This document shows positions 1 to 64,000 of a DNA stretch of 64,000 bases, one piece after another. The first letter of the stretch is position 1. Each line of letters opens with the position of its first letter. The notes under the pieces are model-generated. The model was not told where the DNA came from, did no database searches, and saw nothing but the letters and a program-made list of their open reading frames with translations. The translations under genes were made by a program, and so were the position numbers. The stretch comes from Leptolyngbya sp. CCY15150 (GTDB taxonomy: Bacteria; Cyanobacteriota; Cyanobacteriia; RECH01), in assembly GCF_016888135.1 (NCBI RefSeq), contig NZ_JACSWB010000135.1:1-64000 (forward strand), written 5' to 3'.

Positions 1-1699
1 CAACAAGGGGAACCCAGCCACTGGCAACAGATTCAGATACAAACTCACCGCTCCAGTCAGGTGTAAATCGGTAAACCCCAACGCGATCGCAATTCAGGAG
101 TTGACGTAGTTCTTGAACCGCTAACCGGAACATGACGGATTCATCTTTAGCTTGGAGAATCCGAGGCACGAGTTTAGCGATCGCCTGTTCACGCTTCACC
201 GCCTGAGTTAAGCGAGTGGTTTGTGTCGATTGCTGCAGAGCGACATTCAACTGTGTACCCACTTGGGTTAGCATAGCTACTTCAGCATCGGACCATTGCC
301 GCGATCCACTGCATTGATAAGCCGCCATCAATCCCCAAAGCTTGTGATTATCATAGATAGCAACCATCACATAGGCTTTGGCCTGGTAGCGCTCCAGGAT
401 TTGGATATAGCATTGGGAAAAGTCTGAGGTATAGATATCATTGCAGACTCGATACACTTCACCTTGACTAAATCGCCCTCCATTTGTCTCTCGCAGGTAC
501 GTATCAACGATCCGAGGATTTTGCTGAACTAAATCTTTGACGCTGCATTCACTGATATTAGCTCGCAAAACAGGATTGTCAAACTGCTCTTGCATCAGGT
601 TTGTCCAGCCTGACCCAACCGACTCTGCAATAAACTCCCCACTCCAATCCTGATTAAATCGATAAACAGCTACGCGATCGCACTTGATATACCTGCGAAC
701 CTCCTCGGTTGCAGTTCGAAAGACCTGATCAGCAGTAGCTGCTTGATAAATCTGGTTAACAATTAAGGTGAGAATGTGATTCTGCTCTGCCCACTGTTTT
801 TGTTTGAATTTAAAAGAATGGATTTGCAGATTAGGTATAATCTCTGCCACCATCCGAGTTAAATAATAAATATCTGTTTCTTGCCAATGGCGTAGATTAC
901 TACATTGGTGAGCAGCCAGTAGCCCCCAAGGTGTTCCACCCAGTATAATTGGTACGACTACCATAGACTGTATCTGAAATTTATCGATCAGTTGTTTTTG
1001 GTAGGGTGTTGTGATGCTGCGGGATACATGATCAAACACAACCATCTGTTGTCGTTGATAATCGATGGCTTGACCCAAGCCAAAACACAGGGCTGGCAAC
1101 GATTCTGACAGCATTGGCGTCCAACCAGCATCCAAGGCTTCTGCCACAACCCTGCCGCGATCGCTGCCCTCAAACCGATAGATGAGCGATCGCTCTGTAC
1201 CTAAAAACTGCTGCACAGAGGCAACAACAGCTTGGAGTAAGGAATCTAGCTCTTGGGTACGGTGTAAGTGATGAGCAACCTGCTGAATTGACTGGCGAGC
1301 TTGGCTAAACTGTTTCTGTACAACATCTGACAAATGTCCTTTGACGCCTTGCTGCACGCCCTGCACCAGGGCCGATAGGCGATCAATGTCTTTAAGGACA
1401 TCTGGTTTTTTAAGGGATCCAACGGTTTCCAACTCTGCTTTGATTTGAGTTAGAGCGACCTGGGCCTGTTCAGTTTCCTGGCTAAGTTCTTGTTCCACCG
1501 CCGCGATCGCATCCGTGATCCGTTGCTCTTGCTGATGACGGCTATCTAAGAAGGCAGTATTAAGCTCTGCTGGCATTTCATTAGGTTCGGTAGCATCTGC
1601 GCTACTCGTGATAAAATCTGCAAACAGGTCATGATCTGACGTATTAGACCCATGGAGCATCTTGGGATCTTGGTGACTACCAACTTGAAAACTTGTCAT
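1..1699 (-). CDS. pixJ: multi-GAF phototaxis/chemotaxis receptor, PixJ-like (C-terminus outside the window)
   Basis: This gene is read right to left from an ATG at 1699 and is still open at base 1, so only the first ~566 residues are seen. Residues 1-130 are polar and helical, with no membrane segment. Three GAF domains follow at about 140-300, 320-490 and from 510 into the edge. GAF signatures such as PWGLLAAHQC and LWGLMAAYQC are clear. GAF2 contains DIYTSDFSQCYIQILER. This aligns with the bilin-binding segment of cyanobacteriochromes and has a Cys at about residue 430, but Tyr replaces the usual following His. In the PixJ/TaxD1 family a methyl-accepting signalling domain comes after the GAFs; here it would lie off-window. 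The pixG, pixH and pixI homologues just upstream support the assignment. Whether GAF2 binds a bilin is inference. Confidence 0.82.
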   Translation of the reverse strand, partial: MTSFQVGSHQDPKMLHGSNTSDHDLFADFITSSADATEPNEMPAELNTAFLDSRHQQEQRITDAIAAVEQELSQETEQAQVALTQIKAELETVGSLKKPDVLKDIDRLSALVQGVQQGVKGHLSDVVQKQFSQARQSIQQVAHHLHRTQELDSLLQAVVASVQQFLGTERSLIYRFEGSDRGRVVAEALDAGWTPMLSESLPALCFGLGQAIDYQRQQMVVFDHVSRSITTPYQKQLIDKFQIQSMVVVPIILGGTPWGLLAAHQCSNLRHWQETDIYYLTRMVAEIIPNLQIHSFKFKQKQWAEQNHILTLIVNQIYQAATADQVFRTATEEVRRYIKCDRVAVYRFNQDWSGEFIAESVGSGWTNLMQEQFDNPVLRANISECSVKDLVQQNPRIVDTYLRETNGGRFSQGEVYRVCNDIYTSDFSQCYIQILERYQAKAYVMVAIYDNHKLWGLMAAYQCSGSRQWSDAEVAMLTQVGTQLNVALQQSTQTTRLTQAVKREQAIAKLVPRILQAKDESVMFRLAVQELRQLLNCDRVGVYRFTPDWSGEFVSESVASGWVPLV

Positions 1700-2112
1700 T
1701 GACTCTAAATCTCCGTAAGTAGTGGTGACGGTAAAAGCTATACAACAGTAAGCTCAATAACCTAGGATAGAAGTTAGGTATCTCCATGCCTATAGACATC
1801 GAGCTGCTGCTTAATGGATCAGAAGCTGATGCGAGAATGCTTGTATCAAGCTGCTCTGTCCCAGTTGATGAGTTGGGGTAAGACGCTAGTGCAATTCATA
1901 CTCATGAGACCCGATCGATAATCAATTGCTCGATACCCAAATGAATGTAGTAGCCATAAGATCGATCAGTTTCAGCTCAAGAATTGATTGCTTTTTCCTA
2001 ATTTCGATTAAGGCTATTCATGCTGTTTAGAAGCTACAGGATCTTTGAATTCCAATGCTTTACTCTTGAGGAAAGAATGAAGGATGGTGGGCTGGCGTTT
2101 GACGTGAGGCTA
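1700..2112. other. 413-base gap between pixI and pixJ homologues
   Basis: No convincing reading frame is visible on either strand. The gap is long for an operon of this type, so the receptor gene may have its own promoter here. No clear terminator or repeat was recognised. Confidence 0.5.
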
Positions 2113-2985
2113 TCAGCGGAGATGCACCTGAAAAATGGGATCCTGCATCACGGCCTTAGTCTTCAAAACGGGTAACCCTAGGGACTGAAGATATCCAGAT
2201 AGATAGGGCAAAGACTGTTCTGGAAATAAAGCTTGAGTAGCGATCTCTAAGGTATGAACAGGATGGGTTTGAATGCCAACGACGTCCGTCATCACAAAGC
2301 CAAGGGTGGTGTCTTGATCAGTGAGAGCGATCGCTGTGAGGGCATTGTCCTGAGGATGAGTGGTGATGGAATCTATCAGTCCAATCTGCGCACTCAAATC
2401 GACTATCCACAACATTTCACTGCGATAGTTATAAACCCCCAGAACACAATGGGGCATATTGGGCACGGGCAGGATTTCAGGGAGGGTTAGCTGAAAGACA
2501 GATTGGATGTCTTCTAGAGCAATCAGAATCCTGTCCTGTGGGCTAAGTTGACATTCTAAAAATCGTGACTCACGGAGGGCGGCTGGGGGCTGGCTCGTAC
2601 TGGATGGGCGATCGCTCCCTTGTGTTAGCCAATCCATCAGAGAAACCACACTGTAGCCTGATTCTGGCGTAGCTGCCAATTGGAATTCGCGTCGCCATGC
2701 CGGGAGATGGCTGCCCTGCTGCCGTCCATAGAGGCGAACAGCCTGGACTGGCTCAATCTTTAGATCTCTTAAAATCGGATAAATATCTGAGACTACTGTA
2801 TCAGCATTGGGCACTGATATAGCTTCTACAAGCAGTCCTAAACATCCATCTTTCCAGCCGACTTTAATCCAGATTCCTTGGGGATTCATCTGTTGATTAA
2901 GGAGCGTGGCGATCGCCTCTGGATCTCCCTTTTGGGCCTGTTGAGATAGATCCCAGACTTGGGATGGGATTGATGATGTAGCCAT
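2113..2985 (-). CDS. pixI: CheW-like coupling protein, PixI-like
   Basis: A 290-residue protein in two parts. The first ~135 residues form the small domain often seen ahead of CheW in cyanobacterial proteins (WIKVGWKDGCLGLLVEA, then YPILRDLKIEPVQAVRLYG). A CheW domain follows at about 140-285 (DRILIALEDIQSVFQLTLPE, then MPHCVLGVYNYRSEMLWIVD). CheW couples a chemoreceptor to a CheA kinase. It starts one base after the stop of the upstream CheY gene, so the two are surely cotranscribed. In Synechocystis the equivalent gene lies between taxY1 (pixH) and taxD1 (pixJ), the same order as here. Confidence 0.85.
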   Translation of the reverse strand: MATSSIPSQVWDLSQQAQKGDPEAIATLLNQQMNPQGIWIKVGWKDGCLGLLVEAISVPNADTVVSDIYPILRDLKIEPVQAVRLYGRQQGSHLPAWRREFQLAATPESGYSVVSLMDWLTQGSDRPSSTSQPPAALRESRFLECQLSPQDRILIALEDIQSVFQLTLPEILPVPNMPHCVLGVYNYRSEMLWIVDLSAQIGLIDSITTHPQDNALTAIALTDQDTTLGFVMTDVVGIQTHPVHTLEIATQALFPEQSLPYLSGYLQSLGLPVLKTKAVMQDPIFQVHLR

Positions 2986-2986
2986 A

Positions 2987-3352
2987 TTATCTCCCCATCA
3001 ATCGTTGAATTTCCTTAACTAAGTCTTGTTGGTTAACGGGCTTAGGGATATAGGCATCGGCTCCCAACATATTTCCCCAAAGCTTATCGGCATCTGTATC
3101 CTTGGTTGAACACATGATGACTGGAATAGAATCAGTGCCAGGACTAGTTTTTAGCTCGCGGCAAAGCTCAAAGCCACTTTGTCCTGGCAAGATCACATCC
3201 AGCACAATTAAGTCTGGATGCTGACGCACCAAATGTGTTTGAGCTTCTTCGCTGCTGCGGGCTAGGACAACGGTGAGCCCAGCTTGCTGAAGGTATTGCA
3301 TTAATATTTCGGACTCAGTGACGCTATCTTCTACAAGTAGAACCGTTGACAT
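2987..3352 (-). CDS. pixH: single-domain CheY-like response regulator, PixH-like
   Basis: A 121-residue receiver domain starting MSTVLLVEDSVTESE. The acidic pocket (ED), the phospho-acceptor Asp in PDLIVLDVILPG, the conserved Thr/Ser position in VIMCSTKD and the Lys in YIPKPVNQ are all present. The ATG at 3352 is chosen because it gives the standard CheY N-terminus; an upstream in-frame extension of 26 residues has no receiver character. It lies 178 bases downstream of the PatA-like gene. Expected role: phospho-acceptor for the CheA-type kinase of the Pix system, which is not in this window. Confidence 0.88.
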   Translation of the reverse strand: MSTVLLVEDSVTESEILMQYLQQAGLTVVLARSSEEAQTHLVRQHPDLIVLDVILPGQSGFELCRELKTSPGTDSIPVIMCSTKDTDADKLWGNMLGADAYIPKPVNQQDLVKEIQRLMGR

Positions 3353-3530
3353 ATAGTGCCTCGTTTTGATGTGTGAACCAGATTGCCGCCCATAGCCATG
3401 TCTTAACAAACCTTGTCTATGCGATCGCACCCCTTTGCTCCTACCGATGGCATTGCCCTTGAGCCATGGTTATCCTTTAATCTTCGGATAGTTAATCGGA
3501 TAGGTTCGTTGATCGATGATCCTAAAGCTT

Positions 3531-4763
3531 CTATTGCAGCATCAATAGTGCTTGGCCCGATGCACCACCTGAATCTAAGTGCTGAGTGCTGAGTGCATCA
3601 GGCCGTTGCTTTGGGTAGTAGCGCCGAGTTACCTCTAAAACCTTGTGAGGATTCACTGGTTTTGATAAGAAATCTGAGGCCCCAACCATCTTAGCTCGTA
3701 CTCGATCAACCAAACCATCATTGCCGGTTAAAATGACCACTGGTGTATCTTTAAAGATGGAAATTCGTCGAATTTGGGAACAAATTTCGTATCCACTAGC
3801 GATCGGCATCACCAGATCCAAGAAGATGAGATCGGGCTTTTCTTCTAATAGGCTTGGAATAGCTTGGAGCGGATCCTGTACACTCACGCATTGATAACCC
3901 GATTGCTTTAGAATAGTTTCAAGCTGTCGGCAAATAGCAGGACTATCGTCAATGCATAGCACCTTGGGTGAACGATTAGCCTTCTGCTCTGCCAAAACGT
4001 CTCTCAACTGTTGTGGCAGTAAATCCGGAACTAATCGTAAATTTAAGAGCCCTTTACGAAAATAAGGTGTGAGCGACTGGGTCAACTTGAGAGCAGGCTG
4101 TTTCACGGTCACGGCTAGGTCAGCCAAGGTCGCCTTCCCATCGATGAGCGTTGACAACATGCTATAGGCCTTAGACGATACCCGTTTTTGTAGTTCCTCA
4201 CGGTTATTAATGTAGGGGGCTAGGTGAGGCGAATATCTTGCCAGCTCTGCATTACACCAGCTTTGCCACTGTTGATAGGCCTTCGTCAATAACTGACGCG
4301 GGTTGAGAATGGTGATCGGTTCTCCCATAGCCTTGAGAAGGTCAGATTGATCTGCGATCGCTTCGAAGGAATCGCCCTCTTGCAAGATATCGAAGAGCAC
4401 CTCACAAATGAGATGTTCGACAATGGCGATCGCTTGATTGCGATGCAGCCGCTGTTGCCGAACCAGACCCATCATCACGGCATATTCCATGAAGGGAGAA
4501 TCAACAGTTCCTGAGAACTGAATCGTGTCTGGATCAAGCTGGGGAGCAAAGAGCAGAATCGCCCGTCGCCATCGACGAAATCGATGAACATGACTGCTGA
4601 CCCAAACAAGCCGCCCCAATAAAAAGTAAAGATTCCAGGAATAGGTTGCACCCGACCGTCCAACAGTTAAGCTGCTGGAGTGAACGACTAGTTCACCGGT
4701 AAAATGCTGGTCACTGTTAAGCTGAAATTGTTGCGTTAACTGACCAATTGACAAATGTCTCAA
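3531..4763 (-). CDS. pixG: PatA-like regulator with C-terminal receiver domain, PixG-like
   Basis: 410 residues. The N-terminal ~250 residues are a PatA/DUF4388-type domain (start MRHLSIGQLTQQFQL, then FTGELVVHSS and FLLGRLVWVSSHVHRFRRW). The receiver domain runs from about 263 to 385 (KVLCIDDSPAICRQLE; phospho-acceptor in PDLIFLDLVMP; TGNDG; FLSKPVNP). A non-conserved tail follows. PixG/TaxP1 opens the phototaxis operon in Synechocystis, and related PatA proteins act in pili and heterocyst patterning. Gene order here is pixG-pixH-pixI-pixJ. In pilus-based phototaxis these proteins control type IV pili; the target here is inferred. Confidence 0.87.
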   Translation of the reverse strand: MRHLSIGQLTQQFQLNSDQHFTGELVVHSSSLTVGRSGATYSWNLYFLLGRLVWVSSHVHRFRRWRRAILLFAPQLDPDTIQFSGTVDSPFMEYAVMMGLVRQQRLHRNQAIAIVEHLICEVLFDILQEGDSFEAIADQSDLLKAMGEPITILNPRQLLTKAYQQWQSWCNAELARYSPHLAPYINNREELQKRVSSKAYSMLSTLIDGKATLADLAVTVKQPALKLTQSLTPYFRKGLLNLRLVPDLLPQQLRDVLAEQKANRSPKVLCIDDSPAICRQLETILKQSGYQCVSVQDPLQAIPSLLEEKPDLIFLDLVMPIASGYEICSQIRRISIFKDTPVVILTGNDGLVDRVRAKMVGASDFLSKPVNPHKVLEVTRRYYPKQRPDALSTQHLDSGGASGQALLMLQ

Positions 4764-5183
4764 GACTGAAAAACTCCATCTGAGGTAATGTTTTTAACGT
4801 AAACATTAGATGGTAGACGACCTCAGAACACCATAGGTAACCTTGACGTTGTATCCATGCACAATCAACCCTCAGTCTAGGTCTAATACTCTAGGCTCAG
4901 AATCAAGTTAAGGATATTAAAAAGACTGTTGAATAGCGGAATCAAATGAATGGTGTAGCGCCCTACACAGCTCGGTGAGGAGGACAGGCTATTGCTTTCC
5001 TCAACTGAATCGCCTCTTCCGCTAACAGCCTTGAGCTGTGAACCATAGTCAGAGATTGTGGTAGTGAACTCTATCTAGATTATTCAGCGATACCCCTGCA
5101 GATTGACTGAATAACCCGATGATTTACTAGCAGATGCAGATTGTTTTGTAGTAGACGCAACTAAATTTGATTCTCCTATGTAA
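4764..5183. other. 420-base non-coding stretch upstream of pixG
   Basis: No supported gene. It should contain the promoter of the leftward pix operon, but no unambiguous -10/-35 pair stands out. The sequence is AT-rich near 4764-4930. Confidence 0.5.
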
Positions 5184-5790
5184 TCATACTTCAAGAATTG
5201 GCGACTTGCCACTGTCTAAACTCCGTAAAATCACTGATTTTTTTCGGCTGCGATTAAACAGTAGCCTTGGTGAGGGCCGGCACGATGCGATCGCTGGCCA
5301 TTTTTGCTCCGTAAAAATGGCGGGCAACCGGGTCAAGCTTGGGTTAACGGTCTGTAGGTCTAACAAGAGAGACCATTGCCGCACGTCCAGGTGATGCCCC
5401 GTCGCCAGCCAAATCCGATCCCTTGGCAGGTGGGCTAGGCAGCCATGCTCCGGAGTGCGATCGCAGGTCACCTGCCAAGCAGCTCTCGTCCATTGGGGTG
5501 GCTGCACCTGGAACTGTTCATAAAACTGCACCGATCCTTATATCGCTCTGCCGCCAAACTCCCCAGGGTATGGTGATCGGGGTCAGGATGATGGACAGCG
5601 GGCGATCGCAAATGGGGGAATTTCAAAAGCGGCAAATTGGTGATGCCATTGCTGCATCTACTGTCCAGCACTATCCAAGACTACGATCCGGCGGCGCAGG
5701 GGGGCCTTTTTTTGCCGCACGTGGGTGATCAAGGTGAGCGCCTGGGGGCCGGCACCCAGGATGGCAATATCAAGGTCTCTGGGAGCGATC
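5184..5790 (-). pseudogene. decayed FAD/NAD(P)-binding protein gene (YdhS-like family)
   Basis: Fragments in different frames on the minus strand match successive parts of one protein. At about 5790-5680 there is DIAILGAGPQALTLITHVR followed by RRRIVVLDSAGQ and a stop: a Rossmann/FAD-binding start without an upstream ATG. At about 5650-5550, in another frame, is HLRSPAVHHPDP, a signature of the cyanobacterial FAD/NAD(P)-binding (YdhS or lysine-monooxygenase-like) family. At about 5531-5184 is DRIWLATGHHLDVRQWSLLL, typical of the middle of this family. The pieces are too short and out of frame for a working enzyme, and the C-terminal part is missing. It lies immediately upstream of the zinc island. 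Confidence 0.65.
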
Positions 5791-6029
5791 GCTTGCCTAG
5801 ACTAGGGTTACCTGTTGCCCAAGGGGCCAATTCCTGCGCAGGGGTAGTAGTATGCATACAGATCTCGTTGATCGTCGATGAAGTCATGGCATGGGCTGGC
5901 GATGGCTGGCCGAGCTAGTTCACCCCGATCGATGGATGAATCGGCCTATGAGTTAGCCTAGGAATCAGCCATGCACTGACAGGTGACCTCGGTACATCAC
6001 CCAGCCATTGCCGTTCAATTGATCTAAAA

Positions 6030-6044
6030 TGATAATCATTGTCA
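6030..6044 (+). promoter_or_regulatory. Zur-box-like operator
   Basis: TGATAATCATTGTCA is a near-perfect 7-1-7 palindrome, one base from the cyanobacterial Zur consensus TGATAAT-N-ATTATCA. It lies 46 bases before the COG0523 gene start. Repression by zinc-loaded Zur is expected; no zur gene is in the window. Confidence 0.8.
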
Positions 6045-6089
6045 GTCTACTACACATTTCATTACTGCACATCCGATAAAGGCGTCCCT

Positions 6090-7061
6090 ATGGTCACGAC
6101 TGCGATGACAACTCCAACTCCCGTTACCGTGCTCACGGGTTATTTAGGGGCAGGCAAAACCACCCTGCTCAACCGCATCCTCACCTATGAACATGGCAAA
6201 AAGGTAGCGGTGATTGTCAATGAATTTGGTGAGGTGGGTATCGATCACCAGCTTGTGGTGGATGCGGATGAAGAAATTTTCGAGATGAACAACGGCTGCA
6301 TTTGCTGCACCGTGCGGGGTGATTTGATTCGTATCATTGGCAACTTGATGAAACGGCGCGATCGCTTTGATCACCTCGTGATTGAAACCACAGGTCTTGC
6401 TGATCCGGCCCCAGTCATCCAAACCTTTTTTGTGGATGAAGACGTGCAGGCCCAGTCGCAGTTAGATGCCGTCGTGACGGTGGTGGATGCCCAGCATATC
6501 TGGCAACATTGGGACGCGGAGGAAGCGGTAGAACAAATTGCCTTTGCTGATGTCATCTTACTCAACAAGGTTGACCTAGTTACCCCTGAACAATTGGATG
6601 ACCTAGAGCGCCGGATTCGGGAGATGAATGCGATCGCTAAGATCCACCGCACCCGTGATGCCCAGATCGACATGGACGATATTTTAGGTATCTCTGCCTT
6701 CGACCTTAACAATGCACTACAGATCGATCCTGAATTTCTCAGCGAAACGGCCCATGAGCACGATGAAACCGTAGCTTCCATCGCCATTGTGGAACCAGGT
6801 GCCCTGCATGGCGATCGCCTCAATGCTTGGATGGGAGAGCTGTTGCGTAATCATGGCCCCGATATTTTCCGCATGAAGGGCATTCTCAATATTGACGGAG
6901 AAGACTGTCGCTTTGTTTTTCAGGGCATTCATATGTTATTTGACGGCCGTCAAGATCGTCCTTGGCGACCCGATGAGACCCGCAAGAATGAGCTGGTGTT
7001 TATTGGCCGTAATTTAGAATCTCTGAATTTACTAGAGCGTTTTCGAGAATGCTTAGTCTAA
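6090..7061 (+). CDS. COG0523 (CobW-type) GTPase, likely zinc metallochaperone
   Basis: 323 residues from ATG 6090. An in-frame TTG at 6039 lies inside the Zur box and is rejected as a start. The G-domain shows the P-loop [16 protein letters not shown], the family metal motif [12 protein letters not shown] (GCxCC), the Walker B region [13 protein letters not shown] and the guanine-specificity LLNKVDL. A CobW_C domain follows at about 230-320 ([19 protein letters not shown], then ELVFIGRNL). Proteins of this family use GTP to deliver Zn or other metals. The upstream Zur box and the znu genes point to zinc. Separated from the following WD40 gene by a MITE. Confidence 0.9.
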
Positions 7062-7085
7062 CGTAACCGTTCTTATCTTAGAAAA

Positions 7086-7219
7086 GGCGTTGCTGAATCG
7101 CAAGATGATGTGTGCTAAGGAACCGTGAGCGAGATGCTCATACTCGCAGTTCGTTTACGATCCAGGTAGGGTGAGTATCTTGCTCCCATTCCGGTTGCAT
7201 ATCTCTATTCAGCAACGCC
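7086..7219. mobile_element. MITE class A, copy 1
   Basis: 134 bases bounded by perfect 13-base inverted repeats GGCGTTGCTGAAT and ATTCAGCAACGCC. There is no coding capacity. The internal part (GGAACCGTGAGCGAGATGCTC, then CTTGCTCCCATTCCGGTTGC) recurs in diverged form near 28.6 kb and in reverse near 42.4 kb. It lies between the COG0523 and WD40 genes. Confidence 0.8.
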
Positions 7220-7255
7220 AAAGCTGCATATCGTGATCACTGAGTTTTCTGTCCC

Positions 7256-8323
7256 ATGCCCACCACCCACCCCTTGCTTAAATTCCACTGGCAAACTACC
7301 TTACCCGAATATGTGACGGCGATCGCTTGGTCGCCCGATGGTCAAACCCTAGGCGTCGGTACTGCCGCCGGTGATGTAGTCCTGTATGCGATCGCTTCTG
7401 GAAGTGCCACCGTCCTGCAAGCCCAGAGCGATCGCTCCATTGATACCCTAGCCTTTTCTGCCGACGGCCAGTTTTTAGCCACCGGCGGGCAAGATGGATC
7501 TGCCCAGATCTGGTCATGCCTAACGGAATCACCCCAGTTAATTCAGGCGTTACGGGAAGATCGGGTTTGGGTCGATCGCTTAGCCTGGCATCCTACAGAT
7601 CCAGAGCTAGCCATCAGCTTTGGGCGATCGGTGCAGGTTTGGAATGTAGCGACCCAAACTCAGGTTGCCACCCTAGATTTTGAAGCATCCTCAGTCCTGG
7701 ATCTAGCCTGGCATCCCCAGGGAGAACATCTCTCAGTGGCAGGACATCGCGCGATTAAGACATGGAAACGCCAAGCCTGGGATGCCTCTCCAGAAGAACG
7801 GGAAACCAGCGCCGCTATCGAAGCGATCGCTTGGTCGTCCGACGGTCGTTACCTAGCGGCGGGCAACCACGATCGCACCCTATTAGTATGGGAAATGGGA
7901 AACCCAGCTCCGTGGCAGATGCAAGGTTTTCCGGGTAAGGTACGTCAACTGGCCTGGCCCAGTGATGCTAAATCGAATAAGCTACCTCTCCTAGCCAGCA
8001 TCAGTGCAGAAGAGGTGATTATTTGGCAAAAAGAAGCTGACCCCAATGCCGGCTGGGCGGCCCAACCGCTATCCGTCCACATGAGTCGAGTGGTGGCGAT
8101 CGCCTTCCAGCCAGGCTCACGACTGCTAGCCTCAGCCGCCGATGATGGAACCGTCTGTCTGTGTAAGTCTGCCCACACGCTAATCCAGCGCCTCCAGGGA
8201 GCCCCCGGCGGCTTTGCCTGTCTGGCTTGGCATCCCCAAGGGCAGTACCTAGCGGCAGGTGGTCAGCAGGGCGAACTGATCACTTGGGCGATCGCCCCTC
8301 GTGGTCGTGGTTTTGGCACATAA
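7256..8323 (+). CDS. WD40 repeat protein of the zinc island
   Basis: 355 residues made almost entirely of WD40 blades with the pattern AIAWSPDGQTLGVGTAAGDV, LAFSADGQFLATGGQDGSAQIW, LAWHPQGEHLSVAGH and AFQPGSRLLASAADDGTVCL, enough for one seven-bladed propeller. There is no signal peptide or transmembrane segment, so it is probably a cytoplasmic scaffold. It lies between a Zur-boxed COG0523 gene and znuA. This context suggests a role in zinc limitation, perhaps with the metallochaperones; the sequence alone does not show the function. Confidence 0.85.
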   Translation: MPTTHPLLKFHWQTTLPEYVTAIAWSPDGQTLGVGTAAGDVVLYAIASGSATVLQAQSDRSIDTLAFSADGQFLATGGQDGSAQIWSCLTESPQLIQALREDRVWVDRLAWHPTDPELAISFGRSVQVWNVATQTQVATLDFEASSVLDLAWHPQGEHLSVAGHRAIKTWKRQAWDASPEERETSAAIEAIAWSSDGRYLAAGNHDRTLLVWEMGNPAPWQMQGFPGKVRQLAWPSDAKSNKLPLLASISAEEVIIWQKEADPNAGWAAQPLSVHMSRVVAIAFQPGSRLLASAADDGTVCLCKSAHTLIQRLQGAPGGFACLAWHPQGQYLAAGGQQGELITWAIAPRGRGFGT

Positions 8324-8433
8324 GGTTGAGCGAAGCACCGGGGATAAGAGCCAACGCCTGATGCCAAATCCGCTTAAAAAGCTATTAGACAAGGGTCACG
8401 ATTCATGGAAAGATGCGGTAGGATGTCCTAGAA

Positions 8434-8448
8434 TGATAACCATTCTCA
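8434..8448 (+). promoter_or_regulatory. second Zur-box-like operator, upstream of znuA
   Basis: TGATAACCATTCTCA matches TGATAAT-N-ATTATCA at all but two positions and keeps the dyad. It lies about 185 bases before znuA. The long leader between the two has no supported gene. Confidence 0.7.
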
Positions 8449-8631
8449 TTCTGCCCTGTCTTCGTTCACCGTCTTTTGGTGATTCAAGTCCCCATGTCTA
8501 CCCAATCTCTACCTAAGCCACCGTTAGAGTCTGTCCTTGCCCATGGCAAAGATGTTGCAGACCTCTTGCGCCCATGAGACTAGGCCAATGCCTAGCCAAG
8601 CTTTGATGTGACGTTATTGTAGGAGTTCATA

Positions 8632-9819
8632 ATGCTTCAAAATCAGGGATTATTGCGCCGGGTCTCGTTTGCGATCGCCTCCACGGTGGTGATTGGATTG
8701 GGAAGTTGTGCGTCTGAGCCAACGGGCGTGACGGATGAGGAGCTAACCCAGGGTGAGGCCATCGAACAGGCCGATGATCTTGATCTGCAGGTGATCACCA
8801 CATTTGTCCCCATCACCCAGTTCACCAAGGCTGTGGCGGGCGATCGCGCTGAGGTGATTCAACTGCTGCCGGCCAATGTTGGCCCCCATGATTACCAAGC
8901 TAAGCCATCGGATGTGCAGGCGATCGCCGATGCCGACGTGTTGGTGAAGAACGGCCTGGAGATGGAGTTTTTCCTCGATGACCTCATCGCTAATGCTGGT
9001 AATGCCGATCTTGTGTTGATTGACACCAGTGAGGGTGTTGCTGTTCTCTCCAACGAGGATGTGGAAGGTCACGGTGATGAGCACAGCGATGACCACGGTG
9101 ATGAGCACGGCCACGATCACGGTGATGAGCACGGGGATGAGCATGCAGCAGAAAGTGGCGATAGCCATGCTGGTCACGTCCACCATGGGGAGTATAACCC
9201 TCACATCTGGCTCGATCCCAAGCGGGTGATTCAACAGGTGGAAACCATTCGCGATGGTCTGATTGCGGTTGATCCAGAGGGCGAAACCGACTACAGGGCC
9301 AACGCTGCCGCCTACATTGAGCAGCTTCAGGCTCTGGATGCAGAATTTACGGAACGCCTTGCGCCTTACGCGGGGCAAACCTTTGTGGCGTTTCATGACT
9401 TTGCCCCCTACTTTGCCGAGAGCTATGGCCTCGAAGCCGAGTTTTTGGTGGACGTGCCGGACGTCAATCCTTCCCCCGAAGACGTGCGGCGGGTGATTGA
9501 AACGGTGGAGGCTTCTAGTCTAAAAACCCTATTGACCGAACCCCAAGCTGGAGACGAAGCGTTTGCCTCCTTGTCCAGCGATTTGAACGTGAAGGTCAGC
9601 GCCTTTGACCCGATGGAAACCGGGGATGCAACAGCTACGGAGCCAGAAGCCTATTTCACGATTATGCGTCAGAATGTTGATGTCCTAGAAGCGGCCTTTA
9701 GCACCTCGGTTCAGTCGTGGCTCTCCCCTGGGATGCCCCAACCCTTGGCGATGATCCTACCGCCTACCTGGGCAACTCGGCCATTCGCCACTGTTGTGCA
9801 ACCCGTTGGAGTGAGATAA
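8632..9819 (+). CDS. znuA: zinc ABC transporter substrate-binding protein
   Basis: 395 residues. A lipoprotein-type signal (hydrophobic 10-26 ending GLGSCAS, Cys ~26) anchors it at the periplasmic face. Family features: TTFVPITQFTKAVAGDRAEV; first metal His in VGPHDYQAKPSD; an acidic His-rich loop at about 138-185 typical of zinc binders; NPHIWLDPKRV; and FVAFHDFAPYFAESYGLEAE. A good ribosome site (AGGAG) precedes the ATG. The last ~30 residues after EAAFS do not look like a normal family end and may be a recent run-on. First gene of znuA-znuC-znuB, downstream of a Zur-like box. Confidence 0.95.
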   Translation: MLQNQGLLRRVSFAIASTVVIGLGSCASEPTGVTDEELTQGEAIEQADDLDLQVITTFVPITQFTKAVAGDRAEVIQLLPANVGPHDYQAKPSDVQAIADADVLVKNGLEMEFFLDDLIANAGNADLVLIDTSEGVAVLSNEDVEGHGDEHSDDHGDEHGHDHGDEHGDEHAAESGDSHAGHVHHGEYNPHIWLDPKRVIQQVETIRDGLIAVDPEGETDYRANAAAYIEQLQALDAEFTERLAPYAGQTFVAFHDFAPYFAESYGLEAEFLVDVPDVNPSPEDVRRVIETVEASSLKTLLTEPQAGDEAFASLSSDLNVKVSAFDPMETGDATATEPEAYFTIMRQNVDVLEAAFSTSVQSWLSPGMPQPLAMILPPTWATRPFATVVQPVGVR

Positions 9820-9849
9820 TAGAGCGATCGCCTTCCATGACGTGGGATC

Positions 9850-10689
9850 GTGATGCCCCATGGGCGATCGCCGTATGTCTCGGCAAGACTAGAGCAGTCG
9901 TTTGACTCAGTGAGGTACAGATTGAGTGAGAGCATCTTGACCGTTGAACAGTTAACGGTCTATCGAGAACAGCACATGGCCGTGCAGGATGTGTCGTTTA
10001 CCATCCAAGCCGGAACGGATACGGCTTTGGTGGGCCCCAATGGAGCTGGGAAAAGCACCTTGGTTCAAGCCATTTTGGGAATTTTGCCTAGACAGAAGGG
10101 AACGATCCAGATTCTGGGTCAGCCCTTAAGCCGTAAGGGTTACCTGCCTCCTAGCCTCCGTGAGCAGATTGCCTACTTGCCGCAGAACTTTTTGTTTGAT
10201 CGCCGGGTGCCGATTACCGTCGAGGAGCTGATTGGTATCGGCTGGGATCGGCTAGGGTTTCAGCTTCCTTGGGCCGGAGGGCGATCGCGCCACCATGCCA
10301 TTCGTCAGGCTCTATCCCAGGTCGATGCTCTCCATCTGCGCCGACACCTGATCGGCAGCCTGTCGGGGGGAGAAACCAAGCGCGTCCTGCTAGCCTATTG
10401 TCTCGTGCGGCCTCGCCAATTGCTGATTCTTGATGAAGCCTCGGCGGGGATGGATGTGCGCAGTGAGGGAGAGTTTTATCGCTTGCTCTACCAACTGAAG
10501 GACGAGCAGGGCTGGACGATCATTCAAGTGTCTCATGATCTAGATATGGTGCGTCGGCATTGCGATCGCGTCCTCTGTATCAACCGCACGCTGCTTTGTG
10601 AAGGCAGTCCCGATCATGCCCTCTCGCCCGACAACCTAGCCGCCGCCTACGGTTCCGAGTTCATTCGCTACCACCATCACCATTCATGA
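9850..10689 (+). CDS. znuC: zinc ABC transporter ATP-binding protein
   Basis: ABC ATPase with Walker A VGPNGAGKSTLVQAIL, Q-loop YLPQNF, signature LSGGETKRVLLA, Walker B LLILDEASAGMD and switch His in IIQVSHDLDMV. It ends in a short His cluster. The start is uncertain. ATG 9850 gives 279 residues, but the first ~25 are not family-like. GTG 9910 or TTG 9922 (protein LSESILTVEQLTV) would match relatives better. It follows znuA by 30 bases and powers ZnuB. Confidence 0.93.
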   Translation: MMPHGRSPYVSARLEQSFDSVRYRLSESILTVEQLTVYREQHMAVQDVSFTIQAGTDTALVGPNGAGKSTLVQAILGILPRQKGTIQILGQPLSRKGYLPPSLREQIAYLPQNFLFDRRVPITVEELIGIGWDRLGFQLPWAGGRSRHHAIRQALSQVDALHLRRHLIGSLSGGETKRVLLAYCLVRPRQLLILDEASAGMDVRSEGEFYRLLYQLKDEQGWTIIQVSHDLDMVRRHCDRVLCINRTLLCEGSPDHALSPDNLAAAYGSEFIRYHHHHS

Positions 10690-10844
10690 GTCTGCATCAG
10701 GTCTGCGTTCATCAAGAACCGATCCTGCAGAACGATACAATGAACCCACCTGCAGCCGGTCTGATCCCGATCTGGAAGCGATCGCCCCTTGCTCACTCTC
10801 TAAATCTCCTGTCTCCTGTCTCCTAAGTCCTATCTCCTGCCGCC

Positions 10845-11684
10845 ATGTCTATCCCACCTGATTTAATCCGCGTCGTTGAGCTTTTCCAGTTTCCGTTTAT
10901 GCAGCGGGCCCTGATCGGTGGCGTGTTGACAGGACTCATGGGTGGACTCTTGGGCAGCTTTACCATTTTGCGGCAGCTCTCCTTTTTTAGTGATGCCCTC
11001 GGCCATTCGGCACTGTTGGGCATTAGTTTTGGCCTACTGCTAGGGCTCAATCCCTCCGCCGTGTTGCTCCCCTTTGCGGTTCTATTTGCCCTCGGCGTCA
11101 CCTATTTGCTAGAGCGTACCCGCCTTTGGACAGATGCGTTGCTGAATATTATCTACTCAGCATCCTTAGCGATCGCCATCATCACCCTCAGCTTTATTGG
11201 CCAGTATAAAGGTGGGATTAATAACTTATTGTTCGGTGATATTTTAGCCGTCCGATCCGCTGACATTGGTCTGGGGATTGGGCTCTTAGTGATGTGCGCG
11301 CTGTTTATTGGCTTAACTCTACGCACCCAGATGTTGATCACTCTGCACGAACCCATGGCGATCGCTCGCGGCGTCTCGGTATCGTTTCACCGCAGTGCTT
11401 TTATTGTGCTGCTGTCCTTGGTCGTCGGCATTTCCATTAAAGCCATTGGCGTTTTGTTGGTCAGCGCCTTTATTGTCATTCCAGCCTGCACATCCCGACT
11501 TATCTGTCGAAATTTTGTCACCTACGTGGTCTTCTCAGCCTTATTAGGAGCCCTCAGTGCCATCGTCGGTATTTTCCTCTCGGCATTATTTGACCTACCC
11601 TCTGGCCCGATCATTGTTGTAACCCAGCTTGCGATTTTCATAGGAGCGATCGCCCTTCCCCGGATAACCAAATTAGCCTACTAA
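10845..11684 (+). CDS. znuB: zinc ABC transporter permease
   Basis: 279 residues, very hydrophobic with about eight membrane spans, matching the ABC-3 (ZnuB/MntB) family: MQRALIGGVLTGLMGGLLGS near the start, FFSDALGHSALLGISFG, and the C-terminal AIGVLLVSAFIVIPACTSRL. The 155-base gap after znuC contains a run of short TCTCCTG-type direct repeats just before the start codon. Forms the channel of the Znu importer. Confidence 0.94.
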   Translation: MSIPPDLIRVVELFQFPFMQRALIGGVLTGLMGGLLGSFTILRQLSFFSDALGHSALLGISFGLLLGLNPSAVLLPFAVLFALGVTYLLERTRLWTDALLNIIYSASLAIAIITLSFIGQYKGGINNLLFGDILAVRSADIGLGIGLLVMCALFIGLTLRTQMLITLHEPMAIARGVSVSFHRSAFIVLLSLVVGISIKAIGVLLVSAFIVIPACTSRLICRNFVTYVVFSALLGALSAIVGIFLSALFDLPSGPIIVVTQLAIFIGAIALPRITKLAY

Positions 11685-11708
11685 ACCAGCTCATCGGCAA
11701 GATTTATC

Positions 11709-12863
11709 ATGACCCCATCCACACCATCTCCTACCATTCCGAAGCGCGGTCTTCCGGTCACCGTGATCACCGGCTTTTTAGGCAGCGGTAAAACCACGTT
11801 GCTGAATACGATCTTAAACAACTGCCACGATCTCAAAGTTGCTGTACTGGTCAATGAATTTGGGGATATTGACATTGATAGCCAACTGCTCGTCTCCGTC
11901 GATCAGGATATGGTGCAGTTGAGCAATGGCTGCATCTGCTGCACCATCAACGATGGTCTGGTTGAGGCTGTCTATAATGTGCTAGAGCGAACCGATCGGA
12001 TTGATTATCTGGTGATTGAAACCACTGGCATTGCTGAGCCACTGCCGATTATGTTGACCTTTTTAGGGACAGAGCTGCGAGATATGACTCGCCTAGACTC
12101 CGTGATTACCCTAGTGGACGCCTCAGAGTTCACCCCTAGCCACTTTGAGAGTGAGGCGGCCCTCAAGCAGATTATCTATGGCGATATTATTTTACTCAAT
12201 AAAACAGATTTAGTCTCGGCTGACCAAGTAGAGGCTCTAGAACAGCACATCCACGACATCAAAGATGGCGCTCGCATTATTCAATGCCGCCACGGAGAGG
12301 TTCCCCTACCGCTGCTGTTAGACGTAGGCTTTCACGATCCAACCACCTACAATGAGCTGATTTCCTTGGATGAACCGGCTCCGGCTCACCTCCATGATCA
12401 CGATCATCATCACAGCTCCCATCATCATCACGATGACCATCATGATCATCACCGTGATCCTCACGCTCATCACGACCATAATCACGATCATGACCATCAC
12501 GGCCATGATTATCATGACCATGACGATCCTCGCCACTCCCATCACCTCGAAAACGATGGCTTTGTGTCGGTGTCCTTCAAGAGCGATCGCCCCTTCTCCC
12601 TGCGCAAATTTGAGGACTTCTTGAACCGTTTGCCCATCGACATTTTTCGGGCCAAGGGTCTGCTGTGGTTTGCCGAAAGCCAGCATAAACATATTTTTCA
12701 GCTCAGCGGTAAGCGCTGTACCCTAGACGTAGAGCCTTGGAATTCCTCGCCCTACGCGAACCAACTGGTGTTTATTGGACGGCAGCTGGATGCAGAGCAG
12801 TTGCGCCAAGAGCTGATGGATTGTCAAGCCTCTGATATGATCACGCCTATCCTGCTCCGTTAA
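11709..12863 (+). CDS. COG0523 GTPase with long His-rich loop
   Basis: 384 residues: P-loop TGFLGSGKTTLLNTIL, metal motif SNGCICCTINDGL, LVIETTGIAEPLP and LLNKTDL. The loop at about 220-280 is mostly His and Asp, then CobW_C (RAKGLLWFAESQHKHIFQLS, ending NQLVFIGRQLD). His-rich COG0523 proteins are thought to hold or deliver zinc under limitation. It starts 24 bases after znuB, so it probably shares its transcript. It is a paralogue of the gene at 6090; the His loop is the main difference. Confidence 0.92.
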   Translation: MTPSTPSPTIPKRGLPVTVITGFLGSGKTTLLNTILNNCHDLKVAVLVNEFGDIDIDSQLLVSVDQDMVQLSNGCICCTINDGLVEAVYNVLERTDRIDYLVIETTGIAEPLPIMLTFLGTELRDMTRLDSVITLVDASEFTPSHFESEAALKQIIYGDIILLNKTDLVSADQVEALEQHIHDIKDGARIIQCRHGEVPLPLLLDVGFHDPTTYNELISLDEPAPAHLHDHDHHHSSHHHHDDHHDHHRDPHAHHDHNHDHDHHGHDYHDHDDPRHSHHLENDGFVSVSFKSDRPFSLRKFEDFLNRLPIDIFRAKGLLWFAESQHKHIFQLSGKRCTLDVEPWNSSPYANQLVFIGRQLDAEQLRQELMDCQASDMITPILLR

Positions 12864-12880
12864 TCATCTCCATAATTCCC

Positions 12881-13645
12881 ATGTCTTCCTCCCCTATGAT
12901 TGCAGTTGCTGGCCCGTCGGGCAGCGGAAAAACAGCTTGGATGAGTCAGTTTTTTGCCGATCAATCCCGGCCCCTATTTTATTTTTGTCCAGGTCTAGGA
13001 ACCATTTCGGTAGACCTGGCCCGGGTTGCCTATCAGTTTCCCTGGGTGCAGGTGATTCCCGATGACCAAGTTGTCCAAGCATTTAGCAACCTACCCGAAG
13101 ATGCCCAAGTCTTTGTGGAGCTTGGCTTTCACCTTGATCTAACCTCATCCTTTCTGGCATCTCTACCTTGCCATCGCGTCGCCATCCTGCCCATAGCTTT
13201 CACCGATTCGGAGTGGCACGGCTGGGCAGATGAGGTGATTCCTGGCAATGAGATAGCGATCGCTGATCATCCCGATCTACCAGCAATTTGGCGATCGCCC
13301 CTCACGGGTCAGGTGTTTGATCCACCCAGTTTAGATACGGTATGGAACGAGATCATCGGTGGAGCCTATGGCCAGGTGCAGCGGGCCAAGGGAATTTTTG
13401 AAATGCCGGATGGACGCGCCTTTCATATCGATTTTGTGAACGGTTTGCCGGGCAGTGAATATACAGAACTGATGATTCCTCGCTGGTTGGATGGACGTCC
13501 CGATCGCTTCAGTGGCATTGAGGTGATTGGATGGACTGTAGATCAAGAGGCGATCGCCCAGGCGATTGTTGATGCTTGTTTACCGGATGAAGCGATCGCC
13601 CAATATCAGCAACAGGTGCGCCAACTCGTCGAGGCAACAGCCTAA
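12881..13645 (+). CDS. degenerate CobW-like P-loop protein
   Basis: 254 residues. A P-loop is intact near the start (IAVAGPSGSGKTAW), but the GCxCC metal motif and the NKxD guanine motif of COG0523 are absent. The C-terminal third resembles CobW_C (YGQVQRAKGIFEMPDGRAFH, then FVNGLPG). It follows the His-rich GTPase gene by 17 bases, and the next gene follows it by 29 bases, so it sits inside the operon. It may be a regulatory or scaffold relative of the metallochaperones. Nucleotide type and function are unknown. Confidence 0.75.
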   Translation: MSSSPMIAVAGPSGSGKTAWMSQFFADQSRPLFYFCPGLGTISVDLARVAYQFPWVQVIPDDQVVQAFSNLPEDAQVFVELGFHLDLTSSFLASLPCHRVAILPIAFTDSEWHGWADEVIPGNEIAIADHPDLPAIWRSPLTGQVFDPPSLDTVWNEIIGGAYGQVQRAKGIFEMPDGRAFHIDFVNGLPGSEYTELMIPRWLDGRPDRFSGIEVIGWTVDQEAIAQAIVDACLPDEAIAQYQQQVRQLVEATA

Positions 13646-13674
13646 TTTTTCGGTCGAACCATGAGGAGAACACG

Positions 13675-14487
13675 ATGAAACTTGCCGTTATATCCTGTAT
13701 TCACGGGAATTATGAAGCACTCAATGCTGTCCTATCCGATATTGATGATCAGCAAGCCGACCAAATCTACTGTCTTGGCGATCTGGTGGGCTATGGGCCC
13801 CATCCCAATGCCGTTGTAGAAATGATTCGCTCCCTAGATATCCCCACCTGTCAAGGCTGTTGGGATGAAGATATTGTGGAAGGGCTGAATGCCTGCGAAT
13901 GTAGCTATCCTTCCCAACTGGCCGAAAAACGCGGACGCCTAGCCCATGAATGGACGAATCAAACTATTCATCCTGAAGTACGCGACTATCTGGCAAAGCT
14001 GCCCATGAGTTTACAACGAGATAACCTTTGTTTTGTTCATGGCAGTCCCAATAGCCAGCATGAATATCTGCTGCCGAGTATGGATAACTTTGCTGCCCTA
14101 GAGCGGGTGTTTGCCACCGGAGCCGATACCCTATTTTGTGGTCACACTCATGTCCCCTACGTGCGCCGACTGGAGCAAGGTCATCTCTCTGTGCGGGTTC
14201 ATCAACCCAATCATCCAGACACCACTCACCAGTTCACAACGCCGGTGAAACAGATTATTAATGCTGGTTCTGTAGGAGAGCCCCGCCATGGTCGCCCTAA
14301 CGCAACCTATGTTATTTATGACACCGATACAGCCCAAGTTGCCTTACGGGAAGTTCCCTATGACTACCAGCGCACCTGTGCTGCTATTATCGAACAAGGA
14401 CTACCGCCGATCTTTGCTTGGCGTTTAGCTCAGGGGCTAGAATTTGCAGAACGAGCTGATGATCCAGGACATGTCTGTCAACGATAA
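13675..14487 (+). CDS. metallophosphoesterase homologue with two Cys-substituted metal ligands
   Basis: 270 residues with the calcineurin-like phosphoesterase framework (YfcE/ApaH-like, COG0639). The canonical D-x-H-G-N is C-I-H-G-N at residues 8-12 (MKLAVISCIHGNYEAL). GDLVGYGP is normal. The canonical G-N-H/W-D is G-C-W-D (PTCQGCWDEDI). The later ligands CFVHGSP and FCGHTHVP are present. So one Asp and one Asn of the di-metal centre are both Cys. This could mean a different metal or altered chemistry. The RBS is good (GAGGAG, 6 bases before the ATG). Last clear member of the zinc operon before a MITE. Confidence 0.82.
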   Translation: MKLAVISCIHGNYEALNAVLSDIDDQQADQIYCLGDLVGYGPHPNAVVEMIRSLDIPTCQGCWDEDIVEGLNACECSYPSQLAEKRGRLAHEWTNQTIHPEVRDYLAKLPMSLQRDNLCFVHGSPNSQHEYLLPSMDNFAALERVFATGADTLFCGHTHVPYVRRLEQGHLSVRVHQPNHPDTTHQFTTPVKQIINAGSVGEPRHGRPNATYVIYDTDTAQVALREVPYDYQRTCAAIIEQGLPPIFAWRLAQGLEFAERADDPGHVCQR

Positions 14488-14519
14488 GCAGAAAACCTAG
14501 TGATCTGTTTCCTCTTCTC

Positions 14520-14665
14520 GGCGTTGCTGAATACAAGTATGAATTCCTAAATCCGCCCTCACCCTAGCCCTCTCCCCAGGGAGAGGGAATAAGAATTCTA
14601 GCTCCCTTCTCCCTAGGGAGAAGGGTTGGGGATGAGGGCAGATCATCTATCGATTCAGCAATGCC
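14520..14665. mobile_element. MITE class B, copy 1
   Basis: 146 bases with ends GGCGTTGCTGAAT and ATTCAGCAATGCC. The interior holds two hairpins built on CCCTCTCCC...GGGAGAGGG and CCCTTCTCCC...GGGAGAAGGG, flanked by CCCTCACCC/GGATGAGGG. A nearly identical copy is at 40.1 kb. It separates the two metallophosphoesterase genes and could form strong RNA hairpins between them. Confidence 0.8.
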
Positions 14666-14703
14666 CCTCTTCTCCAATCTACAACACTACCCGAGAGCGA
14701 CCT

Positions 14704-15456
14704 ATGACAGGACAATGGGCAATTTTAAGCGGCATTGAAGGTAATTTAGCGGCCTATGAGGCTGTGCTAGCCGATCTACGGTGGTCAACGGTGGATTCTC
14801 TTTATATTCTCGGGGATGTAGTCGGTTTGCAGGGCGAGAATGAAGCTGTGGTGCAGCGGCTGCGATCGCCCCGTGACCATGAACTATCCCCCCAAGTTTG
14901 CACTGGCTGGTGGGAAGAACAGTGCTTTAATCTCCACGGTATGGGTCTACAGATGGACGTGCCGGAACTCCTGACAGCCTACGGTGCAGACGCGGTGAAC
15001 ACCTTATGGGAGTCCCTCAGTCGCGATGCAGTGCAATGGCTGCGATCGCTAGATTTTGGTTTCCATGAACTGGATTGTTTGTTGATTCACGGCAGCACTG
15101 TGAGCTACAGTGATGAACTTACCCCAGAAACCCCTGCTATTCAACTATGCGATCGCTTAATCCGTGCAGATGCAGACCATCTGTTTTGTGGGCGATCGGG
15201 TCAAGCTTTTGAATGCTGGATCGAAGACGGCACCCTCCAATCTAGCGTAACGACCTTAGATGAACCCGCCACCGTTCACCAACAAACCATGCAGCCTCGC
15301 CGGGTGGTCGGTGTCGGCAGTGTGGGGCGTCGTCCTAATCAAGCCACCTATGTCCTCTACAGTCCCACATCCAACCAAGTGGAATTTAGAACCGTCTCCT
15401 ACGGAGCTGGACAAGGTTTTCAAACCTCGCGCTCCCGTTCAGGGCATCTTAGGTAA
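14704..15456 (+). CDS. catalytically degenerate metallophosphoesterase paralogue
   Basis: 250 residues from ATG 14704 (MTGQWAILSGIEGNLAAYEA); an in-frame upstream ATG lies inside the MITE and is rejected. The fold is recognisable beside the preceding gene, but the ligands are gone: D-x-H is G-I-E, G-N-H-D is T-G-W-W-E, and the final G-H-x-H is G-R-S-G. Only LGDVVG and LIHGS remain. Probably not an enzyme; it may bind or regulate the neighbouring protein. Its 3' end overlaps the convergent oxidoreductase gene by 8 bases. Confidence 0.75.
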   Translation: MTGQWAILSGIEGNLAAYEAVLADLRWSTVDSLYILGDVVGLQGENEAVVQRLRSPRDHELSPQVCTGWWEEQCFNLHGMGLQMDVPELLTAYGADAVNTLWESLSRDAVQWLRSLDFGFHELDCLLIHGSTVSYSDELTPETPAIQLCDRLIRADADHLFCGRSGQAFECWIEDGTLQSSVTTLDEPATVHQQTMQPRRVVGVGSVGRRPNQATYVLYSPTSNQVEFRTVSYGAGQGFQTSRSRSGHLR

Positions 15457-17773
15457 GATGTACCGGTGCCTCAGATGGCTTAGCCGCATAGACCAAGACT
15501 GGTACCCGTTTGTAGGCGGGAATGCCGGACTTGGGATCGGTGGTTGCCGTAAATAATACATTGGCTTCTGGATAAAACATGAAGGCAGCCCCCGAGCGTA
15601 CGGCTCCAAAGATAATTTCGATGTTCTCTAATTGACCTGCATCTCCCTGAACCGTAACCCGTTGATGCTCCTGCCATCCCGCCTGCTGCACATCGGCAGG
15701 ATTCATCAAGATACAGTGGCGGTGGGGCATCCCTCGATAGCGATCGCCCTCTTTGTATACAACCGTATTATGCTGGGAATAGCTGCGGCCGGTCATCAAG
15801 GCGACGACCCGGCCATCCGTCTGTGCTGGTGCGGCAAAGCTTTGGGCGTCGGGTAAATTCAGTTGGGGCAACTCCGTCACAAACATCGATGCTTTACCGG
15901 AGGGTGTGGCAAATTTAGGCTCATCAAAGATACGGCCGCCGATAGTAAACTCAGTTTTCGTTTCATCGATCGTGGCGATCGCTTCATAGCCAGGAATAGT
16001 CTGGGCAATCAGTTGACGAATATAGCGGGTGTCTTGCAACTGCCGCCAGTTGACGGGATGGTCGCCATGGAGCCGATGGGCCAGTTCGCTGAGAAAGTCC
16101 ACTTCGGCAATCAGGTCAGCACCTTTGAGATGAGTTTTACCTGGATCGTTGAGCCGCACAAAGTTGTTACCAGATTCGGTCGTTGTGCGATGGGGATTTT
16201 CAAAGCGGTTAAACACCGGGATAATCAGAGTATGGGTGCGTCCTAGACCGTGAAAATGCCCGAGGTTCGGCTTCGTGGATAGATAAATAACCGTGTCAAT
16301 TTTACCGAGCGCTGATTTAGCTTGCTTGAGATCAGGATTTGCCGCATAGACATTACCACCCAAACAGAGTAACGTATCGACCTGACCCGCATCCGCTGCA
16401 TCCATTAAGTCTCGGGCCCGATAGCCTGGTGTACGGTTGAGCGATCGCCCTAGTAAAGTTTCCAATGCCGTTTGAATATCTTGCCGCAGATTGGCCGTCA
16501 CCCCCATGGAGCCAAAGCCTTGCACATTAGAATGTCCGCGAATAGGCATGGTGCCTGCACCTGGCTTACCTGCATTCCCCGTCAGCAGCGCCGTATTCGC
16601 GATCGCATGGACATTGTCCACCCCATTTTTCTGCTGAGTGATGCCCATCGCCCAGGCAAAGACCACCCGCTCCGAAGCACCAATCATCAGCGCGGCCTGC
16701 TCTAGCTCCAGTTGAGACACACCGCAGGTAGCTGTAATCGCATCCCAGGAAAGCGATCGCGCTTGGTCTACCACCGCCTCCCATCCTTCGGTGTGGCGTT
16801 GAAGATAGTCGCGGTCAATTAAATTGCGCTCAATCAAGGCCTTTTGGATACCCAGCAGCAGCGCCGTATCGCTCCCAGGAATTGGCTGGAGGTAGAGAGA
16901 CGAAATGTCAGAACCCGACAAGAGCTGGCGAGGGAAAGCCGGCGATGCAAACTTCACCAAACCTACCTCAATCACCGGATTAATCACAATCACCCGACCG
17001 CCGCGATCGCGTAGATGAATTAGTTCATTCATCAGTCGAGGATGGTTAGCTGGTGCATTCGACCCCAGCAACACCACGCAATCCGCCTGTTTCAGTCCCT
17101 CCAGGCTGACCATAGACGTACCCGAACCAAAAACTTGCTTAAGGCCCACCGTTGAAGGCACGTGACAGAGATCAGAGCAGTCTGCCAAATGGTTAGATCC
17201 CAGAGCCCGCATCATCAATTGCAGTAAAAATGCTGCCTCATTCGACGATCGCCCAGAACTATAGGACGCCACGCGCTCCGGTGGTCGTTGAAAAGCAGCC
17301 ACGGTCAGTTGGTAGATTTCCTCCCATGAGATACGTTCATAGTGAGACTGTCCTGCCCGCAGGATCACCGGAAAACTGAGACGACCCAAGCGATCGGCTT
17401 GCAAAGAGGTTAACTGCTGGAGTTCAACGACAGAATGGCGATCGAAAAAATGGGACGCTACCGGCGGCTGTAGTTCCGCTGAAATCGCCTCTACGCTTTT
17501 CATGCAGCGCTGCAGTGGTTCTTCTATCTCGTTGGTAAAACCACCCTTTTGTCCGCCGGTGCCCCAAGCGCAGGACAGACAGGCACTCTTATGGGTCAGC
17601 GCTCGCCATAGATCGGGCCCTTCCAGAGATAGGGTATGCTCCGCCCAATATTGCAGCACCGGCAACCCACCCCCCACCTCAGGCGCGTTGCTGTAGTAGC
17701 CCGTTTGGTCAACAGACGGTGCATTCGGCTGTGAATCCTGCTCTGGCTGGTTGGATGTTGCGTTGGTGTCCAT
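15449..17773 (-). CDS. FdhF/YdeP-family molybdopterin oxidoreductase
   Basis: 774 residues. N-terminal ALTHKSACLSCAWGTGGQKG carries the short Cys pair of the YdeP-type branch, not the four-Cys Fe-S motif of classical formate dehydrogenases. Molybdopterin-binding segments follow: ISWEEIYQLTVAAFQ, SGRSSNEAAFLLQLMMRALG, VVLLGSNAPANHPRLMNEL, GHSNVQGFGSMGVT, LCLGGNVYAANPDL and, in the C-terminal cap, MTGRSYSQHNT and LMNPADVQQAGWQEHQRVTV. The substrate is unknown; related proteins are linked to acid resistance in E. coli. No accessory genes or signal peptide are nearby, so it is probably cytoplasmic. Confidence 0.88.
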   Translation of the reverse strand: MDTNATSNQPEQDSQPNAPSVDQTGYYSNAPEVGGGLPVLQYWAEHTLSLEGPDLWRALTHKSACLSCAWGTGGQKGGFTNEIEEPLQRCMKSVEAISAELQPPVASHFFDRHSVVELQQLTSLQADRLGRLSFPVILRAGQSHYERISWEEIYQLTVAAFQRPPERVASYSSGRSSNEAAFLLQLMMRALGSNHLADCSDLCHVPSTVGLKQVFGSGTSMVSLEGLKQADCVVLLGSNAPANHPRLMNELIHLRDRGGRVIVINPVIEVGLVKFASPAFPRQLLSGSDISSLYLQPIPGSDTALLLGIQKALIERNLIDRDYLQRHTEGWEAVVDQARSLSWDAITATCGVSQLELEQAALMIGASERVVFAWAMGITQQKNGVDNVHAIANTALLTGNAGKPGAGTMPIRGHSNVQGFGSMGVTANLRQDIQTALETLLGRSLNRTPGYRARDLMDAADAGQVDTLLCLGGNVYAANPDLKQAKSALGKIDTVIYLSTKPNLGHFHGLGRTHTLIIPVFNRFENPHRTTTESGNNFVRLNDPGKTHLKGADLIAEVDFLSELAHRLHGDHPVNWRQLQDTRYIRQLIAQTIPGYEAIATIDETKTEFTIGGRIFDEPKFATPSGKASMFVTELPQLNLPDAQSFAAPAQTDGRVVALMTGRSYSQHNTVVYKEGDRYRGMPHRHCILMNPADVQQAGWQEHQRVTVQGDAGQLENIEIIFGAVRSGAAFMFYPEANVLFTATTDPKSGIPAYKRVPVLVYAAKPSEAPVHLT

Positions 17774-18152
17774 ATGGCTCCTCGTCTATCACCATTCCCC
17801 TATCATCTATCATGCCATCAAAAGGCGATCGCACCTAGGGTGTCCACAAAACCCCCAACATAATCTACGTAGATAGTTCCCAAACCATTTTGGCGGGAAT
17901 GCCCATAGTATTCAACTAAAATGCAATAACCGTCGTTATCCAGCGATAGATAAAGATCTACGAGTAAACCACTTATCCCACTGCTAGCTCACCCTTCCCA
18001 AATATTGGAGACTTATCAAACCTCAATACGACAGCTATTGCTCTCCTTCATCGTCATGATGCTGATACCCAAGCCTGTTACATGCTAACTGTTTAGGTTC
18101 ATCTTGATTACGAGGGGCAGGTACACCTGGCTGCTGATATATCAGTAAGAGA
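17774..18152. other. 379-base gap upstream of the oxidoreductase gene
   Basis: Contains one HIP1 site and no strongly supported gene. A short leftward frame around 18035-18163 (MLNDLLLIYQQPGVPAP and onwards) overlaps the next gene's 3' end and is not convincing. Confidence 0.4.
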
Positions 18153-18599
18153 TCATTGAGCATATTCAATAATTGCATCACCAACAATCTGCAGTAACTC
18201 CCAATCATAAAGTGCACCTGGATCTGGAGATGGCCCCCAGTTAGAAAACTGGGTGCTTCGTCCTGCCCCTACTTCAGAAAACGCTCTAATTGAATCACGG
18301 TTTGTGCCGTCCATTTCAAAGTAAGTGAATCTCATTACTGCGCACTGCGAGTATTGCACAATACCGGCTAGCGTAGTCCCTTGCAACCTCCAAGCACTGA
18401 CCAAAGTATATCCAGCCGGACAACCTGCTGCACTCTGTTCCCGAAAAATAACGGGATCAGATTCACTATATCTACGATTACGGGCATACTCTGCTAGCTC
18501 TGACACTGTCATCGCCTGAACTGGTGCTAAATTCACAGCAATAGCACCAATACTGAGGGCAGCAACCAGTAACATACTTCGAACTAATTTTGTAACCAT
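18153..18599 (-). CDS. small exported protein of unknown function
   Basis: 148 residues from ATG 18599 (MVTKLVRSMLLVAALSIGA), preceded by AAGGAAA. A signal peptide with cleavage after VQA is clear, so the mature protein is periplasmic or secreted (about 115 residues, two Cys). There is no recognisable domain. The next gene upstream on the same strand also encodes a small exported protein, about 60 bases away, so the two may be cotranscribed. Confidence 0.65.
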   Translation of the reverse strand: MVTKLVRSMLLVAALSIGAIAVNLAPVQAMTVSELAEYARNRRYSESDPVIFREQSAAGCPAGYTLVSAWRLQGTTLAGIVQYSQCAVMRFTYFEMDGTNRDSIRAFSEVGAGRSTQFSNWGPSPDPGALYDWELLQIVGDAIIEYAQ

Positions 18600-18658
18600 G
18601 ACTATTTCCTTCAATTGGGCTATAGATTAAGATATTGGAAAAATATTACTAGCGAATC

Positions 18659-19231
18659 TTACGTTCCCGGACGGAACTCGATGGTGCTGGGAAAGCTACC
18701 CGTGGGGCCAGTGGGAGAGGTGCAAGATAGCACCCAATCGTGCAGCATCTGGGTCGTACATTGCGTCCCTTGCAAAAAAGCTGCGGTGCCTGTCGCCGAC
18801 TCAACAACAAACTGATTGGAGCCAGTCGAACGAAATTGTAGACTAGCTGTCAGTGCTCCACGTTCAAGCCCACATCCCAATCCACCGCATCGGGCTAGGC
18901 TGCCAAATGGGTCAATATCGATGGTTTTATAGACATCGATTTGATAAGGTCTTGGACTATCAACGTAGACATAGCTGGTATGAAATTCAGCAGAATCACT
19001 GTTGCGGATTAGGCGAAGGGAGTAAAATCCTGAACTTAGCCACGAGACATGGCTTTGGGCGATGAGGGATTCATCCTGGGCAGCGTCAGAAGCAGGTACT
19101 GGAGCAACCTCAGAGGTTGGGGCCGTCATTACCGCTTTACCAGAGTCTGCCACTACCTGGGGAGACTGGACGGCGGAGCAAGCAACGATGGGAAGAAATG
19201 CTAGGGCAAGGCTGATATATCGTGAAGTCAT
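18659..19231 (-). CDS. small lipoprotein of unknown function
   Basis: 190 residues. The start MTSRYISLALAFLPIVACS has a lipobox (IVAC, Cys 18). A low-complexity Ala/Pro/Ser linker runs to about 55, then a compact beta-type domain with Cys pairs (ARCGGLGCGLE; TQCTTQMLHDWVLSC), probably disulfide-bonded in the periplasm. Family not recognised. It is followed by another exported-protein gene. Confidence 0.6.
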   Translation of the reverse strand: MTSRYISLALAFLPIVACSAVQSPQVVADSGKAVMTAPTSEVAPVPASDAAQDESLIAQSHVSWLSSGFYSLRLIRNSDSAEFHTSYVYVDSPRPYQIDVYKTIDIDPFGSLARCGGLGCGLERGALTASLQFRSTGSNQFVVESATGTAAFLQGTQCTTQMLHDWVLSCTSPTGPTGSFPSTIEFRPGT

Positions 19232-19557
19232 CGTATCGCATCACACAAAACTCTTTACCTAAGGTGCCCGATCCTATCGAGAATGCACATCCGTACTTTA
19301 CATAAGTTTTTTTATTTGACCAAAAAATTAAATTGGATGGCGAACGGAATCAAGGTAATGAAGACATACCAGCAGATTTATGTTAGGGTGAGGCGGGTTG
19401 GAGCAGGATAATGCGATTTCCGTCTTTGCTGCAGGGAATAATGAGTAATGGAGGACGGCGATCGCCCTTCAGTATGCTCATGACAGTTTATTGCTCTTTT
19501 TTCAGCAGCCCCAAGTCTAGGATAAACAACACATGTGGGAGCGATCGCCCTAGATCA
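19232..19557. other. intergenic stretch without genes
   Basis: Contains two HIP1-type sites and no frame with coding character. Confidence 0.4.
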
Positions 19558-19645
19558 GACCCTCCCAGAGATAGGATCTGATCTACTCAATAGCAGTACC
19601 GGCAACCCACTCCCTTCTGCTGGCATATCGTTGTAAGTTACCAGC
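19558..19645 (-). pseudogene. fragment of a second FdhF/YdeP-like gene start
   Basis: Minus-strand reading gives YNDMPAEGSGLPVLLLS. This matches YYSNAPEVGGGLPVLQYW near the N-terminus of the oxidoreductase encoded at 15449-17773, and the DNA similarity (CAGAGATAGG, ACCGGCAACCCAC) extends on both sides. No start codon remains and a stop follows. It looks like the residue of a duplicated or lost copy. Confidence 0.55.
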
Positions 19646-19661
19646 ACCACAGCTTAGGTCG

Positions 19662-20690
19662 TTAAACAACCTTTGCAACAGAGTGATTTCTAGGAAAGTG
19701 GTGAACACTGCGACTTTGGACATAGACGGTTTGTGATGCTTGCAGAGCTAGTCCATTAGATTGATCGCGAGTTAAATGTGCAACGCAGGTATGTCCATCC
19801 ACTAATTGTAGATCTACTTGAATCCACCATCCTAGATGGGTTACCCGAGTAATCGTCGCAGGGATAGTATTCATCTCAGGGGTAGAGAAGATCTCGATAT
19901 CATGGGGACGCAAGAAGAGTTGGCTATCGGATGGGCTATGAATTGTTTGCTTAGCTAATTGAGAGGTACTGGGCAGAACATTGACAGGGCCAATAAAACT
20001 CATAACGAATGATGTGGCAGGATTGTCATAGATAGCAGCCGGAGCCCCTGTTTGTTCCACCCGTCCCTGATTCATCACCACAATATCATCAGCAATTTCC
20101 ATCGCTTCTTCCTGGTCATGGGTGACAAAAACTGTAGTGACATGCACATCATCATGGAGTCGCCGCAGCCAAGTGCGTAGATCTTTTCGCACTTTGGCAT
20201 CTAGGGCCCCAAAGGGTTCATCTAGTAATAAAACCTTGGGTTCCACAGCAAGGGCCCGCGCTAGGGCGACCCGCTGCCGCTGACCGCCAGACAGTTGAGA
20301 TGGATAGCGATCGCCCAAGCCACTCAGTTGTACTAATTCAAGGAGTTCTTCAACCCGATTACGAATCCGTGTTTTAGGCCAGCGGCTAATTTCTAGACCA
20401 AAGGCAATATTCTTACGGATGGTTAAATGCTTAAACAAGGCATAGTGCTGAAATACAAATCCAACTTGTCGATCTTGAATACTTTGATGCGTTGCATCTC
20501 GCCCAGTTAGCCAGATACGTCCTTCATCCAGACTTTCTAGACCAGCAATTAGGCGTAGTAAGGTAGACTTTCCAGAACCCGATGGCCCAAGAAGGGCCAC
20601 TAGTGATCCGGTTTTTACCTCTACATTAATATCCTGAACAGCCTGAAAGTCGCCGAAGCGTTTGGATGCATGTTCTACTTTAATTCCCAC
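19662..20690 (-). CDS. cysA: sulfate/thiosulfate ABC transporter ATP-binding protein
   Basis: 342 residues. Walker [22 protein letters not shown]-loop FVFQHYALF, signature [16 protein letters not shown], Walker [13 protein letters not shown], switch [14 protein letters not shown]. The C-terminal ~90 residues ([11 protein letters not shown]) are the TOBE-like regulatory domain of CysA proteins. It lies 62 bases downstream of cysR on the same strand and divergent from sbpA-cysT-cysW, whose permeases it would serve. This resembles the S. elongatus sulfate locus. Confidence 0.93.
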
Positions 20691-20752
20691 AGGTTTACCT
20701 CAACGTCAGTCTAATGTACACATCAAGACAAGATCTGGGGAACTGGCAAACG

Positions 20753-21556
20753 TCAACGCAGCGGCCACCACGACACCTTATCGCGAGTCGAACCATAGAC
20801 TTCTTTCAGACCTTCAGGATCAATCACATGCACCCAATCTCCGCCCTCGGATGATTTGTCAGATGACTTATCTATCTTGATCAACTTAGCCTGTCCCATG
20901 CCTTTGAGAACTTGCTCCACCGTGCGATGGTTGAGCTGGCTAGCACGGGCGATGATGTCAATAGGAAGATCAAAAAGATAGGTGCCATCTGAACCAGGCT
21001 GGTTGCCAAGCGATCGCTCTTGATAGATCAGAGCGCGTAATAGGGCGGCAACCGCTTGGGGTGGATAGGTGCTGCAATTGAGCAGATGGTACTGAAACTT
21101 TTCTCGCAGTTCAAACAACAGCCCATAGCGATCGCGAGCCTCTTGGCTGGTATCAAGTAAGTGCTGAATGGTCTGAACTGGAATTTTGGCTACATCTGTG
21201 GTCTTATAGGCTTCCACTAAACTCGGAAAGGCCCGACAGACCTGACCATAGCCAATATCTAGGTTTCTCATACCAAAGCAACCGCCAGGGTAGGTGAGAG
21301 ATACCACGCGATCTAAGGGTGCGCTGCGGGTGATCACAGGCCCACCATCAAGAACAACGTAGAGATACTCTAACGAACTGCCTGGGCGAAAGGCAGTATA
21401 AATGGGTCGGTTTGAAAACAACTTTTCTCGAATGACCTGCTCTGGGGAAAGACAGGCCATTACTAGGGAAGGATCAAGACCTTTAAACAAAAAGTTGCCT
21501 TGCGTCAGCCAACTCAGAGGATCTGAGGGCGTAGATCGCTTGGCGCGCTTCGTCAT
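20753..21556 (-). CDS. cysR: Crp-family regulator of sulfate transport
   Basis: 267 residues. A cNMP-type beta-roll occupies about 55-160 (FRPGSSLEYLYVVLDGG), then a dimer helix and a winged helix-turn-helix near 205-240 (DIIARASQLNHRTVEQVLKG). Length, position between cysA and sbpA, and divergent layout match CysR of cyanobacterial sulfate clusters, a Crp-type regulator needed under sulfur limitation. The effector is unknown; the arginine expected for cAMP binding is not evident. It probably acts in the 210-base region shared with sbpA. Confidence 0.82.
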   Translation of the reverse strand: MTKRAKRSTPSDPLSWLTQGNFLFKGLDPSLVMACLSPEQVIREKLFSNRPIYTAFRPGSSLEYLYVVLDGGPVITRSAPLDRVVSLTYPGGCFGMRNLDIGYGQVCRAFPSLVEAYKTTDVAKIPVQTIQHLLDTSQEARDRYGLLFELREKFQYHLLNCSTYPPQAVAALLRALIYQERSLGNQPGSDGTYLFDLPIDIIARASQLNHRTVEQVLKGMGQAKLIKIDKSSDKSSEGGDWVHVIDPEGLKEVYGSTRDKVSWWPLR

Positions 21557-21692
21557 GCCAGTTCTCCTGAAACAAAACCTAACCTATTTTGTCATGGGGC
21601 GCAAGTGCTTCCTAAAAAGAATTTGAATAGAACTTGAATCAAGCTCAAAAGAAAATTAAATGAATTTCAAAACATTTCAAAAACTTTTCTGC

Positions 21693-21739
21693 TATAGTTC
21701 TACTCAGCTTGAACATCAGGTGCGATCGACAAGCTGAGT
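21693..21739 (+). promoter_or_regulatory. sbpA promoter element and leader hairpin
   Basis: TATAGT at 21693-21698 is a plausible -10. Just after it, ACTCAGCTTG (21702-21711) and CAAGCTGAGT (21730-21739) form perfect 10-base arms around an 18-base spacer. The dyad could be a CysR operator or a hairpin at the start of the sbpA mRNA. Confidence 0.5.
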
Positions 21740-21766
21740 TCAAAACCTATGATTTTGGAGACAACT

Positions 21767-22912
21767 ATGAGCAATAGGTCAGTTCTATCAAGGCTCTTCA
21801 GAGGCAAGGGCGATCGCCCTTCTGCCTTGCAATCCCGCCTCTCTCGCCTCTCATTGCAGCATCTAGGGCGGCTGAGGCGATCGCTTTTATTTCTCTTGGG
21901 GCTGGGCTTAAGTGCAGCGATCGCCTCCTGTGCTGGTTCGTCCACTGCGCCCGAAGGTGGTGCGGCGGGGGATGCGCCTAGTTCGGTGGAGATCACCTTG
22001 GTGTCCTATGCTGTAACCCAGGCTGCCTACGAACAAATCATTCCGCAGTTTGCCGAGAAATGGCGGGTTGAGCATGGTCAGGACGTGACTGTTAATCAGA
22101 GTTATGGCGGCTCCGGTTCCCAAACACGGGCTGTGCTGGATGGTTTGGAAGCTGATGTGGTTGCCCTAGCCCTAGCTCTCGATACTCAGAGAATTGAAGA
22201 AGGAGGGTTGATTAATCCAGGCTGGGAGCAGGAAGCCCCTAACGACAGCATTGTGCATAAGTCAGTAGCTGTCTTAGTCACTCGCGAGGATAATCCCAAA
22301 AATATCCAAGGATGGGCAGATTTATCCAAGGATGATGTGCAAGTAGTGACAGCTAATCCTAAAACCTCGGGTGGGGCTCGCTGGAACTTTATGGCGCTTT
22401 GGGGTGCCATCAGTGAGACTGGCGGCAGTGACGCGGCTGCGCTTGATTACACAACCCAAGTGTTTAAGGGCGTGCCGGTTTTACCTAAGGATGCTAGGGA
22501 AGCCACTGATGTATTTTTTGCCCAAGGGCAAGGCGATGTGTTGATCAACTACGAAAATGAAGTGATTTTGGCGGGTTTACAGGGGCAGTCTCTTCCCTAT
22601 ATTGTTCCAGACGTCAATATTTCCATTGATAACCCCATTGCAGTCGTTGATGCCAATGTAGATAAACACAATACCCGTGAGGTATCCGAGGCATTTTTGG
22701 AGTTTCTCTTTACGCCTGAGGCCCAGCGCGAATTTGCTAAAGTAGGTTTCCGTCCAGTCAATGAAACTGTAGTGGCAGAATTTGCTGATAATTTTCCTGT
22801 CATCAATCAATTATTTACCGTTGATGACTTGGGTGGCTGGGATGCGGTGCAAGAAAAATTCTTTGATGACGAGGCAATTTTTGATCAAATTCAAGCCAGC
22901 ATTGGGCAATAG
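21767..22912 (+). CDS. sbpA: periplasmic sulfate-binding protein
   Basis: 381 residues from ATG 21767 (MSNRSVLSRLF). A long positively charged N-region and hydrophobic stretch end in a lipobox-like IASC (about residue 48), suggesting a lipoprotein. The SbpA/CysP family signatures are present: VEITLVSYAVTQAAYEQIIP, QSYGGSGSQTRAVLDGLEADVV, TANPKTSGGARWNFMALWG, and QGQGDVLINYENEVILA. It binds sulfate for the CysTWA importer. It is separated from cysT by about 385 bases containing a MITE. Confidence 0.93.
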   Translation: MSNRSVLSRLFRGKGDRPSALQSRLSRLSLQHLGRLRRSLLFLLGLGLSAAIASCAGSSTAPEGGAAGDAPSSVEITLVSYAVTQAAYEQIIPQFAEKWRVEHGQDVTVNQSYGGSGSQTRAVLDGLEADVVALALALDTQRIEEGGLINPGWEQEAPNDSIVHKSVAVLVTREDNPKNIQGWADLSKDDVQVVTANPKTSGGARWNFMALWGAISETGGSDAAALDYTTQVFKGVPVLPKDAREATDVFFAQGQGDVLINYENEVILAGLQGQSLPYIVPDVNISIDNPIAVVDANVDKHNTREVSEAFLEFLFTPEAQREFAKVGFRPVNETVVAEFADNFPVINQLFTVDDLGGWDAVQEKFFDDEAIFDQIQASIGQ

Positions 22913-22976
22913 TCTTCTGTGCCGCAGCTTAATGGGGTATGGAGAATGGGTGATATTGGGTTCTCCATAGATGAAT

Positions 22977-23067
22977 GGCGTTGCTGAACTATAGGATTAT
23001 TCCGCTCAATTTTGAATGGAGTGTTAGGGCTTCTCACAAAAGATTTATACCTCAATTCAGCAACGCT
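22977..23067. mobile_element. MITE class C, copy 1
   Basis: 91 bases, ends GGCGTTGCTGAAC and ATTCAGCAACGCT. Its interior (ATAGGATTATTCCG, GGGCTTCT) matches copies near 29.0 and 49.4 kb. It lies between sbpA and cysT and may divide the operon. Confidence 0.75.
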
Positions 23068-23297
23068 AGGTGAATACGGTCTAGATAGATAGTAAGGCGC
23101 AGGTATGATGTACCTGCTGAGGATCAATTTAGATCTTAAACTCCAGATCAGTAAGCTGCCGAGCGCATTGTAAACCATGAAGAGATGTAGCTGAATATCA
23201 TAATCTATAGGAGAGTCTGGGGATTAACCTATCTATTTATGCTTAGCATCAGCTATATCTTGCTTAATAGATCAGTGAAACCATTAAGGAGATAAAA

Positions 23298-24155
23298 ATG
23301 GTGCAGTCCTGGATCAATAATCCTAGAACTCGATGGAGACAGTGGGGGCGATCGCTCCTCAAAATGCCTTGGTCTTGGCAGGTGACCTGGGCTTACTTAT
23401 CAGTCATGTTATTCCTGCCGATTGTGGCGCTGCTCTGGAGAGCTAGTGAGCTAGGATGGAGCGATATTTGGCGAATTGCAACTCATCCGGTTGCTTTATC
23501 TGCCTATGATGTCACCTTTATTACAGCCTTCTTTACAGCAGTGATCAATGGAGTAGCAGGGCTGGCGATCGCTTGGGTCATGGTGCGCTACAGTTTTCCA
23601 GGTAAACGTATTCTAGATGCCCTAATTGACCTACCGTTTGCCCTGCCTACCGCCGTTGCTGGGCTGACGATTGCCACCGTTTATAGCCCCAATGGCTGGA
23701 TTGGATCGTTCCTATCGCCCCTAGGTATCAAAGTTTCATTTACCCGATTAGGGGTGGCGATCGCCATGCTGTTTATTTCATTGCCCTTTGTGGTACGCAC
23801 CGTGCAGCCTGTTTTACAAGAGATGGACACTGACATGGAAGAGGCCGCTTGGTCGTTAGGTGCATCCGATTGGCAAACATTCTGGCGAGTGATTTTTCCA
23901 CCCTTGATGCCAGCGACGCTAACTGGTGTAGCCCTAGGGTTTTCTCGTGCAGTTGGTGAGTATGGATCCATCGTGATCGTAGCAGGAAATATTCCTTTCC
24001 AAGACATGATTGCTCCGGTGCTGATCTTTCAGCGACTTGAACAATATGACTATGCCGGAGCGACCGTCATTGGAAGCGTGATGCTGCTTTCATCGTTGCT
24101 AATTTTGTTTGCGATTAATCTGTTACAAGCATGGGGGAAACGATACGATGGCTAA
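23298..24155 (+). CDS. cysT: sulfate ABC transporter permease CysT
   Basis: 285 residues with six membrane spans. The family segments LIDLPFALPTAVAGLTIATVY and the EAA-type loop EEAAWSLGASDWQTFWRVIFP are present, as is FSRAVGEYGSIVIVAGNIPF. A strong ribosome site (TAAGGAG) precedes the ATG. Its stop overlaps the cysW start by 8 bases. Forms the inner-membrane channel with CysW. Confidence 0.93.
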   Translation: MVQSWINNPRTRWRQWGRSLLKMPWSWQVTWAYLSVMLFLPIVALLWRASELGWSDIWRIATHPVALSAYDVTFITAFFTAVINGVAGLAIAWVMVRYSFPGKRILDALIDLPFALPTAVAGLTIATVYSPNGWIGSFLSPLGIKVSFTRLGVAIAMLFISLPFVVRTVQPVLQEMDTDMEEAAWSLGASDWQTFWRVIFPPLMPATLTGVALGFSRAVGEYGSIVIVAGNIPFQDMIAPVLIFQRLEQYDYAGATVIGSVMLLSSLLILFAINLLQAWGKRYDG

Positions 24156-25017
24156 GACAACCATTCAAATCAGTCCTAACCTTTCAACACTAGCGAATCA
24201 TCCAATGCAGGCTGCCCGCCAGGCGTGGATTAAACCAGTGCTCATTACCAGTGTTGTTCTGTACCTAGCGTTAGTGCTCTTGATACCTGCTGTTAACGTA
24301 TTTGTACAAGCCTTCCAAGGAGGTTTAGAAGGTTTCTTTCAAACCTTTACCACCCGTCACTTCCGCCATGCCGTTCAGTTAACCTGCTTCATTGCTATCA
24401 TTGTGGTTCCCCTCAACGTCGCGTTTGGACTTTGTGCCGCATGGGCGATCGCTCGCCATCGATTTCCAGGGCGGACGCTATTGCTGAGCTTGATTGATCT
24501 ACCTTTTTCTATCTCGCCGGTCGTCGCAGGTTTAATGATTGTTTTGCTGTACGGACGAGTTGGATGGTTTGGCCCTGCTTTAGAGTCTATGAATATCCGG
24601 GTTGTATTTGCTCTACCCAGCATGATTTTGGCAACTGCTTTTGTCACCTTACCCTTTGTGGCTCGGGAAGTCATTCCGGTTTTAGAAGAGGCCGGAATTG
24701 ATGAAGAATCTGCTGCTCGAACTCTTGGAGCGAATGATTGGCAAGTTTTTTGGCGAGTCACGCTTCCCACCATTCGCTGGAGTCTTCTCTATGGCGTTAT
24801 TTTGACCAATGCTCGGGCCATGGGAGAATTTGGAGCCGTTGCTGTTGTGTCTGGAAATATTTCAGGTAAAACGCAAACCCTGCCACTCTACGTGGAGGAG
24901 GCCTACAAGCAATATCAAACTCAATCATCCTACTCAGCAGCGGTTCTCCTGGCTGGCTTAGCTATTATCACGTTAGTGCTGAAGACAATACTGGACTATA
25001 AAACAGCTAAAAACTAG
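24148..25017 (+). CDS. cysW: sulfate ABC transporter permease CysW
   Basis: 289 residues from ATG 24148 (MAKTTIQISPNLS), which overlaps the end of cysT and implies translational coupling. Six membrane spans; LIDLPFSISPVVAGLMIVLLY and EEAGIDEESAARTLGANDWQ (EAA loop) match CysW, as does NARAMGEFGAVAVVSGNISG. An earlier in-frame start would lie deep within cysT and is unlikely. Confidence 0.93.
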   Translation: MAKTTIQISPNLSTLANHPMQAARQAWIKPVLITSVVLYLALVLLIPAVNVFVQAFQGGLEGFFQTFTTRHFRHAVQLTCFIAIIVVPLNVAFGLCAAWAIARHRFPGRTLLLSLIDLPFSISPVVAGLMIVLLYGRVGWFGPALESMNIRVVFALPSMILATAFVTLPFVAREVIPVLEEAGIDEESAARTLGANDWQVFWRVTLPTIRWSLLYGVILTNARAMGEFGAVAVVSGNISGKTQTLPLYVEEAYKQYQTQSSYSAAVLLAGLAIITLVLKTILDYKTAKN

Positions 25018-25075
25018 AGGAGGAGGCGATCGCTTGCTTGTAGGCAAGTAAGACATCTTTCTGCAAAATAGGTGA

Positions 25076-25775
25076 ACAAGACAGGGGGCGATCGCTCAAT
25101 TCTATGCTGGATAACGGTTATAAAATTTTCCAGTCTGCACTCAATAATAGGGCTGATCGATCCGCTTAAAGGTGGTGCGATCGCTCCTCTTCCATCATTA
25201 CTGATCGCCGCCAATCAAGGTAAATACGGCCCAGTCGCGGGGATTGGGATGGGTTTCTAGGGTGATCAACATCGTCTGGCGCAGGGCTTGGGTATCGGTG
25301 TCGGTGCGATCGCGCTGGGCATAAAACGTGGTCATCAAATGACGCCGTGGAATATTGCACCAAAGTGGCGTTTTGGGCTTGGGCCGTGCGTTGAATGTTG
25401 CTGATAGAGGGCGCTTGACGTGAAGGGCTACCTTGATTTTGCTGTTTAGCCAGAGATGATACAAAAGCTCTAGTCCGCTTTCAAAAACTTCTAGATTGAA
25501 CTTGGCGGCTATGCGATCGCCTGGAAGGCAGAGATTGATCTGAGCGAATAGCAGCTATGGAACAATGGGGCTTCGATCCACCCTTGACTGCTGTTGATAG
25601 CGACGATAGGCGATCGCTGTGAGGGAACAAGGTAGGGGGCGATCGCTCCAGTTGTGGCTGGATAAGAGGTACAACGAATGAGGTGTACCCCATAGCGGAG
25701 ATGCGCCAGATCACGGTAACGGCGATTCGAGATGTTGACCGATCCGCTCAAGGTTGGCGGGGGGCGATCGCCTAA
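25076..25775. repeat. diverged pair of HIP1-containing intergenic repeats
   Basis: Copy 1 (25076-25187) and copy 2 (25627-25775) both begin AGGGGGCGATCGCTC, share CTGGATAA, and both end in CGATCCGCT-AAGGT-GG-GCGATCGC. Their middles differ in length and sequence. They flank the fragment listed at 25198-25464. Confidence 0.45.
25198..25464 (-). pseudogene. possible C-terminal fragment of a CHAT-domain protein
   Basis: The minus-strand frame ends ALRQTMLITLETHPNPRD followed by WAVFTLIGGDQ, which resembles the usual end of CHAT (caspase-like) domains. The preceding residues have no domain character, and no upstream frame continues it. Weak; it may be chance. Confidence 0.3.
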
Positions 25776-25900
25776 CCAACGATTGCGTTACGACTGCTTC
25801 CACTCCACACGGATTCAGTAACCTGAACTTGATGCATAAACGGTTAGACGTGTTGCGGTATAAGCATTTGCCTTGTTAGAGTTCAGCGTTCATCTCCCAT
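25465..25900. other. intergenic stretch, several HIP1 sites
   Basis: No frame with protein-like character. GCGATCGC occurs repeatedly. Confidence 0.4.
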
Positions 25901-25959
25901 GTCTTCATGAAAACATTACATTCGTAAACTTTTCACGAACGCGCTTACTTTATGAAGAC
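25901..25959. promoter_or_regulatory. 59-base interrupted dyad upstream of hppD
   Basis: Outer arms GTCTTCAT (25901-25908) and ATGAAGAC (25952-25959) and inner arms TTCGT (25921-25925) and ACGAA (25935-25939) share the same centre at 25930. It lies 128 bases before the hppD start. It could be an operator for a dimeric regulator or a leader hairpin. Confidence 0.4.
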
Positions 25960-26086
25960 TTGATATGTCTCAAGGATTAACCTTGGAGCTTCTGAGATAG
26001 ATCATCTAGCCTATGAAAAGTCATTGGGTGCCATCCACTTTCGTATTTCCTGTTTTCACTCAGTAGTTCTACAGACCAAGAAAGCC

Positions 26087-27172
26087 ATGATCGATGATAA
26101 CTGTTCAATTATCGGCGTTGATCATCTAGAGTTTTATGTTGGTAATGCAAAGCAGGCTGCTTTTTTCTACTCCCACTGCTTTGGATTTAACGTTGTTGCT
26201 TATCAGGGGTTGGAAACGGGCAATCGGAAAGTGACGTCCTATGTCATGGAGCAAGGCGACATTCGGTTTGTCCTCAGCTCTACGATGGATCCTGAGCATC
26301 CAATTGCCCAAAGCGTTCTGAGGCATGGAGACACCATTGCGGTGATTGCCTTGGAAGTTCCTGACGCAGCCCAGGCTTACGACCATGCGATCGCTCATGG
26401 GGCCGTCGGAGTGATTCCATGTACAAATCATGAAGATGAGCATGGCATCTTACGCTTTGCGGCTGTCCGTACCTTTGGGGATGCTTGGGTTAAGTTTGTC
26501 GAACGCAAGCACTACGTAGGCAATTTTGCTCCTGGCTTTGTAGCACGTGCTGCCCGTCATCAGTCTGTAGGACTCACCCGGATTGACCACATCGTGGGTA
26601 ATGTGGAACGGGGCATGATGAATTCTTGGGTTGATTTCTTTATGCAAACGATGGGCTTTGAGCTGCGAATGCATTTTGACGATCGCGCCATTTCGACAGA
26701 ATATTCTGCCCTGATGTCTAAAGTTTTACAAAAGGGTGGAAAGACCATTGTTAATATCAACGAGCCAGCCGATGGTCTGCGGAAATCTCAGATTGAAGAA
26801 TATCTAGACTTTCATTATGGCCCTGGTATTCAACATATTGGTTTGGCCACGGAAGATATTGTTGCAACCGTTGTCCGTCTAAAAGCAGCAGGGGTTGAAT
26901 TCCTACCTATTCCCAAGACCTATTATGATGATTTGGGTGATTGGGTACAGGAGCTAGAGATTCCTGTAGATAAGCTGGCAGAGCTTGGTATTTTGGTGGA
27001 TCGAGATGATGATGGTTATCTCCTCCAGTTGTTTACAAAACCCGTGGGCGATCGCCCGACGTTATTCTTTGAAATTATTGAACGCCATGGTTCTCGCGGC
27101 TTTGGTGCGGGCAACTTTAAGTCATTATTTGTTGCGATTGAGCGAGAACAGTCTCTACGCGGCAATCTCTAG
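26087..27172 (+). CDS. hppD: 4-hydroxyphenylpyruvate dioxygenase
   Basis: 361 residues from ATG 26087 (MIDDNCSIIGVDHLEFYV). Two vicinal-oxygen-chelate domains are seen. The Fe(II) ligands can be placed: His in RIDHIVGNV, His in GIQHIGLATED and Glu in LFFEIIERHG. It converts 4-hydroxyphenylpyruvate to homogentisate, the head-group precursor of tocopherols in cyanobacteria. tyrA follows 253 bases later on the same strand and could supply the substrate. Confidence 0.94.
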   Translation: MIDDNCSIIGVDHLEFYVGNAKQAAFFYSHCFGFNVVAYQGLETGNRKVTSYVMEQGDIRFVLSSTMDPEHPIAQSVLRHGDTIAVIALEVPDAAQAYDHAIAHGAVGVIPCTNHEDEHGILRFAAVRTFGDAWVKFVERKHYVGNFAPGFVARAARHQSVGLTRIDHIVGNVERGMMNSWVDFFMQTMGFELRMHFDDRAISTEYSALMSKVLQKGGKTIVNINEPADGLRKSQIEEYLDFHYGPGIQHIGLATEDIVATVVRLKAAGVEFLPIPKTYYDDLGDWVQELEIPVDKLAELGILVDRDDDGYLLQLFTKPVGDRPTLFFEIIERHGSRGFGAGNFKSLFVAIEREQSLRGNL

Positions 27173-27425
27173 ACGTCAGCAGCCTTCATGGGTGACGACA
27201 TCTAGGAAAATCTATATCTAGGTCGCCTCCTGGATGATCACCAGACCCTAATATCTTGTTTTCCATGCCAAGGGTTTTAGGATAAACAGCGCTGTGTCTG
27301 ACGTCCAAGTCACTGAGATCAGCAAACTCCTTATTCTGTGCTTGGCTCCAGTTTCCTAGCTCCAGTTTGATAGCGATCGCCGTCTGTGCCCTCATTTATT
27401 ACTCTTCCAGCAAAAGGAACGAATC

Positions 27426-28595
27426 ATGACAGATATTCAAACCCTTCAGTCTGTTGACCAGGCCTTGATTCATCTGCTACAACAGCGCGTTGCCTTGCTG
27501 CAAGCATCGGATACTCCCTGCATCGCAACCCAAATTGCGGACGTGCAACCCCTGCTCACGGAGGCTGGTATCTCAGAATTCACTTGGAAGACATTAGTCA
27601 CCAACTGCATGGCGATGCTTGCTACAGATACGCCTGCGCAGCCCCAGCAACGAAGCGATCGCCGTCAAGTTACGATTGTGGGCGGACGGGGTGCAATGGG
27701 TAAGCTGTTCTGTGATCAGTTTGCGGCCACTGGTCATGCGGTTAGCATTATGGAACAGGAGGACTGGGGTCGGGCGGATATTTTGCTAGGGCAAGCGGAT
27801 TTAGTGCTGCTCTGTGTCCCGCTGAAGTTGACGGCTACCTTAGCTCGTCAAGTGGGTCAATACTTAGCTCCCCACACCGTATTGGCCGACATTGCTAGCA
27901 CCAAGGTTGAGGTGATGCAGGCGATGCTTGACAGTCACCATGGCCCAGTTGTGGGCTTACACCCGATGTTTGGGCCAGGCGTTACATCATTACTGGGACA
28001 AAAGGTGGTGGTTTGTGAGGGACAGCAGATGTCCCAATGCCAGTGGGTTTTAGATTGGATCGAGGAAAATGGTGGCAATCTTATTCCTGCAACCCCTGAA
28101 GAACATGACTCGATGATGATAGCTGTCCAAGCGATTCGCTTCTTTTCCAACTTTAGCTTGGGGACATTCTATGCTGAGGAAGGTATTGATATTGAGCGCA
28201 GTTTTGAATTTTCTAGCCCATTGTATCGCTCTGAGATCAACACGATCAGTCGCTTAGTTGCCCAAGATGCTGCTCTCTATGTTGACATCTTACTCGCCTC
28301 TGACGAACGCCGATCTGCTGTTGGACGTCTGGTTGATACCTATGCGCGTCTCGCCCAGTTGATCCATGATGGCGATCGCACGGCCCTGATTGCCGAATTT
28401 GAGAAAACGCGCCAAAGTTTCCGAGACGGAGCTGAGCGATCGCTTGCAGAAAGTAACTACATGCTCAATAATCTCAGTCGATTCTTAGCTGCCCATGATG
28501 CTGAATCTCGCGCCAGTGTTACATCTGAGCGGCGATCGCTCCCATCTGTTAATCTGAGCACAGCCTCAGCGACCAATCTCGGCAAGGCAGCCTAA
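27426..28595 (+). CDS. tyrA: prephenate dehydrogenase of E. coli TyrA type, with degenerate chorismate mutase domain
   Basis: 389 residues. Residues 1-75 have the position and helical look of the AroQ chorismate mutase domain of bifunctional TyrA (VDQALIHLLQQRVALL), but the early catalytic Arg and the Lys region are missing. Residues 80-360 closely follow E. coli TyrA: VTIVGGRGAMGKLF (Rossmann), VLADIASTKVEVMQAML, GLHPMFGPG with the catalytic His, and SSPLYRSEINTISRL with the expected Arg. The tail is non-conserved. The product 4-hydroxyphenylpyruvate is the substrate of the neighbouring HppD. Confidence 0.9.
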   Translation: MTDIQTLQSVDQALIHLLQQRVALLQASDTPCIATQIADVQPLLTEAGISEFTWKTLVTNCMAMLATDTPAQPQQRSDRRQVTIVGGRGAMGKLFCDQFAATGHAVSIMEQEDWGRADILLGQADLVLLCVPLKLTATLARQVGQYLAPHTVLADIASTKVEVMQAMLDSHHGPVVGLHPMFGPGVTSLLGQKVVVCEGQQMSQCQWVLDWIEENGGNLIPATPEEHDSMMIAVQAIRFFSNFSLGTFYAEEGIDIERSFEFSSPLYRSEINTISRLVAQDAALYVDILLASDERRSAVGRLVDTYARLAQLIHDGDRTALIAEFEKTRQSFRDGAERSLAESNYMLNNLSRFLAAHDAESRASVTSERRSLPSVNLSTASATNLGKAA

Positions 28596-28603
28596 CCGTT
28601 CTG

Positions 28604-28715
28604 GGCGTTGCGGAATCGCCATAGGATTTGCTCTTAGGAACCGTGAGCGAGACGCTTTACCTTAATTGAGCATAAGTTGTGAGTGGGAGCGTCTTGCTCC
28701 CATTCTGGTTTCATA
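28604..28715. mobile_element. MITE class A, copy 2 (3' end lost)
   Basis: Starts GGCGTTGCGGAATCGCC, nine bases after the tyrA stop. It shares AGGAACCGTGAGCGAGA and CTTGCTCCCATTC with class A copy 1; the right terminal repeat is not recognisable. Confidence 0.65.
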
Positions 28716-28967
28716 TCCAATCCGGTTGAATACCCAGCTCTCGGTAGCGATGTTCTAGCTTCTGAAGCGACAGGTGAGGGGGAATCTGTAGGCGTCTGGG
28801 CATAGGAGGAGCATCAACAACTACTATAGACTTAATCAGAATTAGGAAAAACAATCAATTCTCAGCCTGAAACTGATTGATCTCATGGTGAATACATCTA
28901 TTTGGATGTCGAGCAGCTAATTGCCGATAAGGTCTATTGCCGAGATCATGAGGGAGTTGTATGAAAA
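28716..28967. other. intergenic DNA between two MITE copies
   Basis: No gene seen. With the two MITEs it makes up most of the 672-base gap before the response regulator gene. Confidence 0.4.
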
Positions 28968-29056
28968 AGCGTTACTGAATAGCAGGATGATTTTGCAAAA
29001 TTTTGTATGGGGTTTCAGGGCTTCTAGTTAGAGATTCATGCTCTGATTCAGCACCA
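28968..29056. mobile_element. MITE class C, copy 2
   Basis: AGCGTTACTGAAT at the left and ATTCAGCACCATC at the right are slightly decayed terminal repeats. The interior TTTCAGGGCTTCTAG matches class C copies. Confidence 0.65.
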
Positions 29057-29267
29057 TCTTCCTAAAACAACGCCCAGAGTTGCTGGCTAGGGAGAACCTG
29101 CAATTCTGTATCTTAAACAACAATCTTAGATGAGACTGTCAAGCAGGATGAGTCTCAGGTTGTGTCATGATGTCTCTCTGTACTGCGCGTGCAGCCAAGC
29201 AGCCATGACTCCGATATGACTCCGGTGTCAGTACACATCTAGGGTTGGGCAGAAGCTGTCAAAATCG

Positions 29268-29963
29268 ATGCGTGTTTTATTAGTAGAAGATGACCGTCAA
29301 CTTGCAGAGTCATTGATGGAAGCTTTGACGGTGCAGCGCTATGCCGTGGATGTGGCCCGGGATGGGGAAGAGGGTTGGGAGTATATTAGGGCATTTACCT
29401 ATGATTTGGTGTTGTTGGATATCACATTGCCCAAATTAGACGGCGTGAATCTCTGTCAGCGTCTCCGCGATCGCGGAGACGCAACTCCCATCTTGATGCT
29501 GACGGCGCGGGATACCAGTTTAGATAAGGTGATTGGCTTAGATGCAGGGGCAGATGCCTATATGGTGAAGCCCTTTAACTTACAAGAACTGCTAGCCCAA
29601 ATTCGTGCTCTTCTGCGTCGAGGGCGATCGGGGATGTCTCCAGTTTTAAGCTGGCACAAGCTCCAACTGGACCCCAGTAGCTATGATGTGACCTACGATC
29701 GCACCCCCATTCACCTCACCCCCAAGGAATTTGCCTTAATGGAGGCGCTCCTACGCTATGGACACCGCGTACTTAGCCGCGCTGCCATTTTGGAGCATGT
29801 TTGGACGTGGCAAGATGCACCGGACAAAGACACCATCAAAACCTATATCAAAAATTTGCGATCGAAACTCAAGGCGGCGGGTGCTCCCAATGATCTCATC
29901 GAAACGGTGCATGGTGTGGGCTATCGCCTCAAGTCACGGTCTGAAGAACCTGGTCAGGATTAA
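29268..29963 (+). CDS. OmpR/PhoB-type response regulator
   Basis: 231 residues. The receiver domain (1-120) has MRVLLVEDDRQLAESL, phospho-acceptor Asp in YDLVLLDITLPKLDG, LTARDT and VKPFN. The winged-helix output domain (130-225) has LTPKEFALMEALLRY and DTIKTYIKNLRSKL, ending ETVHGVGYRLK. No kinase gene is adjacent. A CHASE histidine kinase gene lies 2.9 kb away beyond an ABC operon and is a possible partner. An imperfect direct repeat (ATGACTCCG-TATGACTCCGG) lies about 50 bases upstream. Confidence 0.93.
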   Translation: MRVLLVEDDRQLAESLMEALTVQRYAVDVARDGEEGWEYIRAFTYDLVLLDITLPKLDGVNLCQRLRDRGDATPILMLTARDTSLDKVIGLDAGADAYMVKPFNLQELLAQIRALLRRGRSGMSPVLSWHKLQLDPSSYDVTYDRTPIHLTPKEFALMEALLRYGHRVLSRAAILEHVWTWQDAPDKDTIKTYIKNLRSKLKAAGAPNDLIETVHGVGYRLKSRSEEPGQD

Positions 29964-30108
29964 GGGGACATGGGTAGGATGTGAGGACTTGGCAATATTC
30001 TCCACCAATTCTTCACTCAATTATCCCTAGGTTCTCCACCTTTGACCTGTATCGTAAGGTCTCAAGTTACAGATTTAAAGACGCATGGCTTAGTTCACCT
30101 ACTAGCAT

Positions 30109-30135
30109 GATACATCAAATCTGTATCGTTTGATG
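30109..30135. promoter_or_regulatory. overlapping dyads upstream of the ABC operon
   Basis: CATCAAA-N9-TTTGATG (30113-30135) and, offset, GATACA-N7-TGTATC (30109-30127). Candidate operators about 40 bases before the binding-protein gene. Confidence 0.4.
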
Positions 30136-30175
30136 CAATTCAATCTGAAATTTGAGATTTTTAGAGGATAGTGCC

Positions 30176-31189
30176 ATGACGATTCGTAGACGGCATTTCT
30201 TGCAGTGGGGAGCTGGGGCAGCGATCGCCCTTGCAGCCCATGCCTGCAGCAATCCCCAGGCTTCTGTATCGGAGAATGAGAGTGCAGAAGATCCAGGCAA
30301 GATTTCCATTGGCTTCTGGCCCGTTGCCTCCGGCTTGCCGCTATTTGTTGCTGTTGAGAAGGGATACTTTGCTGCAGCCGGGCTGGATGTGGAAGCGGTG
30401 AAGTTTGCTTCGCCTAACCAAGTTGCTGAAGCCCTGATTGCAGGGCGGTTGCAGGGGACGGGTAATGGAGTCGCGAGCGGTGCGCTGGGTCTAGCAGAAA
30501 TTACTTCACCAGGCTTATTCAAAATTCTGACCTCAAATCCCAGCAATGCTGAATATATCCTCGACCAGGTGATTGTAGCTAAGGATAGTCCGATCCAAAC
30601 CATTGCGGATCTGAATGGAAAGTCCTTTGCTACCGGGCCAGGGGCACAAAACTTAGCGATCGCTGAGGCAATTCTGGCAGCGGCCGGGGTTACAGAACCT
30701 AGGGTACAACAGCTTGAAATTAGTCAGCATGTGGCAGCGATTGAATCCGGTCAAATTGATGCTGCCTATACCTTGGAGCCAACTGGCACAGTGGGTGAAC
30801 TGAAGGGTATCACGCGGATCTTAGAAAGCGGTGTGGTATCTAAATATATCTTGGGAGAGCCGATGGCTCCTTGGTTCGGCGGGTCAGCTGCCCTCAGCAG
30901 TGCTTTTATTGAGCAATATCCAGAAAGCACTGTTATCTATGCTGAAGCCTATCGGCAGGCTGTTCAAGATATTCGAGATAATCCGGCAGAAGCTCGTCAA
31001 TATTTGACCGGTTACACTGCCATTGAGGGTGAACTGGTGGAGAAGGTACCGATGGTGGGTTACACCATGTATGACGAATTTACGCCTGAGGATATCGCCT
31101 ATTTCCAGAAATTCTTTGATTTCATGACGGAAAAGGAAATTTTTGCCCGATCAATTGATGTTGGAGCTCTAATCTATCAACCGGCGTAA
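30176..31189 (+). CDS. NMT1/SsuA-type ABC substrate-binding lipoprotein
   Basis: 337 residues from ATG 30176. The signal combines a Tat-like motif (MTIRRRHFLQWGAGAA) with a lipobox (AHACS), so it is exported and anchored. The mature part fits the NMT1/SsuA (aliphatic sulfonate, nitrate, taurine, pyrimidine) family: ISIGFWPVASGLPLFVAVEKGYF, IQTIADLNGKSFATGPGAQN and IESGQIDAAYTLEP. The substrate cannot be named from sequence. First gene of a three-gene importer operon. Confidence 0.85.
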   Translation: MTIRRRHFLQWGAGAAIALAAHACSNPQASVSENESAEDPGKISIGFWPVASGLPLFVAVEKGYFAAAGLDVEAVKFASPNQVAEALIAGRLQGTGNGVASGALGLAEITSPGLFKILTSNPSNAEYILDQVIVAKDSPIQTIADLNGKSFATGPGAQNLAIAEAILAAAGVTEPRVQQLEISQHVAAIESGQIDAAYTLEPTGTVGELKGITRILESGVVSKYILGEPMAPWFGGSAALSSAFIEQYPESTVIYAEAYRQAVQDIRDNPAEARQYLTGYTAIEGELVEKVPMVGYTMYDEFTPEDIAYFQKFFDFMTEKEIFARSIDVGALIYQPA

Positions 31190-31215
31190 CGTCTTGCCCA
31201 TCTTCGAATTTAACT

Positions 31216-32010
31216 ATGATGATCAATCCTGTTGCTACGCAAAATGCTGCTCCGCCTGATCACTTTGTTTCGGTCAAGGGACTCTGTAAATCCTTCAGTG
31301 GATCGGTTCTTTACGACAATTTCGATCTTGATTTATCTCGCAATCAACTCGTCTCTGTTTTTGGCCCCAATGGATGTGGCAAATCAACTCTGATTAACAT
31401 GATTAGTGGTCTTATCCCTGTAGATCAGGGTGAGATTCGTATCCATGATAAACCCATTCGACGCGCACGCATTGGCTATGTATTCCAGAACTATCGGGAT
31501 TCTATGCTGCCGTGGCTAAGCGCCTATGATAACATCGCCTATCCGTTACGGGTGAAAGGCATTCCCGACCGAGACTGTCGCGATCGCGTTGAGCAACTCA
31601 TTCAGACCTTCAATATCCAACTTGACCTAAAGCGATATCCCTACAGCTTTTCAGGAGGACAGCAGCAGCTTATTTCCATTATGCGAGCGCTGATCGCTGA
31701 TCCAGAAGTGTTGTTCTTAGATGAACCTTTCTCAGCCCTAGACTTTGAAACTACGTTGTTTGTGCGAGATAAACTCCAGGAAATTTTCATGACCACCAAA
31801 ATTCCTATGTTTATGGTGGTTCATAACCTAGAGGAAGCCGTATTCTTAGCTGACACGATCCTGCTGCTGAGTAAGCGTCCCACCCATTTAGTGGAAATGG
31901 TGCCCTTTAATGCTCCTCGACCCCGCACCCTCGATACCCTCACCTCCCCAGAGTTTATTGATGTGAGCCGTCACTGTCTAGAAATCTTTCGCCAGGAGAT
32001 GCGCAAATGA
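31216..32010 (+). CDS. ABC transporter ATP-binding protein (SsuB/TauB-like)
   Basis: 264 residues. Walker A FGPNGCGKSTLINMISGL, Q-loop YVFQNYRDS, signature FSGGQQQLISIMRALIA (slightly unusual, ending QLISI), Walker B VLFLDEPFSALD, and switch His in MVVHNLEEA. It starts 26 bases after the binding-protein gene and overlaps the permease gene by 4 bases. Energises the importer; substrate unknown. Confidence 0.9.
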   Translation: MMINPVATQNAAPPDHFVSVKGLCKSFSGSVLYDNFDLDLSRNQLVSVFGPNGCGKSTLINMISGLIPVDQGEIRIHDKPIRRARIGYVFQNYRDSMLPWLSAYDNIAYPLRVKGIPDRDCRDRVEQLIQTFNIQLDLKRYPYSFSGGQQQLISIMRALIADPEVLFLDEPFSALDFETTLFVRDKLQEIFMTTKIPMFMVVHNLEEAVFLADTILLLSKRPTHLVEMVPFNAPRPRTLDTLTSPEFIDVSRHCLEIFRQEMRK

Positions 32011-32813
32011 CCGTTACCCTCAACTCATCCAAGCGTTCACCATGGATGGCTACCCTGTCTCGGTGGATCGATCAATGTTTACCCTTGGTGGGCGTTATCG
32101 TACTTTTTGGGGTTTGGTGGCTGATTTCCGTCTCGGGCTGGGTGAATCCGGTTCTCTTGCCAACCCCTTGGAAAACCTTAGGCACGCTCTTTTCCGCGAT
32201 GCTAACCGGCACCATGGCGGTTGATTTCCTAGCCAGCGTCTTCAGAACCTTTGCCGCTTTTTTTGCCGCTGCCCTTCTGGGGGTTCCCCTTGGCGTTTTG
32301 CTAGGTAGTTCTGAAAGACTCTACCGCAGCGTGGAATTTCTGATTGACTTTTTCCGCTCCACGCCTGCTAGTGCCTTGATTCCCATGTTTATTCTATTCT
32401 TTGGCATCAGTGATGTATCTAAGATCATTATTGCTGCTTTCAGTGCTTTTTTACTGATTGTGTTTAATAGTGCCTATGGCGTCATGAATGCTAAACGTTC
32501 TCGGATCTTGGCAGCGCAAGTCATGGGTGCTAATCGTTGGCAGGTGTTTAAGGATGTGTTGTTGATGGAAAGTTTACCCCAAACTTTTATTGGCCTACGC
32601 AGTGGCATTAGTATTGCGCTCGTGATTGTGATTGTGGCAGAAATGTTTATCGGTACTCAGGAAGGACTGGGAAAACGCATTATTGATGCCCAACAAATTT
32701 TGAATGTCCAGGATATGTATGCCTCAATTTTGATCACAGGATTGTTAGGCTATGGACTCAACGTTCTGTTTTTGTTGATTGAGAAGCGCTTTATTCACTG
32801 GAGTGGCAAGTAA
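32007..32813 (+). CDS. ABC transporter permease (SsuC/TauC-like)
   Basis: 268 residues with about six membrane spans. GVWWLISVSGWVNPVLLPTP at the first span and the EAA-type loop with QVMGANRWQVFKDVLL are characteristic of BPD_transp_1 permeases of the nitrate/sulfonate/taurine class. The start overlaps the ATPase stop (ATGA), indicating translational coupling. It converges with a histidine kinase gene 25 bases downstream. Confidence 0.9.
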   Translation: MTVTLNSSKRSPWMATLSRWIDQCLPLVGVIVLFGVWWLISVSGWVNPVLLPTPWKTLGTLFSAMLTGTMAVDFLASVFRTFAAFFAAALLGVPLGVLLGSSERLYRSVEFLIDFFRSTPASALIPMFILFFGISDVSKIIIAAFSAFLLIVFNSAYGVMNAKRSRILAAQVMGANRWQVFKDVLLMESLPQTFIGLRSGISIALVIVIVAEMFIGTQEGLGKRIIDAQQILNVQDMYASILITGLLGYGLNVLFLLIEKRFIHWSGK

Positions 32814-32838
32814 GCGATCGCATTCATAAACCATGAGT

Positions 32839-34590
32839 TCACTCTAGCGGAAGGACAACCGTAACCATGGTTCCCTGTCCTTCCTCGCTTTCGATCGCCC
32901 AAGTTCCTCGGTGTAGTTCAACACAAGTTTTGACGACAGCTAGCCCCAAGCCAGATCCAACGATCGCTCCTACATTATGACCTCGGTAAAAGGCATCCCA
33001 AATCTGAGCTTGGTCTACGGCTGGAATGCCTATGCCGCGATCGCTGACCGTTAGGGTAGCACAGTGATCATCACTCTTGAGAGTCACCTGGACGTCACGA
33101 TCAGATGGAGAATATTTTAGGGCATTGGAGAGGAGGTTGCTCAGCAGCGATCGCACCAATCGTTTATCCCAAAATGCTTTATCTTGTTGATTGCTTGCAG
33201 TAAGTACGATTCGCTGGCGATCGCTTTCCTCCATGTCTGTAATAATGTGCTGAATCAGAGGATATATCTCGACTAACTCCGGCGTATAATCTTGCTTGCC
33301 AACCTCTGCCCTAGTTAGGGTCAGTAGGTCGGCAACTTGTTGGCTCATGCGTTTTGCTGTTAGATAAATACGCTGGATATTAGTTTGTTTTTGCTGCTCG
33401 GATAGATGGTGATGGTTAAGCTGGAGAGATTCAACAGAGAGCAAGATAGTGCTCAGAGGTGTGCGCAACTCGTGGGAAGCCATGGAAAAAAACCGTAGCT
33501 TCAGATCGCTGAGGGCGCGGGTTTGCTCTAGTTCTGTATTCAATTGATGTAGAAATAGAAGGAAACTGCCGGTGAGCAATAGCCCGATGAGGAAGGTGAC
33601 GGGCGCGCTGTAGTTAGCGTTAGAGGCGTAGTTGATTGAAGGGGAGAAAACCGCCCGCCATTGCCGTTCACCCACTGTGAGGGAATGGGTGCAGTCTACG
33701 GGGTTAGCACAAAGAGACATGTGGGCTGGAGAGGGGCGATCGCTCTCTAGGGTCATAACCTGCTGCTCTAGGGCATCATAGCGTCCCAAAAATTGCTGAT
33801 CGGGTTGAGCACTTTGGTCATAAAGCGCCACGTGTATATCGTAGCGAAGATCCTGGAGAGATTCTTCTACCACGTCTGAAACGCGAAATACTCCCACCAA
33901 AAAACCAGTAAATTGATCGCGCCGATTGGATAAAGATGGTGGAGGTGTGGGCGAGTCATACAGGGGCAACACCATCAAAAAGCCAAACTGATCGCGCTGC
34001 TCCTGTACCAAACGGATCCGTCCTGTGGCAGTAATTCTATTCGTATCTCGGGCAGATTCTAGAGCGATGGTGCGATCGGTGGTGGAGTTTAGATCAAACC
34101 CAAAAGCGGCTTCATTATTGGCGAATGGTTCTAGATACACAACAGGGATATAATAAGGGCGATCGCCTGCTGGAATCAGTTGATTGGCGTTAGATAGTTC
34201 AGTGATTTGAAAGTTGGGATACCCTTCGGCTTGAATGCGTTGCTCGAAGGCCAGCCGCTCGGTCTGCTGAATGATCGGTGCCCATTCTAAGGCCTGAATG
34301 CCAGGATAGGTGATCAGCGATCGCTCTACAAAATGGTTAAAGTCTTGCCGGCTAACGGTTCCTTCGGTTGTTCTATAATAATCATCCAGGAAAGATAGTA
34401 CATCTGTATAGCGATTGAGACTACGCTGCAGAGCTGTTGATATATTTTCAATCTGGCGCTGAAAGCGAACCTGTTGTTTAGATGCTTCCCATTGTCCAGC
34501 AAAAACTGCTGATAGAACCGATAGCCCTACGCCTAAACTGAGGACCAGTCCATATCGAATAGCTTGGAAGGGGACGACGTTCACGGCCAA
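32839..34590 (-). CDS. CHASE-domain sensor histidine kinase
   Basis: 583 residues. A membrane span lies at about 12-32, and a CHASE sensor domain follows to about 300 (FLDDYYRTTEGTVSRQDFNHF, IQALEWAPII, FGFDLNSTTDRTIALESARD). A second span is near 325-345. Then come the HisKA H-box FSMASHELRTPLSTIL, an HATPase domain with SNLLSNALKYSP, DRGIGIP and GSGLGLAVVKTCVELHRG. CHASE domains sense small ligands outside the inner membrane. It may pair with the OmpR-type regulator upstream of the ABC operon. Confidence 0.92.
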   Translation of the reverse strand: MAVNVVPFQAIRYGLVLSLGVGLSVLSAVFAGQWEASKQQVRFQRQIENISTALQRSLNRYTDVLSFLDDYYRTTEGTVSRQDFNHFVERSLITYPGIQALEWAPIIQQTERLAFEQRIQAEGYPNFQITELSNANQLIPAGDRPYYIPVVYLEPFANNEAAFGFDLNSTTDRTIALESARDTNRITATGRIRLVQEQRDQFGFLMVLPLYDSPTPPPSLSNRRDQFTGFLVGVFRVSDVVEESLQDLRYDIHVALYDQSAQPDQQFLGRYDALEQQVMTLESDRPSPAHMSLCANPVDCTHSLTVGERQWRAVFSPSINYASNANYSAPVTFLIGLLLTGSFLLFLHQLNTELEQTRALSDLKLRFFSMASHELRTPLSTILLSVESLQLNHHHLSEQQKQTNIQRIYLTAKRMSQQVADLLTLTRAEVGKQDYTPELVEIYPLIQHIITDMEESDRQRIVLTASNQQDKAFWDKRLVRSLLSNLLSNALKYSPSDRDVQVTLKSDDHCATLTVSDRGIGIPAVDQAQIWDAFYRGHNVGAIVGSGLGLAVVKTCVELHRGTWAIESEEGQGTMVTVVLPLE

Positions 34591-34821
34591 GTTCCCAAGG
34601 AGGAAGGATGATGTAGGACGATCCTATCAAATCCGGAGCAAGCGCTATGGGATGTCTACCGCACTCTCTTCCAGCCTTGTGAGCGCAGCCCAACGATCAG
34701 AACGGCTGGGCACCCAATGTACAGGGATGCATCGGACTTGATAAGAAGATACTTCTGTCCATGATGACACAGTATGTTGCGTTATGGTGCTTTAATTTTT
34801 ACACGTTCAGTTCCTGTGCAT

Positions 34822-36066
34822 CTAGGCGATCGCTCCTGGAGGTTTAGGATTAGGCAGGTTGAGGGTAATAATTTCCGCAATCAGCACACAAAGCGCTGAA
34901 ACCCAAAGGCAACCTACTAATCCATAGAACTGGAAAATGAGCCCGGATAGAACGGTTCCGGCCAAGCGTCCACCGGAATTCGCCATGTAGTAAAATCCTA
35001 CATTCAGCGCTACCTTATCATCATCGGTGTAGGCTAGCACGAGGTAGGAATGCACGGCGGAGTTAAAGGCAAACACCAAACCAAAGAACATGAGTCCTAG
35101 AATAATCGTCTGTCCGGCAGGGCGATCCATCTGTAGGGCAATGGCAATGGAAGCTGGCACAGCGATCAAAAAACCTGTCCAAAATCGGATTGTACTGGCT
35201 TGGGGTGGATGTCCGGAACCAAATCGGTTGAGGAGCGTAGGCGCAAGGGATTGAATCATGCCATAGCCAATCACCCAGATGGCCAAAAAGCCCCCAACTT
35301 GCTGAAAGGACCAGTTAAGCTGACCGTAAAGAAAGACGGGCAAACCTACCACGAACCAGACGTCTCGGGCTCCAAACAGAAAAAATCGAGCGGCGGATAA
35401 AATATTGATTTCGCGGCTTTTGGAGAAAAGCTGGGTAAATTTGATTTTAGCTTTAATCTTGCCCATGCCCGATGGCAGCCAGCGGCTAGAGATCATAATC
35501 ATCAGCAGCAATCCTGTCATGGTCAACAAGGCATTCACGTAGCCCAGGGTTGCCAGCAGCACGCTACCGATAAAAAAGCCCACGCCCTTCAGGGCGTTTT
35601 TGGAGCCGGTGAGGATCGCCACCCATTTAAATAGAGAAGATTGGGCATTTTGGGGAATCACTAGGCGAATGGCGCTTTTGGAACTCATCTTGGTCAAGTC
35701 TTTTGCCACTCCCGAAAAGGCCTGAGCCATCATCACATAGGGAACCGCTACAGCGATCGCCCACGATTCATCCACAGGCACCATTAGCAGTAGCGCGATA
35801 ATTTGTAGGGCAATGCCGCCATACAGCGTCAGCTTCACGCCAAACTGGGAGCCAATCCATCCCCCAAGGAAATTGGTGACAATGCCAAAAATTTCGTAGA
35901 ACAAAAATAGCATAGCCACTTCCAAGGGCGTGTAACCCAGGGTATGGAAGTAAAGCAACACCAACATGCGCAGGGCTCCATCGGTGAGGGTGAAGCCCCA
36001 GTAGGCAGCGGTGACGAGGGCATAATTGCGCACTCCAATCGTTTCAGCGGTTGTGGAGGGAGTCAT
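34822..36066 (-). CDS. arsJ: organoarsenical efflux permease ArsJ (MFS)
   Basis: 414 residues, about twelve membrane spans, matching ArsJ: NYALVTAAYWGFTLTDGALRM at the start, VAKDLTKMSSKSAIRLVIP, FFLFGARDVWFVVGLPVFLY and LNVGFYYMANSGGRLAGTVL. ArsJ exports 1-arseno-3-phosphoglycerate, which the partner GAPDH makes from arsenate. The GAPDH gene lies 58 bases upstream on the same strand. The pair gives arsenate resistance in other bacteria. No arsC, arsB or arsR lies next to it. Confidence 0.9.
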   Translation of the reverse strand: MTPSTTAETIGVRNYALVTAAYWGFTLTDGALRMLVLLYFHTLGYTPLEVAMLFLFYEIFGIVTNFLGGWIGSQFGVKLTLYGGIALQIIALLLMVPVDESWAIAVAVPYVMMAQAFSGVAKDLTKMSSKSAIRLVIPQNAQSSLFKWVAILTGSKNALKGVGFFIGSVLLATLGYVNALLTMTGLLLMIMISSRWLPSGMGKIKAKIKFTQLFSKSREINILSAARFFLFGARDVWFVVGLPVFLYGQLNWSFQQVGGFLAIWVIGYGMIQSLAPTLLNRFGSGHPPQASTIRFWTGFLIAVPASIAIALQMDRPAGQTIILGLMFFGLVFAFNSAVHSYLVLAYTDDDKVALNVGFYYMANSGGRLAGTVLSGLIFQFYGLVGCLWVSALCVLIAEIITLNLPNPKPPGAIA

Positions 36067-36124
36067 GGAGGTTAGAAAAGTATAGAGTAACGTGGTCTAT
36101 AGATAAAATGATGAGGCATGGGGA

Positions 36125-37135
36125 TTAACCGAGAGCGATCGCCACCTTGCGAGCTAGGTCGGCCATGCGGCAGGAATAGCCCCACTCGTTGTCATACCAG
36201 GCCAGAATCTTCACCTGGGTGCCATCCACTACCATGGTTGAAAGGGCGTCAATGATGGAGGATCGGGGATCGTCTTTGTAGTCAATGGACACTAATGGAC
36301 GTTCTTCGTAGCCCAAGATACCCTTGAGATGGCCCTCAGCAGCAGTTTTGAGGAGCTGATTGACCTCCTCTACCGTGGTAGGGCGCTCCACCTCAAACAC
36401 ACAATCGGTTAACGAAGCATTCAGCAGCGGTACGCGAACGGCTAAGCCATTCAGCTTACCCTGAAGTTCTGGATAAATTAAGGTAATAGCGGTGGCCGAT
36501 CCGGTTGTGGTGGGAATTAGAGATAGGCTAGTGGCCCGGGCCCGGCGTAGATCCTTATGGGGCGCATCCACAATCGTTTGGGTATTGGTGTTGTCATGAA
36601 TAGTGGTAATGACCCCATGCTTAATCCCCAACCCTTCATGGATCACCTTAACCACCGGCGCTAGGCAGTTGGTGGTACAAGAGGCCGCCGTGAGTAGATG
36701 ATGCTCATCGGGATCATAGAGATGATCGTTGATGCCATAGACAACATTCAGCGCCCCCTGCTTCACCGGAGCTGCCACAATCACCTTCTGGACGCCGCGT
36801 TTGAAATAGGGCTCCAACAATTCCGGCGTGCGAAACTTGCCAGAACATTCCAAAACAATATCAACCCCCAGCTCATCCCAGGGCACCTCGCCCGGAGTGC
36901 TGTGGTCACTAAACGTCAAAGCTGTGCCATCAATGGCGATCGCCTCGTCTCCAACCGCCTCAACCTCCGGCGTCCAGCGACCATGGACTGAGTCAAACGT
37001 GAGCAAATGGGCAGCAGCAGCGGTGCCGCCCTTCACCTCGTTAATATGGACAACGTCTAGTTCGGGCCAATGCCAAGCGGCCCGCAAAACCAAACGACCG
37101 ATGCGTCCAAAGCCATTGATGGCAACCTTTACCAT
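36125..37135 (-). CDS. gapdh: ArsJ-associated glyceraldehyde-3-phosphate dehydrogenase
   Basis: 336 residues from ATG 37135 ([20 protein letters not shown]). The NAD-binding GFGRIGR, the catalytic Cys in [13 protein letters not shown] and the C-terminal [15 protein letters not shown] are intact. Coupling to arsJ and the ArsR-type operator upstream show the arsenic-dedicated form, which phosphorylates with arsenate instead of phosphate to make 1-arseno-3-phosphoglycerate. It is not the Calvin-cycle enzyme by context. First gene of the pair. Confidence 0.92.
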
Positions 37136-37235
37136 ACATCCTCCGCTGTTCTTGCATCTTGTACATCCTTCGATGAACGACCCGAGTGAGCAGAGGAACT
37201 CCACTAGACAGGGGGCAACTCATGCTGATACCCAT

Positions 37236-37257
37236 CAAATCAAAAAAACTTGATTTG
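37236..37257. promoter_or_regulatory. ArsR-type operator upstream of gapdh-arsJ
   Basis: Perfect inverted repeat CAAATCAA-N6-TTGATTTG. Its core matches ATCAA-N6-TTGAT, the site bound by ArsR in Synechocystis. It lies 101 bases before the GAPDH start. Confidence 0.75.
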
Positions 37258-37730
37258 TCAAGCCATCTAGAACACATTCAGCTATTCTCAGGTTGAACAT
37301 TTGCCCGAGCTTGCTGAGACTAGGACGTATGATGCCAGCGCTTCCGCATAGGAACGATATGCAATCATGTTGCTGTTCGTCTCCCGAGAGCGATCGCTAG
37401 AGTTCTGGGACTGCGATACTCATGATCCGAACAACAGTCTGATCTGTTAGGACAACGCAGCGATCGCTCCTGCCCGACGCTTCCAGCAGACCCTCATTCT
37501 GCTTATGTAACGGAGTCTGTAATGTTTGACCTGTTGTCTTTTGACGAAAATCCGGATTTCTACAACAGTGGAAGAGCAGGTGTAGCTGAATGGGGGCAAC
37601 CGCTAAGAACGTGGCGACGTTGTTCTAACGGCACAAAGCTGATGGGTAGCGTTGTACTCAATCTTGTTGCCCAAGGCAGCATACCTGTCAGCAACACATG
37701 TAGTGATTCATAGTATTGAGAGGAGAACCG
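37258..37730. other. 473-base region upstream of petJ
   Basis: Contains three HIP1-like sites. A short rightward frame from about 37522 to 37713 (MFDLLSFDENPDFYN and onwards) has no family character and is not called. Presumably holds the petJ promoter. Confidence 0.4.
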
Positions 37731-38063
37731 GTGAAGCGATTCATAATTAGTCTATTAGTTACAGTATGCCTAGGTCTGTTTGCATGGACTCCCTCTGCAC
37801 TAGCAGCCGATATTGCCAATGGGTCAAAGGTTTTTGGAGCCAACTGTGCTGCTTGTCATATGGGCGGAGGCAATGTAGTCAACGGTTCTAAAACTCTGAG
37901 AAAGAGCGATTTAGAACAGTACAATATGGCATCCCTAGAAGCTATTCAAGCTCAAGTGAAACAAGGTAAAGCAGCTATGCCATCTTTTCTAGGACGGCTA
38001 ACGCCTGAGCAGATTGAAGATGTGGCAGCCTATGTGCTTGACCAAGCAGAGAAGGGTTGGTAG
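37731..38063 (+). CDS. petJ: cytochrome c6
   Basis: 110 residues from GTG 37731, with GAGAGGAGA 6-12 bases upstream; an in-frame TTG 15 bases earlier overlaps this ribosome site. The signal peptide ends SALAAD, giving a mature protein of about 85 residues. Haem attachment is CAACH, and the axial Met is in [10 protein letters not shown]. It ends [13 protein letters not shown] as in typical PetJ. It carries electrons from cytochrome b6f to photosystem I or oxidase in the thylakoid lumen and usually replaces plastocyanin when copper is scarce. Confidence 0.95.
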
Positions 38064-38156
38064 CAACGGCTGCAGGGTCTTTTGAATGAAGGATCTGAGA
38101 AGGTTTCCTAATCAAACATCTTCTTGCATCCTTCAGACGTTTCTATCCTCATTTTC

Positions 38157-39077
38157 ATGAGTATACTAATGCTTTATCGATGGAAATCCGTCGTAACAGT
38201 CGGACTATGCTTTTATCTAATAGTGGGGCTATGGGTAGCTCCTTCATGGGCCGAGTCGGTGAATGCCGATCGCTCACCGACTGCCTTTCAAGCAGGGTTG
38301 CAGTTTTACCGTGATGGTGAGTATAAACAGGCTGTGACGGCTTTTACCCAAGCGATCGCCCACCGTTCTGACCATGCTTCTGCCTATAGCAATCGATGCT
38401 TATCCTACATGCAGATCCTGGACTATGAGCAAGCGATCGCCGACTGTACTCAGGCTATTGCTCTGAATCCTAGGGATTTAGAAGCTTACCTAACGCGCGG
38501 ACTTGCTGCTCACAAGTTAGGTGATCACGATCAAGCGATCGCTGACTATAGCCAAGTCTTGGCCTACGACACCACAGACTATCGGGCCTACTACAACCGT
38601 GGGCTAGCCCAATTTGCCCTGGCCCATCATGAGCAAGCTATCGCCGACTATGGGCAGGCTATTCAACAAGGGGCTCATTTAGACCCTCGTAGTCTGGCAG
38701 ACTTTTACGATGATCGAGGCCTAGTCCATCTGGCGCAACATGATCACGATAGCGCCATTGATAACTTCAATCAAGCGATCGCCCTGGATGACCTTAATGT
38801 TCGAGCCTACTTTAACCGGGCCTGCGCCCATCACCAGCAACAGGATTGGGTTGCAGCTCTCCAAGACTTCGACCAAGTCGTTGAGGTCAACCCTGATCAT
38901 GCTGAAGCCTTATTAAACCGTGGTCTTATCCATCAGCATCTAGGAGACATCGATCAAGCGATCGCTGACCTCCACCAAGCAGCCACCTGTTTTTGCGATC
39001 AAGGACACATGCAGGCCTATCGGCAAACCTTAGCGCTGCTCACCCGCTTACAGTTCCCACCTTCGTTAGTGGGCTAA
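38157..39077 (+). CDS. TPR repeat protein, exported
   Basis: 306 residues from ATG 38157; TTG 38124 is an alternative. A signal-type segment (MLYRWKSVVTVGLCFYLIVG, cleavage after SWA) is followed by about seven tetratricopeptide repeats with the cyanobacterial AIADYSQ/AIADCTQAIALNP pattern. Probably a periplasmic or lumenal protein-interaction scaffold. Partner unknown. It starts 94 bases after petJ on the same strand. Confidence 0.8.
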   Translation: MSILMLYRWKSVVTVGLCFYLIVGLWVAPSWAESVNADRSPTAFQAGLQFYRDGEYKQAVTAFTQAIAHRSDHASAYSNRCLSYMQILDYEQAIADCTQAIALNPRDLEAYLTRGLAAHKLGDHDQAIADYSQVLAYDTTDYRAYYNRGLAQFALAHHEQAIADYGQAIQQGAHLDPRSLADFYDDRGLVHLAQHDHDSAIDNFNQAIALDDLNVRAYFNRACAHHQQQDWVAALQDFDQVVEVNPDHAEALLNRGLIHQHLGDIDQAIADLHQAATCFCDQGHMQAYRQTLALLTRLQFPPSLVG

Positions 39078-39173
39078 AAAGTCTAGTTTTTTGATCATCG
39101 TGTTTTTTGATCATTGTGATAGAAGCGATCGCTCCAAACCTGTGTGGATAGAGGCGATCGCTCCAAAGCATCA

Positions 39174-39344
39174 TTACGAATGATGGCACTCACAGCCCGT
39201 ATGCCCACAGCCAGAGCCACTTGGATGTCCATTGGCACAAGCTTCGCTACAGTAAGGTTTGCCATCTTTTTGAATCGCAGAGCTGAGATCCACAACACAT
39301 AAACACGATTCACAAGCACATTTCATTTGCGTTACGGTCGTCAT
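39174..39344 (-). CDS. smtA: SmtA metallothionein
   Basis: 56 residues: MTTVTQMKCACESCLCVVD at the start, then KPYCSEACANGHPSGSGCGH and ending TGCECHHS. Nine Cys and four His are in the spacing of S. elongatus SmtA (KCACEPCLC, YCCEACADGH, GCGHTGCNC). One of the SmtA YCCEAC cysteines is Ser here (YCSEAC). It sequesters Zn/Cd in the cytosol. Divergent from smtB, with two SmtB-type dyads between. Other longer frames over this region lack coding sense. Confidence 0.93.
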   Translation of the reverse strand: MTTVTQMKCACESCLCVVDLSSAIQKDGKPYCSEACANGHPSGSGCGHTGCECHHS

Positions 39345-39374
39345 ACTTGCCTCTCTTCACGTGGACTTAACAAC

Positions 39375-39421
39375 TGAACAACTGTTCATGTATCGAATGC
39401 TAACACCTGAACAGACATTCA
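39375..39421. promoter_or_regulatory. SmtB operator/promoter region
   Basis: TGAACA-AC-TGTTCA (39375-39388) is a perfect 6-2-6 dyad. TGAACA-GA-CATTCA (39408-39421) is a weaker copy 33 bases away on the same helical face. Both match the smtO sites of S. elongatus and lie between smtA and smtB. Confidence 0.82.
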
Positions 39422-39527
39422 TGCAATAGTCTGCCTATTTCTGCAGATGTTAGGATGACGATGTGGGACAATCGCCATAGGGCTATCCCAACGGACTAGC
39501 AACATCACGGAGTGATAGCAGTTAGAG

Positions 39528-39926
39528 ATGGATGTTGAACGATCGGTGAATGTGGAGCCAGGCAGCAAATTTCAGAGTCTCAGCCAGCAGGTGTTGAGTA
39601 TAGACAAAGCCCAGCGCATGGCAGAATTTTTTGCTGTGCTAGGAGATCCCAATCGCTGGCGTATCTTGTCAGCCTTGGCTGCCCAAGAGCTACGGGTACG
39701 AGATTTAGCTGAAGTGGTTCAGATGACTGAATCAGCCGTGTCTCATCAACTGCGAGTGTTGCGAGCCATGCGCTTCGTTAGCTATCGTAAGCATGGACGT
39801 AATGTACTTTACTGCCTTAAAGACGATCATATTTTTAACCTCTATCGCGATGTGTCAGATCACCTGGATGAGCCTGAAGATGGCACTGAAACAGATGCGA
39901 TCGAAGAGGAGCATTTTGAAGGATAG
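39528..39926 (+). CDS. smtB: SmtB-type zinc-responsive repressor
   Basis: 132 residues, ArsR/SmtB family winged helix: AEFFAVLGDPNRWRILSALA, recognition helix TESAVSHQLRVLRAM, wing KHGRNVLYCL. The alpha-5 zinc site is complete: in DDHIFNLYRDVSDHLDE the residues D-x-H, H (+11) and E (+14) match SmtB Asp104, His106, His117 and Glu120. The alpha-3 Cys is absent (ELRVRDLAEVV where SmtB has ELCVGDLA), so it is an alpha-5-only sensor. Zinc binding should release it from the adjacent operator and derepress smtA. Confidence 0.93.
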   Translation: MDVERSVNVEPGSKFQSLSQQVLSIDKAQRMAEFFAVLGDPNRWRILSALAAQELRVRDLAEVVQMTESAVSHQLRVLRAMRFVSYRKHGRNVLYCLKDDHIFNLYRDVSDHLDEPEDGTETDAIEEEHFEG

Positions 39927-40112
39927 GCTGATATCTAGCTGATATCTAGCTGACAATGGAAAATACTGTACCTAGCTATGTTCATTGTTTTATATCATTC
40001 CTATGCTGAACGCGGGAATGCTTCAAAGGTTGCTTCTATGCCCAGATCCTACCAGATCCTAGTAGTTGTAGGAGAATGGTCGCAGGAGTGACTAAGACAA
40101 GTGTCAACGCCT

Positions 40113-40257
40113 GCGTTGCTGAATACAAGTATGAAGTCCCAAATCCGCCCTCACCCTAGCCCTCTCCCTAGGGAGAGGGAACAGGAGTTCTAGCTCCCTT
40201 CTCCTTGGGGAGAAGGGTTGGGGATGAGGGCAAATTATCTATCAATTCAGCAATGCC
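40113..40257. mobile_element. MITE class B, copy 2
   Basis: 145 bases, ends GCGTTGCTGAAT and ATTCAGCAATGCC; internal hairpins CCCTCTCCC/GGGAGAGGG and CCCTTCTCC/GGAGAAGGG, almost identical to the copy at 14.5 kb. It lies between smtB and the 3' end of the kinase gene. Confidence 0.8.
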
Positions 40258-40300
40258 TCAACGCAGGAGTGCTGGCACCATGCGATAAATTAAATTGCTA

Positions 40301-42091
40301 TTAGATAGTAGATTGATCGTAGTGTAGCGGTAAAACCACTTGAAATACAGTACCTTTTCCGAGCTGGCTTGACACGTCAATATGTCCACCCTGTAAATCG
40401 ACAAAACGCTTCACAATATTTAAGCCTAGTCCTGTTCCGGCAATATTGCTCACATTACGACCTCGATGAAAGGGTTCAAATACATAGGGTATATCTTCAG
40501 CAGGAATGCCGATGCCAGAATCAGCAATGTGAAACGTAACTTGATCGTTATATTTAACGATCTTAAACTGAATTGGAGCGGATTCTGGCGTGTAACGCAG
40601 GGCATTAGATAGAATATTGGTCAAAATTGAATGCACCATGCATTGATCTAAGGTGACGATTAATCGTTTGTGACGGCTTGTGAGTTGAACTCGGTTTTCG
40701 TGGATGACCGGCGAGCGATCGCCCCCAGATGCCAACAGCAACTCTGAAACCACATCCTGACAGAACACTATCAGATCAAACTGACGGGGTTGAACCTCCA
40801 TGCCTTTGGCCTCTACCCGACCAATGATTAAAATGGCATCGATCATCTGGGTCATGCGTTCAACATTATCTTGAATGCCTAATAGATAGGATGATTTCTG
40901 ATCAACCGTCAGTTGATGGTCATAGCGCCCAAGCGATGACACCGATAGCAATATATTATTCAATGGATTACGAAACTCATGGCATACCATGGTCACGACC
41001 CGCGATCGCAGCTCACTTAACTCCTTAAGCTGTTCATTGGCCTGCTGTAGTTCTGTGGTGCGATCGCGTACCCGGTGCTCCAATTCTTCATTGGTGCGGT
41101 GCAGTAAGGCTTCTGCCCATTTACGCTGGGTAATATCTCGAAACACAACGACTGCCCCAACGAGCTGACCCTGCTCATCTCGTATCGGCGTGCTAATGTA
41201 TTCCACTGGAAAACAGGTGCCATCTTTACGCCAGAACACTTCATCCGATACACGATGAACAATGCCATCTTGAAATGCTGCGTAGATGGGGCAGTCTTCT
41301 CGTCGATAAGACCTGTGATCGGGATGGGAATGGTGTAACACTTGGTGCATGGATTGACCCAGCAACTCTTGAGGATGCCAACCGATCATCTGGGCAGCAG
41401 CTGGATTCACAAAGGTTGCATGGCCTTGCAAGTCAACCCCATAAACACCCTCACCAATGGCATTTAAGATCAGCTCTTGCTGCCGGCGCAGGTGGTTAAC
41501 TGTCGGTTCGGCTAGGGCAATTTGCTCCGATCGCGTCAGGCGCGTGTAGGCAATAAAGAGACGATGGCGATCGCACACACCAGCACCATCCGGCATCAGC
41601 ACGACCACTGGCTCCTCTGACGCCTCTGTAGATTCCTGCGCCAAGAGGCAGTCGATCGCATCCTGCAATCCAGCCTGTTCATCAATCGCCACATAGTCAC
41701 AAACGTGATGCCAACGCTCTGTAGAGTCCATGAGGCGTTGGGAGCTTGGTTGATGATCAGCAGGTCGAAGCGATCGCCATTGCGTCCACCGCCGTCGAGA
41801 CACCATGGCAACTGGCATGGCTGCCGGAGAGGCGACTGGATCAATGAGCAGCACACCCAAGGCTTGGGGATAGTTTTGGAAGAAAACGTCCAGCGTCTGA
41901 TCCGTACTGTCTTGGGGCAGCCTATGACGCTGGATGTCCAGCGTTGAGAGAAGCGTGCCCACCATCGGGGTGGATAGTACGGTTGCATCGCTAAGCGATC
42001 GCGCTGAAGGCATGGGCAAGGGATCGGATAAATCCAGCGGCAAACGAAAATAGGAGGGCATAGAACCGCCAACGAGTGCTAGATGAGACAA
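40301..42091 (-). CDS. PAS-domain hybrid-sensor histidine kinase (cytoplasmic)
   Basis: 596 residues without a membrane span. Residues ~65-190 look like the degenerate CBS-like module often found ahead of cyanobacterial kinases (FFQNYPQALGVLLID, then MVSRRRWTQW). A PAS domain with PAC follows at about 205-330 (GEGVYGVDLQGHATFVNPAA, then VVFRDITQRKWAEALL), then a coiled coil, the H-box VTMVCHEFRNPLNNILLSVS, and an HATPase domain (NILSNALRYTP, DSGIGIPAED, GTGLGLNIVKRFV). It contains no receiver domain despite its size. Divergent from a response regulator gene 412 bases away, its likely partner. Confidence 0.88.
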   Translation of the reverse strand: MSHLALVGGSMPSYFRLPLDLSDPLPMPSARSLSDATVLSTPMVGTLLSTLDIQRHRLPQDSTDQTLDVFFQNYPQALGVLLIDPVASPAAMPVAMVSRRRWTQWRSLRPADHQPSSQRLMDSTERWHHVCDYVAIDEQAGLQDAIDCLLAQESTEASEEPVVVLMPDGAGVCDRHRLFIAYTRLTRSEQIALAEPTVNHLRRQQELILNAIGEGVYGVDLQGHATFVNPAAAQMIGWHPQELLGQSMHQVLHHSHPDHRSYRREDCPIYAAFQDGIVHRVSDEVFWRKDGTCFPVEYISTPIRDEQGQLVGAVVVFRDITQRKWAEALLHRTNEELEHRVRDRTTELQQANEQLKELSELRSRVVTMVCHEFRNPLNNILLSVSSLGRYDHQLTVDQKSSYLLGIQDNVERMTQMIDAILIIGRVEAKGMEVQPRQFDLIVFCQDVVSELLLASGGDRSPVIHENRVQLTSRHKRLIVTLDQCMVHSILTNILSNALRYTPESAPIQFKIVKYNDQVTFHIADSGIGIPAEDIPYVFEPFHRGRNVSNIAGTGLGLNIVKRFVDLQGGHIDVSSQLGKGTVFQVVLPLHYDQSTI

Positions 42092-42362
42092 GGCTATGAG
42101 TTTTAAGCGTCACTGGCACTGAAGCTGATCGATCCCCAAGGCAGCATGGTTATAACGCCAAGGTTCTGACCATATGGTAGCCTCTTACACCACAAACATA
42201 CCCCCAAAAATCCTATCAAGGAATAGGCAAGACCGCCATCTTGTTCAGGCATATATGGGCCCGCGGGGGAATTTAGGCAGTCTAAACTAGCTAGCCCATT
42301 GCTCAGCAGGTATCTAGTCCGTAGACATTCAAGTGGTGGACATCTAATCAGGAGACATTTAC

Positions 42363-42450
42363 AGCGTTGCTGAAGGAAGCTATGACATCGGAATGGGAGC
42401 AAGACGCTCGCGGTTCGTTCCCGCAAGTCCTATCGCGATTCAGCAACTCT
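42363..42450. mobile_element. MITE class A, copy 3 (inverted)
   Basis: AGCGTTGCTGAAG and ATTCAGCAACTCT bound 88 bases. The interior GAATGGGAGCAAGACGCTCG is the reverse complement of class A interiors. Its right end is 52 bases before the response regulator start. Confidence 0.7.
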
Positions 42451-42502
42451 GACGTTGACTAAGCAGTAGACATGAATCCGCAACGATGCAACAGCGATCG
42501 CC

Positions 42503-43288
42503 ATGAAAAAAATCCTAGTTATTGAAGATGAAGTGCAAACCCGCGATATTTTTTCGCGTTGTCTACACTTTGAAGGATTTTTTGTCTTAACGGCCGCAAG
42601 CGGTAGCGCTGGAGTTGACCTAGCCCAGCAGCATCTCCCTGACCTGATTGTCTGCGACATTATGATGCCCGATATGGACGGCTATCAAGTGTTGTCTACC
42701 CTCCATCAAACCCCCGAAACAGCCGCTATTCCCTTTATTTTTCTCACGGCCAAGGTTACGATGGCTGATCTACGCCAAGGGATGGAGCTAGGAGCTGATG
42801 ATTATTTGACGAAGCCCTGTACCGTGGAGCAACTGCTGGCAGCGATCGCCACGCGCCTAGAGCGCCAGGATAGGCTCAAACGTTGGTATGCTGCAGAAGC
42901 TCAACCTCACGACCATGACCCGGCCACAAGCGCAAACTCTATTTTTCCTGAGCATCCCACCCTCAATCCAGTTTTTCGCTTCATTGAAGCCCATTACAAT
43001 CAACCCATCCGGCTGACCGATGTTGCCCAAGCCGTCGGCTATTCTCCAGCCTATCTCACCAATCTGGTGCAAACTCAGACCGGGCGAACCGTCAAACGAT
43101 GGATCATTGAGCGACGCATGACCCAAGCGCGCTATCTGCTAGCCACCACCAACCAAACCGTAAACTCTATTGCAGAACAGGTTGGCTATGCCGATGCTAG
43201 CTATTTTGTGCGCCAGTTCCGTCAAGTCCACCACACATCTCCCCAAACTTGGCGAAAAACCGATCAGGCTCAAGCAGCGGTTTCTTAG
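42503..43288 (+). CDS. response regulator with AraC-type DNA-binding domain
   Basis: 261 residues. The receiver domain is 1-120 (KKILVIEDEVQTRDIF; phospho-acceptor in DLIVCDIMMPDMDG; FLTAKVT; LTKPC). The AraC domain at about 155-255 has both helix-turn-helix units (LTDVAQAVGYSPAYLTNLVQ and VNSIAEQVGYADASYFVRQF). This architecture is common in cyanobacteria and often activates transport genes. Next on the same strand is the cyanate operon, about 460 bases on, a plausible but unproven target. Two strong hairpins follow its stop. Confidence 0.9.
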   Translation: MKKILVIEDEVQTRDIFSRCLHFEGFFVLTAASGSAGVDLAQQHLPDLIVCDIMMPDMDGYQVLSTLHQTPETAAIPFIFLTAKVTMADLRQGMELGADDYLTKPCTVEQLLAAIATRLERQDRLKRWYAAEAQPHDHDPATSANSIFPEHPTLNPVFRFIEAHYNQPIRLTDVAQAVGYSPAYLTNLVQTQTGRTVKRWIIERRMTQARYLLATTNQTVNSIAEQVGYADASYFVRQFRQVHHTSPQTWRKTDQAQAAVS

Positions 43289-43292
43289 CTAG

Positions 43293-43318
43293 GTGACTCA
43301 ACCTATAGGTTGAGTCAC
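43293..43318. repeat. 26-base perfect palindrome after the regulator gene
   Basis: GTGACTCAACCTA followed immediately by its exact reverse complement, four bases after the stop codon. It could be a termination hairpin or an operator. Confidence 0.6.
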
Positions 43319-43337
43319 ATCATAGGCGATCTACCTC

Positions 43338-43364
43338 AGAGATCAGTTTCGCTGATCTCTTTTC
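43338..43364 (+). terminator. rho-independent-type terminator
   Basis: AGAGATCAG-TTTCG-CTGATCTCT forms a nine-pair stem running into TTTTCT. It would end the AraC-regulator transcript. Confidence 0.65.
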
Positions 43365-43750
43365 TCCGTGGCTCATCCCTCTTTTGTCACTTTGGCAGAT
43401 CTAACGAGAACATCAGATTTTGACCTCTTTTTTCCGAGAGTGTTCAAAGAGGGATGAGATGAAGACTTGAAACAGCCAGTCTCTTTCTAGAGATTTGCCT
43501 AGGTTTCTGTATCATTGAATTCATTTTCTAGCCTTTATGTCTATTTGTGAGCATATAGTGACGTATAGACTGTGAAATCAGGGATCCGTCGCATCATAGC
43601 TACCGTTACCGAAAGAAAGTCCTATGTTTGCGAAAGAAGTTTCAATGCTCTCTCCTATCAGGCTTGATAAGTTAACCCCATGAGTTTTAAGCTGCACTGC
43701 AGCACAGGAATGCGAGTCCAATCCACGCATTGAGTCAGGTGAGTTTTGCT
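43365..43750. other. 386-base region upstream of the cyanate operon
   Basis: No gene seen. No convincing GTA-N8-TAC (NtcA) site was found by eye, although nitrogen control would be expected for this operon. Confidence 0.4.
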
Positions 43751-45325
43751 ATGACAGTTTCCACAAGAGCGTCTGAGTCCATCGACGCCCGGTGCTATTG
43801 CGGTGGTAATCATTTGCCACAGGATCACTGGGAGTTTTTGGAAAGTATGCCAAATAATCCAGCCGACTGGGTAAGCGATCTGGTGAAGATGGGGGTCTAT
43901 ACGTCTGACTCCCTTGATCTAGCCAAAACTCTTACCCAGGTTGATATGCGAGAAGCGCTATTGCTGAAAAATATCAGCGGAGGCAATCCGGCACGGGAAC
44001 AGTTTTGTCGTGATTTGATTAAAGAGGCTGGTGGCCTGGATCAAGCCATGGCGGCGGCTTTTGGCGTTAATGCCGTTGAGTTTTTTGGCAATACCATCCG
44101 CAATGGTGATTTTAGCCGTCGTGAATTCCTAAAGCGGGTAGCTGTTGCTGGGGCATTGGTTGCTATGGCAAGCTGCTCTCAAGATGCTAGCCAATCTGGA
44201 GGAGCAGATCCTGCAGCCGAAGCTGAGGCTCCCAGCAATCTCGAAAAGACGGACTTACAGATTGGATTTATTCCCATCACTTGCGCGACGCCCATTGTGA
44301 TGTCTGAGCCGCTTGGCTTTTATGAAAAGTATGGGCTTAACGTATCGGTGGTGAAGATGCCGAACTGGGCTGCTGTTCGTGACTCAGCTATCGCTGGCGA
44401 GCTAGATGCCTATCACATGTTATCTCCCATGCCCATTGCTATGACCCTCGGTCTTGGGTCAGCAACATTTCCGGTGAAGCTAGCCAGCATTGAAAACATT
44501 AATGGTCAGGCTATTACTGTAGCGATCAAACATCGAGATACGGTGAGGGGCCCAGCAGACTTCAAGGGCTTCCGCATTGGGGTACCATTCCCGTTCTCTA
44601 TGCATAACCTCTTGCTCCGCTACTATCTAGCGACCGGTGGACTGAATCCTGATACAGATGTACAGATCTTCCCCGTGCCGCCGCCCGATAGCGTTGCTAA
44701 AATGACGGCTGATGAGCTAGATGCGATGCTTATGCCCGATCCCTTTAATCAACGGGCTGTATTTGAGGGCGTCGGATATATTCACATGCTCACAAAGGAT
44801 CTGTGGGACGGTCATCCCTGCTGTGCTTTTGCGGCCAGCCAACCCTGGATTGACGAAAATCCGAATACCTTCCGGGCTGTTAATAAGGCGATCATTGATG
44901 CTGCTGGCTATGCCGACGATCCAGCTAATCGTAAAGATATCGCAGCAGCTCTGATCGATCGCCAATATCTAAACCAGCCGCTGCCTGTTGTTGAGGCCGT
45001 GCTCACGGGAGAATTTGAGGATGGGCTGGGGAATACTCTCAATGTTCCTGACCGCATTGGCTTTGATCCCTATCCTTGGAAGAGCTTTGCCAAATGGATT
45101 TCGTCTCAGATGGTGCGTTGGGATCTGATGTCGGCTGATGGCATTGACTATGACCAAATTGCTCAAGATATCTTCTTAACTGACCTGGCAGCAGAGTTGC
45201 AAACAGAGTTAGGACAGACACCTCCCAGTGAAGCGGAACGTTCTGAATCCCTGATGTTTGATTCCTTTGACCCCAGTGATCCAGCATCTTATGTGGCGAC
45301 CCAGATTGAAGAGTTTGGCCAATAG
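43751..45325 (+). CDS. cynA: cyanate ABC transporter substrate-binding protein with N-terminal extension
   Basis: 524 residues from ATG 43751; TTG 43730 is possible. Residues ~175-480 are a CynA/NrtA-type binding domain (LQIGFIPITCATPIVMSEPL, FPVPPPDSVAKMTADELDAM, KDLWDGHPCCAFAA). The Tat/lipoprotein signal is internal: SRREFLKRVAVAGALVAMASC at about 124-146. Ahead of it is a ~120-residue acidic, helical domain with RCYCGGNHLPQDHW. Usual CynA/NrtA proteins begin with the signal. Substrate assigned from cotranscription with cyanase. Binds cyanate at the periplasmic face. Confidence 0.85.
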   Translation: MTVSTRASESIDARCYCGGNHLPQDHWEFLESMPNNPADWVSDLVKMGVYTSDSLDLAKTLTQVDMREALLLKNISGGNPAREQFCRDLIKEAGGLDQAMAAAFGVNAVEFFGNTIRNGDFSRREFLKRVAVAGALVAMASCSQDASQSGGADPAAEAEAPSNLEKTDLQIGFIPITCATPIVMSEPLGFYEKYGLNVSVVKMPNWAAVRDSAIAGELDAYHMLSPMPIAMTLGLGSATFPVKLASIENINGQAITVAIKHRDTVRGPADFKGFRIGVPFPFSMHNLLLRYYLATGGLNPDTDVQIFPVPPPDSVAKMTADELDAMLMPDPFNQRAVFEGVGYIHMLTKDLWDGHPCCAFAASQPWIDENPNTFRAVNKAIIDAAGYADDPANRKDIAAALIDRQYLNQPLPVVEAVLTGEFEDGLGNTLNVPDRIGFDPYPWKSFAKWISSQMVRWDLMSADGIDYDQIAQDIFLTDLAAELQTELGQTPPSEAERSESLMFDSFDPSDPASYVATQIEEFGQ

Positions 45326-45333
45326 GAGGCACC

Positions 45334-46164
45334 ATGAACAATCCTGCATTACCAGCCGTGCGATCCAAAAAAGCGATCGCCCTTAGTATCAATCAACAGG
45401 CCTTTCTATTATTCCTACTCATCCTAGGTGTTCTCCTACTCTTTTGGGAAGTAGGCGCAAAGATGGGCTTGTTCTCCCAACTGATGCCATCTGCTAGCGA
45501 GACAATTAAGGAAACCTGGTGGTGGCTCTCTAAGCCATTTTTTGACTACGGGCCCAACGATAAAGGTATTGGCTGGCTCCTGCTCACCAGCCTGCGCCGT
45601 GTCTTGGTCGGGTTTGCTATTGGGTCAGCGATCGCTATCCCTCTGGGCATCCTCATTGGTTTATCTGAGGTTTTTGCTCGGGCCGTGGATCCCTTTGTTC
45701 AAATTCTGAAACCTGTATCTCCCCTAGCTTGGCTACCTTTGGGGCTAGGGTTGCTCAAAAATTCAGAAAGCACTGCTCTTTTTGTGATTGCAATTACCAG
45801 CATCTGGCCAACCTTAATTAATACTAAGTTTGGGGTCAGCCATGTAGATACATCATACCTTGATGTCACTCGCACGCTGGGAGCGTCCCGCTGGCGTACG
45901 CTAACAAAAGTTATCTTGCCTGCAGCAGCTCCCTATATTGTCTCAGGTTTACGAATTAGCATCGGTATTGCCTGGTTAGTGATTGTTGCGGCAGAAATTC
46001 TAGTGGGTGGTTCTGGGATTGGTTATTTCGTCTGGAATGAATGGAATAATCTCAAGATCACCAGTATTATTACCGCAATCCTGGTGATCGGTGGGGTGGG
46101 GTTAGTACTCGATCGCCTCTTTAGCTTCTTGCAAACCTGGGTTGCATTTGGACAACGAGTATGA
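45334..46164 (+). CDS. cynB: cyanate ABC transporter permease
   Basis: 276 residues with about six membrane spans, NrtB/CynB type: [34 protein letters not shown] and the EAA-like loop [20 protein letters not shown]. Starts 9 bases after cynA with AGGAGG in that gap, and overlaps the ATPase gene by 4 bases. Confidence 0.9.
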
Positions 46165-47057
46165 TGACCTCTTCCTACGCTTCTTCTATTAAACCTGCTG
46201 ACATGTCTGCCAGTGCTCCTCTCTCAATTCAAGGCGTTTCCAAGATTTATCATGGTAAGCGCGACTGGTTTAGCCGCATGACGCGCAAGGCTACGTTAGA
46301 CTACACAGCCCTAGAAGATATCAATCTAGATATTGAAGCCAATACGTTTGTATCGATTATTGGCCCCTCGGGTTGTGGTAAGTCTACCTTGCTGAACATC
46401 ATTGCTGGTTTATCTCAACCAACAACGGGAGCCGTTTTGATTGACGGTGTTCCCATTACCGGCCCGGGCCCCGATCGCGGCGTTGTCTTTCAAAACTATG
46501 CCTTGATGCCTTGGATGACGGTAATGGATAATATCCGTTTCGCCATTGAAACGGTCAATCCTAAACTATCTGCTGCTCGTCAAAAGGCGATCGCTCACGA
46601 CTATATTGAACTTGTGGGTCTAGTAGGGGCAGAAGACCGCCATCCCCATGAGCTATCCGGCGGCATGAAGCAACGGGTAGGTATTGCCCGGGCCTTAGCC
46701 ATCGATCCACAAATTTTGCTGATGGATGAACCCTTTGGAGCTCTGGACGCTCTAACGCGGGGATTTTTGCAAGATGAAGTGGAACGTATCTGGGAACAGC
46801 AGAGAAAAACGGTGATCCTGATTACCCATAGTATTGAGGAAGCCCTGTTGCTTTCCGACAAAATTGTCATGATGACGCGGGGGCCTGAGGCAAAGATTGC
46901 CAAAATTTTGGATGTGCCGTTTCCCCGTCCCCGCCATCGCGAGTCGCTCGATCAGCAACCCGCCTACCATGACATCAAAGCAGAGATGGAACTTCATCTG
47001 TCTCAAGAAACCCGAGCTGTTGAAGAATCTCGGATTCGTAGGAGAGCGATCGCTTGA
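46161..47057 (+). CDS. cynD: cyanate ABC transporter ATP-binding protein
   Basis: 298 residues, NrtD/CynD type. Walker [20 protein letters not shown]-loop [10 protein letters not shown], signature [16 protein letters not shown], Walker [13 protein letters not shown], switch His in [13 protein letters not shown]. The charged linker [20 protein letters not shown] near the start is characteristic of this subfamily. Energises cyanate uptake. Confidence 0.9.
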
Positions 47058-47133
47058 TCCTAATGAATTCATTGATATTCAGCATGCTGTTGATTGTACC
47101 TATCGTTTATACCTAACAGGAAGGAAATGTTGT

Positions 47134-47583
47134 ATGGCTACTGTAAATCTGCCTGAAATTACGAAGAAATTACTTGCAGCTAAGGATGCTGTTAGCGTTA
47201 CCTTTGCAGAGTTAGAGCAAAAGCTAGGGCGTGATGAAGTCTGGATTGCATCGGTTATCTATCGTCAGGCTAGCGCATCTGAGGAGGAAGCCACCCAACT
47301 ACTAGCGGCTCTGGGCCTAGGTGCAGAATTAGCATCAGAATTAACCGCCTGCCCCTTGAAAGGCTTAGGGCCAGTTGTCCCCACCGATCCCCTGATCTAT
47401 CGGCTCTACGAAATTATGCAAGTCTATGGAATGCCGATTAAAGATGTGGTGCATGAGAAATTTGGGGACGGCATTATGAGCGCCATTGACTTCACCCTAG
47501 ATGTGGAAAAAGAAGAGGATCCCAAAGGCGATCGCGTCAAGATCATCATGAATGGTAAGTTCTTGCCCTATAAGAAGTGGTAA
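47134..47583 (+). CDS. cynS: cyanate lyase (cyanase)
   Basis: 149 residues from ATG 47134, with CAGGAAGGAAAT upstream. The N-terminal helical domain ([20 protein letters not shown]) and C-terminal catalytic domain are both present. The active-site Arg and Glu are in [12 protein letters not shown], and the Ser in GIMSAIDF. It decomposes cyanate with bicarbonate to ammonia and CO2, giving nitrogen and carbon. It is the last gene after the importer, as in the cynABDS operon of S. elongatus. Confidence 0.96.
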
Positions 47584-47599
47584 GACCAACGCTCTAAAC

Positions 47600-47642
47600 C
47601 TAGGGTGTGTAGATTATATCTTGGATAAGCTGCACACCCTAG
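47600..47642 (+). terminator. possible terminator hairpin after cynS
   Basis: CTAGGGTGTG and CACACCCTAG form perfect 10-base arms around a 23-base loop, 17 bases after the stop. No T-run follows, so termination is uncertain. Confidence 0.4.
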
Positions 47643-47913
47643 CGCAGGACATATCGTCCTTAAGATGAGACTTGATATAACCATCTGTCATGGCTGATGA
47701 TGGTGCATATCCCAGAGCGATTGCTCCCTTGAGATCTTTCAAGACGGCAGCGATCGCTCAACTCCTGCTCCCAGTCTAGGGGACGACAGAAAACTTATTC
47801 GGCATGTTTTAACCAGAATGGTCACTGCCATAGGTGGAGATACGTCATGATCTTATGTTCGCGGCCACATGATCTATTCCAATGATCGAACTCAAGAAGC
47901 TGAGAAACACCAG

Positions 47914-48054
47914 ATGATAAAATCTCCCACACCCCGATCTGCAGCAAAGAACAGATTGATCAGTTGGATTCAGTATGTTGGTATGGTATTGGCTTTTATT
48001 GGAGCTTGGCAAGTGCTCTCTAGTAGTGCCTTCTTCCTGCGCCATCTGCTGTAA
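47914..48054 (+). CDS. possible small single-span membrane protein
   Basis: 46 residues from ATG 47914: MIKSPTPRSAAKNRLISWIQ, then a hydrophobic span ending LRHLL. A single C-terminal transmembrane helix with a basic, polar N-terminus resembles small cyanobacterial membrane proteins, but length and isolation leave doubt. It converges with the next gene, whose 3' end is 8 bases away. Confidence 0.35.
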   Translation: MIKSPTPRSAAKNRLISWIQYVGMVLAFIGAWQVLSSSAFFLRHLL

Positions 48055-48062
48055 GGTAATGC

Positions 48063-48914
48063 TTATCTGCACTGAGCAGGATCGAAAAATACGCCTGTCT
48101 CCGGTTCGCTGGGTAAGATATATGCAGTTGCTTCAATGCCTTGAGCGATCGCTTCCAATCGCCGAGCGTCATCAACGGATAACGCTAGATCGTTCTGATC
48201 GGTAATCAAGAGTACTGAGCGCCGGTTGCCCTCCTTGGGCGGGCAAATTCTAGCCGTTAGCTGCCGCTCTAGAGCCATATCTTTAGGTGCATTTAGATCC
48301 TCTGGCACCGGTGAAGATGCTGTTACAACGTAGTAGCGGCGTTGGTTAAGAATTTGGTCAGTTGCCGTGGCAAAAGATGAGTTAGGATTTTGCTGGGCAA
48401 CATTCTCGAAAGTACTGACAACAATTGTATCTGTCACCCGAGTTGCCTCATCCCGCACCTGTGCCATAAAGGCAGGATCTTTGATAACTTGTTCAGAAAA
48501 TGCTGCTAACAAATCATCTCGAAATTCAGAGTCATCCTGAAAAGTAGTCACTAAGCCCTTAAAAACATTATCTAGAACTTGTTGTTCCATAGTTTCATAG
48601 GCTTGCTTGGTAACCTGACTTTGAATTCGATTGATCGTATCTTCTCCGGTTACTCTTGCCTCTAGCTGGCTATATAAACTCCATACGCCTACAAATGTTG
48701 CTAGCCCTGCGCTTCCCAAAATAGCCAACACCCCCTTAAAAAGTCGGCTTCTAGACTCACATACCATCTCCTCAATGGCTACTTTGCGGCGCAAGTCCTC
48801 GTTTTCTTTCGCTAGGTCATCAATGGCGAGCTGTTGCTTTAAAGACTCGTTTTCTTGAGTCAGTGTTTCAATTCTGGCTTTTAGCGAATCTACTGATTCA
48901 TTATCTTGACTCAT
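48063..48914 (-). CDS. coiled-coil membrane protein of unknown function
   Basis: 283 residues. Residues 1-50 form a heptad coiled coil (DSLKARIETLTQENESLKQQ). One membrane span lies at about 62-82 (GVLAILGSAGLATFVGVWSL). A helical region follows to about 190. The C-terminal ~90 residues (RRYYVVTASSPVPED to the end) alternate strand and helix like a small alpha/beta domain, with Cys near GTYP-like positions (ARICPP; PAQCR). Orientation suggests the C-terminal domain faces the periplasm. No named family recognised. Confidence 0.65.
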   Translation of the reverse strand: MSQDNESVDSLKARIETLTQENESLKQQLAIDDLAKENEDLRRKVAIEEMVCESRSRLFKGVLAILGSAGLATFVGVWSLYSQLEARVTGEDTINRIQSQVTKQAYETMEQQVLDNVFKGLVTTFQDDSEFRDDLLAAFSEQVIKDPAFMAQVRDEATRVTDTIVVSTFENVAQQNPNSSFATATDQILNQRRYYVVTASSPVPEDLNAPKDMALERQLTARICPPKEGNRRSVLLITDQNDLALSVDDARRLEAIAQGIEATAYILPSEPETGVFFDPAQCR

Positions 48915-49346
48915 GGTTCACCATCCTGAACGCGATCGCTTGACTAAAGGCTGATCTCGGTCAAACAGCAAAAACAGGTTTGATAGATAGTCTGAAAAGC
49001 CTATCTCAACTTCTTACTCGAAGAGAAAAGATAGAGACTAATCGGTGTTTCAAGGTTGGGCTAGAGCTGGAAAATATCCTGAAGTTCCTTAACCGGATTG
49101 GATATAAGACGAAATTTTACAACCCAAGTCACCATCTTGAAAGAAGCAGATGGATAACATTCGCCTGTACTTAGATCTAGCTTGACCGATGTTACCTATA
49201 TTTGGCAAGCGTAGAACATAATACTTAAAGAGCTCTGCGAAGCTGGCGACTAGACGCGGCTATACAGACTCAACCCATCTACGCGGGCTCAAAATCCCCC
49301 ATGTCTGAATGTCCTAACCCACCTGACTTTCCCTGCAATCCGAGTT
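48915..49346. other. 432-base intergenic stretch
   Basis: A short rightward frame at 48980-49174 has no recognisable features and is not called. Otherwise empty. Confidence 0.4.
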
Positions 49347-49437
49347 GGCGTTGCTGAACCGTAGGATAACTCCGTAAACGTTTGCAGGACGTTTCAGTGC
49401 TTCTAGGTTGAGGTTTATACCCTGATTCAGCAACACC
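49347..49437. mobile_element. MITE class C, copy 3
   Basis: 91 bases, ends GGCGTTGCTGAAC and ATTCAGCAACACC; the interior GTAGGATAACTCCG and GTGCTTCTAGGTTGAG match class C. It lies 85 bases before the gene remnant at 49522. Confidence 0.75.
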
Positions 49438-49521
49438 TACAACTGGACTCAAGGATCTAGTCTCCTAGCCCATCTCTTGCTCTGACGGACTGCAAACAGA
49501 TACAACCGTATCGTAAATCGC

Positions 49522-50174
49522 TTGTTCCAGTTCCTTAACCTTGATGTTGTTGTTCAACCAGTGCAGGGCAATCAGGTGGTAGGCAGTACCCGCAGTCGCG
49601 GCAGTCGAAGTTTAGATACGGTGATTCAACGGGTGGATAGCAGCATCGAAGCCTTGCGATCTGGGTCTGAAATCAGTATCACGGTCACCAACCGAGAAGA
49701 TCGGCAGATCCATGTGGGTGTGTTAGCCATTGGTGGCACAGGAGCTATTACGGTCTTGCATCCAACTGATTGGGATGCTCCAGAATCAGCCTCATTGCTG
49801 GAGCCAGGGCGATCGCTCGTTGCACCTAAGCTAAGATAGATCCGAGACCCGAATCGGAATTACTGCGAAACGCCCAGCAATGAGTTCCATCTTTGCCTAA
49901 GTGGTTCAGGCTATGTAGAACTGCTGACGATTGCCAGTACAACACCTCTGCGGGATGTCCTGCGAGGCATTAACAAATTGCCGATGCCTCGCGTGCTGTG
50001 CGGGGAGAAGCCATTGGTCTAGGGGCAGAAGATGCCCTCTACGTAGTAGATGCGCTGCTGGGTGAGGCCGATCGCAGTACTCGCGGCGATATTGAGGTAC
50101 GTAGCGACAGGCAAGCTATTGATGTCACCAAGATGGCGTCAATATCAACCATCATTCAGGTGGTGGAGGATTAA
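49522..50174 (+). pseudogene. C-terminal remains of a DUF4384 (caspase-associated) protein
   Basis: Three consecutive pieces in different plus frames read like one domain. First, SGSEISITVTNREDRQIHVG and VLHPTDWDAPESASLLEPG to a stop at 49839. Second, YVELLTIASTTPLRDVLRGI to a stop near 50022. Third, GEAIGLGAEDALYVVDALLG, ending QVVED at 50174. This order matches the DUF4384 tail of cyanobacterial peptidase C14 (caspase-like) proteins. The protease part is missing. Frame changes and stops rule out a working gene. Confidence 0.65.
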
Positions 50175-50507
50175 CCATCTGACTCCACGGTAAGCGATCG
50201 CTTTTTCTTGTTTAGATAAGTGAGAGCGATCGCTGTTGAAGGATTAACGTTATCTTAGAGCATCAGGATTAATGCACTACCAGTTACTTCAACTGGATTT
50301 GGCAACACAGTCGTTTCAAAACTACTGCGGCTCAACGAGCAGGATTAACGACACGATCGTGGAATTGGCACAACATTGCATCCGAGTTTCTAGATGACTT
50401 ATGGACGGATACCAAGTCCGGTTAGAGAGCTACATCTATCTAGGTACTGCCCTGAATACATAGCGCGTCTAACCGGGTTTGATAGAACTAGGATAAGAAG
50501 GCGATCG
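50175..50507. other. 333-base intergenic stretch
   Basis: Three HIP1-like sites; nothing else recognised. Confidence 0.4.
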
Positions 50508-52505
50508 CTACAGGATAAAATTAGATGCCTGTAGGTCACCGGCATTGATGTTATCCAGCACGGCTAGCCGTTGGAAGCGAGGTGAACCAATGTCTCCATT
50601 CATGTCAACCTTGACCACCGTTCTTGATCCAGACTGCACCAGTTCCACATAGTCAGCAAAGGGAGTGTTGCTGCGGAACGAGTCACCGCTCACCAGCTTC
50701 GAGAGATCCATGACATCTTGGCTGGCATCAAAATCCGTGATGCGATCGCCCCTATCCATAGGTGCTCGGTAGATAAAGGTATTGCGACCTGAACCACCCG
50801 ACATCACATCGCGGCCGGGGCCGCCGATCAGACGATCATTGCCGTCACCCCCGACCAGCCGATCATCGCCGGAGCCGCCAATCAGAACGTCATTGCCCGA
50901 TCGCCCTCGAAGGACATCATTCCCTTTGCCGCCCACAAGGCGATCGCTGCCATTAGTGCCGACTAAGCTCTGGTCTGCGGTGCTGTGCAGGGCGGTGCGA
51001 TCGCTCTCTTGTCCTGATTCGCTGTCTTGCACGAAGCCGAGACTGCGACCCGTGGGGCCCGCACCGCTGCCGATAGCAGGACTCGTGCGCAGTAGCGGGT
51101 AGTAATAAATGCCATTGGCATCTTGCTGAAGTCTACCTAACTTGGGATCGACTAAGTTAACGCTACTAGATACGTTCTCGCTGCTGTTTTGCTCCGGTGG
51201 CCATTGATAATTACCGCCGCGATCGCGGAGATTGCTGCTGCTATGCTGCTGAATATTCCAGGAATTTGGGCCATTATCAGCGGTGTTGTAATGGAAAATG
51301 GTGTTTCGGATCGACGCATTATCGCCGCCGGTGATGGCACCACCCACCCAGCCCGCACGGTTACGGGTAAAGGTACTGCCCACGATCGTTGTTGGGGCAT
51401 TGCGCAGTAACAGCGCTCCCCCATTTTTACTGAAATCATCACCTAGGGTGCGATTCTGCGAGAAGGTGACGTTGGCGATGGTGGTAGGGGCATCCATGAT
51501 CCATGCACCGCCGCCTTGGTTGCTGGCTATATTGTTGAGGAAAGAGGTGTTGCGTAGGGTAAAACCTTTATTGGGGCCGTTGGTGATATGCACCAATGCG
51601 CCGCCGTTGCCGTCACCGCCTCCAGGTAAGTTTAAGACCCTGTTGCCTTTGAAGACAGATGACTCTACAATGACGCGATCGTTCTGTCCGCTGTAGAGAT
51701 AGGCGGCTCCCCCTTCTCCACGTCCTTTATTATTTTCAAATACATTACCCGTCAGACGGATAGTGCCACCGGCGCTATTGGCTGCACTGGCGCGATCGGT
51801 GTAGATTGCACCACCGTAGCCACGCAGGAATGGGTTGGCGTTACCGGTATCGTAGCGGCCGGCGGTGGTGTCGTTGCCGATGAAGCGAGAGTTTTCAACC
51901 GTGAGATTGCCATTCAGGCTGTTGATGGCACCGCCGTTGATGCCTTGGTTATTGATGAAGTCGCTGTTACGAACCGTGAATCGATTCGGGCCCCAGAAGG
52001 CGATCGCTCCTGCACCACGCTCATCATTAGCGCCCGTGCCGATATTGGCCCGGAATTTGCTGTTATTGACCGTGAGATTGCCTTCATAGGCGCTGAAAAT
52101 TGCGCCGCCGCCTTTCTGGGCTTTGTTGCCGCTAAAGGATACGTTGCGTACGACGACGGAGGCTTGGTGTTCTGTACTAATCGCTCCACCGCGATCGCGG
52201 GTAAAGCCATTGGTTAGGTTCAACCGTTGAAAGGTCACCTGGGTTGGCGTTACGTGATTGGACTGCACCAAAAAGATGCGGTGTGCCCGATTGCCGCTAA
52301 TCGTCAAGCCTCGGGCGTCACTGCCGTCGATGGTGATGTTTTTACCAGCGGCAATGGTGAGGGTATTGCGCAGGGTGATGGTTTGATTGGCGAGTCTTGA
52401 GGAAAACCGAATGGTGTCGCCAGATCTAGCCCTGGCGATCGCGTTGCGTAGAGATCCAGCCGTGGTGGTATCTGCGGCTCTGGTGACGATAAAGGTTGTT
52501 GGCAT
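50508..52505 (-). CDS. secreted right-handed beta-helix protein with RTX calcium-binding repeats
   Basis: 665 residues from ATG 52505 ([20 protein letters not shown]); a longer frame to 52610 has no better signal. Residues ~10-460 are parallel beta-helix coils with recurrent GGAI/GGAIY steps ([34 protein letters not shown]), as in polymorphic outer-membrane or pectate-lyase-like proteins. Residues ~525-590 are RTX nonapeptides ([19 protein letters not shown]), and the end ([14 protein letters not shown]) is typical of hemolysin-type proteins. No N-terminal signal: type I secretion is inferred. Confidence 0.85.
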
Positions 52506-52926
52506 AATGATGAAGGTCAGAAATGGTGGATCAAAACAACTGGATGCGGTCAGGTATGTAGACCATGAGGACGTTATGGGGGCAACTTGTCTAGGGACGG
52601 GCAAGGCCATGCCTAAGTTTCCATAGAGATCTGGCGATCGCTTTCCCGCTCTTGTCTATTAGGTGTTCTGATATTTGGCTTGGCAACCGGAGAAATGATG
52701 GCGTTTTGTGAAAAAAACCTAGATTTTTCAGTAATTTTCCGGATAGATTAGATGCGTGATCAAGCCCGATCGGGTAGTATCACCGTCTAAATCTCATAAC
52801 CGCGCTGTGTGTCGTAGCTGCCGATAGCGATCGCCTTCCCCTAATGCGTTCTACTTGATCGCTCTTCCTCATGGTTCCCCGTTTGCCCCCAGGTTGCACA
52901 GCGGGGGAACTTCTCCTACACTAATA
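52506..52926. other. 421-base intergenic stretch upstream of marR
   Basis: Divergent promoters for the exoprotein and marR must lie here. No gene seen. Confidence 0.4.
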
Positions 52927-52961
52927 GTTAGCTTTACTAATTGTTTGCTTAGCAATCTAAC
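52927..52961. promoter_or_regulatory. candidate MarR autoregulatory operator
   Basis: TTGCTTAGCAA (52945-52955) is a perfect 5-1-5 palindrome. TTAG-CTTTA-CTAA is just upstream, and GTTAG...CTAAC brackets the whole. It ends 3 bases before the marR start. Confidence 0.45.
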
Positions 52962-52964
52962 CAG

Positions 52965-53411
52965 ATGCCCACCCAAACCATGACCCCAGACCAATGTGCC
53001 GTAGACGTGCTCACCGTCATACCGGTGGTTACGCGATGGTTGCGGGCCGAGATGCGGCATCAGGGGCAGCCCCATCTGTCCCTCTCCCAACTGCGGGTGC
53101 TCCACTTTCTCCACCGCCGTCCCCAGTCCTCCCTATCGGAACTAGCAGACTACCTAGACGTGACCCGGCCCACCATGTCGGTGATGGTCGATCGCCTGGT
53201 GCAGCGGGGCTGGGTGCATCGCCAAGACGACGTCCGGGAGCGTCGGCGCATTGCCCTGACGCTGACGGAGGCCGGCACCGCCCAGCTTGAGCAGGTCTAT
53301 GGCGCAACCCTCACCCAGATCTCCCAGCGCCTCCAGTCTCTCTCCACCGATCAATGTCAGCAGGTGGTGGCGGGGCTATCGGTTTTGTCCAGCGTGTTTG
53401 CAGAATCCTAG
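52965..53411 (+). CDS. MarR-family transcriptional regulator
   Basis: 148 residues with the MarR winged helix: LSLSQLRVLHFLHRRPQSSL, recognition helix VTRPTMSVMVDRLVQRGWV, wing DDVRERRRIALTLTEAG. It directly precedes an ABC-2 exporter in the same direction (55 bases), so it probably represses that operon and itself until a toxic ligand binds. Confidence 0.9.
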   Translation: MPTQTMTPDQCAVDVLTVIPVVTRWLRAEMRHQGQPHLSLSQLRVLHFLHRRPQSSLSELADYLDVTRPTMSVMVDRLVQRGWVHRQDDVRERRRIALTLTEAGTAQLEQVYGATLTQISQRLQSLSTDQCQQVVAGLSVLSSVFAES

Positions 53412-53466
53412 GTCGTGCTTGCCCACGCTCTAGGTGTCAATCATTTTTCAGGAGGACAGGTCAACC

Positions 53467-54270
53467 ATGTCGATTGTGGCCATCCACGAATTAACCAAAC
53501 AGTTTGGCTCCCACCGGGCGGTGGATCAGTTGAGCCTATCCGTTGAACCGGGAGAAATTTTCGGACTGCTGGGCCCCAACGGGGCCGGGAAAAGTACTCT
53601 GGTCAAGGTGTTAACCACCCTGCTATCTCCCACCTCCGGCCAGGCTTTGGTAGCAGGCTATGATATCCGTCGCCAAACCGTGGCCGTGCAGCGCACCATT
53701 GGCTATGTGCCCCAATCCTTATCCGTGGATGGTACTCTGACGGGCTACGAAAATATGCTGATTATCTCCAAGCTCTACGGCGTGCCCCGGCGGCAGCGAC
53801 TGGAGCGGATTCGTCTGGCACTGCACTATGTTGGTCTCGATAGCGTCGCCCATCGGTTGGTCAATACCTATTCTGGCGGTATGATCCGACGGCTGGAAAT
53901 TGCCCAGGCTACCCTACACCATCCAGCGATCTTATTTTTAGATGAACCCACGGTCGGTCTAGATCCGGTGGCTCGGAAATCCATGTGGGATCTGATTCTT
54001 CAGTTGCGCCACGATCACAACACCACGGTTTTTCTCACCACCCATTTTATGGACGAGGCCGATGAACTCTGCGATCGCCTCGCCATTCTGTACCACGGGC
54101 AGCAGGTGGCGATCGGCACTCCGGCTCAGCTTAAGGCCAGCGTACCCATGCCCAACGCTACTTTAGATGACGTTTTTATCCACTACACCCAAGACCACTG
54201 TACTACTGACGAGGAGAGCAGCTACCATGACACATCCGCAACCCGTCGAACTGCACGGCGGCTTAGCTAA
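53467..54270 (+). CDS. ABC-2 exporter ATP-binding protein (DrrA-like)
   Basis: 267 residues from ATG 53467 (MSIVAIHELTKQFGSHRAVD), with AGGAGG upstream. Walker A LLGPNGAGKSTLVKVLTTLL, signature YSGGMIRRLEIAQATL, Walker B ILFLDEPTVGLD, switch TTVFLTTHFMDEADEL, and C-terminal NATLDDVFIHYT as in daunorubicin-type exporters. The last ~25 residues overlap the permease gene by 44 bases. Works with the next gene to export a drug or lipid-like compound. Confidence 0.9.
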   Translation: MSIVAIHELTKQFGSHRAVDQLSLSVEPGEIFGLLGPNGAGKSTLVKVLTTLLSPTSGQALVAGYDIRRQTVAVQRTIGYVPQSLSVDGTLTGYENMLIISKLYGVPRRQRLERIRLALHYVGLDSVAHRLVNTYSGGMIRRLEIAQATLHHPAILFLDEPTVGLDPVARKSMWDLILQLRHDHNTTVFLTTHFMDEADELCDRLAILYHGQQVAIGTPAQLKASVPMPNATLDDVFIHYTQDHCTTDEESSYHDTSATRRTARRLS

Positions 54271-55063
54271 TCAACGGCTGTCTGGCTTTAGCGTCCAGGA
54301 ATTTATCGCTAAGACGTTAGTGGCAGCGGAGCTAGATATTCGCAAACTGCGCCATGATCCATTCCAGTTGCTGATGCGGGCGGTGCAGCCTGTTATGTGG
54401 CTGATTATTTTTGGGCAGGTGTTTACCGAAGTGCGCGGCATTTCAACTGGCGATCTACCTTATCTAGACTTTATGACGCCGGGTATTTTGGCCCAGAGTG
54501 TTTTATTTCTATCGGTTTTTACCGGCCTGTTAGTAATCTGGGAAAAAGATCTGGGGATTTTACATAAGCTGATGGTCAGTCCGGCCCCGAAGTCGGCCTT
54601 GGTGTTGGGGAAGGCGATCGGGGTGGGGGTGCGGTGTCTCTCTCAGGTGATTGTTATCTATGGGGTATCGATACTGTTGGGGGTGAATCTTAACTGGCAT
54701 CCCGTTGCCTTACTCGGCGTGGCGAGCATTGTCATGCTGGGTGCGGCTTCCTTTTCGACGTTGTCGCTGATGGTGGCCTGCTGGGCCCAAACCCATGAAC
54801 GGGTGGTGGGAGCTGGGCAATTGATGACCATGCCGCTGTTTTTTGCCAGCAATGCCATTTATCCGATCTCGATTATGCCGCCGTGGCTACAGATGCTGTC
54901 GCGGATTAACCCGCTGACCTATATGGTCGATGCCCTGCGTAGCTTGATGCTGGTGTCTCAGGTGGCGGAGTATGGGCTATGGCTCGATTTTGCCATCTTG
55001 ATCGGACTCACCGCCATCCTCACAGCGGCCTGCGGTCGGCTCTATCCTCGCTTGGTACAGTAG
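54227..55063 (+). CDS. ABC-2 type permease
   Basis: 278 residues from ATG 54227 (MTHPQPVELHGGLANQRLSG), with GAGGAGAG upstream, inside the end of the ATPase gene. About six membrane spans and the ABC-2 signature: QPVMWLIIFGQVFTEVRGIS, LVIWEKDLGILHKLMVSPAP, and MPLFFASNAIYPISIMPPWL. Exports an unknown substrate. Confidence 0.9.
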   Translation: MTHPQPVELHGGLANQRLSGFSVQEFIAKTLVAAELDIRKLRHDPFQLLMRAVQPVMWLIIFGQVFTEVRGISTGDLPYLDFMTPGILAQSVLFLSVFTGLLVIWEKDLGILHKLMVSPAPKSALVLGKAIGVGVRCLSQVIVIYGVSILLGVNLNWHPVALLGVASIVMLGAASFSTLSLMVACWAQTHERVVGAGQLMTMPLFFASNAIYPISIMPPWLQMLSRINPLTYMVDALRSLMLVSQVAEYGLWLDFAILIGLTAILTAACGRLYPRLVQ

Positions 55064-55113
55064 GCGATCGCCCCTCCCTAATATACCAACGCTCAGATTG
55101 CCCTCACCCCAAA

Positions 55114-55138
55114 CCCCTCTCCCAGAGCGGGAGAGGGG
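55114..55138 (+). terminator. G/C-rich hairpin after the ABC-2 permease gene
   Basis: CCCCTCTCCC-AGAGC-GGGAGAGGGG, preceded by CCCTCACCCC. It resembles the interior of class B MITEs but lacks their terminal repeats. There is no clean T-run. Confidence 0.5.
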
Positions 55139-55205
55139 CTTCAAGCCATAAATTTATGCCCCTATGTTCTGGAGAAATGTTCTGGAGAATGGGTAGGAGA
55201 CGTTC

Positions 55206-56414
55206 CTAAACTCCAGGGCTAGCGGACAGCAACCGACCATCAACTGTCCAGAGGCGTAGGGTTTGGGTGTCGTCTAGGGTAGCGATCGCTTCTCCGCTGG
55301 GGGCAAAGGCAACGGCCGGGCTACCCTGATGGCCTTCTAACTGCGCGATGGGATTCCCTGCCCGATCCCAGATCAGGACTGTGCCATTATCTTGGCTGAG
55401 CGCGAGTAGGTGACCCTGGGGGCTGAAGGCCAGGTGGTCTACCTCGGTGCCATCTGAGCTGGCAATGGGGGTGCCGTCTACCTGCCACAGGTGGGCGGTG
55501 CCGATGCCGTCTAGGGTGGCGATCGCGCGGCCATCGGGGCTGAAGTGGATGTGATCAATCCAAGATGGGTGCTCTAGGGTGGCGATGGCCTGGCCTGTCA
55601 TCGTCCACAGTTGGACGGCGGGGTCGAAGGTGGCATAGGTGGCGATCGCGTCTCCGCTGGGACTAGGAACCATGTCTATAATCCAGTCTTGATGGCCGTC
55701 TAGGGTGGCGATCTGGGTGCCGGTGGTGTCCCAAAGTTTGACGACTGGGGAACGGCTGCGGGTGGCGATCGCGCTTCCGGTTGGATTCAGGGCTAGGTCG
55801 GAGATGTGCAGGTGGGGCACGAGGAACTGGGGACGTTCTAGGGCGATGATCAGGGTGCCGGTGCTGTCCCAGAGTTGGGTGGTGCCGTCGCTGTGCAGGG
55901 TGGCGATCGCTTGACCGTTGGCGCTAAAGACCAGTTGCTGGACGGGGCGATCGGGGCCGCTGAGCTGGGCGATGGTGCTGCCGGTGATGTCGAGTAGGTG
56001 GGTGGTGCCGTCGGCATGGCCCAGGGCGATCGCTTCGTCTATGGGGCTGAGGGCAACGGTTGTAATGGGACTGGAAGGTTCTACGATGGTTGGCTGGCGG
56101 TGTTGGAGATCCCAGATCTGGAGCTGGGTGGGGTCGTAGATGAGCAGGCGATCGCTGCCCGCATTCCAGACTATCTGGGCGTCGGGGGCAACGTCGAGCT
56201 GGGCGATGGCGGTGCCGTCGGGATCCCATAGGCGGATGGGGCCGTTGGGGGAATGGGTGATCAGGGTATTGCTGGGATGCCAGATGATGTCGCCGCTGGG
56301 GTCTTCGTCCATCGCAAAAATGGCTAGGAGCGGTGCGGCTGGCTGCGGGGTTTGGGGGGGAAGGCTAGGGCCGGCGAGGAGGGGCAGGGTGAGTAGGAGG
56401 GCGGGAAAGGTCAT
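55206..56414 (-). CDS. exported WD40-like propeller protein
   Basis: 402 residues. A short signal-type start (MTFPALLLTLPLLAGPSLPP) is followed by about eight WD40-type repeats of the form AIATLHSDGTTQLWDSTGT and LLALSQDNGTVLIWDRAGNP. It lies 63 bases downstream of the STAND-WD40 gene, in the same direction. Its repeats share the DGT-LWD-GT style of that protein. It may be part of the same system, but is predicted outside the cytoplasm. Confidence 0.75.
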   Translation of the reverse strand: MTFPALLLTLPLLAGPSLPPQTPQPAAPLLAIFAMDEDPSGDIIWHPSNTLITHSPNGPIRLWDPDGTAIAQLDVAPDAQIVWNAGSDRLLIYDPTQLQIWDLQHRQPTIVEPSSPITTVALSPIDEAIALGHADGTTHLLDITGSTIAQLSGPDRPVQQLVFSANGQAIATLHSDGTTQLWDSTGTLIIALERPQFLVPHLHISDLALNPTGSAIATRSRSPVVKLWDTTGTQIATLDGHQDWIIDMVPSPSGDAIATYATFDPAVQLWTMTGQAIATLEHPSWIDHIHFSPDGRAIATLDGIGTAHLWQVDGTPIASSDGTEVDHLAFSPQGHLLALSQDNGTVLIWDRAGNPIAQLEGHQGSPAVAFAPSGEAIATLDDTQTLRLWTVDGRLLSASPGV

Positions 56415-56477
56415 GGGGGAATAGACGGAATGCGATCGCGGCTTAACTACAGTGGAACGGGATGAATTTCGGCATCG

Positions 56478-59400
56478 TTAGGGATCGCGGGGGGGAATAT
56501 TGCACATAGCGCGATCGCTCTCGGTCACGTCGGGGCTGTGAATGAGGTAGCTGCGCAAGCGACGACAGGCCCGGGCCAACAGGCTGTCAATATCCTGATC
56601 TACGGGCCACATAGTCACCCGTTCATGAGCAAGGTTTTCACCCATGAGGGCATTGCCGGGCTGAATCATCCACATATGGCTCCAGTCTGGGGCAAATCTT
56701 GCCAACCGTCCTTCATACTGGGCAATTTGCTGACCATTGAGCGTCCAAATACGCGTCGTGCGATCTCTACTACTTGTGGCAACAATGGTGCTGTCTGGGC
56801 TAAACTCCACCCGACTGATCGAGGACTGATGCCCCTCCAGTACTGCTAATAGGTTGCCAGATAAATCCCATAGGTGCACTGTACCATCCCAGCCACCTGT
56901 AGCAATGGTTTGACCGTCCGGGCTAAACTCCACCTGCCAGACAGGATCTTGATGTCCCTCCAACGCCGCCACAAGGTTACCCGATAAGTCCCAAAGCCTT
57001 GCTGTACCATCATCGCTACCTGTAGCAATGGTTTTTCCATCAGGACTAAATTCCACTACCTGAGTCCAGTCCTGATGTCCCTCTAGTACTGCCAAGGGAT
57101 TGCCTGATAAGTCCCAAAGTCTTGCTGTGCCATCACCACTGCCTGTAGCGATGGTTTGACCATCTGGGCTGAAGACGACCTCACTAACCCAGTCCTGATG
57201 TCCTTCCAGCACAGCTAAGGGGTTGCCAGATAAATCCCAAAGCCTTATTGTTTCATCATCGCTACGTGTAGCAATGGTTTGACCATCCGGGCTAAACACT
57301 ATTCCATCAACTGTGTTTTGATGTCCCTCTAAGCTTGCCAAGGGCTTACCTGATAAGTCCCAAAGCCTAACTGTATTAGAGTCATCCGTAATGGCAATGA
57401 CGCTGCTATCTGGGCTGAACGCGACTGTTATCCATCTGCCTTGATCTTGATATCCCTCTAGCACCGTTAAGAGTTTACCTGACTGATCCCATAGTCGCAC
57501 TGCTTCAGAGCTGTCTGTAGTGGCAATCGTGCTGCTGTCTGGACTGAATACTAGGCTTACCCTATCCTGATGTCCCTCCAATGTTGCTAGGAGGTTGCCC
57601 GATAAATCCCACAGCCGTGCCGTGCCATCATCACTACCTGTGGCGATGATTTTGTCGTCTGGGCTGAACACTACCTGCCTGATCTTGTCCTGATGTCCCT
57701 CTAGCACTGCCAAGGGTTTATCTGATAAATCCCAAGCTCTTATCGTATAACTGTTATAGCTACTTGTAACAACAGTTGTACCATCCGAGCTAAACACTAT
57801 CTGATCAACACTGAACTGATATCCCCTCAGCACGGCCAGTGGAGCACCTGTTACATTCCACAGATGCACTGCGCCGAAGCTGCTTGTAGCGATGGTTGTG
57901 CCACTCGGGCTAAACACTATTTGATTAACACCGGTCTGATGTCCTTCCAAAACGGCTAAGCGAGTGCCCTCCAAGTTCCACAAACGCGCGGTGCCATCGT
58001 AGCTTCCTGTAGCAATAGTTTCTCCATCTGGACTAAATACGACCTGACTGACTTCGGCTTGATGTCCTTCCAGTACTGCCAAAGAATTGCCCGATAAGTC
58101 CCACAGGCGCACAGTGCCATCGCTGCTTCCTGTAGCAATAGTTTCTCCATCTGGGCTAAATACGACCTGTCTGACTTCAGCTTGATGTCCTTCCAGCACT
58201 GCCAAGGGATTGCCCGATAAATCCCACAGGCGCGCTGTGTTATCTTCACCATGAGTGGCGATCGCATCCCCATCGGGACTAAACACCACCTGACTGATGC
58301 CCCCCTCATTCCCCCCTATGCGGGCCAGTTCATTGCCCTCCAAATCCCACAGTCGCACTATTCCATCTTCACCACAGGTGGCGATCGCATCCCCATCAGA
58401 ACTAAACTCCACCTGATTGCTGCCCCCCTCCTTCCCTTCTATGCGGGCCAGTTCATTGCCCTCCAAATCCCACAGTCGTACTGTGCCATCTTCACCACGG
58501 GTGGCGATCGCATCCCCATCGGGACTAAACTCTACCTGCCAGATGCTCCCCTCGTGTCCTTCCATTTGAACCAGTTCATTGCCGTTTAAGTCCCACAGCC
58601 GTATCTTGCCATTCTCGTCGCTGGTGACAATTATCTTTCTATCAGGGCTAAACTCCACCTGATTGACGACCCCCTCATGTCCTTCCATGCGGGCCAGTTC
58701 ATTCCCTTCCAAATCCCACAGATGTGCCGTTCCATCTTCTCCGCCTGTGGCGATCGTTTGTTCATCTGGGTTAAACGCCACAGTTGGAACATTTTTCTCA
58801 CCTACTTCAAGCCGGATTTCTCGAATTTGAGCGAGGCTGGTTTGGGTAGTGAACAAGGGGCTGTGGGCAGGATAGCCGTTCAGATTCTGAATGTTATGTA
58901 CCTGGGTCAGGCGCTGAAGATCATACAGGGCACGGGTCGCCAAGAGCAACGCCTCGGTTTGCTGGAATGAAAAGCGATTTTGGGCCGCCACCCCAGCACG
59001 TTCAAGTTGCGTCGCTTCACGAGCCAAGGTCAAGTTACGATTTCCGCGATACACAATGGACGACGTGAGCACGCTGGACAAAACGAAGATGGCAATCCCC
59101 GCTACTGACCACCGAGTTGCTTGCCGTTGGGCCTGCCCTAAAATCTGCTTCGCGTTTTTGAGTTCTTTCTGAGTGGCTAAATTTTCTTGCTCCAGAGCCT
59201 CTAACCGCTCCTTCAAATGTTCTACATCACTCCGACGCTGCCGCTGAATCAGTTCCGCGATGTAGTCATGCACCAACTGATAGCGATCCTGCGGTTCCTC
59301 CGGCAAATACATCACCAGCCCCGACCCACAGGCCACCCGCAACACCAGATCCAACGGCTCCGTCGGTTCCGTCTCCTCCTCCGTCTCCGGCTCCCCATCT

Positions 59401-61841
59401 CCAAACACCCGCCCCGGCAACAGCGCCTCCAGCTCCTTCACCAGCTCCGATCGCGTCTTTAGCGGTCGCGTTCCCCGCTCATCCGTCAACAAAAACAACA
59501 CCAGCTCCGCCAACTGTTGATGCTCCGGGCCACAGTTGTCCACCACCTCCTGCACATAGCCCGTCACCAACGCCTCCTTCGGCGCATCCCCCAACTGCTC
59601 ATAGGCCGCCAGAGTCGAAACCCCCACCGTCTGTAGCTGCGCCCCCACAATCTGCATCTCAATCGGCCGCACCTCCTGCAGCGGCCCACCCAGATCCTGC
59701 ACCACCCGTTCCACCAACGCCGGCTCTAGGCTAAAACGCGATCGCCCCGTCAGGTCAGCGATCGTCGCCCTGGCATCCTCCAACGATAAATTACCTAAGC
59801 CATAGAGCACCTGTCGCCCTAAAATATCGTGGCCGATGGCGCTCATGCTGTCTAGGCGATTGGCATCCAGCAGATAATGGATATAGTCCTCCCGCAAGGA
59901 GATCACCACCTTCACGTAGGGAATCGCTAAACAATCCCCCAAAAATTCAAAAAACCGCCGCCACTGCAAGCGATCGGGATTTGCGAAGAAGAACTCCTCA
60001 AACTGATCCAGCATCAAAATCGTGCGCAGATTCCGCCCCTCATTCTGGCGTAGCTGCTCCAACAACGATCCATCGGTTCCAGCCTTTCTTAAATCCCTCA
60101 GACCCTGACTGATCTGATGGGCCAAATCTGCCTGCCACTGCGCGGTGTAGTTGCGCATCACCACCACCAAATTATCGCGATAGTCGATGGGCTTGCGCAG
60201 CGCTGGCACCAGGCCGGCGTTCAGCAGCGAACTTTTGCCCACCCCCGATCCACCGTGGATCACCACCAGCTTATAGTCACTGCGCCCCAGCCGCTGCATC
60301 AACCTCTCTAGATCCAGCCGCCGCCCCGATGCAGCAATCTCCGGAGCCACGCCGTAGAGATCATCCAGGCCCTGGGGCTCTAACCCGAGCCGCCCCGCTC
60401 CCACAAAGGCGCGAATACCGGCATTCTTTTCCACCTCCAGCCGCGCCTGCTTCAGCTTAAAAGCCATGAGATACTGCCGTTGCTCTAGCCGCAGATCCCG
60501 TAACTCTTCCAAAATGGCGCAATAGGTGGTGGGATGGCCGCGATCGCCCCAGGCCCTTGCCTCTAGCAAATAAGCGATCGCCCCCTGAGGATTGCCCAAC
60601 CCCCGCTCTGCCTTGGCCAAATTGAGCAGGTAGAGACCCCGAATCCAGCCCGATTTCTCTGGCAGGCGATCGAGGATCTGCATAGCCTCCTGGGTGAGTC
60701 GCTTGGTCTCCGTCCACTGCTGCCGGTGCAGGGCGATATTGCCCAAAAAGCCATAGTCATAGGCCAACTTCAGGGGATAGTGATCCGGGCGATGCAGCTC
60801 CATCCCCAGACGGCAGTAACGCTCCAGCGCATCCCAGTCCTCCAGACGCTTCAGCACCCGCTGCAGCCCCGATAGGCACTTGGCCACTAAGTCAAGGCGA
60901 TCGCAGGCTTGAAAGATCTGAATACTGCGCTCCAAGGGCAGCCTCGCCCGTTGCCATGCCTTGCTGTCTACCCCATCCCCCTGCCGCCGCTCCCGATCCA
61001 CTACCCAGGCCAGATGGCGGCCTAGGAAAAAGTGGGCCATGCCGGCCCGCAGTTGGCGATCGCAGTCCTCCAAGGGCTCTTGGCTCGTCCAATAGTCAAC
61101 ACTGCGCTGAAAATACTGCCCCGGCTGATCTAAATCCTGCGGTTGGTGCTTGGCTAGGTTGAGGGCGATCGCCCAGTTTAGGGCCGCTTGGGCTTCGGGA
61201 TGGAGCGTGATCGGGCCTGCTTCATCTAGGGCGAGCTGTAGCTCTGATTGCTGAAAGGGGCCGAGGGGATTCAGGACCTGGAGCGTAGACGGCAGTTTCC
61301 CCGATCCTGGATCGAGGAGGCTGGCATAGATTTGGTCGGCGGCTTGGTGCAGGCCATGGCTGAGCCAAGCGGAGCTGACGGTGAAGTGGGTGACGTCTGA
61401 TGCCCAACTGACAAAATTGGGCGCTTCCCGCGCCAGTTGCACCTGGGTGGGATCATCGAGCCATAGGACAAAGGGAAAGGGGAAATGCTTACGAAACTCT
61501 TCGCGCACATTTTCCATCGCGCCCAGCACTTTCTGGAGATGTTCCACATGCCCCAACCCCATCACCATCAAGGCTTCTGGCTGGCGATCGCCCAAGGCAT
61601 CCCGCAGATTGGTAAACAGATTTTGGGCCGAGGGATGGAGCGTTAATTGGTCGAGGGTGAGGTTATAGCGATCGGCGCAAATCTGCTGTAGCTGCTGCGC
61701 CAACTGTTCTTGCAGATGGTCATACCGACAGTGGACGAGGTGCAATGAAAACTGTCCTCGCCCCAGATCCAGCACATCGGCCAACTCCTCTAGGCGAGTC
61801 GCGTTAGCGTCATGAAACTGGGCGGCATGATCATCGCTCAT
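56478..61841 (-). CDS. giant TPR-STAND NTPase with membrane span and WD40 propellers
   Basis: 1787 residues. Residues 1-215 resemble the domain preceding TPRs in bacterial NLR-like proteins (FPFVLWLDDPTQVQLAREAP). TPR-like helices run to ~480. The STAND NTPase at ~500-890 has Walker A VVIHGGSGVGKSSLLNAGL (~530) and Walker B LMLDQFEEFFF (~612). A coiled coil and one membrane span (~912-932, SVAGIAIFVLSSVLTSSIVY) follow, then 17 WD40 repeats of about 41 residues (~1017-1715). STAND proteins detect a trigger with their repeats and oligomerise on ATP binding. The start overlaps the upstream ATPase stop (ATGA). Confidence 0.9.
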   Translation of the reverse strand: MSDDHAAQFHDANATRLEELADVLDLGRGQFSLHLVHCRYDHLQEQLAQQLQQICADRYNLTLDQLTLHPSAQNLFTNLRDALGDRQPEALMVMGLGHVEHLQKVLGAMENVREEFRKHFPFPFVLWLDDPTQVQLAREAPNFVSWASDVTHFTVSSAWLSHGLHQAADQIYASLLDPGSGKLPSTLQVLNPLGPFQQSELQLALDEAGPITLHPEAQAALNWAIALNLAKHQPQDLDQPGQYFQRSVDYWTSQEPLEDCDRQLRAGMAHFFLGRHLAWVVDRERRQGDGVDSKAWQRARLPLERSIQIFQACDRLDLVAKCLSGLQRVLKRLEDWDALERYCRLGMELHRPDHYPLKLAYDYGFLGNIALHRQQWTETKRLTQEAMQILDRLPEKSGWIRGLYLLNLAKAERGLGNPQGAIAYLLEARAWGDRGHPTTYCAILEELRDLRLEQRQYLMAFKLKQARLEVEKNAGIRAFVGAGRLGLEPQGLDDLYGVAPEIAASGRRLDLERLMQRLGRSDYKLVVIHGGSGVGKSSLLNAGLVPALRKPIDYRDNLVVVMRNYTAQWQADLAHQISQGLRDLRKAGTDGSLLEQLRQNEGRNLRTILMLDQFEEFFFANPDRLQWRRFFEFLGDCLAIPYVKVVISLREDYIHYLLDANRLDSMSAIGHDILGRQVLYGLGNLSLEDARATIADLTGRSRFSLEPALVERVVQDLGGPLQEVRPIEMQIVGAQLQTVGVSTLAAYEQLGDAPKEALVTGYVQEVVDNCGPEHQQLAELVLFLLTDERGTRPLKTRSELVKELEALLPGRVFGDGEPETEEETEPTEPLDLVLRVACGSGLVMYLPEEPQDRYQLVHDYIAELIQRQRRSDVEHLKERLEALEQENLATQKELKNAKQILGQAQRQATRWSVAGIAIFVLSSVLTSSIVYRGNRNLTLAREATQLERAGVAAQNRFSFQQTEALLLATRALYDLQRLTQVHNIQNLNGYPAHSPLFTTQTSLAQIREIRLEVGEKNVPTVAFNPDEQTIATGGEDGTAHLWDLEGNELARMEGHEGVVNQVEFSPDRKIIVTSDENGKIRLWDLNGNELVQMEGHEGSIWQVEFSPDGDAIATRGEDGTVRLWDLEGNELARIEGKEGGSNQVEFSSDGDAIATCGEDGIVRLWDLEGNELARIGGNEGGISQVVFSPDGDAIATHGEDNTARLWDLSGNPLAVLEGHQAEVRQVVFSPDGETIATGSSDGTVRLWDLSGNSLAVLEGHQAEVSQVVFSPDGETIATGSYDGTARLWNLEGTRLAVLEGHQTGVNQIVFSPSGTTIATSSFGAVHLWNVTGAPLAVLRGYQFSVDQIVFSSDGTTVVTSSYNSYTIRAWDLSDKPLAVLEGHQDKIRQVVFSPDDKIIATGSDDGTARLWDLSGNLLATLEGHQDRVSLVFSPDSSTIATTDSSEAVRLWDQSGKLLTVLEGYQDQGRWITVAFSPDSSVIAITDDSNTVRLWDLSGKPLASLEGHQNTVDGIVFSPDGQTIATRSDDETIRLWDLSGNPLAVLEGHQDWVSEVVFSPDGQTIATGSGDGTARLWDLSGNPLAVLEGHQDWTQVVEFSPDGKTIATGSDDGTARLWDLSGNLVAALEGHQDPVWQVEFSPDGQTIATGGWDGTVHLWDLSGNLLAVLEGHQSSISRVEFSPDSTIVATSSRDRTTRIWTLNGQQIAQYEGRLARFAPDWSHMWMIQPGNALMGENLAHERVTMWPVDQDIDSLLARACRRLRSYLIHSPDVTESDRAMCNIPPRDP

Positions 61842-63199
61842 GGGGAGAGATCCTTTACACCGAGCAGAATAGGATTCACATCAAACCAGGATATGCCCTG
61901 ATCTCGATACTCAAACACCAGCCGACTGTGGATTAATGTTTTGTAACCCTCATCGCCGCTCACTCGCTTGCGATCGCTCACCTGACGCAGTAAGTCCCAT
62001 TCTTCGTCTGAGATCTGTAGGCTCATTTCATTGCAGCGTTCGCGAATCACCTGCTCTAGGGTGGCGCGATTCAGGGGCAGTTGACGGCGGCTTTTCATAA
62101 TCCAAGCGCTGAGCAGCCGCAGCAAATCGCGCACATGCCCGCCGCTGGCCTGGCAGAGGCGATCCAGACTTTCCGGTTCATCAAACACCAGATTGAGGTG
62201 CGCCAGGCGATCGCCCTCCGGCAGCTCCGGAAAAGCCCGCGCTAACACCATCTGACGCAAAAGCACCATGCCTGCCTCAAAGGCACTGCCGTCTTCCCGC
62301 TGCACCGGCACCATGGGCAACACCCGTGGATCATCGGGATAACGTTGGGTGAGATGCCCATACTCGCTGGAAAATTTGAGCGCTAGGGGCATGGTGTAAA
62401 TCGTATGGCAGCGCAGCCCGCGCAAACATTCGCTTTGGTCAATGTACAAATATTCTTGCTGCGGCCGGCCGTAGGGCTTGGGAGAATTGATCAGCTTTTC
62501 TAGACTATCCACAATCACCACCAGCCCCTGCTGCCCCTTTTGCTTCAGTTGAGCGATCGCCGGTTCCAGCAGCTCCCGGTTAATCGCCTCCAACAACCGC
62601 GTCTTTTGGGGCCCGAGAAATTGGTTAAGGCGATCGCGCAACAGCGAATCATTCTTGGCCTTAGCCGTAATTTTACCAATGCCCGTTGCCAACGAGAGAC
62701 CATCGTCGAGGTTAAAGCCCACTTCTCCTACCATAGGGATCGCCACTCCCAGTTCCGCTGACAGTTCCACCTCCGTATTCATCAGGCGCGTCGCCTTTTG
62801 CAGCAGATCCCGGAAGGTACGCGGCTGCTCTAGCTTCAGGGAATCAATACTTTCCCCCACCCGACGGGCGATCGCCAGCAGCACATCCCCAATATCCACA
62901 TCCGCCATATCCAAATCTTCGTTGGAGTCAAAATAGACGACGTGGAAGCCATCCGATTCCAGTTCCTGCTTCAGCCGCAGCAGTTCTGTCGATTTACCGC
63001 AGCCAATATGCCCGGTGAATAATACGCAGGTGGGATCATCCGAGGCATAAAAAGTAATCGTGTCCCGCAGATCCGCGATAATTTCACCCCCGCGTACTGA
63101 TGAAAAATCAATGTAGAGCGTCCGATCCGCCGCTTTGGACACATCCAGAGTTTGGCTCGGGTTCACACGCTGGTAGAAATCACGGATATTGAGCATCAT
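61838..63199 (-). CDS. P-loop ATPase coupled to the STAND protein
   Basis: 453 residues from ATG 63199 (MLNIRDFYQRVNPSQTL after a first Met); an in-frame GTG at 63220 is the alternative. Walker A FTGHIGCGKSTELLRLKQEL (~60), Walker B GLVVIVDSLEKLINS (~225), and a C-terminal winged-helix-like region with GGHVRDLLRLLSAWI as in AAA/ORC-type ATPases. It is translationally coupled to the 1787-residue STAND gene, so the products probably act together. No named family is certain. Confidence 0.8.
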   Translation of the reverse strand: MMLNIRDFYQRVNPSQTLDVSKAADRTLYIDFSSVRGGEIIADLRDTITFYASDDPTCVLFTGHIGCGKSTELLRLKQELESDGFHVVYFDSNEDLDMADVDIGDVLLAIARRVGESIDSLKLEQPRTFRDLLQKATRLMNTEVELSAELGVAIPMVGEVGFNLDDGLSLATGIGKITAKAKNDSLLRDRLNQFLGPQKTRLLEAINRELLEPAIAQLKQKGQQGLVVIVDSLEKLINSPKPYGRPQQEYLYIDQSECLRGLRCHTIYTMPLALKFSSEYGHLTQRYPDDPRVLPMVPVQREDGSAFEAGMVLLRQMVLARAFPELPEGDRLAHLNLVFDEPESLDRLCQASGGHVRDLLRLLSAWIMKSRRQLPLNRATLEQVIRERCNEMSLQISDEEWDLLRQVSDRKRVSGDEGYKTLIHSRLVFEYRDQGISWFDVNPILLGVKDLSP

Positions 63200-63261
63200 A
63201 GGTTGAGAATGCGATCGCACGTCACCCCAGTGTATACCGACTTTTCGTCATTGGCTGCACA

Positions 63262-63900
63262 TCAGGTCAGCCGACGCAAAATGATCACCCTCGTTTCATC
63301 ACTCCAGAGAGTCTCAAATCCTAGATGATCGCAGAGAAACTCGAAGGTTGTTTCATGGTAGAACGAGGTATGGGTCGGGTCTGTGGTGTAGTGCCATGTG
63401 GCAAAGTGATCCAGGCTAACCCAGCGATCGGTCATAATCCCTAACACTCCGCCTGGTTTAAGCAGGCTATGAATGCGATGAATATCTTGTCTGGGATGGT
63501 AGAAATGCTCAAAACACTCGGTTGCGAAGATAAAATCATAGGGCGATCGCAGGGGAACATCCAAAAAGATGGGATCGTAATCCTCACAGTCGATACCTTG
63601 CCGTTTGACCAGCTCCGACAGGGTAGGCCCAGGGCCACAGCCGTAGTCTAGCCCACACATGGTGTTATCTAGATAAGGCAAGGTTGGCTTGATGACGCGA
63701 TTTAGAAAGTTCACATACCCAACTTGCTCAATGCTGTTATGATGGGTGCCGTAGTAGGCTCGTTCGTCATCAAGGGACAGGTGATGGTCAGGATCGACAA
63801 AAATCAGTGAGCAGTGGCTACAGAGATAGTAGTGGCGATCGTCTGCACCGCTAACCTTCGCTGGCTCAGGGGTCAAGCACAATGGGCAGATTAGCTGCAT
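63262..63900 (-). CDS. class I SAM-dependent methyltransferase with N-terminal zinc ribbon
   Basis: 212 residues from ATG 63900 (MQLICPLCLTPEPAKVSG); ATG 63912 adds four. Two Cys pairs (CPLC and CSHC, 22 residues apart) form a zinc ribbon. The methyltransferase core has LDYGCGPGPTLSELV (SAM loop), an acidic DYDPIFL, and EHFYHPRQDI then LLKPGGVLGIMTDRW. It is 62 bases upstream of the ATPase gene, same direction, so possibly in one operon. Substrate unknown; such ribbons are common in sugar and small-molecule methyltransferases. Confidence 0.82.
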   Translation of the reverse strand: MQLICPLCLTPEPAKVSGADDRHYYLCSHCSLIFVDPDHHLSLDDERAYYGTHHNSIEQVGYVNFLNRVIKPTLPYLDNTMCGLDYGCGPGPTLSELVKRQGIDCEDYDPIFLDVPLRSPYDFIFATECFEHFYHPRQDIHRIHSLLKPGGVLGIMTDRWVSLDHFATWHYTTDPTHTSFYHETTFEFLCDHLGFETLWSDETRVIILRRLT

Positions 63901-63912
63901 GGTATCATCCAC

Positions 63913-64000
63913 ATAGAGTTTATCGTCCTAGGCTATCTTAGGATGCTGTACTGCCACAAAAGTAATTTACTTTTATTGAATCTGTTACAGGATTAGGATT
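63913..64000. other. right edge, no feature
   Basis: 88 AT-rich bases; the promoter of the leftward operon may begin here. Confidence 0.4.

Follow-up and report, generated by a model that had tools for sequence, protein, structure and literature searches.

A metallophosphoesterase with cysteine at two metal-ligand positions lies in a conserved three-gene module of cyanobacteria

Gene organization of the locus

The window analysed here is the whole 64-kb stretch (64,000 nucleotides) of the Leptolyngbya sp. CCY15150 contig. It contains a gene for a metallophosphoesterase with cysteine at two metal-ligand positions, which we call Cys-MPE (Cys-metallophosphoesterase). The gene is part of a run on one strand in the order znuA, znuC, znuB, COG0523, cobWC, Cys-MPE and MPE2, with gaps of 30, 155, 24, 17, 29 and 216 bp. 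The features of the locus are the following, where TGATAATNATTATCA is the Zur consensus that we take to be the cyanobacterial Zur box.

6030..6044, no strand given: Zur-box-like site before the upstream COG0523 gene (6090), one mismatch to TGATAATNATTATCA
6090..7061, plus strand: second COG0523/CobW GTPase, likely start ATG 6090 (the ORF is listed from TTG 6039)
8434..8448, no strand given: Zur-box-like site before znuA, two mismatches to TGATAATNATTATCA
8632..9819, plus strand: znuA-like zinc-binding protein, His/Asp-rich, assigned from sequence features and gene order, not by family search
9850..10689, plus strand: znuC-like ABC ATPase, assigned from the look of the sequence and gene order, not by family search
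10845..11684, plus strand: znuB-like permease, assigned in the same way as znuC
11709..12863, plus strand: COG0523/CobW GTPase with a His-rich loop (PF02492, 8.2e-57; CobW_C, 1.1e-23)
12881..13645, plus strand: cobWC, module gene 1, COG0523-like, with P-loop and CobW_C and without CxCC; pLDDT of the model 93.2
13675..14487, plus strand: Cys-MPE, a single ORF of 270 aa, supported by orthologs and an AlphaFold2 model
13696..13698, plus strand: codon of Cys8, at the Asp position of D-x-H (here S-C-I-H), putative metal 1 ligand; Cys in 148/148 orthologs
13858..13860, plus strand: codon of Cys62, at the Asn position of G-N-H-D (here G-C-W-D), putative metal 2 ligand; Cys in 148/148
13894..13902, plus strand: C74-x-C76 motif, 148/148, in a loop with pLDDT below 50 (residues 73-80)
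14470..14478, plus strand: C-terminal H266-x-C268 motif, 148/148, in a tail with pLDDT below 50 (residues 261-270)
14704..15456, plus strand: MPE2, module gene 3, a degenerate, putative paralogue of Cys-MPE, likely start ATG 14704 (the ORF is listed from TTG 14626)

The preliminary description had assigned the gene to a zinc-starvation operon, and this assignment holds: Cys-MPE lies behind znuA, znuC, znuB, COG0523 and cobWC, with a Zur-box-like site before znuA. No further site with two or fewer mismatches to the Zur consensus was found in the 64-kb window beyond the two listed. The reverse strand of the Cys-MPE gene is rich in stop codons and contains no gene. By eye, the 216-bp gap between Cys-MPE and MPE2 contains, at window 14540-14650, an inverted repeat with runs like CCCTCTCCCCAGGGAGAGGG, resembling a small mobile repeat.

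Metal-ligand positions and fold of Cys-MPE

Cys-MPE scored above the cut-offs of two Pfam models, Metallophos_2 (PF12850) with 82.1 bits against a threshold of 27 and Metallophos (PF00149) with 46 bits against 21.5. These models were matched by 53 of the 80 rows in an alignment of 53 Cys-MPE and 27 MPE2 sequences. For the YfcE subfamily, the scores of Cys-MPE fell below the thresholds of both TIGR00040 (26.3 vs 56.25 bits) and PRK09453 (48.7 vs 117 bits).

The canonical ligands were taken from LpxH, whose seven metal ligands are described as Asp8, His10, Asp41, Asn79, His114, His195 and His197, with Mn1 held by Asp8, His10, Asp41 and His197 and Mn2 by Asp41, Asn79, His114 and His195 (PMC5016852). 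In the alignment these correspond to C8, H10, D36, C62, H122, H157 and H159 of Cys-MPE. The canonical set D, H, D, N, H, H, H is not present in Cys-MPE, as all 148 orthologs have Cys at positions 8 and 62; the remaining five of the seven positions are canonical. The claim of the preliminary description that D-x-H has Cys for its Asp and G-N-H-D has Cys for its Asn while the other ligands are kept was thus confirmed. Because the published division of the LpxH ligands puts positions 8 and 62 in different sites, there is one Cys exchange per metal site, again as had been claimed. A further change absent from that description is the replacement of the His of G-N-H-D by Trp (W63), likewise found in 148/148 sequences.

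An AlphaFold2 model of Cys-MPE, built from the 80-row alignment, had a mean pLDDT of 87.5. In the fold comparison, 2gju, 1nnw, 3rqz and 3qfm matched the model at Z 27-29 and the next match was at Z 16, so that the predicted fold is the metallophosphoesterase (calcineurin-like) fold. Two stretches of the model have a pLDDT below 50, residues 73-80 with the C-x-C motif and 261-270 with the H-x-C motif, and together they contain three of the invariant extra cysteines and one His. Both stretches may become ordered only with a metal or a partner, though low pLDDT alone is no proof of this.

The closest solved relative by sequence is the Sphaerobacter thermophilus metallophosphoesterase 3rqz (E 6e-33), which is also among the best fold matches (Z 28.7 over 218 residues; Foldseek E 6e-21). 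Unlike Cys-MPE, 3rqz has the Asp in S-D-V-H and the Asn in G-N-H-D and has no C-x-C, and the match stops before the H-x-C tail. The streptococcal asymmetric Ap4A hydrolase SapH (3qfm) shares the fold over the whole domain (Z 27.3, 235 residues, rmsd 2.6) at about 23% identity.

Conservation of the two cysteines

Orthologs were collected from 388 genomes of the class, from named genome contigs (80 kept of 330 relatives, all 80 cyanobacterial by title) and from a search of the phylum. Of the 388 class genomes, 303 had a match with an E no higher than 1e-3, and by hand count only about 144 have a close ortholog (best E 1e-40 or better). The ortholog set comprised 195 loci; with a minimum identity of 50% and a length above 200 residues, they yielded 194 hits and 148 distinct aligned sequences, from which shorter or weaker matches were excluded.

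Down to an identity of about 59%, C8, C62, H10, D36, H122, H157 and H159 are each invariant in 148/148 sequences. The same is true for C74, C76, C155, C268, H91 and H266, and N12 and Asp64 (of GN-x-D) are invariant among the orthologs as well. C33 is present in 146/148, and C59 and C119 are variable. Co-conservation of the two cysteines had been set in advance as the test of the preliminary description. Free variation was not seen, as all 148 sequences carry the two Cys together; on this conservation, drift or sequencing error was rejected as the source of the pair.

Outside the orthologs, 37 homologs were hand-picked from the weaker matches, 8 of them from plasmids of other phyla and the rest from Cyanobacteriota genomes. 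At positions 8, 10 and 62 they have D/H/N (31 homologs), G/Y/N (4), G/E/W (1) and E/S/W (1), and none of the 37 has Cys at 8 or 62. A candidate 38th homolog (L217) with Cys8 was dropped, being a 56-residue fragment 71% identical to Cys-MPE, that is, a broken ortholog. In a quick tree, from which four of the 37 homologs were omitted, the Cys-MPE and MPE2 rows, together with two MPE2-like rows, were split from 31 other rows by a fully supported branch, MPE2 itself being on a very long branch. A single origin of the Cys pair is sufficient, because the Cys-MPE and MPE2 rows share one side of this branch.

Matches were also found in 152 plasmid records. Six of these have 60-80% identity and are cyanobacterial, and all eight non-cyanobacterial plasmid homologs that were compared carry Asp and Asn. 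The H-x-C tail was not found in the eight aligned plasmid homologs. Three of the plasmid proteins (Pontibacter, Adhaeribacter and Rubrobacter), which belong to ars clusters and are 33-36% identical to Cys-MPE over most of its length, carry C-G-C where Cys-MPE has C74-x-C76. They differ from Cys-MPE in having the canonical S-D-x-H and G-N-Y-D, no H-x-C tail and arsenic gene neighbours. As the C-x-C also occurs in these proteins with canonical D/N sites, it is probably older than the Cys pair, judging from the alignment. The genes next to these ars-cluster proteins are arsB, arsC and arsenite methyltransferase (L200, L201, L203; plasmid matches).

A third cyanobacterial MPE-like group (L219, L224, L225 and L231) is another degenerate relative: its S-D-x-H has become G-G-P-Y and its G-H-T-H has become T-H-T-G, and it retains G-N-Y-D and C-G-C. 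Carriage of Cys-MPE by cyanophages or other viruses was considered and rejected, as a scan of viral contigs gave two pattern matches and no relative.

Three-gene module cobWC, Cys-MPE and MPE2

Cys-MPE is the middle gene of a module that the preliminary description overlooked and that marine picocyanobacteria retain even away from zinc islands. The gene directly upstream, on the same strand, is cobWC in 138 of the 139 loci for which 1.5 kb or more of upstream sequence was available. MPE2 lies within 3 kb downstream in 101 of the 111 loci with at least 3 kb of downstream sequence, a count that falls to 84/111 if frames overlapping the end of the MPE are excluded. The complete trio is present in 96/107 loci. 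The cobWC and MPE genes overlap by a few bases in 96/145 loci, and likewise in the annotations of Trichormus and Dolichospermum plasmids.

Like the COG0523 metallochaperone GTPases (YjiA, ZigA/YciC class), cobWC has a P-loop, conserved as G14/G16/K17/T18, and a CobW_C-like domain. It differs from them in having no CxCC and a shorter GTPase half. The CobW_C domain was detected in 51/55 cobWC members (E 0.01), and the window cobWC scores 21.3 for it, slightly below the cut-off of 22; the cobW nucleotide-domain model matches only 7/55 members. No conserved CxCC motif was found among 141 cobWC sequences, unlike the alignment of the neighbouring COG0523 protein, in which C-I-C-C is invariant. With the cobWC model as query, the three best Foldseek matches were all YjiA (1nij, 4ixn and 4ixm, E 8e-8 to 3e-7), the next being at E 5e-3. 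VIA-align gave Z 9.0-9.4 with YjiA at an rmsd near 14.7 and ranked SRP-type GTPases as high, so the assignment of cobWC to the G3E class rests on Foldseek, CobW_C and the P-loop. Alignment with COG0523 by hhalign covered the C-terminal domain alone (probability 84).

Among 130 MPE2 sequences, D38 and H129 are the two ligand positions kept out of seven, and the MPE2 of the window passed no Pfam model.

Zinc-starvation islands and Zur sites

Judging by its gene neighbours, the module usually sits in a zinc-starvation island (znuABC, COG0523, folE, hemB, thrS, hisI, zur). In the 148 loci, the neighbours include folE (41 loci), hemB (37), znuA (23), zur (15), thrS (13) and hisI (11), as well as COG0523 genes like cobW2 (48) and like the one at 6090 (cobW_6090-like, 14). 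At least one of these neighbours or the FAD/NAD(P) oxidoreductase gene described below is present in 80 of the 107 loci that have 9 kb or more of sequence. In the 19 loci of marine picocyanobacteria, an assignment that we infer, no recurrent neighbours were found except the trio itself.

In 62/142 loci, the 400 bp before cobWC contain a Zur-like site with two or fewer mismatches, compared with 0.6% of single-base shuffles. When the whole upstream gene run was searched, a site was found in 97/129 non-marine loci and 1/19 marine loci, on a background near 19% for this wider measure (118/620 random 1500-bp stretches). The promoter region searched had no Zur-like site in 32/129 non-marine loci. 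Since only one of the 19 marine loci has such a site and the trio stands alone there, zinc control of the module is not universal.

Two other genes recur in these neighbourhoods. A gene for an FAD/NAD(P)-binding oxidoreductase is present in 49/148 loci, mostly divergent; one example (L196:3757-5022), of a type often divergent from cobWC, is weakly like lysine/ornithine N-monooxygenases (PF13434, 4e-8) and is possibly a metallophore gene of the zinc island. The other recurrent neighbour is a pair of genes, one for a COG0523 protein and one with WD40 repeats (window 6090-8323; L137, L138, L150, L157), and the pair in the window has its own Zur-box-like site.

Broken module of PCC 7002

The locus SYNPCC7002_G0129-G0132 on pAQ7 of PCC 7002 is of the same type and adjoins hemB-II and folE-II. 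It differs from the window in that Cys-MPE is missing, cobWC is truncated and 112 aa of MPE2 remain. PCC 7117 and NIES-970 have all three module genes. Compared with the intact locus of PCC 7117, the truncated cobWC is 99% identical over 147 aa and the MPE2 remnant 96% over 112 aa, and Cys-MPE is absent from the pAQ7 locus. An unrelated ORF of 236 aa lies between the two remnants (L208, 18717-20488). By gene order and length, we matched the truncated cobWC to G0131 and the MPE2 remnant to G0129.

In PCC 7002, loss of zur raises expression of the pAQ7 Zur cluster (hemB-II, folE-II, G0131, G0132) but not of G0129 ('phosphoesterase') and G0130 (PMC4628125). As G0131 matches the truncated cobWC, the cobWC promoter in PCC 7002 appears to be Zur-controlled. 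We considered and rejected the silence of G0129 as proof that Zur does not control the module: as Cys-MPE is absent and only an MPE2 remnant is left, this silence is uninformative for intact modules.

Proposed function and alternative explanations

The interpretation that we favour, tentatively and at somewhat less than even chances, is that Cys-MPE is a dinuclear enzyme tuned to zinc, with N2OS sites loaded by its COG0523-like partner, and that its centre is most likely still hydrolytic. Metal 1 would be held by C8, H10, D36 and H159 and metal 2 by D36, C62, H122 and H157. Each site would have one Cys thiolate, two His and the shared Asp, which make up N2OS, a typical tetrahedral set for Zn(II). 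The exchange would convert an oxygen-rich octahedral centre of the Mn/Fe type into a tight zinc centre, suited to cells with little free zinc; with such a set, we propose, Zn(II) would therefore be kept at very low free zinc. The sensory zinc site of a marine cyanobacterial Zur is also described as N2OS (PMC9337993). For the partners, cobWC, which has no CxCC metal motif, would load or hold the metal for Cys-MPE, and MPE2 would be a structural partner. Outside marine picocyanobacteria, expression would be expected from Zur-controlled promoters under zinc starvation.

With less certainty, the centre would most likely still hydrolyse a phosphoester or phosphoanhydride. Zinc with a Cys ligand is compatible with hydrolysis, for example in metallo-beta-lactamases. 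Catalysis may nevertheless be lost, because a Cys ligand should make the centre less Lewis-acidic and Trp replaces the GNHD His. The kept ligands would favour surviving hydrolysis, and Trp63, the extra cysteines and the pseudoenzyme partner would favour a store or sensor. The calcineurin-like fold is also used outside phosphoester chemistry, by the peptide epimerase MslH (PMC10406935).

Among the alternatives, a non-catalytic zinc store or sensor is possible, though rather unlikely. The old active site, rich in thiolates (C8 and C62, perhaps with C74, C76, H266 and C268 folding over it), would buffer zinc or report to MPE2 and cobWC. Such a role is supported by the invariant extra Cys and His in the low-confidence segments 73-80 and 261-270, by the loss of the GNHD His (W63) and by a pseudoenzyme partner that has lost most of its ligands; however, the kept ligands together with invariant N12 and Asp64 are more than a passive store needs. 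We consider it unlikely that the module is instead a zinc-handling device in which a non-hydrolytic, Cys-ligated two-zinc centre would serve to store, sense or hand on zinc and would be charged by a COG0523-like NTPase without CxCC, with the dead phosphoesterase as scaffold, and which would be Zur-free and constant in low-zinc oceans. Against our favoured interpretation stand the invariant C74, C76, C155 and C268, which two N2OS sites leave unexplained, as well as the loci without a Zur-like site and the restriction of close orthologs to about 144 of the 388 class genomes. With C8 and C62, the four left-over cysteines would be enough for a cluster. The conserved cysteines might accordingly hold an Fe(II)/Fe-S or Co centre, the enzyme working zinc-free during zinc shortage, and Zur islands are described as often carrying paralogs thought to be zinc-independent (PMC2770081). 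By eye, however, no Cys spacing of a known Fe-S family was recognised, and no Fe-S assembly genes were evident among the 30 largest neighbour clusters, which makes this explanation improbable.

The many invariant cysteines and the FAD/NAD(P) oxidoreductase gene would also fit a redox switch, in which a C8/C62 or C74/C76 disulfide turns a metal enzyme off and the zinc context is secondary. Yet a simple switch would hardly be expected to use two metal ligands, one from each site, and two thirds of the loci showed no FAD gene, so we give a switch of this kind little credence. That Cys-MPE is an ordinary canonical phosphodiesterase with two tolerated cysteines is hardly credible: the fold and five ligands are indeed kept, but the identity of all 148 orthologs at both positions, against outsiders of which 31/37 are canonical and 0/37 have Cys, largely refutes it.

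Significance

Neither the fold family nor COG0523 nor the Zur island is new. No description of the invariant double Cys exchange or of the fixed trio was found in the open literature searched, though the main Anabaena Zur gene list may include these genes. The PCC 7002 Zur paper mentions only G0129, as a 'phosphoesterase' (PMC4628125).

A link between COG0523 proteins and zinc shortage is widely made, but clients are known, to our knowledge, for only a few of them. Almost all genomes with Cys-MPE have the COG0523-like cobWC before it, often overlapping it, which makes Cys-MPE a candidate client. If our interpretation is true, the metal preference of a common hydrolase fold would have been rewritten by one substitution per metal site. 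The hosts include marine Synechococcus and its relatives, for which the zinc supply of the ocean matters.

Follow-up and report, generated by a model that had tools for sequence, protein, structure and literature searches.

A candidate STAND-type receptor-switch module of cyanobacteria: an AAA+ ATPase paired with a protein whose WD40 sensor block is exchanged

Genes and domains at the locus

The window considered here is the whole stretch of DNA that was analysed, 64,000 nucleotides from Leptolyngbya sp. CCY15150. A preliminary description had placed four reading frames in one part of it, with an ATPase gene overlapping the gene for a 1787-residue protein, and this layout was recovered in full. 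The genes, together with the parts of the largest product, are as follows.

55206-56414, minus strand: P0004, ORF of 402 aa, a WD40 gene
56478-61841, minus strand: P0001, ORF of 1787 aa, with a putative pseudo-AAA+ N-terminal domain (NTD), TPR-like helices, nSTAND1, a membrane helix and 17 WD40 repeats
61272-61841, minus strand: NTD of P0001 (residues 1-190), predicted AAA+ core without Walker A
60402-61271, minus strand: TPR-like helical region of P0001 (residues 191-480), Pfam TPR_12 below cut-off
59442-60326, minus strand: nSTAND1 NTPase of P0001 (residues 506-800), PF20703, active motifs present
58833-59231, minus strand: linker of P0001 (residues 871-1003), where the exchangeable C-terminal block begins; identity falls from 93% to 64%
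59052-59108, minus strand: membrane helix of P0001 (residues 912-930), by hydropathy
56739-58832, minus strand: 17 WD40 repeats of P0001 (residues 1004-1701), by repeat analysis and Pfam
61838-63220, minus strand: P0002, ORF of 460 aa, an ORC/Cdc6-STAND-type AAA+ ATPase by homology and fold prediction
63262-63912, minus strand: P0003, ORF of 216 aa, a Methyltransf_23-type methyltransferase

The P0002 and P0001 frames overlap by four bases (ATGA). The P0002 ORF opens with GTG, and relatives align from an ATG some 7-8 codons further in, which is probably the true start. In P0001, the nSTAND1 domain matches PF20703 at 111.6 bits (E 9e-32, Pfam cut-off 27.1), with Walker A at residue 530 and a Walker B motif, ILMLDQFEE, at 608. 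Of the domains listed in the preliminary description, the nSTAND1 NTPase, a single helix and the 17 WD40 repeats hold, and the TPRs are weak, with TPR_12 at E 5e-5 under the Pfam cut-off. PF00400 matches 16 stretches of the WD40 region, where the repeats vary most at repeat positions 13, 14, 16, 25 and 32. The helix is one hydrophobic stretch with a Kyte-Doolittle mean of 2.06. The same architecture was seen again in 90 different long partners of such ATPases, a recurrence that excludes a chance origin. Genes of this kind are currently annotated as ‘ATP-binding protein’, ‘ribosome assembly protein 4’ or ‘hypothetical protein’.

P0002 carries Walker A (GHIGCGKS, residues 70-77), Walker B (VVIVDSLE, at 234) and a GGHVR motif (360-364), and residues G70, K76, D238, G360, G361 and R364 are invariant in its family. 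The Pfam families ATPase_2 and AAA_22 match it just under their cut-offs, and a profile search against solved sequences gives a match to the P-loop of the SRP receptor. Its AlphaFold model (pLDDT 89) reaches VIA-align Z scores of about 15 to TnsC, an archaeal ATPase and ORC/Cdc6, and of 12-13 to CED-4, NRC resistosomes and Dark. Because the fold matches span all of these proteins, P0002 is placed, by homology and fold prediction, in the ORC/Cdc6-STAND clade of AAA+ ATPases, with its catalytic motifs intact.

The preliminary description listed an N-terminal domain in P0001 and overlooked its nature. The domain has no Pfam family, the single match being a sub-threshold one to a glycosyltransferase, and the profile search against solved sequences gives only a marginal match to Sir3. 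Its AlphaFold model (pLDDT 89) is a five-stranded alpha/beta fold for which Foldseek and VIA-align return AAA+ cores (TnsC, ORC subunits, archaeal Orc and RFC), with best VIA-align Z scores of 11-12, to TnsC and ORC. Walker A occurs in none of 119 NTD sequences, as against all 112 ATPase rows and all 90 nSTAND1 domains. Since this motif is missing, the domain is presumably catalytically dead, and the model suggests that it is most likely a dead AAA+ domain without a lid. No sequence similarity between NTD and P0002 was detected by hhalign; we infer that the two make contact. The Walker-less NTD, a probable pseudo-AAA+ module, is the constant feature of this ATPase's partners, being found in nearly every one, and defines them as a large family.

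The pair has as its window neighbours genes for MarR, an ABC transporter, a WD40 protein, a methyltransferase, PHP and a dioxygenase. P0003 matches Methyltransf_23 in Pfam (E 3e-22) and moves with the pair inside the source genus: the three genes moved together between two congeners, and P0003 is missing from one near relative that lacks the pair and from another that has only an ATPase fragment. No P0003 homologue lies beside any other pair in the loci fetched from other genera, and an apparent 50% identity in another locus is an artefact of a gappy alignment. The methyltransferase, proposed earlier as part of the operon, is thus an accessory gene of this genus only; at the loci of all other genera it is absent, and it was rejected there as a core component.

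The preliminary description also had an exported WD40-like gene following the pair. The gene, P0004, is present, and its export label is weak, with no transmembrane segment by hydropathy and no N-terminal positive charge. Its nearest relatives are P0001's own repeats, which makes it a lineage-specific local paralogue; it was rejected as a conserved partner, does not keep its place in the proposed operon, and probably lies outside the module. Elsewhere in the window, positions 50508-52610 (minus strand) encode a 700-aa protein, probably secreted and located at the surface, whose repeats are of the polymorphic membrane protein-like and RTX calcium-binding types, and another WD40 gene lies towards the opposite end, at 7256-8323 (plus strand).

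Pairing, distribution and forms of the partner

A sample of 96 related cyanobacterial genomes was used to follow the pair, and a single-sequence search with P0002 found a relative in 44 of them. In the neighbourhoods of about 80 family members, almost every ATPase gene is followed by a same-strand gene with an NTD in its first ~160 residues, the two usually overlapping by a few bases or lying a short distance apart. Among named genomes, 80 cyanobacterial loci were recovered, and 59 of the 72 whose next gene was visible have the NTD there. Across whole genomes, the NTD profile found 134 domains at E < 1e-20, 101 of them directly downstream of an ATPase, and of 124 full-length ATPases in the 96 genomes, 97 are immediately followed by an NTD gene. 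Because pairs served to build the profiles, these counts lean somewhat towards paired NTDs. Several of the remaining ATPases lie where a contig ends, or their NTD has diverged further (e.g. L202).

Counted by genome (n=96), 42 carry both genes, one the NTD only, four the ATPase only and 49 neither (Fisher 2e-21); for genomes of at least 3.9 Mb the corresponding counts are 42, 0, 4 and 18 (Fisher 2e-12), both P values being optimistic because the genomes are related and not independent. The two NTPases that had been proposed to be coupled thus co-occur and lie adjacent in other genomes, so that a lack of co-occurrence, which the preliminary description had named as a refuting outcome, did not come about. 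The source genome itself holds three pairs, namely that of the window, a short one at L038 and another short one with a 4-bp overlap at L189. The pair is carried on plasmids too, and in some genomes a long partner is unlinked from the ATPase (L184-L186, L193-L195, L200). Almost all named carriers among the closest 80 loci belong to filamentous genera, a count that is uncorrected for the make-up of the collection. Outside cyanobacteria, one pair of the short form was found on a plasmid of Acidisarcina (Acidobacteria), where the ATPase ORF as annotated is short and lacks the N-terminal third. Searches of phage records and viral contigs gave no relatives, and a phage origin of the pair was rejected on this ground.

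The source genome also has two orphan NTD proteins, of 182 and 973 aa (L190, 3996-4544, and L191, 4206-7127), with counterparts in the congeners G001 or G002. At L188 (4615-6234 and 978-4622) and L198 (5603-7168 and 7226-10909), an NTD-TPR gene that has no ATPase precedes one for a product of ~1220 aa containing two hydrophobic helices, possibly another client system of the NTD.

Partners differ in length. Among the 101 that are paired, 62 have 231-900 residues (NTD-TPR), 33 are longer and six consist of the NTD alone. In a tree of 104 ATPases, all 46 with an nSTAND1 partner fall in one strongly supported clade, every ATPase with a short partner lies outside it, and the NTD-only and most partnerless cases lie inside. 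Because all nSTAND1 partners belong to one ATPase clade, the long form probably arose once. Inside the same clade, L081, L082 and L084 are related solo P0002-type ATPases with similar neighbours and no NTD partner, which may have gained a role of their own. The loci L033, L061, L062 and L065 belong to one family in which the gene after the ATPase encodes nothing but an NTD (160-181 aa), and several of these genomes have a long NTD-nSTAND1-WD40 gene located elsewhere.

Taken together, P0002 and P0001 appear to represent a widespread, unnamed module, a variant of STAND/NLR-like conflict systems. No description of the ATPase-NTD pair was found in the literature; it may be listed in supplements of conflict-system papers.

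The exchangeable block and its predicted topology

Comparisons of related loci show that alleles swap the linker-helix-WD40 block in one piece and keep the switch part. The block was swapped at the nSTAND1 boundary in at least five groups of close loci. Compared with the locus of the congener G002, the window locus has a nucleotide identity of 83-96% over the methyltransferase gene; identity declines from 98% to ~74% along the ATPase gene, and amounts to 59-70% in the NTD, 84-95% in the TPR region, 86-99% in nSTAND1 and 55-66% in the linker. The corresponding synonymous distances are 0.71 for the ATPase, 1.55 for the NTD, 0.41 for the TPR region and 0.17 for nSTAND1, with the linker saturated. 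Synonymous steps of this size within a gene indicate recombination, not weaker selection. For the window locus the exchange is shown for the linker only, the WD40 part in G002 ending at the contig end.

The other groups extend this pattern. Core synonymous distances of 0.2-0.5 are joined to unrelated or saturated sequence after nSTAND1 when L103, L104 and L110 are compared with L106, as well as in L116/L125, L118/L124 and L147/L148. In the reverse case, L106/L125, the ATPase and NTD stand at 0.7-1.1 and the linker-WD40 block at 0.12-0.20, and L110/L116 behaves likewise. The upstream flank is also common to L147/L148, and likewise to L118/L124, so both look like the same site bearing a different sensor. 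One strain, Nostoc sp. UHCC 0302, carries three copies on closed plasmids; their ATPase cores are 96-97% alike, and one of the copies has an unrelated C-terminal block. The breakpoint of the exchange is the end of nSTAND1, outside the WD40 repeats; with the closed plasmids, this led to the rejection of an assembly artefact. Homology among close loci often starts right at the start of the ATPase gene, so that both genes travel together. A caveat is that repeat genes can recombine without selection. The pattern of exchange fits a recognition system, probably for non-self, that diversifies rapidly.

The membrane helix is exchanged within this block. It is present in 66 of the 90 different long partners, 24-114 residues past nSTAND1. 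In these 66, the 20 residues before the helix contain on average 6.0 K+R and the 20 after it 2.6, with the larger count before the helix in 62 of 66. A fixed-window control gave 5.6 K+R per 20 residues in helix-bearing and 3.6 in helix-free partners, and part of the bias may be compositional since the region is basic in helix-free proteins as well. For P0001 on its own, the counts (5 vs 4) give a weak bias. Cysteine in the WD40 part is 0.42% with the helix and 0.84% without (p 0.03, uncorrected for residues tested and relatedness). These charge and cysteine statistics point to a switch inside the cell and propellers outside. The membrane span that had been proposed is thus real, and it is unusual among the six nSTAND1 proteins checked in the source genome, the others having no comparable helix; the further proposal, that the propellers lie across the membrane from the NTPase, is favoured by the family's positive-inside statistics. 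The sensor need not be outside in every case, because 24 of the 90 partners lack the helix and most of these keep the WD40 repeats. Eight complete partners end 2-105 residues past the helix, without WD40.

Possible role, alternatives and known systems

Evidence for a conflict role comes from several directions. The block exchange and the carriage on plasmids support it, and so does Nostoc C057, in which a vWA-type protein encoded next to MoxR has a P0002 relative fused to it. CHAT, NB-ARC and TIR genes adjoin the pair on a conjugative plasmid of Acaryochloris. Chromosomal neighbours are not clearly enriched in defence genes: 140 neighbours and 140 control ORFs from random regions of the same genomes showed no clear difference in PADLOC or Pfam families, and enrichment in defence islands was rejected. 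Avs profiles gave only a marginal Avs2 match on P0001 (E 0.0035), over the NTPase. Pfam and related profile searches found no effector domain (nuclease, TIR, protease or other) in P0001 or P0002, which speaks against such a role, as does the absence of relatives from phage records and viral contigs. The suggestion of a conflict-type role gains support from the exchange and the fusion, and a role of the pair in conflict or non-self recognition seems likely.

The fused protein, at L182 (Nostoc sp. C057 plasmid p057_J, 5258-8182), has 974 aa; it is annotated as SAV_2336 N-terminal domain-related and looks vWA-like by eye, and the P0002-type ATPase at its C-terminus occupies the effector position of a ternary conflict system, with MoxR adjoining. 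At L199 (1696-2311, contig C351 of G002), two small genes beside a second ATPase-NTD pair resemble, by eye, a HepT-MNT toxin-antitoxin pair.

The best explanation of the whole, given an even chance here, is that P0002 and P0001 form a two-gene receptor-switch module. The dead NTD would dock on P0002 as a pseudo-subunit of a P0002 oligomer, and P0002 would gate its client protein or be gated by it. P0001 would sit in the membrane with NTD, TPR region and nSTAND1 inside and the propellers outside. Ligand binding by the propellers would cause nucleotide exchange in nSTAND1 and clustering, and the clustering would gather the NTDs and so switch the P0002 assembly. As neither gene has a known effector domain, the output would either take place at the membrane or depend on proteins that are recruited in trans. 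The exchange of the block argues for recognition of variable ligands, most likely non-self ones such as a phage, a foreign element, a competitor or a non-kin cell, in large-genome, mostly filamentous cyanobacteria. A more specific version is tentative: a transmembrane NLR with an outside, cassette-exchanged propeller, one helix, and a cytoplasmic STAND domain with a ring of pseudo-ATPase and ATPase, used for polymorphic non-self or non-kin recognition in filamentous cyanobacteria.

Alternatively, the protein may be an intracellular sensor of phages or elements of the Avs/NLR kind, in which the WD40 part is cytoplasmic, the helix is an effector or anchor, and nSTAND1 oligomers perforate or cluster the membrane to abort infection. 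The intact nSTAND1 motifs and the repeat sensor agree with this, as do the helix-free partners and the eight that end soon after the helix, as if it had a role of its own. The strong positive-inside bias, the lower cysteine content of the WD40 region in helix-bearing proteins and the exchange of the helix with the sensor, not its retention with the switch, speak against this reading, which is unlikely.

Rather improbable is recognition of kin or of cell contact within filaments, where outside propellers would read neighbours or surfaces to control adhesion or behaviour, not defence. An outside sensor is predicted, its exchange is allele-like, the named carriers are almost all filamentous, and in fungi non-self recognition involves STAND proteins whose sensors are WD repeats or TPRs, according to a published discussion (PMC10907252). 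However, the sensor could be linked to no polymorphic ligand gene, the pair is also on plasmids and in unicellular Acaryochloris, and the filamentous bias is uncorrected for collection make-up.

Ordinary physiological signalling, with the ATPase as a chaperone-like switch for TPR/WD40 scaffolds and the exchange as a by-product of repeat recombination, has a still smaller chance. The majority of paired partners are short NTD-TPR proteins without sensor or NTPase, defence islands are not clearly enriched, and WD40 genes are abundant in cyanobacteria (PMC5587647); but the breakpoints fall at the nSTAND1 boundary, outside the repeats, the NTD differs too within the source genus, and orthologous sites (L147/L148, L118/L124) bear different sensors. 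Finally, a modification system of three genes, the methyltransferase being central to it, would agree with the movement of P0003 alongside the pair and its absence from the two near relatives without a complete pair, but is nearly refuted by the lack of P0003 homologues beside other pairs.

Among known systems, the nearest published design is the two-gene nSTAND2 system, which pairs an active STAND/ORC-type NTPase with an eroded, inactive one that is fused to variable modules, most commonly GT4 or HEPN effectors; it is mobile and is predicted to form a hetero-oligomer (Kaur et al. 2021, PMC8195603). The likeness lies in a two-gene operon with an active and an inactive STAND protein. In contrast to what is described there, the inactive domain of P0001 lacks a lid and is fused to TPRs, neither P0001 nor P0002 has a Pfam match to GT4 or HEPN, and the long form adds a second, active STAND domain, a membrane helix and WD40 repeats. 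The iSTAND protein of MoxR-vWA ternary systems and BrxB of BREX resemble the NTD in having a Walker-less ORC/STAND-like domain with active AAA+ ATPases alongside (PMC7159879, PMC8195603, PMC12839542), and BrxB, as the iSTAND of BREX, also lacks the C-terminal helical bundle (PMC12839542). Unlike in the MoxR-vWA ternary systems, MoxR and vWA genes are absent at the window locus and the partner ATPase is of the ORC/STAND type, not MoxR; the one link is the distant P0002 relative fused to the vWA-type protein beside MoxR. The nSTAND1 and Avs/NLR-like antiphage proteins share with P0001 a STAND switch and a C-terminal repeat sensor, but P0001 lacks an N-terminal effector, is accompanied by a dedicated second ATPase gene, and has a membrane helix between switch and sensor.

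Fungal NWD proteins of the HET-D/HET-E type combine a STAND domain with an internally conserved WD40 sensor that shows allele diversity; they are cytosolic and diversify through repeat shuffling. P0001 shares with them the STAND domain, the WD40 sensor and the diversity of its alleles (see also PMC12222747). Unlike them, P0001-type proteins replace the whole linker-helix-WD40 block. In effect, they would be bacterial NLR-like receptors in which a fixed boundary marks off the sensor and the latter is swapped in one piece, a route of diversification distinct from retroelement hypermutation or repeat shuffling. PknD of Mycobacterium has a cytoplasmic kinase domain, a single helix and an outside NHL propeller sensor. 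It parallels P0001 in its cytoplasmic signalling domain, single helix and propeller, predicted to be outside in P0001, and differs in having a kinase in place of a STAND and ATPase pair and a propeller that is unrelated. If the propellers are indeed outside, P0001 would be a membrane-spanning relative of NLRs and would make non-kin or surface recognition directly testable in filamentous bacteria.

In the cyanobacteria chosen for a published survey of WD40 genes in prokaryotes, no neighbour was reported to be broadly conserved (PMC5587647). In contrast, the ATPase-NTD pair provides such a neighbour, and genes that were anonymous gain a defined anatomy, comprising an active ATPase, a probably dead ATPase-like docking domain and an exchangeable sensor.
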